A stretch of DNA of 33,580 nucleotides from Lachnospiraceae bacterium (GTDB taxonomy: Bacteria; Bacillota; Clostridia; Lachnospirales; Lachnospiraceae), in NCBI GenBank assembly GCA_029098105.1, contig JAQXNR010000165.1, forward strand, positions 1 through 33,580, written 5' to 3'. Below, one piece after another: positions 1 to 33,580 of this stretch. The position numbers and the translations under genes were made by a program. Numbering within the stretch: position 1 is the stretch's first letter; the number at the start of each line of letters is the position of its first letter. Under the pieces are notes generated by a model that was not told the origin of the DNA, did no database searches, and saw only the letters and a list, made by a program, of their open reading frames with translations.

Positions 1-227
1 AAATTTCACACACCCGGTTCTAGTAGAAAGTTATCCGACACATAATAAACACATTGCAACAAAAAATATTCCAATATAAAAGAAATAATAATATACTAAA
101 ACTTCCCACGCCAAAAAGGTGTGCTGAACCTTGAAAATTCAACAATATAGGCAATAAAAAGGGCATAGATGACATGTCCGTGGTATAATTGAGTTGACTA
201 AAAACAAATAAAACCAGGAGGTCACCT

Positions 228-476
228 ATGCCAACTTCAATTTTACCACAAAATCAGGATGAAAAGGAACTATTTAATGCAATTTCTTCATTTTTCAGCA
301 GATTTAAGATTGGAAATCTGCTTCGTGCCTGCAATGCCCAGAAGGAAAAGGGTGTTCCTGTCACCCGGATCTTTCTGAGGAAGAAATCATCCGCATTTAT
401 GGAAAAGTTCTATAACCTACTCTGCTGGAAAACATCGAAGCACTTCGTTTTCAAAAGTGATGTAAGTGTGTTGTAA
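228..476 (+). pseudogene. Internally deleted remnant of a DDE transposase (IS4-like)
   Basis: N-terminus MPTSILPQNQDEKELFNAISSFFSRFKIGNLLRACNAQKEKGVPVTRIF resembles IS4-like transposases common in Clostridia. At about 368-375 the frame jumps; the other frame reads SEEEIIRIYGK, resembling the C-terminal Y-(2)-R-(3)-E-(6)-K region, then stops. Confidence 0.6.
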
Positions 477-498
477 GATAGTACCCAAAATGAAATGT

Positions 499-527
499 TT
501 GAAATTTGAGGGTGGATGTGTCATAAT
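499..527 (+). promoter_or_regulatory. Putative sigma-A promoter for lepB: TTGAAA-17 nt-CATAAT
   Basis: TTGAAA at 499-504 and CATAAT at 522-527, about 55 nt upstream of the lepB ATG. Confidence 0.45.
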
Positions 528-582
528 GAATATGTGTCAGTTTTATTTTTTTAAAATGGTAGGAAGATTGTGAGGAAACGAC

Positions 583-1146
583 ATGAATATCTATATGGAT
601 CGAAAAAGAGAACAGAGAACCCGGATTTTTCGCCAGGTAGTGAACTATTTTATCACCGTCCTGGTGGCGCTTGTGCTCGCTTTTTGTTTTGTCTATTTTC
701 TGTTTCAGACGACTACTGTGGTAGGGGATTCCATGGCTCCTACGCTGGAGGATGGCAATCGGGTTGTTCTGGCAAAGAATGCTTATTTGTTTCAAAAGCC
801 CCAGCGCTATGATGTGATTAAGTTTAAGATTACAAAATCCAAAACGGATCATGAATATATTAAGCGGATTGTAGGTTTGCCGGAGGAGAAAATACAAATT
901 CTGGATGGTTCCATTTACGTTGATGGAGAACAACTCAACGACGTTCCTTTTGATGACTTAATCGTTTCAGCGGGAATTGCAGATGAAGAATTTATTCTTG
1001 GCAAAGATGAGTATTTTGTCATTGGAGATAACTGCAATAATAGCGAAGACTCCCGATTTACCAACGTGGGAGCGGTGACCAAGGATTCCATAGAGGGAAA
1101 GGTAATTGCCCGAATGAAAGGAATCCGTTTGAGAAAAGTAAAATAA
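583..1146 (+). CDS. lepB: Signal peptidase I
   Basis: N-terminal TM helix, catalytic Ser motif GDSMAPTLEDG, Lys motif YIKRIVGLPEE, and GDNCNNSEDSR box; RBS aggaa upstream. Confidence 0.93.
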   Translation: MNIYMDRKREQRTRIFRQVVNYFITVLVALVLAFCFVYFLFQTTTVVGDSMAPTLEDGNRVVLAKNAYLFQKPQRYDVIKFKITKSKTDHEYIKRIVGLPEEKIQILDGSIYVDGEQLNDVPFDDLIVSAGIADEEFILGKDEYFVIGDNCNNSEDSRFTNVGAVTKDSIEGKVIARMKGIRLRKVK

Positions 1147-1159
1147 AGAGAGGTAGAAT

Positions 1160-2005
1160 ATGAACGTACAGTGGTATCCGGGACATATGACAAAGGCAAA
1201 GCGGATGATGCAGGAGAACATAAAGTTAATCGATATCGTGATTGAACTGGTGGATGCCCGCATTCCCATGAGCAGCCGTAACCCCGACATTGACCAGTTG
1301 GCGCAAAATAAAGCGCGATTGATTCTTTTGAATAAAATAGATTTGGCAGATGACCGATATACTAAGAAATGGAAGGAATATTTTGAATCTCAGGGATTTA
1401 CTGTGGTACCGGTGAACTCCCAGCAGGGAACCGGAGTGAAGGGAATTCAGAATGCCATACTTTCGGCTTGTAAGGAAAAAATTGAACGGGACCGCAGACG
1501 GGGAATTAAGAATCGTCCGATTCGTGCTATGATTGCGGGAATTCCCAATGTGGGAAAATCCACTTTCATCAATTCCCTTGTGGGAAAGGCATGTACCAAG
1601 ACCGGAAATAAGCCGGGTGTGACGAAAGGAAAACAGTGGATTAAACTGAATAAGAGTATTGAACTGTTAGATACGCCGGGAATTTTATGGCCTAAGTTTG
1701 AAGATGAACAGGTGGGAATCCGTTTGGCACTGATAGGGTCTGTGAATGATGAGATTCTCATTTCTGAGGAACTGGCGTTGAAACTGATTGAAATTTTAAA
1801 GGAACATTACCCGGGAACGCTGAATAAACGTTATGAAGTAGAGGAAGAGCAGGAGCCGGTTGCAATTTTGACTGGGATTGCCGAAAAAAGGCGTTGCATC
1901 AAGAAAGGAGCGGAACTGGATTTGGTAAAGGCTGCAGATTTGTTGCTGGATGAGTACCGGAGCCGGAAACTGGGTGCGATTACACTGGAATATCCGAAGG
2001 AATAG
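1160..2005 (+). CDS. rbgA: Ribosome biogenesis GTPase YlqF/RbgA
   Basis: Starts MNVQWYPGHMTKAKR; circularly permuted GTPase motifs (LLNKIDLAD before GIPNVGKSTFIN, then LLDTPGIL). Confidence 0.95.
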   Translation: MNVQWYPGHMTKAKRMMQENIKLIDIVIELVDARIPMSSRNPDIDQLAQNKARLILLNKIDLADDRYTKKWKEYFESQGFTVVPVNSQQGTGVKGIQNAILSACKEKIERDRRRGIKNRPIRAMIAGIPNVGKSTFINSLVGKACTKTGNKPGVTKGKQWIKLNKSIELLDTPGILWPKFEDEQVGIRLALIGSVNDEILISEELALKLIEILKEHYPGTLNKRYEVEEEQEPVAILTGIAEKRRCIKKGAELDLVKAADLLLDEYRSRKLGAITLEYPKE

Positions 2006-2022
2006 AAATCGGAGGTGAAACC

Positions 2023-3318
2023 ATGGCAGAGAAAGAGCCAAAGGAATCGAATACAGGAATCAACAATCCTAATTTCCGGATTAAGACGTTGGAGGAGTTA
2101 AACCAGAATTTGTCCCAATATGAGGGGATGATTACTTATTTTCGGGAAGATGGGGTAATTCCTGCACCGATGAAGTCGGTGGAGGAGTTGAACAAGGTGC
2201 ATGAGAAAGCACCAATTTATTATGGCAGAGAAGGTGAGAAATACGGTGCGACAACGTCATTGACGGAAACTGCCAAAAATTCTGTGAAGGTGGATGAACA
2301 TGGAATTATGCCGGAGGAGGAAACTTCTGAGGACGAGGAATTAGAAACTGCTGGATATTCCATGAATGGACTGAATGCAGAATACCTTTCCTCTTTGTTG
2401 CAGGAGGAGCCGGAGGAGAACACAGGAATAGAAGACGGTTTGTCAGAGGATGAATTGCGGATTCAGCAGGCAATTTTTGGCGGCTTAGAGGAACCAGAGA
2501 CATCTCCTGCAAAGCCGGTAAAACCGGTTGTGGTAAAACAGAAGGAACCGTCTGTTGGGAAACCGGAAACGAACATGTCCTCCTCGCCTTCTTCCAATGA
2601 ACCGATGCGGATTGGGCGGGCAGCACTGGTGCAAAGACAGTTGGAGAACCAGGGAAAGGAACCAGAACCCCCACGCGTGTTGTCCAGAGCGGAGTTTGTG
2701 AAGCAAACTGCTGCCAGCGCAGCAGGAAGGAATGTCTCTTCCCAGGAGGAAGCAGTCATTGTAAAAGAAAAACAACAGGCAACGTTTGGGGATGTTGTCA
2801 AGGAACTTATGGTTTATGCTATTTGTGTTCTGGTTGCGCTGGTATTGTCTGTCGGAATCGTAAAATATGTAGGACAGAAAACCGAGGTCAGAGGGAATTC
2901 TATGAATGACACACTGGCAGACGGGGAACAGTTGATTATTGACAAAATAAGTTACCGTTTTCATGAACCGGAGCGATATGATATAGTGGTGTTTCCGGAA
3001 ACTGAGAAAAGCAATTATGTAAAACGTATTATTGGAATGCCGGGTGAGACAGTTTCCATTGAGGAAGGATATATATACATTAATGGAGAACTGCTGGCAG
3101 ATGATGTGTATGGAAAAGAACCAATCGCCAAAGACAAGTATTACCGCTTGGAACAGTCGGTAACGCTGGGAGAGAATGAATACTTTGTGATGGGAGATAA
3201 TCGTAACAACAGTACTGACAGCCGGTCCGTGGAAGTGGGAAATGTAACAAGAGAACGCATGATTGGTAGAGTGGTATTTCGAATATGGCCATTTCCAAAA
3301 ATGGGAACAGTAGAATAG
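2023..3318 (+). CDS. lepB: Signal peptidase I with a ~255 aa N-terminal cytoplasmic extension
   Basis: C-terminal part has TM VKELMVYAICVLVALVLSVGIV, GNSMNDTLADGE, YVKRIIGMPGE and GDNRNNSTDSR. Preceded by a long Glu/Pro-rich region with no TM. Confidence 0.9.
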   Translation: MAEKEPKESNTGINNPNFRIKTLEELNQNLSQYEGMITYFREDGVIPAPMKSVEELNKVHEKAPIYYGREGEKYGATTSLTETAKNSVKVDEHGIMPEEETSEDEELETAGYSMNGLNAEYLSSLLQEEPEENTGIEDGLSEDELRIQQAIFGGLEEPETSPAKPVKPVVVKQKEPSVGKPETNMSSSPSSNEPMRIGRAALVQRQLENQGKEPEPPRVLSRAEFVKQTAASAAGRNVSSQEEAVIVKEKQQATFGDVVKELMVYAICVLVALVLSVGIVKYVGQKTEVRGNSMNDTLADGEQLIIDKISYRFHEPERYDIVVFPETEKSNYVKRIIGMPGETVSIEEGYIYINGELLADDVYGKEPIAKDKYYRLEQSVTLGENEYFVMGDNRNNSTDSRSVEVGNVTRERMIGRVVFRIWPFPKMGTVE

Positions 3319-3353
3319 GCAGGATAATTTCAATCTTGTCAGAAGGAGAATGT

Positions 3354-4109
3354 ATGCTGGCAATCAGTGAGATAAAAAAACAATTTCAGGTAGAGGAAGA
3401 AGCGGACATCTGCCGTTTGATTGAGGAATACCAGACAGATGAACGTGCGGGAGTACAAAAACTGGTAGATTCTGCCAGAAAAAAACTGGAACGCCGAAAT
3501 CAGGAACGACAGCGGATGGAGCAGATGAAACGCTATGAGAGAGAATATGAGGAATATACTTACATAGCCGGTATGGATGAAGTGGGACGGGGACCTTTGG
3601 CAGGACCCGTGGTGACTTGTGCGGTAATTTTGCCAAAAGATTGTGACCTGCTTTATATTAATGACTCCAAAAAGGTTTCCGCTAAACTGCGGGAGAAATT
3701 ATGTGGAGAGATTAAAGAGGTGGCACTGGATTACCAGATTGGTATGGCGGACCATACTGTGATTGATGAAATCAATATTTTGCAGGCGACGTATAAAGCC
3801 ATGCGGGATTGCGTGTCGGGTATGCAGGTGCAGCCGGATTTGCTGTTAAATGATGCGGTTACGGTTCCAGGGATTTCCATTCCTCAAGTGCCGATTGTGA
3901 AGGGGGATGCCAAATCCATTTCCATTGCGGCGGCGAGTATTGTGGCAAAGGTGACAAGAGATGCTATGATGGAGCAGTATGACAAGTTATACCCGGAATA
4001 CGATTTTGCTTCCAATAAGGGGTACGGTTCTGCAAAACATATAGAGGCAATCAAAAAGTATGGTCCTTGTCCGATTCATCGCAGAACGTTTATTCAGAAT
4101 TTTCTTTAA
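3354..4109 (+). CDS. rnhB: Ribonuclease HII
   Basis: GMDEVGRGPLAGPVVTCAVIL, INDSKKVS and AAASIVAKVTRD motifs. ATG at 3354 is preceded by agaaggag, favoured over the ORF-track start at 3285. Confidence 0.95.
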   Translation: MLAISEIKKQFQVEEEADICRLIEEYQTDERAGVQKLVDSARKKLERRNQERQRMEQMKRYEREYEEYTYIAGMDEVGRGPLAGPVVTCAVILPKDCDLLYINDSKKVSAKLREKLCGEIKEVALDYQIGMADHTVIDEINILQATYKAMRDCVSGMQVQPDLLLNDAVTVPGISIPQVPIVKGDAKSISIAAASIVAKVTRDAMMEQYDKLYPEYDFASNKGYGSAKHIEAIKKYGPCPIHRRTFIQNFL

Positions 4110-4143
4110 CCGGTTGGAAAAAGGATGACAAGGAGGCGGTAAG

Positions 4144-5916
4144 ATGGAAATTATTACAACTGCGGCTGCGGCGACATCGACAAAAAGTAATCTGAATGCC
4201 AGCCAGAACATGGCGAATGCCAGTTATTCCAAAAGTCTTATGGCATCCAGAGCCCTTAAGAGCAGCGGAATGTACAACGAGGTAAACATTAGCCAGTTGG
4301 AGCCGGGAGATGTATTTAAAGGGGAAATTACCAATATGACTGGGCGTTCTGTTACAGTTTCGCTGGGCAACGGACAGGTGCTCAGTGCTACGCTGATGGA
4401 GCATGTTCCCATAAACATCGGAAATAATCTCTATTTCGAAGTAAAGGAAAACGACGGGGAGCGGATTACCATCCGGCCTTTATTGGAGGAGAAGTTCAGT
4501 CCCCAGAATCAGACGATTGAGAAATCCCTGCAATCAGCAGGGCTGCAGATTAATGAGAAAAATATGGCAGTAGTAAAAGGGTTGATGGATGCAGGAATGC
4601 CCATTGACCGCAATTCTATTATGAAAATTTTACAGCAGTTGGTGAATTTTCCTAAGGCGGGAATTTCCACTGTGATCGATATGGTGCGATGTGAGATTCC
4701 CATCACACAGGAAAGTCTGAACCAGTTTGAACAGTACCAGCAGCATACGCATCAGTTGAATACCCAGATGGATTCCGTGTTGACCCAGATGACGGCAGCC
4801 TTTGAATCCATGGGAGCAGAGGAGGCTTTTTCCGGCGATATTCTTCGGTTTAACCAGCTGGTAGTGGATACTTTTACCACTACCCGGCTGGAGCAGCCTC
4901 TTCCCCAGTTGACGCTTTTGGATGCCTTTGTGATGGAGCCTGGGGAAGTGGAGAGTTTTTATGCCCGAATGGAAGGGATGCAGAGCGATGGAACAGGACA
5001 AGTTGTGACAGACGAGAATGGAAACGCCTTCCTCAAGGAAAGTCTTTTGCTGGATGAAGCGGGAATGCCGGTTCAGGGTAAAAATGGAGAGTATGTTTTT
5101 ACCAATGAGATTCAATCTGCCTTTGCCAATCAGTTGAAGACTCTGGGAATCAGTGAGGATGCAGTGCGGGTTATGCTGGATCCCAATAATACGGCAGAAG
5201 ATTTGTTAAAGGCAATTCAGGATTATGTAAAAAATGACAACAGTTTAAGTGACACTGCGATAAAGCATTTTTTCTCTTCCAGAGAGTATACGGTTCTTTT
5301 GGAGAGTGTGGCGCAGCAGCACTGGAAACTGACACCGGAACAGGTGAAATCTCCAGAAAAGGTGGAGCAACTCTTTTCCCGTCTCGCAGAACAGACGGCA
5401 AAACTGGCAACTGCTGCAGAACAGAATTTTCCCTCCGGAGGAGATCAGATGGGGCGTCAGGCGCAGAATATGAATGAGAATCTGCAGTTCATACAAATGC
5501 TGAATGAGAAATATACCTATGCTCAGATTCCATTGCAGTTGAGCAATCAGGATGCCAACAGTGAACTGTATGTTTATACAAATAAAAAAGCCTTGTCAAA
5601 GGACAAGAAGGATATTCAGGTGTTACTTCATCTGGACATGGATCATCTGGGTTCCACCGATGTGCACGTCCAGCTCAATGGCAGCAGGGTAACAGCACGG
5701 TTTTATTTGGAGGACAATCGTTCCATGAATACGGTGAAATCCCATATTGACCAGTTGGAACAGCAGATTGCAGGACTGGGGCTGACGTTGTCTACGGAAG
5801 TGGTAAAACGGATGGAAAAGAAAGAAGAAGTTGAGAATATTGTGGAGGATTTCCTGGCGAAGGATATTCCCGGCAACCAGCAGATTAAACGATATACATT
5901 CGATATGCGGGCGTAA
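4144..5916 (+). CDS. FliK/YlqG-like flagellar hook-length control family protein
   Basis: 590 aa, Gln/Asn-rich, with a C-terminal FliK-like domain (LHLDMDHLGSTDVHVQLNGSRVTARFYLEDNRS). Position between rnhB and an FlhB-like gene matches B. subtilis ylqG. Confidence 0.7.
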   Translation: MEIITTAAAATSTKSNLNASQNMANASYSKSLMASRALKSSGMYNEVNISQLEPGDVFKGEITNMTGRSVTVSLGNGQVLSATLMEHVPINIGNNLYFEVKENDGERITIRPLLEEKFSPQNQTIEKSLQSAGLQINEKNMAVVKGLMDAGMPIDRNSIMKILQQLVNFPKAGISTVIDMVRCEIPITQESLNQFEQYQQHTHQLNTQMDSVLTQMTAAFESMGAEEAFSGDILRFNQLVVDTFTTTRLEQPLPQLTLLDAFVMEPGEVESFYARMEGMQSDGTGQVVTDENGNAFLKESLLLDEAGMPVQGKNGEYVFTNEIQSAFANQLKTLGISEDAVRVMLDPNNTAEDLLKAIQDYVKNDNSLSDTAIKHFFSSREYTVLLESVAQQHWKLTPEQVKSPEKVEQLFSRLAEQTAKLATAAEQNFPSGGDQMGRQAQNMNENLQFIQMLNEKYTYAQIPLQLSNQDANSELYVYTNKKALSKDKKDIQVLLHLDMDHLGSTDVHVQLNGSRVTARFYLEDNRSMNTVKSHIDQLEQQIAGLGLTLSTEVVKRMEKKEEVENIVEDFLAKDIPGNQQIKRYTFDMRA

Positions 5917-5930
5917 AGGAGGTTGTGCAG

Positions 5931-6212
5931 ATGGAAGAAGGAAACAAAAAAAGGGCGGCGGTTGCACTTTCCTACGAGCCTGCAGAAGGGGCTCCTAAAA
6001 TCGTAGCATCCGGTCAGGGATACGTTGCCAATCGGATTATTGAAAAGGGACAGGAGAGCGATGTTCCATTGTATGAGGATTCCCGACTGGCGAAAACTTT
6101 GCTCAAACTGGACATCGGGGATTATATTCCTGAGGAATTATACGGTGTAGTGGCAGAAATTCTTGTGTTTGTAGATGATATGGACAGAATCAAGGGGAAA
6201 ATTGGGAGATAG
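5931..6212 (+). CDS. FlhB C-terminal-domain-like protein (YlqH/FlhB2 type)
   Basis: AAVALSYEPAEGAPKIVASGQGYVANRIIEKGQESDVPLYEDSRLAKTLLKLDIGDYIPEELYGVVAEILVFV matches the post-cleavage FlhB C-terminal domain. ATG 5931 follows aaaggaggt. Confidence 0.85.
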   Translation: MEEGNKKRAAVALSYEPAEGAPKIVASGQGYVANRIIEKGQESDVPLYEDSRLAKTLLKLDIGDYIPEELYGVVAEILVFVDDMDRIKGKIGR

Positions 6213-6214
6213 CA

Positions 6215-6568
6215 ATGAACAAGAGAGAAATGGGGAGAGAAAAGGAACAGGAAGTATGCCGTTTTTTAGAGCAGCGGGGATATGTTATTTTAGAGTGCAA
6301 TTACCGGGTGCAACAGGGAGAGATTGACATTGTGGCAAGGCAGGAGGAATACCTGGTTTTTGTGGAGGTAAAATACCGGAGCAGTTCTATCTCAGGAAAA
6401 GCGTTGGAGGCGGTGGATGAACGAAAATGCAGAAAAATATCCAGAACGGCTTTGTATTACATGAAAGAACATGACATTTCACTGAATCAGGCAATTCGTT
6501 TTGATGTTGTGGCAGTTGACGGGGAATGCGTCACACTGCTTCCCAATGCATTTGATTACAGGCGTTAA
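6215..6568 (+). CDS. YraN family (UPF0102) endonuclease-like protein
   Basis: MGREKEQEVCRFLEQRGYVILECNYRVQQGEIDIVARQEEYLVFVEVKYR. Confidence 0.9.
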   Translation: MNKREMGREKEQEVCRFLEQRGYVILECNYRVQQGEIDIVARQEEYLVFVEVKYRSSSISGKALEAVDERKCRKISRTALYYMKEHDISLNQAIRFDVVAVDGECVTLLPNAFDYRR

Positions 6569-6584
6569 AAAGGAGTGATACAGT

Positions 6585-7433
6585 ATGCAAAAAAGTGAAT
6601 TTCGGCTGAGCAACGAAAACCAGTCTACTATGATACAAGAAAAGAACGGGGTTCCTTTTATTACCTTTTCCAAATTGAAAGAGGCAGGGGTGACCCACGG
6701 TTTTTCTACAAGGTTAGGAGGTGTCAGTCAGGAGCATCTTGCCAGTATGAATCTGAGTTTTGCCAGAGGGGATTCCCCGTTAAATGTACACGAGAATTTC
6801 CGGCGGATGGGAGAGGCAATCGGATTTACTCCGGAACAGTTGGTGTTTTCTGACCAGCAGCACCAGAGTGTAATCCGCAAGGTGACAAAGGAAGATGCTG
6901 GCAAGGGGATTGTGCGGACACGGGATTATACCTGTGTAGATGGACTGGTAACGGATGAGCCGGGACTTTGCCTTACCACTTTTTATGCAGACTGTGTACC
7001 TTTGTTTTTTTATGACCCGGTAAAAAAAGTAGTGGCACTGGCACACTCCGGATGGAGAGGGACGGTGGCAAAGATTGGGGCAAAGATGGTGCATTTGATG
7101 GAACGGGATTATGGATGTATGGATTATAATATCATTGCCGCGATTGGTCCTAGTATTTGCAAAGACTGCTATGAAGTGAGCCGGGATGTATATGAGGAGT
7201 TTGAAAAATCCTTTGCAGTATCAGAGTTGGAAGAAATCTTTGAGGCAAAGACGGATGGAAAATACCAGTTAGATTTGTGGAAGGCAAATGAGTTGATTCT
7301 GACTCAGGCAGGGATTCAAAAGGAACATTTGGATGTAACGGATATTTGTACTTGCTGCAATCCGGATTTGCTGTTTTCTCACCGTGCCAGTCATGGAAAA
7401 AGAGGGAATCTGGCAGCCTTTATAATGTTGTAA
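6585..7433 (+). CDS. pgeF: Peptidoglycan editing factor PgeF (YfiH/polyphenol oxidase family)
   Basis: THGFSTRLGGVS, TFYADCVPLFFYDP, ALAHSGWRGTVAKI, AAIGPSICKDCYEV and FSHRASHGKRGNLAAFIML. Confidence 0.93.
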   Translation: MQKSEFRLSNENQSTMIQEKNGVPFITFSKLKEAGVTHGFSTRLGGVSQEHLASMNLSFARGDSPLNVHENFRRMGEAIGFTPEQLVFSDQQHQSVIRKVTKEDAGKGIVRTRDYTCVDGLVTDEPGLCLTTFYADCVPLFFYDPVKKVVALAHSGWRGTVAKIGAKMVHLMERDYGCMDYNIIAAIGPSICKDCYEVSRDVYEEFEKSFAVSELEEIFEAKTDGKYQLDLWKANELILTQAGIQKEHLDVTDICTCCNPDLLFSHRASHGKRGNLAAFIML

Positions 7434-7440
7434 GAAAGGC

Positions 7441-7469
7441 TTGCAAAATCCCTGTTTCCCCAGTATACT
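7441..7469 (+). promoter_or_regulatory. Putative sigma-A promoter for der: TTGCAA-17 nt-TATACT
   Basis: TTGCAA at 7441-7446 and TATACT at 7464-7469, in the intergenic gap upstream of der. Confidence 0.55.
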
Positions 7470-7511
7470 AAGAAAAGTGTTTAGCAAAGAAAGTAATTTG
7501 GAGGAAATAGA

Positions 7512-8840
7512 ATGAGTAAACCGATTGTTGCCATTGTAGGTCGTCCTAACGTGGGAAAATCCACTTTGTTCAACGCATTGGCAGGAAAAAATATTTCCAT
7601 TGTAAAGGATACCCCAGGGGTTACGAGAGACCGTATTTATGCGGATGTTACATGGCTCAATGGAAGTTTTACCCTGATTGATACCGGAGGAATTGAGCCG
7701 GACACCAGTGACAAGATGCTTTCTCATATGCGGGAACAGGCGGAAATTGCCATTGCTACTGCAGATGTGATTTTGTTCTTGGTAGATGTCAGACAGGGAC
7801 TTCAGGATGCAGACAACAAGGTGGCGGATATGCTGCGGCGTTCCCATAAGCCGGTTGTTCTGGTAGTCAATAAAGTAGACAATTTTGACAAACAGATGGC
7901 AGATGTATATGAATTTTATAATCTGGGACTGGGAGACCCGATTCCCATTTCCGGTACTTCCCGGCTGGGAATTGGAGATATGCTGGAGGAAGTGACCCGG
8001 CATTTTGACCCGGAGGAGTTTGTTCAGGAAGAGGACGAGCGGCCGAAAATTGCCATTATTGGTAAGCCGAACGTGGGGAAATCCTCACTCATCAATAAAA
8101 TGCTTGGGGAGAACCGCTGTATTGTTTCCGATATTGCGGGAACGACCCGGGATGCCATTGACACCCAGGTGATTTATGATGGACGGGAATATATTTTTAT
8201 TGATACGGCAGGTTTGCGGCGGAAAAATAAAATCAAAGAAGAACTGGAACGCTACAGTATTATTCGTACCGTCAGTGCAGTGGAGCGGGCAGATATTGTT
8301 GTTCTCGTCATTGATGCCGAGGAGGGCGTGACGGAGCAGGATGCCAAGATTGCCGGCATTGCCCATGAGCGGGGCAAGGGAATTATTATTGCAGTAAACA
8401 AATGGGATTTAATTACGAAGGATGATAAAACCATTTATAAGTTTACGGATAAAGTGCGCCAGACACTGTCCTTTATGAACTATGCAGAAATTATTTTTAT
8501 TTCTGCAAAGACGGGGCAACGTCTGAACAAACTGTTCTCAATGATTGACACTGTCATTGAGAATCATGCTTTGCGGGTACAGACTGGTGTGCTCAATGAG
8601 ATTCTCACTGAGGCGATGGCTATGAAACAGCCGCCTTCAGATAAAGGAAAGCGTCTGCGGATTTACTATATGACCCAGGTTGCGGTAAAGCCGCCTACCT
8701 TTGTCATGTTTATTAATGACAAGAAACTGATGCATTTTTCGTATACCCGTTATATTGAGAACCAGATACGGGATACCTTTGGCTTTAAAGGTACGCCAAT
8801 TCATTTTATTGCCAGAGAAAGGAAAGAAAAGGAATGTTAA
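7512..8840 (+). CDS. der: Ribosome biogenesis GTPase Der (EngA)
   Basis: Two tandem G domains ([12 protein letters not shown] and [12 protein letters not shown]), NKWD, and a C-terminal KH-like domain. Confidence 0.97.
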
Positions 8841-9523
8841 TATTATATCGAATACTTAGTATTGTTTTGGGATATTTTTTCGGTCTGTTTCAGACCGGGT
8901 ACATTATGGGGAGATTAAAAGGGATTGATATTCGGCAATATGGCAGTGGTAATTCCGGAACCACCAATGCCATGCGGGTGTTGGGGAAAAAAGCAGGGGT
9001 TTTTGTCTACATCGGAGATTGTATGAAAGCCCTGATTTGCTGTTTTCTGATTCGCTTAATTTTTAACCAGATAGAGCCGGATATGGTGGGACTTTTGGTG
9101 CTCTATGCCGGTTTTGGCGTGGTTTTGGGACACAATTACCCGTTCTATATGAACTTTAAGGGTGGAAAGGGAATTGCAGCCACCTCTGGGGCGGTGATTG
9201 CCTTTGGTGACTGGCGGATTATTGTAATTTGTCTCGCGGTATTCCTTCTTGTTGTAGTAGTGAGCAGGTATATGTCGCTGGCTTCCCTTTGTGTGGTGAC
9301 TTGTTTTCTCATCAACATGATTTGCTGGGGGCAGTGGAATCATATTGGCATGTCCGGTTCCTATGTGCATCCGGACAATCTGATTGAATGCTATGTGCTT
9401 GCAGCAGTTTTTACAGCATCTGCATTTTACATGCACAGGGAGAACATTAAGCGTCTGCTCAATGGTACAGAGCGGCGTTTGGGTGACCCGAAGCAGGAGG
9501 TCCATCTGGAATCAGAATCGTAA
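8834..9523 (+). CDS. plsY: Glycerol-3-phosphate acyltransferase PlsY
   Basis: [40 protein letters not shown]; multi-TM; overlaps the end of der. Confidence 0.95.
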
Positions 9524-9591
9524 AGTTTTGTTTTGAAATACAAATACATTGGTTATAAATAGTGTTAGGATAACAATGGGAGGACACGAAA

Positions 9592-10602
9592 ATGAAAAAA
9601 ATTAGTGTGTTAGGGGCAGGTAGTTGGGGAACTGCACTGGCTATGCTGCTGGATGAGAATGGACATGAAGTTACCATTTGGTCGATTGATGAAAAAGAAG
9701 TGGAAATGCTTTCCAAAGAGCGGGAGCAGAAGGATAAATTGCCGGGAATTCGTTTGTCTGAGAGAATTCAGGTAACGAACAGTCTGGAGGAGGCAATGAA
9801 GGGAAGAGACATACTTGTCTTTGCCGTTCCTTCGGTTTTTGTGCGTTCCACTGCCAGAAGTGTTGCGCCCTACTATGAGAAGGGGCAGATTATTATTGAT
9901 GTGGCAAAGGGAATTGAAGAGAAAACGCTGATGCGTCTTTCTGAGATTATTGAAGATGAAATTCCGGGTTCCATTGTCTGTGTACTTTCCGGTCCTTCCC
10001 ATGCGGAGGAGGTTGCCAGACGGATTCCAACTACCGTGGTTATCGGTGCAGAGGACCACAGTATGGCGAAAGATTTGCAGCATGTATTTTCCAATGGCTG
10101 GTTCCGGGTTTATACCAGCCCTGATATTTTGGGAATTGAGTTAGGTGGAGCATTGAAGAACGTCATCGCACTGGCGGCGGGGATTTGTGATGGATTGGAA
10201 TATGGAGACAATACAAAAGCCGCTTTGATTACAAGAGGAATCGCAGAGTTGAGTCGTCTTGGTGTTGCCATGGGAGGCAAACCGGAAACTTTTTCCGGAC
10301 TTTCCGGAATTGGGGATTTGATTGTAACCTGTACCAGTTCCCATAGCCGCAATCACAATGCGGGAGTATTGATGGGACAGGGAAAAACCATGCAGGAGGC
10401 TATGGATGCAGTGAAGATGGTAGTTGAGGGTGTTTACTCCGCCAAGGCTGCACTGCTATTAGCAACCAAGTATAACGTGGAGATTCCCATTATTGAACAG
10501 GTTAATGAGGTACTTTTTTACAACAAATCTGCAAAGGACGCAGTCAGTGATTTATTCTTAAGGGATGCGAAACGGGAACATGAGGATTTGTCCTGGCATT
10601 AG
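9592..10602 (+). CDS. gpsA: NAD(P)H-dependent glycerol-3-phosphate dehydrogenase
   Basis: MKKISVLGAGSWGTALAMLL, SGPSHAEEVA, LGGALKNVIALAAGICDGL, LSGIGDLIVTCTSSHSRN. Confidence 0.97.
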   Translation: MKKISVLGAGSWGTALAMLLDENGHEVTIWSIDEKEVEMLSKEREQKDKLPGIRLSERIQVTNSLEEAMKGRDILVFAVPSVFVRSTARSVAPYYEKGQIIIDVAKGIEEKTLMRLSEIIEDEIPGSIVCVLSGPSHAEEVARRIPTTVVIGAEDHSMAKDLQHVFSNGWFRVYTSPDILGIELGGALKNVIALAAGICDGLEYGDNTKAALITRGIAELSRLGVAMGGKPETFSGLSGIGDLIVTCTSSHSRNHNAGVLMGQGKTMQEAMDAVKMVVEGVYSAKAALLLATKYNVEIPIIEQVNEVLFYNKSAKDAVSDLFLRDAKREHEDLSWH

Positions 10603-10613
10603 GAGAGTAACGT

Positions 10614-11396
10614 ATGGCACAGATTCGATTGGATAAGTATTTGGCAGATATGCAATTGGGAAGCCGCAGCCAGGTGAAACAATATATTCGCAAAGGGCTG
10701 GTAACAGTGGATTCCAAAGTCGTCACAAAACCAGAGCAAAAAGTGGATACGGATGACTCTGAAATTTGTCTGGAAGGCAAAGCGGTTGCGTACCATTGCA
10801 GACAATACTATATGTTAAATAAACCGCAAGGCGTTGTTTCAGCCACCGTCGATTTAAGGTATCCGACGGTGGTTGATTTGATTACAGAAAAAAAGCGTTC
10901 AGACTTGTTTCCGGTGGGACGTCTGGATGTGGATACAGAAGGACTGCTCCTCATTACCAATGACGGTGAGTTGTGTCATAATTTATTGTCCCCTAAAAAA
11001 CATGTGGACAAATGCTATTATGTGATTGTACAAGGAAAAGTTACCGGGGAGGACATAGCGGCTTGTGAGGAAGGAATCGATATTGGAACCGATGAGCAGC
11101 CCCTTATGACTGCCCCGGCAAAACTGGTCATCCAGCATATTGGAATGGTTTGCGAACTGCCGGAACGGTTGCAGGAGATTGTGCAAAAGCAGGGAGAAGC
11201 AGAATTGGTTTCCCAGGTATATTTAACGATTCAGGAAGGCAGGTATCATCAGGTGAAAAAGATGTTTGCCCGTCTTGGCAAACCGGTCTTATATTTGAAA
11301 CGAATTTCCATGGGAAGTCTGGTTCTGGATGAGAATTTGGCACCGGGAACTTACCGGGAATTGACAAAAGCAGAGTTGGACTGCTTACAGCAATGA
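10614..11396 (+). CDS. RsuA/RluB-type pseudouridine synthase
   Basis: N-terminal S4 domain; YMLNKPQGVVSA; GRLDVDTEGLLLITNDGEL; EGRYHQVKKMF. Confidence 0.88.
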   Translation: MAQIRLDKYLADMQLGSRSQVKQYIRKGLVTVDSKVVTKPEQKVDTDDSEICLEGKAVAYHCRQYYMLNKPQGVVSATVDLRYPTVVDLITEKKRSDLFPVGRLDVDTEGLLLITNDGELCHNLLSPKKHVDKCYYVIVQGKVTGEDIAACEEGIDIGTDEQPLMTAPAKLVIQHIGMVCELPERLQEIVQKQGEAELVSQVYLTIQEGRYHQVKKMFARLGKPVLYLKRISMGSLVLDENLAPGTYRELTKAELDCLQQ

Positions 11397-11414
11397 GAAA
11401 GAAAAGGAAACAGT

Positions 11415-13292
11415 ATGAATTCATTTTTGCCCATCAATCGTCAGGAAATGTATGACAGAGGCTGGGAACAGCCGGATTTTGTATATGTCTGTGGAGATGC
11501 CTATGTGGATCATCCCTCCTTTGGTCACGCCATTATTACCCGCCTGTTAGAGCGGTATGGGTATAAAGTGGTCATGCTTTGTCAACCGGATTGGAAGCGG
11601 AAAGAAAGCATTATGGAATTTGGGGAACCCCGTCTTGGCTTTTTAGTCAGTGCGGGAAATATGGATTCCATGGTCAATCACTATACGGTCAGCAAAAAAC
11701 CCCGAAGCCAGGATGCCTTTTCTCCGGGAGGGAAAAGAGGATTTCGCCCGGACCGGGCAACCATCTGTTATTCCAATCTGATTCGCCAGGTCTACAAAAA
11801 AACGCCAATTATTCTGGGAGGTGTGGAGGCGAGTTTGCGGCGATTGTCCCATTACGATTATTGGGATGACAAAGTCCGTCGCTCCATTTTGCTGGATTCC
11901 GGTGCGGATTTACTGAGTTACGGAATGGGGGAGCATTCCATCATTGAGATTGCCGAGGCACTGGACAGTGGACTTGCTATTTCCGATATTACGTTTATAA
12001 AGGGAACGGTGTACAAAGCAAAATCACTGGACAATGTGTACGATTATATTAAACTTCCCACCTACCGGGAGGTGACAGAGAGTAAAAAACAGTATGCCAG
12101 AAGTTTTTTACTGCAATACGAGAATACTGATTGTCTGACTGCAAAAACATTGGTGGAGGAGTATAAACCCTATGAATTTGTTGTACAGAATCCTCCCGCA
12201 GAACCGCTTTCCATGCAGGAGATGGATGATGTCTACGGACTTCCCTATATGAGGGCGTACCATCCCGTATATGAATCCCAGGGAGGGATTCCTGCCATCT
12301 CAGAAGTGAAATTTTCCATCACCAGTAACCGGGGGTGTTTTGGTGGCTGTAATTTCTGTGCCCTGACCTTTCATCAGGGACGTCGCATTCAGGTACGCAG
12401 CCATGAGTCTATTTTGCGGGAGGCAAAGGAGATTACAAAGGACAAGGAGTTCAAGGGATATATACACGATGTGGGAGGACCAACGGCAGATTTTCGCCAT
12501 CCCGCCTGTGAAAAGCAGAAGGAGCATGGAGTGTGCAGCAACCGCCAGTGTCTGTTTCCCACCCCCTGCCCCAATCTGAATACCGACCACACAGATTATA
12601 TTGCCCTTTTGCGAAAGTTAAGGAAACTTCCAAAGGTAAAAAAAGTGTTCATCCGTTCCGGAATTCGGTTTGATTATGTACTGGCAGACAAGAAGAGTGG
12701 GTTTTTAAAGGAACTGTGTCAGTACCATGTCAGCGGGCAGTTGAAGGTGGCACCGGAGCACGTCAGTGACCGGGTACTCGCCTGCATGGGAAAACCCAGA
12801 CATGCTGTGTTTCAGGAATTTGTCCGGCAATATGAGAACTGTAACGGCAAACTTGGATTAAAACAGTATATGGTACCTTATTTGATGTCCTCCCATCCCG
12901 GCTCCACATTAAAAGATGCCATTACACTGGCGGAATACATCCGGGATATTGGGTATATGCCGGAGCAGGTTCAGGATTTCTATCCGACTCCTGGAACCAT
13001 TTCTACCTGTATGTATTATACCGGTCTTGACCCGAGAACCGGGGAGTCGGTTTATGTGGCGAGAAATCCTCAGGAAAAAGCCATGCAACGGGCATTGATT
13101 CAATACCGCAATCCTGCCAACTATGATTTGGTGGCAAAGGCATTGCACCGGGAGCACCGGGAAGATTTGATTGGTTTTGGAGAAAAGTGTCTGATTCCAC
13201 CTAGGAAAATCCGAAAACAACCGCAGAATCAGAATATTCAAAATGCTTCAAAGAAAAAAAGCAAGGACAACAGAAAGGGGAAGAGAAGATGA
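11415..13292 (+). CDS. YgiQ family radical SAM protein
   Basis: SITSNRGCFGGCNFCALTFHQGR radical SAM cluster motif; GGVEASLRRLSHYDYW; DFYPTPGTISTCMYYTG. Confidence 0.95.
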   Translation: MNSFLPINRQEMYDRGWEQPDFVYVCGDAYVDHPSFGHAIITRLLERYGYKVVMLCQPDWKRKESIMEFGEPRLGFLVSAGNMDSMVNHYTVSKKPRSQDAFSPGGKRGFRPDRATICYSNLIRQVYKKTPIILGGVEASLRRLSHYDYWDDKVRRSILLDSGADLLSYGMGEHSIIEIAEALDSGLAISDITFIKGTVYKAKSLDNVYDYIKLPTYREVTESKKQYARSFLLQYENTDCLTAKTLVEEYKPYEFVVQNPPAEPLSMQEMDDVYGLPYMRAYHPVYESQGGIPAISEVKFSITSNRGCFGGCNFCALTFHQGRRIQVRSHESILREAKEITKDKEFKGYIHDVGGPTADFRHPACEKQKEHGVCSNRQCLFPTPCPNLNTDHTDYIALLRKLRKLPKVKKVFIRSGIRFDYVLADKKSGFLKELCQYHVSGQLKVAPEHVSDRVLACMGKPRHAVFQEFVRQYENCNGKLGLKQYMVPYLMSSHPGSTLKDAITLAEYIRDIGYMPEQVQDFYPTPGTISTCMYYTGLDPRTGESVYVARNPQEKAMQRALIQYRNPANYDLVAKALHREHREDLIGFGEKCLIPPRKIRKQPQNQNIQNASKKKSKDNRKGKRR

Positions 13293-14092
13293 AAATCGCA
13301 ATCATTACCGGAGCCTCCTCCGGGCTGGGGAGAGAATTTGCTGTACAGATTGCTCAAAAGTACAGAAGCATAGACGAAATCTGGCTGGTGGCAAGGCGCC
13401 AGGAACAATTGAGTGAAACGGCAGCCATTGTGGAACGGGAGGGGCGCAATGTATATGTGGACACAGGGTCAGAGGATTACCGATGCGAATTCATAATTTC
13501 AGAGGGTGCGAAACGGGTGCGTATTCTGCCGATGGATATTACTGAGAAAGCGTCTCAAAGCCGTTTACAGGAATTGTTAGAGAGCGCGCAGGCAACGGTG
13601 CGGATTTTGGTAAATGGGGCAGGTTATGGGATGATAGGCGAGTTTACAGAGTTGTCTTGTGCAGAAAATACCGGAATGGTAGATTTAAACTGCGGTGCAC
13701 TGACAGCGATTACCTATGCCGTCTTGCCATATATGGAAAAAAATGCTAATATTATAAATGTGGCGTCTGCGGCTGCTTTTTTACCTCAGCCGGAATTTGC
13801 TGTATATGCCGCATCGAAGGCATATGTATTAAGTTTTTCCCGGGCATTGCACCGGGAACTGCGAAATCGGAGGATTGCTGTAACAGCAGTTTGTCCGGGT
13901 CCGGTGGATACCGGATTCTTTCAGGTCGCAGAAACTTACCACAAGATGAAGACCTACAAAAAACTGGTTATGGCAAAGCCGGAAAAAGTAGTTGAACTGG
14001 CACTAAAGGATGCCTACCACCGCAGAGGGATGTCTGTGTATGGGGGCTGTATGAAGTTGCTGCAACTGGTGTCAAAACTGCTTCCCAGATAG
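13289..14092 (+). CDS. Short-chain dehydrogenase/reductase
   Basis: TGASSGLGREFA, NGAGYGMIG, YAASKAYVLSFS; starts in an ATGA overlap with the upstream gene. Confidence 0.92.
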   Translation: MKIAIITGASSGLGREFAVQIAQKYRSIDEIWLVARRQEQLSETAAIVEREGRNVYVDTGSEDYRCEFIISEGAKRVRILPMDITEKASQSRLQELLESAQATVRILVNGAGYGMIGEFTELSCAENTGMVDLNCGALTAITYAVLPYMEKNANIINVASAAAFLPQPEFAVYAASKAYVLSFSRALHRELRNRRIAVTAVCPGPVDTGFFQVAETYHKMKTYKKLVMAKPEKVVELALKDAYHRRGMSVYGGCMKLLQLVSKLLPR

Positions 14093-14132
14093 GTATGGAG
14101 CAGACCGGCCATAACAGAAAGGAACCATTTTT

Positions 14133-14705
14133 ATGAATAAAGGCGATTATGGTTATATGAACTACTACAAGAAAAAACATATCATAGCAACCCTTATTTA
14201 TGCAGCCATAATAACTGTGCTTTTTCTGCTTGCTCATATTGTGACTGTCAAGATTGTGATTCTGGTCTGTTATGTCTGTGCAGTTGTGCTGGTTCTTCCG
14301 GGTGCCAAGCATGCAGTGGCGGTTATTGTGGTGCTGCCTTACCACACGATGGACGAACAGAGTATTGAAGATTTAGATGAGCATACAAGGGAACTGGAAT
14401 ACGGAATTGCAGTATACGATGTGACTCTGGCTAGTGAGGAAGGAATTATGTATGCTCCCTATTTATATTTGACAAAGGGGCGGATTTATTGTCTCGTTTT
14501 AAATATAACAGCCAAAACTTCCCTGGATAGTGTAAAACAGTATTTGTCAAAGATTCTCATAGATGCAGGACTTGTCATGGACATCGTAATGGTCCATAAC
14601 ATTAGTGAGATGAATAAACTGTTGGAGGAGATGGAGGATGACAGCGAGACGAATATGGAACTGCTGAATAAGACGAAAGAACAAATATTGATTTATAATG
14701 TATAG
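14133..14705 (+). CDS. Uncharacterised protein: two N-terminal TM helices plus a soluble domain
   Basis: 190 aa ORF with RBS agaaaggaa; hydrophobic stretches at about residues 15-60, then a ~125 aa polar region; no family recognised by eye. Confidence 0.75.
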   Translation: MNKGDYGYMNYYKKKHIIATLIYAAIITVLFLLAHIVTVKIVILVCYVCAVVLVLPGAKHAVAVIVVLPYHTMDEQSIEDLDEHTRELEYGIAVYDVTLASEEGIMYAPYLYLTKGRIYCLVLNITAKTSLDSVKQYLSKILIDAGLVMDIVMVHNISEMNKLLEEMEDDSETNMELLNKTKEQILIYNV

Positions 14706-14719
14706 CATAGGAGTTTTAA

Positions 14720-15709
14720 ATGAAAGAAATCGTTGTGAACAGCAATGAAGCAGGGCAACGTATGGATAAGCTTTTGGCAAAGGTGTTCCACCAATGTTCC
14801 AAAAGCTTTCTTTATAAAATGCTTCGGAAAAAGAACATAAAATTGAACAACCAGAAGGCGGAGGGGAAGGAGATTTTGAAACCGGGAGATACGATTCAGG
14901 TATACTTTTCCGATGAAACTTATGAAAAATTTACGAAAAAGGACAGTTTTTCTCCGGTCATTCTCCCCTCACAGTTTCAGGTTCTCTATGAGGATGCAGA
15001 CATTGTACTGCTGAATAAATGGGCGGGGGTATTGTCCCAGAAGGCTCAAAATACGGACATCAGTATGAATGAATACCTGTTGTCCTACCTGTTACAGGAG
15101 GGAAAAATAACAGAAGATACGTTTGCCACTTTTACTCCTTCTGTCTGTAATCGGTTAGACCGGAATACGACAGGAATTTTAATTGCCGGGATTTCCCTCA
15201 AAGGTCTTCAGGTTCTTTCCAAGGCGTTGAAAGAGCGGATCATCGGCAAATACTATTATACTCTGGTAGATGGAGTAGTGACGAAAAAACAACATGTACG
15301 GGGATACCTTGTAAAGGAAGAGAGTGGGAACCGGGTGCGGATTGTCTCGGAGGATGAGGCATTTTCCGGTGCCATTGGCACGCCTGTGGAGACCGAGTAT
15401 GAAGTGGTGCGGACCAACGGAGAAGCCACTCTTTTAAGAGTGCATCTGATTACCGGAAAAACCCATCAGATTCGTGCCCACCTGTCTTTTCTCGGTCATC
15501 CTGTGATTGGCGACCGCAAATATGGAGATGCCATCACAAATCAGTTTTATGAGCGGGAATTTGGGGTGCATAACCAGTTGTTACACGCAGGACTGTTACA
15601 ATTTCCAGATTCTTTTGATTTGCCTCAGTTGGCGGGGAAACAGTTTACGGCACCTATGCCGGATTTATTTCAAAGGGTACTGCGGGAACTGGGATTGGAA
15701 ATGGAGTGA
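14720..15709 (+). CDS. RluA/RluD family pseudouridine synthase
   Basis: S4 domain N-terminus; CNRLDRNTTGILIAG; LITGKTHQIRAHLSFLGHPVIGDRKYG. Confidence 0.93.
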   Translation: MKEIVVNSNEAGQRMDKLLAKVFHQCSKSFLYKMLRKKNIKLNNQKAEGKEILKPGDTIQVYFSDETYEKFTKKDSFSPVILPSQFQVLYEDADIVLLNKWAGVLSQKAQNTDISMNEYLLSYLLQEGKITEDTFATFTPSVCNRLDRNTTGILIAGISLKGLQVLSKALKERIIGKYYYTLVDGVVTKKQHVRGYLVKEESGNRVRIVSEDEAFSGAIGTPVETEYEVVRTNGEATLLRVHLITGKTHQIRAHLSFLGHPVIGDRKYGDAITNQFYEREFGVHNQLLHAGLLQFPDSFDLPQLAGKQFTAPMPDLFQRVLRELGLEME

Positions 15710-15717
15710 TACAATAG

Positions 15718-16248
15718 ATGGCAACATGGAATTCCAGAGGACTCCGGGGTTCTACCCTGGAAGAATTGTTGAATGTGACAAATGAAAAATACCGGGAGGC
15801 AAAAATGGCTCTGGTCAACAAAATCCCTACCCCCATTACCCCCATTACGATTGACAAGGAAACCAGACATATTACGCTGGCTTACTTCGGTGAAAAAAGT
15901 ACCGTGGATTATATTGGTGTGGTACAGGGGTATCCGGTTTGTTTTGACGCAAAGGAATGTGCCAGTGACCGGTTTTCCCTGCAGAATATTCACGCCCACC
16001 AGATTCAGTATATGACGGAATTCGAGGAGCAGGGGGGAATCGCCTTTTTCCTGTTGTATTTTAAAGAACATGAAACGTTTTATTATTTAACGTTACGGGA
16101 GGCCCATTACCATGTGGACCGGATGGACAAAGGTGGATTGAAACACATGAAATACGAGGAACTGGACAAGGATTATTTTATTCCTGTGGAAAAACAAATT
16201 TATATTAATTATTTGAAAATCCTGCAAAAGGATATTGACGGGCGTTGA
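15718..16248 (+). CDS. recU: Holliday junction resolvase RecU
   Basis: NSRGLRGSTLEELLNVTNEKY, KIPTPITPI, KSTVDYIGVVQGYPVCFDAKE, FSLQNIHAHQIQYM match the RecU pattern. Confidence 0.88.
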   Translation: MATWNSRGLRGSTLEELLNVTNEKYREAKMALVNKIPTPITPITIDKETRHITLAYFGEKSTVDYIGVVQGYPVCFDAKECASDRFSLQNIHAHQIQYMTEFEEQGGIAFFLLYFKEHETFYYLTLREAHYHVDRMDKGGLKHMKYEELDKDYFIPVEKQIYINYLKILQKDIDGR

Positions 16249-16257
16249 GGAAGACGC

Positions 16258-16286
16258 TTGATTTCTTTTGGAATACGGTATATACT
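16258..16286 (+). promoter_or_regulatory. Putative sigma-A promoter for the his cluster: TTGATT-17 nt-TATACT
   Basis: TTGATT at 16258-16263 and TATACT at 16281-16286, upstream of hisZ. Confidence 0.5.
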
Positions 16287-16321
16287 GGTTTACGATTATT
16301 ATACATATAGGAGTTAGAGGT

Positions 16322-17590
16322 ATGGAAAAACTGATTCACACCCCGGAGGGTGTAAGAGACATATATGCAGAGGAATGCAAAAAGAAGCGGATTGTGATGG
16401 AACAACTGCGTCAGGTGATGAATCTGTACCATTACGATGAGATAGAGACACCGACCTTTGAATATTTTGATGTGTTTAATGGAGAAAAGGGAACGGCTGC
16501 CAGCAATGAAATGTATAAATTTTTTGACCGGGAAAACAATACATTGGTACTGCGTCCGGACATGACCCCTTCCATTGCAAGGTGCGTTTCCAAATATTTT
16601 TCCAATGAAAAGCACCATATTCGCCTTTGGTACCAGGGGCAGACCTTTAAAAATCTTTACCGCCTTCAAGGAAAACTGAATGAATACACCCAGTTGGGTG
16701 CAGAGTTGATTGGGGATGATACCTCAGCAGCAGACGGTGAAGTGGTGTCCATGATGATTGACTGTTTTCTGGCGGTGGGATTGAAGGAGTTTCAGGTCAG
16801 CATCGGTCAGGTGGACTATTTCCGGGGGCTGGTAGAAGAGGCTGGTCTCTCAAAAGAGACGGCGAATGAACTGCGCATGGCGATTCAGAATAAGAATGCT
16901 TTTGCCATCGAAAAAATTTGCCGGGATGCGGATGTGAGCCCGCGTCTGTCCAGTGCATTTTCCAATCTTACCAGCATTTATGGTGGTGTGGAAATACTGG
17001 AAGCAGCCAAGGAGGCGGTATCCAACGACCGCTCAAAGAAGGCGATTGACCGCTTGGAGAAGTTGTACCGGATTATGGAATATTACGGTTATGAGAGTTA
17101 TGTCAGTTTTGATTTGGGTATGCTTTCCAATTACAATTATTATTCCGGTGTTATATTCAAGGGATATACTTATGGAAGCGGAAGCCCTGTGGTGACCGGA
17201 GGTCGTTATAACGGTCTTGTAAAACAATTTGGTGTGGATACTCCCAGCGTAGGATTTGCCTTCCTTGTGGATGAATTGATGATGGCATTGCTGCATCAGA
17301 AAGTGGAGATTGATACCCACAAAGAAGCAACCATGATTCTTTACATGACGCAGCACCAGAAGGTGGCAACCCAGCTTGCCCAGTTTTACCGTTCAAAGGC
17401 AAGAACCGTACAACTTACGAGAAAATCCTCCCGCAGTACACTGGAGGAATATATAGAACATTGTAAGAAGCATGGAATCCAGCGGATTATTTACTGGAAG
17501 GATGCAGAGGACAAGGCAGTGGTGATTTCCGTCGCAGACGGTTCACAGCAATGTTATACCTTGGATGAATTGAAGGGAGGTGCCCTATGA
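16322..17590 (+). CDS. hisZ: ATP phosphoribosyltransferase regulatory subunit HisZ
   Basis: HisRS-like ([37 protein letters not shown]) and followed directly by short-form hisG. ATG 16322 preceded by taggagttagaggt. Confidence 0.9.
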
Positions 17591-18234
17591 GATACCTGAC
17601 ATTTGCACTGGCGAAAGGGCGTCTGGCAAAAACGACATTGGGACTTTTGGAGCAAATCGGAATTACTTGCGAGGAAATGAAAGACCCGGATACGAGAAAA
17701 CTGATTTTTGTCAATGAAGATTTGAAGTTGAAGTTTTTCCTCTCAAAAGCAACGGATGTGCCTACTTATGTGGAGTACGGCGCTGCAGATATTGGTGTTG
17801 TGGGAAGGGATACCATATTGGAGGAAGGACGGAATCTGTACGAGGTACTGGATTTGGGATTTGGGAAATGCAGAATGTGCGTGTGTGGTCCGGAATCTGC
17901 AAGAGAACTGTTGAACAGCCACGCAATGATTCGGGTTGCCTCTAAATATCCCAATATTGCCAAAAATTATTTTCACAATGTCAAACAGCAGACTGTGGAA
18001 ATTGTAAAACTGAATGGTTCTGTAGAACTGGCTCCAATCGTGGGACTATCTGAAGTGATTGTAGATATTGTGGAGACGGGAACAACACTACGGGAGAACG
18101 GATTGACCGTATTGGAAGAAGTTTGTCCCCTGTCTGCCCGTATGGTAGTCAACCAGGTTAGTATGAAGATGGAGCAGGAACGGATTCGGGATATTATTAC
18201 AAAACTGGCACAATTGCAAAGCGACACAAAATAG
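17587..18234 (+). CDS. hisG: ATP phosphoribosyltransferase catalytic subunit, short form
   Basis: [56 protein letters not shown]; 215 aa, ATGA overlap with hisZ. Confidence 0.96.
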
Positions 18235-18271
18235 TATCATTTTTACATAGAAGGACAAGGAGGAAGATGTG

Positions 18272-19564
18272 ATGCGTACCGTAGAGATTAAAGAAGGCGC
18301 GATAGATGGTATTTTGGAAGATTTATTAAAGCGCAGCCCGAATAACTATACCGAGTATGAAAGTACGGTAAAGGAGATTCTTTCTGATGTGCGGGAAAAC
18401 CGGGATCAGGCAGTGTTTTCTTACACAAAGAAATTTGACAAGGCAGAACTTACGGCTGACAATATTGAGGTGACAGAGCAGGAAATTGAGGAAGCTTACA
18501 AAGAGGTAGATGCAGGATTGCTGGAAATCATCCGCAAATCCCTTCGTAATATTCGGGATTTCCATGAAAAGCAACGCCAAAACAGTTGGTTTGATGCCCA
18601 GCCCGATGGGACTCTGCTGGGACAGAAAGTAACACCGCTGAATAAGGTTGGGGTTTATGTTCCGGGAGGAAAGGCAGTGTATCCTTCCTCTGTTTTGATG
18701 AATATTGTTCCTGCCAAAGTGGCAAAGGTTCCCAATATTTATATGTGTACTCCGCCCAATGCAGAGGGGAAAGTGACGGCAACTACACTGGTAGCGGCAA
18801 AAGAAGCGGGTGTGGACCGGGTGTTTAAGTGTGGCGGTGCTCAGGCGATTGGGGCAATGGCATATGGAACGGAATCGATTCCAAAGGTAGACAAGATTGT
18901 GGGACCGGGAAATATTTTTGTTGCCCTTGCCAAAAAAGCGGTATATGGACATGTCAGTATAGACTCGATTGCCGGTCCCAGTGAGATTCTGGTAATTGCG
19001 GATGAGACTGCCAATGCTCACTATGTGGCGGCAGATTTGTTAAGTCAGGCGGAACACGATGAGTTGGCAAGTGCCATTCTGGTAACCACCAGCAAGGAAC
19101 TGGCTGCAAAGGTTGAGGAAGAGATTGAGGGGTACTTAAAGGTATTGTCCCGGGCAGAAATTATTCGCAAGTCTCTGGACAACTACGGATACATTCTTGT
19201 AACTCAGGATATAAATGAAGCGGTAGAGGTTGCCAATGCGATTGCTTCGGAGCATCTGGAGATTGTGACAAAGGATCCGTTCTATGTCATGACCAAAATT
19301 CAAAATGCGGGAGCAATTTTCCTTGGTGAGTACAGTTCCGAACCGTTAGGGGACTATTTTGCAGGACCAAACCATGTACTGCCTACCAACGGAACCGCAA
19401 AATTCTTTTCTCCTCTCAGCGTGGATGATTTTATTAAAAAGTCCAGTGTTATTTACTATAGCCGGGAGGCGTTGGAGCCAGTGAGTGAAGATATTATAAA
19501 GTTTGCAACTTCAGAGCAGTTGACTGCCCATGCCAATTCCATTCGAGTGCGGTTTGAATCATAA
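18272..19564 (+). CDS. hisD: Histidinol dehydrogenase
   Basis: [66 protein letters not shown]. Confidence 0.97.
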
Positions 19565-19582
19565 AAAGGAACGTTTTTCAAG

Positions 19583-19615
19583 GCGTCCGGTCAGTTGACC
19601 GGGCGTTTTGTTTTT
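19583..19615 (+). terminator. Rho-independent terminator downstream of hisD
   Basis: Stem cgtccggtca / tgaccgggcg (one G:U) followed by ttttgttttt. Confidence 0.85.
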
Positions 19616-19636
19616 GCAATCCTTTTTCTGGAAGTA

Positions 19637-19665
19637 TAGACAAAACACACTTTTTTTTGTATACT
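19637..19665 (+). promoter_or_regulatory. Putative sigma-A promoter for hisB: TAGACA-17 nt-TATACT
   Basis: TAGACA at 19637-19642 and TATACT at 19660-19665, between the terminator and hisB. Confidence 0.6.
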
Positions 19666-19720
19666 GTTATGAGGTGTCGGGATTTTGGATACCAATTTTA
19701 CAGGAAAAGAGTGAGTGAAT

Positions 19721-20317
19721 ATGGCAGAGAGAAAAATCAGCCTTGTGCGCAAGACAGAGGAGACGGATATCCGTCTGGATTTGAATCTGGATGGAACCGG
19801 AAAAGCGACCGTAAATACGGGAATCGGTTTTTTTGACCATATGCTGAACAGTTTTGCAAAACATGGTCTGTTCGATTTAAAAGTTACCGTAAAAGGAGAT
19901 TTGGTGGTGGACTGCCATCATACGATTGAGGATACCGGTATTGTGCTGGGACAGGCAATTCGCAAGGCTTGCGGAGACAAGAAGGGAATGAAGCGGTTTG
20001 GTTCTTTCCTGTTGCCGATGGATGAAACTCTGGTTCTCTGTGCCATTGATTTGTCAGGGCGTCCCTATTTGTCGGAGGATATTCGGTTGACGACAGACCG
20101 GGTAGGATATTTTGATACAGAGATGCTTCGGGAATTTTTCTATGCCGTTTCCTATAGTGCAGGAATGAACATTCATTTTAAGCACATGGATGGGACAAAC
20201 AACCACCATATTATAGAGGCGACATTCAAAGCATTTGCCAAAGCACTGGATGAGGCGACGATGATTGACAGTCGGATTACCTCCGTTCTGTCTACAAAGG
20301 GTACATTAGAAGGATAA
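19721..20317 (+). CDS. hisB: Imidazoleglycerol-phosphate dehydratase
   Basis: [50 protein letters not shown]. Start chosen at ATG 19721. Confidence 0.96.
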
Positions 20318-20337
20318 AGGAAGAGAGGCATATAAAA

Positions 20338-21594
20338 ATGGATTATACAAAGATTATTCCAAAATTGAGTTTAGAGAATCCCATTGAGATGGCAGAATAC
20401 TACAATGACTGCGGCGCCGATGAGATTGCTTATTTTGACAGTACAGCGACGAAGGAAGGCAGAGAGCCGGATATTCAACTGATTAAGGACATTACAAGGA
20501 AGATTGACGTTCCTCTTTTAGTGTGTGGTGGAATTCATAATCTGGAGGATGCCAAAAAAGTGTTATATGCCGGAGCTGCGAAGGTATGTATCAAGTCTGC
20601 AGCTATTTCCAATCCGGATATTATAAAAGAGATTGCAGAGCGGTTTGGTTCTGACCGTTTGATTGTCACTGTGGATTTAGAGGAGAAGGATGCCGTTTCC
20701 TGGGCACAGAAAGTACAATCTCTTGGTGCGGGACAGTTGCTTTTAATTGGCAGTGAACGGGAGCACTATGTTGCCACGGTCAAAGAGGTAATGGACAAGG
20801 TGAAGATTCCGGTTATGGTTTCTATTCCTTATGATACCGATGCCAATGTGGTAGCGTTGCTGGAGGAGACAAAGGCACAAGCAGTTTCTTTATACACCGA
20901 GGAATATGTAGACATTATGGAATTGAAACAGGAGTGTGCCTTGAATCATATTGAGGTGAATACTTATGAGAGTGAACTGGATTTTGACAGTTTTAAAGTG
21001 GATGAAAATGGTCTGATTCCAACTGTAGTGCAGCATTACAAAACCGGTGAGGTGCTGATGCTGGCTTATATGAACAAGGAATCCTTTGAAAAAACGATTG
21101 CCACCGGTCGGATGACCTATTACAGCAGAAGCCGCCAGCAATTGTGGACAAAGGGAGAGACCAGTGGACATTTCCAGTTTGTAAAGGCACTTACGATTGA
21201 CTGCGACAAGGATACGATTCTTGCGAAAGTGTCCCAGATTGGACCTGCCTGTCATACGGGAAGTCCTACCTGTTTCTTTACGGATTTGGTTCGCAAGGAA
21301 TACGATGATACCAATCCGCTGACCGTATTTGAGGATGAATATAATATTATTATGGACCGCAAAGCCAATCCAAGAGAGGGTTCCTATACGAATTACCTCT
21401 TTGACAAGGGAATTGACAAAATATTGAAAAAGGTTGGAGAGGAAGCGACGGAGATTGTGATTGCAGCAAAGAATCCGGATGCCGAAGAACTCAAATATGA
21501 GATTTCCGATTTCCTTTACCATGTAATGGTTCTTATGGTAGAGCGCGGGGTTACCTGGAAAGACATCACAGACGAACTGGCAGAGCGCCGATAG
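20338..21594 (+). CDS. hisIE: Fusion: degenerate HisF-like TIM barrel + phosphoribosyl-AMP cyclohydrolase (HisI) + phosphoribosyl-ATP pyrophosphatase (HisE)
   Basis: N-terminal ~210 aa aligns with HisF (IIPKLSL.., [35 protein letters not shown]). Then HisI ([50 protein letters not shown]) and HisE ([27 protein letters not shown]). Confidence 0.92.
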
Positions 21595-21607
21595 GAGGAA
21601 GAGAGCG

Positions 21608-24244
21608 ATGAAGAAATATGGAGTAAATGAATTAAGAGAGATGTACCTGTCATTTTTTGAGAGCAAAGATCACTTGCGGATGAACAGTTTTTCACTGGTT
21701 CCCCACAATGACAACAGTCTGCTTCTGATTAATGCAGGAATGGCACCTTTAAAGCCTTATTTTACCGGGCAGGAAATTCCGCCGAGACGCCGGGTTACCA
21801 CCTGCCAGAAGTGCATTCGTACCGGAGATATTGAGAATGTGGGAAAGACTGCCCGTCATGGTACGTTTTTTGAGATGCTGGGTAATTTTTCTTTTGGTGA
21901 TTATTTTAAACATGAAGCGATTGCCTGGAGTTGGGAGTTTTTGACTGAAGTGATTGGACTGGACCCGGAGCGTTTATACCCTTCCGTTTACCAGGAAGAT
22001 GACGAGGCTTTTGATATCTGGAATAAGGAAATCGGGATTGATGCATCCCGCATCAGCCGATTTGGCAAGGAAGACAATTTCTGGGAGCACGGTGCTGGCC
22101 CCTGTGGTCCCTGTTCAGAGATTTATTATGACAGAGGGGAAAAATATGGCTGTGGCAAACCGGACTGCAAGGTAGGATGTGACTGTGACCGCTATATGGA
22201 AGTCTGGAATAATGTGTTTACCCAGTTTAACAATGATGGTCATAACAATTATGAGGAGTTGGAAAATAAGAACATTGATACGGGAATGGGATTGGAACGT
22301 CTTGCTGTTATAGTGCAGGATGTGGATTCTATTTTTGACGTGGATACGATTCAGGCTCTGCGCAACAAGGTATGTGAATTCGCAGGAAAAACCTACAAGG
22401 ACAATTATGACGATGATGTTTCCATTCGTCTGATTACTGATCACATTCGTTCGGCAACCTTTATGATTTCTGACGGTATTATGCCTACCAACGAGGGACG
22501 GGGCTATGTGCTTCGCCGCCTGATTCGCCGGGCAGCCCGCCATGGGCGGAAACTGGGAATCGATGGAAATTTCCTTGCCCGGTTGTCAGAAACAGTAATT
22601 GAGGGTTCCAAGGCAGGTTACCCGGAACTGGAAGAGAAGAAAGTATTTATATTTAAAGTGCTGAACCAGGAGGAAGACCAGTTCAATAAAACCATTGACC
22701 AGGGACTTTCCATTCTCAATGATTTGGAGCAGGAACTGGAGCAGAAGGGCAGCAAGGTGCTGGATGGAGAGAACGCTTTTCGTCTGTATGATACCTTTGG
22801 GTTCCCGCTGGATCTTACCCGGGAGATTCTGGAGGAAAAGGGTCTTTCTGTAGATGAAGAGGGCTTTGCGAAATGCATGCAGGTACAGAAGGAGACGGCA
22901 CGAAAAGCCCGTAAGACGACGAACTATATGGGTGCGGACGCTACCGTATACGATGCGATTGACCCGGAATTAACCAGTACTTTTGTAGGTTATGACAAAT
23001 TGGTAGCCGAGAGTGAGATTACTGTTCTTACAACGGATGCGATTGTGGAAGCAGTGGCAGAAGGAGATAACGCCACTATTATTGTAAAAGAAACTCCTTT
23101 CTATGCAACTATGGGTGGTCAGCAGGGAGACAAAGGTACCATTACAACAAAGGATGGCAGTTTTACAGTAGAGGATACGATTAAATTAAAGGGTGGAAAG
23201 ATTGGTCATGTAGGTAAAGTGACCCAGGGAATGCTGAAAACCGGTGATAAAGTTACGCTTACCGTATGTTCCCAGTGTCGTGCCAACACCTGTAAAAACC
23301 ACAGTGCTACCCATTTACTGCAAAAGGCATTGAAAACTGTATTGGGAGCCCATGTAGAGCAGAAAGGTTCTCTGGTCACTCCGGATCGGTTGCGCTTTGA
23401 CTTTTCTCATTTTTCACCGATGACTTCTGAGGAGATTGCCGAGGTGGAACGTCTGGTAAATGAAGCGATTGCGGCGGACTATGTTGTAGAGACAAAGGAG
23501 ATGCCCATTGAAGAGGCAAAGAAAACCGGAGCAATGGCATTGTTTGGTGAGAAATACGGAGATGTTGTCCGAGTTGTGGATATGGGAGGATACTCCATCG
23601 AATTATGTGGTGGTACCCATGTTCCCAGAACGGGAGCCATCACCTATTTTAAGATTGTTTCCGAGGCAGGCATTGCGGCCGGGGTAAGAAGAATTGAGGC
23701 ACTTACTGGAGATGGAATATTTGCGTATTATAAGAACCTGGAGCAGGAACTTATGCATGCTGCGCAAATTGCAAAATCAGAGCCGGCAAAACTGGCAGAC
23801 AAGATTGCTTCTATGGAGAAAGAAATCAAAGAACTGCAGGCAGAAAATGATTCTTTGAAAAACAAACTGGCAGGAGAAGCATTGGGAGATGTTATGGACA
23901 ACGTAGTAGAGGTGAAGGGTGTCCGGTTCCTAACTGCCAAAATGAAAGATGTGGATATGAATGCTCTGCGCAATCTGGGTGACCAGTTAAAGGAGCAGTT
24001 AGGTGAAGGTGTGATTCTTCTTGCCAGCAGTCAAGGTGCAGACAAAGTCAGTCTTGTGGCAATGGCTACTGAGGAAGCGATGAAGAAGGGCGCTCATGCG
24101 GGCAATCTGATTAAAGCGGTAGCCGCTAAGGTTGGCGGTGGCGGCGGTGGTCGTCCGAACATGGCACAGGCTGGAGGAAAGAATCCCCAGGGCATTGACG
24201 ATGCTTTAAAAGAGGCTGTAGCAGTATTAGAGGGTCAGTTATAA
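21608..24244 (+). CDS. alaS: Alanyl-tRNA synthetase
   Basis: LREMYLSFFESKDHLRMNSFSLVP, ARHGTFFEMLGNFSFGDYFK, NHSATHLLQKAL, ELCGGTHVPRTG, C-terminal GGGGGGRPNMAQAGG. Confidence 0.98.
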   Translation: MKKYGVNELREMYLSFFESKDHLRMNSFSLVPHNDNSLLLINAGMAPLKPYFTGQEIPPRRRVTTCQKCIRTGDIENVGKTARHGTFFEMLGNFSFGDYFKHEAIAWSWEFLTEVIGLDPERLYPSVYQEDDEAFDIWNKEIGIDASRISRFGKEDNFWEHGAGPCGPCSEIYYDRGEKYGCGKPDCKVGCDCDRYMEVWNNVFTQFNNDGHNNYEELENKNIDTGMGLERLAVIVQDVDSIFDVDTIQALRNKVCEFAGKTYKDNYDDDVSIRLITDHIRSATFMISDGIMPTNEGRGYVLRRLIRRAARHGRKLGIDGNFLARLSETVIEGSKAGYPELEEKKVFIFKVLNQEEDQFNKTIDQGLSILNDLEQELEQKGSKVLDGENAFRLYDTFGFPLDLTREILEEKGLSVDEEGFAKCMQVQKETARKARKTTNYMGADATVYDAIDPELTSTFVGYDKLVAESEITVLTTDAIVEAVAEGDNATIIVKETPFYATMGGQQGDKGTITTKDGSFTVEDTIKLKGGKIGHVGKVTQGMLKTGDKVTLTVCSQCRANTCKNHSATHLLQKALKTVLGAHVEQKGSLVTPDRLRFDFSHFSPMTSEEIAEVERLVNEAIAADYVVETKEMPIEEAKKTGAMALFGEKYGDVVRVVDMGGYSIELCGGTHVPRTGAITYFKIVSEAGIAAGVRRIEALTGDGIFAYYKNLEQELMHAAQIAKSEPAKLADKIASMEKEIKELQAENDSLKNKLAGEALGDVMDNVVEVKGVRFLTAKMKDVDMNALRNLGDQLKEQLGEGVILLASSQGADKVSLVAMATEEAMKKGAHAGNLIKAVAAKVGGGGGGRPNMAQAGGKNPQGIDDALKEAVAVLEGQL

Positions 24245-24246
24245 TT

Positions 24247-25944
24247 ATGAATTTTAAGACATTCTATATCATTTTATTATTTTTCTGCGCCGCGTTTGTC
24301 GGCGCAGGTTTCGGTTTTGCCAAAGTTTACCAGCAGCGTCAAGAGGGAAGGTCCATCACTCTCCCGGAGGCGACTGCCTTTCCCCAGGTCAGTGAACAGA
24401 TTTACCAGTACCTGAAAAACGATAACAATGGGTCGCTGGCGTTGGTGGGAAACATTTCCTTTGATGACAGTATTCTTTTGAATAGTTATGATGCTACATG
24501 GAAATCGTTCTCCTGCGATGATATGCTGAATCCGGTATCTTCCTACCTTTCCCATCAAGGGTGCCTTGTAGGCAGTATGAACGGTACTTTTGCCGGAGAG
24601 GGGAAAGGAAGACAGAACCGGAGTGAATTTGGATATGGTGGAAGCAAATACTACAATGCCCCGGATGACTTTGCAAATATGCTGGGGGATTACGGCTTTG
24701 ATATGCTTGCTATGGCAAATTACCATACCTATGATTCCAATTATTCTGGACTCTGTCAGACAAAAAAGACCGTTATTCAAAATGGTATGGTTCCGGTGGG
24801 AATATTTGAGGAAGAGGAGGATGTCTGCGAATATGAAACGAAAGATTTTGGTGGAATTTCAGCGGCGGTTTTTTCCTATACGGAAGCGTTAAAGTTTAAA
24901 CCGGGAGAATAAAACGATTTTTCTGTGAATAAGTTATTTCGGTCCCAGGAGGAATATTTGAAAAAACTCTGTAAAGCAGTAAAACAGAGTAAAAAACTGG
25001 ATGCAGATGTGGCTGTGGTTTATATTTATTTTAGCAATACCCGTACCGGTACGGTATCTTCCCGTCAAAAAGAGATGGCTCACAAGTTGCTGGATGCGGG
25101 AGCAGATATTGTGGTAGGAACCAATCCGGACATTATTGAACCGATGGAAATCCGTAAGAGCAAAACAAAAGAGGGACATGAAAAATACCAGATTGCCTTA
25201 TATTCCCTTGGGAATTTTATTACCGGACAGACGGGGCGGGTGGGAACGTTGACCCGGAATACGGGGATGCTTGCCCGTTTTCAATACGATCAGGACAGTA
25301 CAGGAACATACCTTACAAGTCTTTCTTTTTCCCCTACTTACTGTGTTTCATACCCCACGGTGGAGGAGCAGGAAGATGCGGGAGCACATGTCCGGGTATT
25401 TTCCATTCCCGAAGTGGCAGATTATATAGAGCAGGGGGGCAGTACCCGGTCCACTGTAAAGTCTACCAAACCAGCAGTGAAACGGGATCAGAATGGTGCC
25501 AGCCAGCGAACGACTGCGGATGAACCAGAGATGGAGGAAACGACAGAACAGATACAGGAAACTACGGTTACAACTGAGATTTCAGAAGCGACCACACAGG
25601 CAAGTCAGGAAACACAGAGTACGCCATCGACTGAGACGCAGTCCATGCCGGAACAGGACAATCCCGAAGCGACAGGGATTTCCCGGTCCGGAAAGAACCG
25701 ATTGCTGTCCTTGCTGGGAATCCAGCAGGTTTCTGCCTTGCAGAATACCCCTTCTAAAACGTTCTTTGCAGCAAAAGAGGAGGAAATGCTAGTAAATGAG
25801 GAATATACTGGTAGTTTGACACGAAGCGATTTCTCCTATCTTACTACAGCCACAAAAAAAGCGATTGATAGACTGTTTAGTGAGACTGGATATGAATATA
25901 GTTATAAAGACGGGTGGTTTTATTTGAAAAATTTAAAGAAATAG
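24247..25944 (+). pseudogene. CapA-like (poly-gamma-glutamate synthesis family) gene interrupted by an in-frame TAA at 24910-24912
   Basis: ORFs 24247-24912 and 24925-25944 share a frame and are separated by one TAA; together they cover the N- and C-terminal parts of a CapA-like fold (FDMLAMANYHTYD, then ADIVVGTNPDIIEPMEI and LYSLGNFI). Confidence 0.75.
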
Positions 25945-25955
25945 TTTTTTATGTG

Positions 25956-25983
25956 TTGACGTAAAAAAGATTTATGGTATAAT
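25956..25983 (+). promoter_or_regulatory. Putative sigma-A promoter for rpsU: TTGACG-16 nt-TATAAT
   Basis: TTGACG at 25956-25961 and TATAAT at 25978-25983, with ~80 nt leader to the rpsU ATG. Confidence 0.8.
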
Positions 25984-26071
25984 CTAGTTTAGTGCTAAAA
26001 AATAATACCCAAACAGTTGTATTGAATTGGCACTTTTGCAACTTGCAACTGGAGGGAGGTTAGGTGAGACA

Positions 26072-26248
26072 ATGTCAAATGTTATAGTAAAAGAAAACGA
26101 AACATTGGATAGTGCTCTTCGCAGATTCAAGAGAAATTGCGCGAAGGCTGGAATCCAGCAGGAGATTCGTAAGAGAGAGCATTATGAAAAACCAAGCGTT
26201 AAGCGTAAAAAGAAATCTGAAGCTGCCAGAAAACGTAAGTTCAAATAG
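26072..26248 (+). CDS. rpsU: 30S ribosomal protein bS21
   Basis: [61 protein letters not shown] ggagggagg. Confidence 0.97.
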
Positions 26249-26260
26249 CAGACAGAATGT

Positions 26261-26292
26261 AAAAGAAGGTGATTAGCACACCTTCTTTTTTT
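26261..26292 (+). terminator. Rho-independent terminator downstream of rpsU
   Basis: aaagaaggtg-attagca-caccttcttt followed by a T run. Confidence 0.85.
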
Positions 26293-26337
26293 ATTGCATA
26301 TCCCCGGTTGCCGTGCCATATATTGTAGAAAAGGCAA

Positions 26338-26628
26338 ATGAGGGTAAGAATGAAAAAATTTAATCCGCAGCAGGTGGAGGAACGGGTTTCCAATACCTTT
26401 TCCCTGCCAAAGGATGTGGTAATGGGACTTACCAATATACATCTCATAGGAAATCGGGAATTGATTATTGAAAATTACAGGGGAATCCTTCTTTGCAGTG
26501 AAACCTGCATTAAGGTGCAGGCAAAGAAGCAGTTGCTGATTGTTGAAGGAAAAGAGTTGAAAATTGTTTATTATACGAATAAGGATATGAAAATCAGTGG
26601 AATGATTTCTGCAATTTCGTTTCAATGA
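26338..26628 (+). CDS. yqfC: YqfC family sporulation protein
   Basis: LPKDVVMGLTNIHLIGNRELIIENYRGILLCSETCIKVQAKKQLLIVEGKELKIVYYTNKDMKISGMI; directly upstream of yqfD. Confidence 0.85.
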   Translation: MRVRMKKFNPQQVEERVSNTFSLPKDVVMGLTNIHLIGNRELIIENYRGILLCSETCIKVQAKKQLLIVEGKELKIVYYTNKDMKISGMISAISFQ

Positions 26629-26638
26629 AGGAGAGTGT

Positions 26639-27877
26639 ATGATTTCTTTTTTAAAGTGGCTTAGGGGATATTTGCTGATTTCCTGTTCGGGACCGATGGT
26701 GGAGCGCTTTTTAAACCAGTGTGTTCATCAGAATATTCTATTGTGGAATCTTAGGCGGGAGGGAGAGGAGTTATATTGTAATGTGGGCAGGACTGCTTTT
26801 TCCCAGTTAAAGGACATTAGCAAAAAAACCGGGACCCGGCTTACGATTCAGAAAAAATGTGGATTTCCCTATTTGCTATACCGGCACCGTAAACGCCGGA
26901 TTTTTGCATTGGCGGCATTGCTGTCTATGGTGCTGCTTTATGTGATGTCTCTTTTTATATGGGATATTCATATTGAGGGAAATGAAAGTTATAAAACAGA
27001 TGAAATTCTTGCCTATGTCACAAAAAACTATGTTCACGGTGGACAACTGATTAGCACCGTAGATACGATTGCTTTGGAGGAAGAACTGAGAACCCACTAC
27101 GACAAGTTTGCCTGGGTGAGTTGTGAAATTCAGGGAACCCAGTTAATCATTCATATTAAAGAAACCATTAATCTGAATGTGAAAAATAAGGCAGAAAAAC
27201 CAGCGGATTTAATTGCCAGTAAGTCCGGACAGATTTCTTCCATTATTACCCGGGCTGGCACTCCCATGGTTGAGGTTGGACAGAAGGTAAAAAAGGGGGA
27301 TGTTCTCATATCGGGAACCATTTCCTATGTGAATGATTCCCAGGAAGTATATGAGGAAGCCTATGTTCCGGCGGATGGGGATATCGTTGCCAAAACACAA
27401 TATTCTTATAAGGATACTTTTTCCTTGTCCTATTATGAAAAAGAATATTTAGATGAATATAGGCGGGGATATGAACTGCAGTTTTTTGGAAACCAATGGA
27501 AGATATATGAGCCGAAAAATCTAAAAAAAGAGTATGACCGAACGGAAAAAATAGTCCATGTAAAATTGGGGAAAACCTTTTACTTTCCTGTGGCACTCAA
27601 AATAAACCAATATCAGGCATACCAGTTAAAACGGGTGACCTATGACAAGGAACAGGCAAAAAAGGAAGCAGAGCGGCATTTACAAAAGTTTTGCGATAAT
27701 TTATGTAAAAAAGGGGTAGAAATAGTTGAAAATAATGTTACAATAAGTATATCTGGTGAAAATCTGACTGCCAGCGGCACGGTTACTGTTCTGGAGCCGA
27801 TTGGTAAGATTTCACTGATTGATACGAAACAGCGGCAGAAGGAGAAAACGAATGAGCACAGTGGAGAGACTGATTAA
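26639..27877 (+). CDS. yqfD: Sporulation protein YqfD
   Basis: WLRGYLLISCSGPMVERFLNQCVHQNILLWNL; single TM; synteny yqfC-yqfD-phoH. Confidence 0.9.
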   Translation: MISFLKWLRGYLLISCSGPMVERFLNQCVHQNILLWNLRREGEELYCNVGRTAFSQLKDISKKTGTRLTIQKKCGFPYLLYRHRKRRIFALAALLSMVLLYVMSLFIWDIHIEGNESYKTDEILAYVTKNYVHGGQLISTVDTIALEEELRTHYDKFAWVSCEIQGTQLIIHIKETINLNVKNKAEKPADLIASKSGQISSIITRAGTPMVEVGQKVKKGDVLISGTISYVNDSQEVYEEAYVPADGDIVAKTQYSYKDTFSLSYYEKEYLDEYRRGYELQFFGNQWKIYEPKNLKKEYDRTEKIVHVKLGKTFYFPVALKINQYQAYQLKRVTYDKEQAKKEAERHLQKFCDNLCKKGVEIVENNVTISISGENLTASGTVTVLEPIGKISLIDTKQRQKEKTNEHSGETD

Positions 27878-28865
27878 GATTCCCAATGCACATATTCAGA
27901 ATGTATGCGGACAGTATGATGTGTTTTTGAAGAAAATAGAACGCACATTGAAAGTGTCTACGGTTTTCCGGGAAGACCAACTGAAGGTAATTGGTGAGGA
28001 GAGGGAAGTGGCTAAGGCGGTTCAGGTAATTACCCAGTTGCTGGTGCTTTCAGAGCGGGGAAACGATATTACGGAGCAGAACGTGGATTATGCCTTGTCT
28101 CTTAGTATGACAGAACAGACACAAGAGATTTTGGAACTGGACCGGGAGGTCATCTGTCATACGATTCAGGGAAAAGCGGTGAAACCCAAGACATTAGGAC
28201 AACAGCGGTATGTACAGCAGATGCGGGACAATATGATTGTTTTTGGTGTGGGACCCGCCGGTACTGGAAAAACCTATTTAGCCATGGCAATGGCGATTAC
28301 GGCATTTAAAAATAATGAGGTCAACCGGATTATTCTCACCCGTCCGGCGATTGAGGCAGGGGAGAAATTGGGATTTTTACCGGGAGATTTGCAGAGTAAG
28401 GTAGACCCTTATTTGCGTCCACTGTATGATGCTCTGTACCAGATTATGGGAGCAGAAACATTCCAGAAAAATATGGAGAAAGGGTTGATTGAGGTGGCTC
28501 CTCTGGCTTACATGAGAGGAAGAACTCTGGACAATGCCTTTGTTGTATTGGATGAAGCCCAGAATACCACGCCTGCCCAGATGAAAATGTTTCTGACCCG
28601 TATTGGGTTTGGCTCCAAAGCGGTGATTACAGGAGATTTGACACAGAAAGATTTAGCACCGGATGCGAAATCCGGTCTGGAAGTTGCCTTGAAGGTGTTG
28701 GGCAGGATGGATGACGAGATTGGAATCAGTTATTTAAGCAGTACCGATGTGGTTCGTCATCCACTTGTTCAGCGCATTGTAAAAGCCTATGAGGATTACG
28801 AGAACCGGCAGGCGAACCGTAGCCGTAGCAAGTCCCATTCCGGTTCCAAAGGAAAAAAACAATAA
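27852..28865 (+). CDS. phoH: PhoH family ATPase
   Basis: FGVGPAGTGKTYLAMAMAI, ILTRPAIEAGEKLGFLPGDL, FVVLDEAQNTTPAQMKMFLTRIGFGSKAVITGDLTQKDL; ATG 27852 overlaps the end of yqfD. Confidence 0.95.
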   Translation: MSTVERLIKIPNAHIQNVCGQYDVFLKKIERTLKVSTVFREDQLKVIGEEREVAKAVQVITQLLVLSERGNDITEQNVDYALSLSMTEQTQEILELDREVICHTIQGKAVKPKTLGQQRYVQQMRDNMIVFGVGPAGTGKTYLAMAMAITAFKNNEVNRIILTRPAIEAGEKLGFLPGDLQSKVDPYLRPLYDALYQIMGAETFQKNMEKGLIEVAPLAYMRGRTLDNAFVVLDEAQNTTPAQMKMFLTRIGFGSKAVITGDLTQKDLAPDAKSGLEVALKVLGRMDDEIGISYLSSTDVVRHPLVQRIVKAYEDYENRQANRSRSKSHSGSKGKKQ

Positions 28866-28878
28866 GCGGGTGCAAAGT

Positions 28879-29976
28879 ATGGAACAAAGAATCGTTGGTA
28901 TTATATGCAATGTATTTGCATTCCTGCTATTTGAATATTACATGGAATATGCAAATGACAAATACCAGTTCAGTATTCGGTATGAAATTTACGGAATCTA
29001 TGTAGTACAGTTTCTGTTGTGCTACTTTTTTGTGATGGAAAATTATTTGATATCCCCTCTGTTTTTTGGCATTCTTCTTTTGCGAAGGTATTCCGGGGAT
29101 GTTCCGCTTTGTCTGGCTTTTCTTCTTTCGGAGGCGGTACAGATTTGGATTTTTTCCGGTTTTGCCCCAGAGGTATTGTTATACAACCTGTTTGTGGGAG
29201 GTGCCTTGTGTCTCATGCCGGTTACTTCGAGCGGGGAGGGAAAAAGAAGCCTGCTCTGGCATGGGTTTAGCTTGTTGTACAGCATGTTGGTGGTTGTTGT
29301 CTGTGACTTTGGATTCTGGGGGGCAACAACCTTTTCCCGATTATTGACGGTAGTACTGGTGTATTTCGTTTCTCTGTTGCTTTCTCTGGTGGGAGATTTT
29401 TTGTTAGAACAGGGATTGAATTTCTTTTTCGAGAAAATAATCTGGCGCTATGTAAAAGAAGATACGCCACTAATGAAGCGGTGGCGGGAGCAGGAGCCGA
29501 ACAGTTATGCCCAGTCCCAGCAGATTTCTGCTCTGGCCCAGGTGGTGGCGGGACAACTTAGGGCAGATATCATGGTAGCAGCGGTGGCAGGCAGGTATTA
29601 CAATGTGGGAATTCTAAATGGAAAGGCGGATTATGAGAACTGCTGCCAGATTCGCAGAGAATACCATCTGCCCAAATACCTTGAAGGAATCTGGAAAGAC
29701 CAGTATTTTAAACAGCGGATTCCTGCTACAAAAGAATCGGCGGTGGTAGCGTTTTGTGCTATGGCAGTGGCAATGCTGGAATATGCCAGACGCACCGGAA
29801 AGACTGGTATGGGAATTCCCGAGATGGTGGCAAAACTGATGCAGAACCAGTTCCAGAAAGGGAAATGGAACCGGTGTGGATTTACGGTAGAGGAATTGCT
29901 GGTGCTGGAGCAAGGTGTTGCCCAATGGCTGTGGGAGCAGTCGGAAACCAGAAAAGAACAGAATTTGGATGGTTAA
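28879..29976 (+). CDS. Truncated PgpH-like membrane protein with a degenerate HD domain
   Basis: 366 aa, several TM helices, then PLMKRWREQEPNSYAQS..LPKYLEGIWKDQYF..ATKESAVVAFCAMAVAMLEYA..FTVEELLVLEQG, co-linear with the PgpH HD domain but without its His/Asp residues. Lies between phoH and ybeY. Confidence 0.7.
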   Translation: MEQRIVGIICNVFAFLLFEYYMEYANDKYQFSIRYEIYGIYVVQFLLCYFFVMENYLISPLFFGILLLRRYSGDVPLCLAFLLSEAVQIWIFSGFAPEVLLYNLFVGGALCLMPVTSSGEGKRSLLWHGFSLLYSMLVVVVCDFGFWGATTFSRLLTVVLVYFVSLLLSLVGDFLLEQGLNFFFEKIIWRYVKEDTPLMKRWREQEPNSYAQSQQISALAQVVAGQLRADIMVAAVAGRYYNVGILNGKADYENCCQIRREYHLPKYLEGIWKDQYFKQRIPATKESAVVAFCAMAVAMLEYARRTGKTGMGIPEMVAKLMQNQFQKGKWNRCGFTVEELLVLEQGVAQWLWEQSETRKEQNLDG

Positions 29977-30020
29977 ATTTGCCGGAAAAAGAGAAAATTA
30001 TGAGAAAATGAGGACAAGTT

Positions 30021-30518
30021 ATGGATATTATGGTAGAATATGAAGCAGAGCGAAAATTGGACTTTGATTATGAAAGGGTCATCTGGGATATTGTAGAGGA
30101 GGCTCTTAGTCTTTACGAATGTCCCTATGATGCTGAGGTTTCGGTTACCCTGACAGGCAATGAGAGAATTCAGGAGGTTAACCGTCAGTATCGGAATCTG
30201 GATTGTCCTACAGATGTGCTTTCTTTTCCTATGGTAGAATATGAGACACCAGGGGTATTTAAAGAATTGGACACGAAGGAAGATATTTTTAATCCGGATA
30301 CCGGCAATTTGATGCTGGGGGATATTATGATTTCAGTAGATAAGGTGCTGGAACAGGCAGAATTATATAATCACAGTCCAATCCGGGAACTTGCCTTTCT
30401 GACTGCCCATTCGATGCTGCATTTGTTTGGCTATGACCACATGGAAGAGGAAGAACGGATGGATATGGAATCCCGTCAGGAGATTCTGCTGCAGAATAAA
30501 GGGTATACAAGAACGTAG
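30021..30518 (+). CDS. ybeY: Endoribonuclease YbeY (rRNA maturation)
   Basis: NRQYRNLDCPTDVLSFPM, LGDIMIS, HSMLHLFGYDHMEEEE. Confidence 0.95.
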   Translation: MDIMVEYEAERKLDFDYERVIWDIVEEALSLYECPYDAEVSVTLTGNERIQEVNRQYRNLDCPTDVLSFPMVEYETPGVFKELDTKEDIFNPDTGNLMLGDIMISVDKVLEQAELYNHSPIRELAFLTAHSMLHLFGYDHMEEEERMDMESRQEILLQNKGYTRT

Positions 30519-30530
30519 GAGGAAAAAGAT

Positions 30531-31610
30531 ATGAAAAAAACAGGAAAATTAGTTATTCTGCTGTTAATAATGTGTTTGTTTACAGCAGGTTGTTCAAAGG
30601 AGGCGGCAAAAAAGGAAATGCAGCTTCCGGCACAGGGAGATGGTGAACTTGCCACCACGGTGGATTACGATTTTGCGGAGGGTAAAACAATCAGTCCCCT
30701 GACCGGTGAACTGGTGGACGAGGATGTAGCGAACAATCGGGTGGTAGCCTGTATGATTAATAATATTGATGTGGCAATGCCCCAGTCTGGAATCAGTTAT
30801 GCAGATATTGTTTATGAATGTGTAGTAGAGGGTGGAATTACCCGTCTCATGGGAATTTTTCAGGATTATAAAAATATTCCCAAACTGGGTCCGGTGCGCA
30901 GTGCACGTCACTACTATGTAGATTATGCCAATGAATACGATGCGATTTATGCCCATTTTGGTCAGACAAAGTATGCGGTTTCTGAGATGGAAGCGTTAAA
31001 TACGGATGAATTGAGTGGACTGAGTGCGATGGGAAGTGTTGTGTATTACCGGGACAATAGCCGTGTAGCACCCCACAATGCGTATACCGATGGCAAAAAA
31101 ATTGTGAAGGGAATCAAGAAATCCAAATTTGAGAAAAAGAATACTTTGCCGGATTCCCGTTTCGATTTTAATGTGGAACAGCAGGAACTGTCAGCGGAAG
31201 ACGCCAAAAAGGCAAACATTGTAAAATTGACTTTTAATGGCTATTCCCATCCATATTTCCAGTATAATAAGAAGGATGGTCTGTATTACCGCTGGCAATA
31301 TAATGCAAAACATATTGATGACCAGACGGGAGAGCAGTTGTGCTATGAGAATATTATTGTGCAGTTTGCAGATTACTCTGACATTGACAAAAAGGGATAT
31401 CAGGATTTGAATCTGGTTAGCAGCGGAGATGGATATTATATTTCCGAAGGAAAATACATACCCATTACATGGGAAAAGAAATCAAAGAGTGAGTATACGA
31501 ATTTCTATACTGCGGATGGGCAGGCATTAAAGGTGAACCCGGGTAAAACATGGATTTCCGTGTTCCCCAGCAACAACAAGAAAGGGGTTTCCTTTAAGGA
31601 AAAAGAATAA
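30531..31610 (+). CDS. DUF3048 (YerB-like) lipoprotein
   Basis: Lipoprotein signal ILLLIMCLFTAGC; ARPLTG-like SPLTGELVDEDVANNRVVACMINN, MPQSGISYADIVYECVVEGGITRLMGIFQ, GPVRSARHYYVDYA. Confidence 0.9.
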   Translation: MKKTGKLVILLLIMCLFTAGCSKEAAKKEMQLPAQGDGELATTVDYDFAEGKTISPLTGELVDEDVANNRVVACMINNIDVAMPQSGISYADIVYECVVEGGITRLMGIFQDYKNIPKLGPVRSARHYYVDYANEYDAIYAHFGQTKYAVSEMEALNTDELSGLSAMGSVVYYRDNSRVAPHNAYTDGKKIVKGIKKSKFEKKNTLPDSRFDFNVEQQELSAEDAKKANIVKLTFNGYSHPYFQYNKKDGLYYRWQYNAKHIDDQTGEQLCYENIIVQFADYSDIDKKGYQDLNLVSSGDGYYISEGKYIPITWEKKSKSEYTNFYTADGQALKVNPGKTWISVFPSNNKKGVSFKEKE

Positions 31611-31642
31611 TTGTTAAGTATGGCAGAATAGGAGGGATGGGA

Positions 31643-32023
31643 ATGGATAACGAAACCTTGTTACAGTATGCAAAAGAGGCGCAGAAGAAAGCCTATGCTC
31701 CCTATTCCAGGTTTGCGGTGGGGGCATGTCTCATGGCAGAGGATGGCACCTTGTTTACCGGATGTAATGTGGAAAATGCCTCCTATGGGGCAACGAACTG
31801 TGCAGAGCGCACTGCTATTTTTAAGGCGGTGTCGGAGGGATACCAAAATTTTGCTAAGATTGCGGTAGCAGGTGGAGAGGGAAAGGAACATACTTTTCCT
31901 TGTGGAATTTGTCTGCAGGTACTATTGGAGTTTATGCCTGAGGGCAGTGTAGTATTGGAATGCTCCGGAAAAATTCGGGAATTTAAACTCTCCGAATTAC
32001 TGCCCTTTGGATTTCAGTTATAA
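31643..32023 (+). CDS. cdd: Cytidine deaminase
   Basis: YAPYSRFAVGACL, GCNVENASYGATNCAERTAIFKA, FPCGICLQVLLEF. ATG 31643 follows ggagggatgg. Confidence 0.92.
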   Translation: MDNETLLQYAKEAQKKAYAPYSRFAVGACLMAEDGTLFTGCNVENASYGATNCAERTAIFKAVSEGYQNFAKIAVAGGEGKEHTFPCGICLQVLLEFMPEGSVVLECSGKIREFKLSELLPFGFQL

Positions 32024-32085
32024 TTCGGAGAAGTAAAAACAGGATACAAAGCCGGATGGCTTAGAACAGTTGAGAAGAGGATAGT

Positions 32086-33580
32086 ATGAGTCAGAACGAA
32101 AAAAACAATAATTTCATTGTCCAGGGAGTGATTCTCGGAGTCGCAGCTATTGTGGTACGGGTATTGGGATTGCTGTACCAGATGCCGCTGACAAGGATTA
32201 TAGGAGACATGGGAAATGGATATTACAGTTATGCCTATAATGTCTATTCCATGGTATTGCTGATTTCTTCCTTCAGTATTCCCATTGCAGTGTCCAAAAT
32301 GGTGTCTGAGCGTATGGTAAAGCACCAGTATCGAAATGTGCAGCGGGTATTTAAGGCATCTATGATTTACGTTATGGTATTGTCGGGGCTATGTGCTATC
32401 CTTACCTTTGTTTTTGCAAAACAACTGCTGCCGGAAAGTCAGGCGGGGGCGGTTCCTGCTCTGCGGGTGCTGTGTCCGGTTATTTTCCTGTCCGGAATTC
32501 TCGGTGTGTTAAGAGGTTATTTCCAGGGTTATAATACGATGGTACCCACCTCTTTTTCCCAGATTTTAGAAGGTGTATTGAATGCAGTAATCAGTGTCCT
32601 TGCTGCTTATATTCTGGTTATTCCTTACGCGGCAGGCTCTGTCAAACGGGCGACCTATGGTGCTGTAGGTAGTACACTGGGTACCGCTGCGGGCGTCGTA
32701 ATTGGTCTGTTGTTTCTGTTGTTTGTCTATGCGATTTACCGGCCCACAATACGCAAACGGGTACGCCGTGACCGTCATTCCCGGGTGGAAGATTATGGCA
32801 GTATATATAAGATGATTATTTGGACCGTCACCCCAGTGATTTTAGGTTCTGCTATTTACAATATTTGTCCGGTCATTGACCAGACAATTTTTGCTCATAT
32901 TCTGGAGTCCAAGAAAGTTGTAGGACAGGACATTAGTGTACTGCAGGGAATTTATTCTGCTAAATATTTAAAATTAATCAGTGTGCCGGCAAGTATTGCT
33001 TCGGCTCTTTCCAGCGCGATTATTCCGGCAATTACAGTGAACATGGTGAAAAAGAATATAACAGCGGCAAATGAGAAAATTGACATGGCATTAAAATTTA
33101 CCATGTTAATCGCACTGCCTTGTACGATTGGAATGATGGTTCTGGCAAGACCGATTATGCTGCTCTTTGGACGTTCTACCACATTGATTGTGGCAGTTCA
33201 TGTTTTAGTTTTTGGTGCTGTCAATGTTATTTTTAATTGTATTTCTACTCTGACCAATGCGATACTTCAGGGATTGGGGAATATGAAGGCACCCATGCTG
33301 CACTCCGTTGTGGCACTGGTGATTCACATCGGGGTATGTATCTTCTTCTTGGAAAAAGGCTATGGCATATATGCTCTGCTGATTGGAACAATGGCATTTT
33401 CCCTTGTCATCTGGATTTTGAATGCGATTGCTATATACCGGATTACCGGATACCGGAAATTATTGGGAAGTAAATTGTGGAATATTGTGCTGGCATCTCT
33501 GGAAATGGGATTTGTCACGTTCTGTATCTACCAGGGATTTTTCCTGTTTCTGGGTGAGGGAACTGAGTTCCCTTGTCTGG
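32086..33580 (+). CDS. Polysaccharide flippase of the SpoVB/MATE-like MOP family; partial, 3' end beyond window
   Basis: ORF missing from the supplied track (no stop in window). ATG 32086 gives MSQNEKNNNFIVQGVILGVAAIVVRVLGLLYQMPLTRIIGDMGNGYYSYAYNVYSMVLLISSFSIPIAVSKMVSERM..GVLRGYFQGYNTMVPTSFSQILEG. Confidence 0.9.
   Translation, partial: MSQNEKNNNFIVQGVILGVAAIVVRVLGLLYQMPLTRIIGDMGNGYYSYAYNVYSMVLLISSFSIPIAVSKMVSERMVKHQYRNVQRVFKASMIYVMVLSGLCAILTFVFAKQLLPESQAGAVPALRVLCPVIFLSGILGVLRGYFQGYNTMVPTSFSQILEGVLNAVISVLAAYILVIPYAAGSVKRATYGAVGSTLGTAAGVVIGLLFLLFVYAIYRPTIRKRVRRDRHSRVEDYGSIYKMIIWTVTPVILGSAIYNICPVIDQTIFAHILESKKVVGQDISVLQGIYSAKYLKLISVPASIASALSSAIIPAITVNMVKKNITAANEKIDMALKFTMLIALPCTIGMMVLARPIMLLFGRSTTLIVAVHVLVFGAVNVIFNCISTLTNAILQGLGNMKAPMLHSVVALVIHIGVCIFFLEKGYGIYALLIGTMAFSLVIWILNAIAIYRITGYRKLLGSKLWNIVLASLEMGFVTFCIYQGFFLFLGEGTEFPCL

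Follow-up and report, generated by a model that had tools for sequence, protein, structure and literature searches.

Degenerate PgpH homologues without an intact metal site in the phoH–ybeY slot of Lachnospiraceae

The closest described relative of the protein analyzed here is PgpH (YqfF), a 7TM-HD c-di-AMP phosphodiesterase for which Listeria Lmo1466 (PDB 4s1b/4s1c) served as the reference. In Listeria and Bacillus, c-di-AMP hydrolysis is shared by PgpH and GdpP (PMC5575661, PMC12072042). To place PgpH-like genes at this locus, we surveyed 60 loci surrounding ybeY in the family and the order, along with 80 phoH loci and their public titles. Outside Lachnospiraceae, the slot between phoH and ybeY holds either a full PgpH of 697–759 aa or a 458–463 aa form that lacks the extracellular domain, and both forms keep every HD ligand. 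The PgpH proteins of about 460 aa found in sister families (L081, L083, and L090) have no extracellular domain and retain all HD ligands and full-length HD segments; judged from these residues, they are presumably active and are a possible intermediate step. Within Lachnospiraceae, the slot is either occupied by a degenerate form of 315–486 aa or empty, with phoH running almost straight into ybeY.

The DNA analyzed here (the window) is a 33,580-nucleotide contig of a Lachnospiraceae bacterium (GCA_029098105.1, JAQXNR010000165.1). Its slot gene lies in the following gene run.
26639..27877, + strand: yqfD, 5′ of phoH in the same gene run (PF06898)
27852..28865, + strand: phoH, the upstream neighbour (PF02562)
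28879..29976, + strand: degenerate short PgpH homologue of 365 aa (intact ORF, leave-one-out profile match)
30021..30518, + strand: ybeY, the downstream neighbour (PF02130)
The first-pass annotation had described an intact ORF here, and the frame is indeed open over 365 codons plus a stop; the protein is therefore 365 aa long rather than the 366 aa given before. The 'good start' that it had noted is doubtful, as no strong Shine-Dalgarno sequence precedes the ATG at 28879 (judged by eye, unscored). Elsewhere in the window, a CapA-like PGA_cap protein is encoded by two same-frame ORFs (24247–24912 and 24925–25944) with a TAA stop and a short gap between them, and the halves match PGA_cap profile positions 2–142 and 172–255, respectively; the split may mark a pseudogene or result from faulty assembly.

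A phmmer search of the PDB with the window protein returned a single match, the PgpH HD structure 4s1b of Listeria (E = 0.0019). We then applied a profile of 43 same-slot proteins, with the window protein left out of its construction. Against this profile the window ORF scored 139.9 bits (E = 2e-41), with a single unbroken alignment along most of the protein; not one of the 410 other reading frames of the window or of 1000 shuffles scored. Searched against the PDB, the subfamily profile found a PgpH HD structure at 2.5e-22. An AlphaFold2 model of the window protein, built on an alignment of 28 subfamily members, had a mean pLDDT of 80.5, and a Foldseek search of the PDB returned only four matches at E < 0.001, all of them to PgpH HD (4s1c/4s1b, target TM 0.62–0.66). 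A PgpH-type HD fold is thus present by profile, AlphaFold2, and Foldseek, and the protein resembles PgpH in its phoH–ybeY position, its sequence and fold homology, and its architecture, in which a membrane part of several helices precedes a cytosolic HD fold.
28879..29454, + strand: membrane part, residues 1–192, about 6–7 helices, without 7TMR-HDED (hydropathy and AlphaFold2 helices)
29461..29958, + strand: pseudo-HD domain, residues 195–360 (AlphaFold2 pLDDT mostly 84–97; top four Foldseek matches all PgpH HD)

Family models see less of this protein. PF07698 (7TM-7TMR_HD) and TIGR00277 (HDIG) leave it unmatched, and they match 13 and 23 of the 28 subfamily members, respectively, at E up to 0.1. 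Neither PF07698 nor PF07697 (7TMR-HDED) has a match anywhere in the window's genome, and the extracellular PF07697 domain was above the cut-off in none of 299 Lachnospiraceae genomes. A protein pattern scan of genome contigs in which the window protein was the query returned no relatives.

The catalytic site was read in Listeria numbering, obtained by adding 493 to the residue number of the 4s1b chain; the Lys547 and Asp648 named in a review of PgpH structure agree with this offset (PMC12072042). Six PgpH metal ligands were scored (H514, H543, D544, H580, H604, and D648), and the alignment to Listeria PgpH gives the following replacements.
29512..29514, + strand: Q212 in place of ligand H514
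29599..29604, + strand: Y241-N242 in place of H543-D544
29629..29631, + strand: D251 in place of H580; the segment here has 25 residues versus 51
29701..29706, + strand: Q275-Y276 in place of H604-H605; the next segment has 13 residues versus 40
29758..29760, + strand: A294 in place of D648
None of the six ligands of the two-metal HD site is kept, whereas 20 of 30 non-ligand conserved positions are; K547 is replaced by I245, and the HD segment that bears the NPH motif is missing. Unlike PgpH, therefore, the window protein has no extracellular HDED domain, has two deleted HD segments, and has lost all six ligands and Lys547; unlike the short PgpH of the sister families, it lacks the ligands and the full-length HD segments, and it shares with them the slot, the membrane part with HD domain, and the missing extracellular domain. 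These results uphold the earlier proposals of PgpH descent with an HD fold (including the Foldseek match that the annotation had suggested seeking), absence of the large extracellular domain, replacement of every metal ligand, and deletion of the middle HD segment.

We collected 43 further same-slot proteins in Lachnospiraceae, which gives 44 members with the window copy. In the intact PgpH proteins compared, 51–52 residues separate YHDIGK from QHH and 40–41 separate QHH from MLAD; in the degenerate form both segments are cut short, in nearly all 44 members and to almost the same lengths, with 25 and 13 residues in most members and exactly 25 and 13 in the window copy. The window copy thus carries both traits that define the subfamily (its place between phoH and ybeY, and HD segments shortened to about 25 and 13 residues), and it shares only 14–20% identity with the other members. 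Such near-fixed segment lengths at this low identity argue for one ancestral event together with structural constraint. In the gene tree, the degenerate form is separate from the 460-aa form, and the window copy sits on a long branch (2.13) and ranks second from last among the 44 by profile score. By these comparisons, the window protein is a divergent member of a family-wide Lachnospiraceae subfamily. The first-pass reading therefore stands as to PgpH descent, HD fold, lost catalytic residues, and a selected frame, but not in treating the protein as peculiar to one genome; the roles that it proposed, as a c-di-AMP sensor or a PhoH/YbeY-linked scaffold, find no specific support.

The metal site is degenerate throughout the subfamily. 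Of the 43 relatives, 35 retain H514, 21 H543, 2 D544, 2 H580, 8 H604, and 36 D648, and none has an intact site; relatives with intact HD residues, which the annotation had named as evidence for a sequencing or assembly problem, were thus not found within Lachnospiraceae. At position 544, Arg (25) or Glu (8) usually replaces Asp, and position 604 is Tyr in most relatives. Because D544, H580, and H604 are so rarely kept, almost no member retains the second metal site. Three of the 44 members (the window copy, L085, and L163) have none of the six ligands. No description of this subfamily was found in the open-licence literature on PgpH, and within that literature it is apparently undescribed, a provisional claim of novelty. 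Many members are probably annotated as 'HDIG domain-containing' (TIGR00277) in public databases, a name that implies a metalloprotein, whereas their ligands are mostly lost.

The slot gene is patchily distributed. In a flank tree of 134 concatenated PhoH and YbeY sequences, it is present in 50, seven of which are intact forms, and its history takes 25 losses by Dollo parsimony or 14 changes by Fitch. About two thirds of the sampled Lachnospiraceae genomes are without it, which indicates that its function is non-essential. The four other sampled species of the window's genus all lack it, and in the flank tree so does the whole rest of the clade around the window copy, 15 members.

Selection on the gene was assessed in two ways. 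In related slot-gene pairs where it could be measured, dN/dS (NG86) was 0.10–0.20, a rough estimate with silent sites near saturation in most pairs; it was similar for ybeY (0.04–0.16) and lower for phoH (0.00–0.10). The purifying selection that the annotation had proposed looking for is thus seen among related copies; the window copy itself has no relative close enough for such an estimate (none above ~28% identity in 397 Lachnospiraceae genomes, with the best at ~25–28%). In simulations of neutral substitution, the frame survived only ~0.05–0.1 substitutions per site and was broken in 99.7% of trials by 0.1 (P(no stop) = 0.003), whereas the fourfold-site distance to the congeners L039, L040, and L070 is at least 1.2 where unsaturated. 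An intact frame at such a silent distance implies selection for most of the gene's separate history, in its own lineage or in that of a donor, in keeping with the earlier suggestion that the frame is maintained.

Taken together, we consider it probable that the window gene belongs to a PgpH-derived Lachnospiraceae subfamily and encodes a maintained, dispensable, non-hydrolytic membrane pseudo-enzyme. The comparison indicates that the extracellular domain was lost before or at the base of Lachnospiraceae, and that the HD domain then underwent two internal deletions and lost its two-metal site. An intact GdpP could take over c-di-AMP hydrolysis, as its presence suggests, and the remaining membrane-anchored HD fold would bind a protein partner or a nucleotide without hydrolyzing it. 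Selection, visible in the frame and in dN/dS, retains the gene in some lineages, presumably for such binding, and others lose it. By ancestry, c-di-AMP is a natural candidate ligand; we give it modest weight because the metals of a PgpH-type pocket cannot form in the window protein.

The main rival, which we regard as unlikely, is terminal decay: the window copy would be a vestige whose function ended recently and whose deletion is to follow, as in its congeners. The absence from all four congener species, the many losses on the flank tree, and the long branch and second-lowest profile score fit this account, as does a frameshift in a relative: the slot gene of L106 (uncultured Roseburia, 3996–5170) has a one-base deletion in an A run compared with the closely related L109, which we read as either recent disruption of the gene or an error in sequencing. 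However, the window frame is intact far beyond the distance over which a neutral frame lasts, its base composition by codon position resembles that of the neighbouring genes, and the non-ligand conserved positions are largely kept; neutral decay, the counter-reading raised in the annotation, does not fit the intact frame.

Slightly more doubtful still is reacquisition, in which the gene was not retained and a distant lineage later supplied it to this locus; this is a question of history only and is compatible with a maintained pseudo-enzyme. Its absence from the rest of its clade in the flank tree (15 members) means that vertical retention needs several separate losses; on the other side, no donor-like sequence exceeds ~28% identity in the 397 family genomes, the composition is native, and loss is common across Lachnospiraceae. 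Continued hydrolase activity of the window protein, with only one metal or on a different substrate, is very improbable: a set of residues that could hold one metal (H514, H543, H604, and D648, with an acidic residue at position 544) survives in several relatives, but the window copy has none of these residues and has lost Lys547 as well, and most relatives carry Arg at 544 and Tyr at 604. Chance resemblance or an assembly artefact can practically be dismissed, since the leave-one-out profile already refutes it and the slot, the two deletions, and the fold match all point to PgpH, even though the genome is a draft (84% complete, 213 contigs) and the protein alone has no meaningful match in Pfam or NCBIfam.

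A non-hydrolytic pseudo-enzyme has consequences for annotation, as a PgpH-like gene is easily taken for that of an active c-di-AMP phosphodiesterase and many relatives without a metal site still match the HDIG model. The subfamily shows selection on both sequence and length despite the lost site. It thus offers gut-bacterial pseudo-phosphodiesterases that arose in nature, beside presumably active 460-aa relatives and outright deletions, for testing what the membrane-HD scaffold does without catalysis. A broader and rather speculative view, to which we give little credence, is that the whole family turned PgpH into a non-catalytic membrane receptor or regulator of the c-di-AMP network and left GdpP as the sole active one of the two membrane-bound phosphodiesterases.

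The window's genome encodes CdaA (295 aa) and GdpP (697 aa, with the DHH motif), so that the intact gdpP for which the annotation had suggested a search is present; with GdpP remaining, loss of PgpH catalysis would be tolerable. No second pgpH was seen in this draft genome, at 84% completeness, or in close relatives. A link between the slot gene and the presence of CdaA or GdpP was considered and dropped, as nearly every family genome has both regardless. In another genome of the same order (G067:C27:9033–9401), we observed a match to a second diadenylate cyclase (DAC) domain within a 498-aa open frame.
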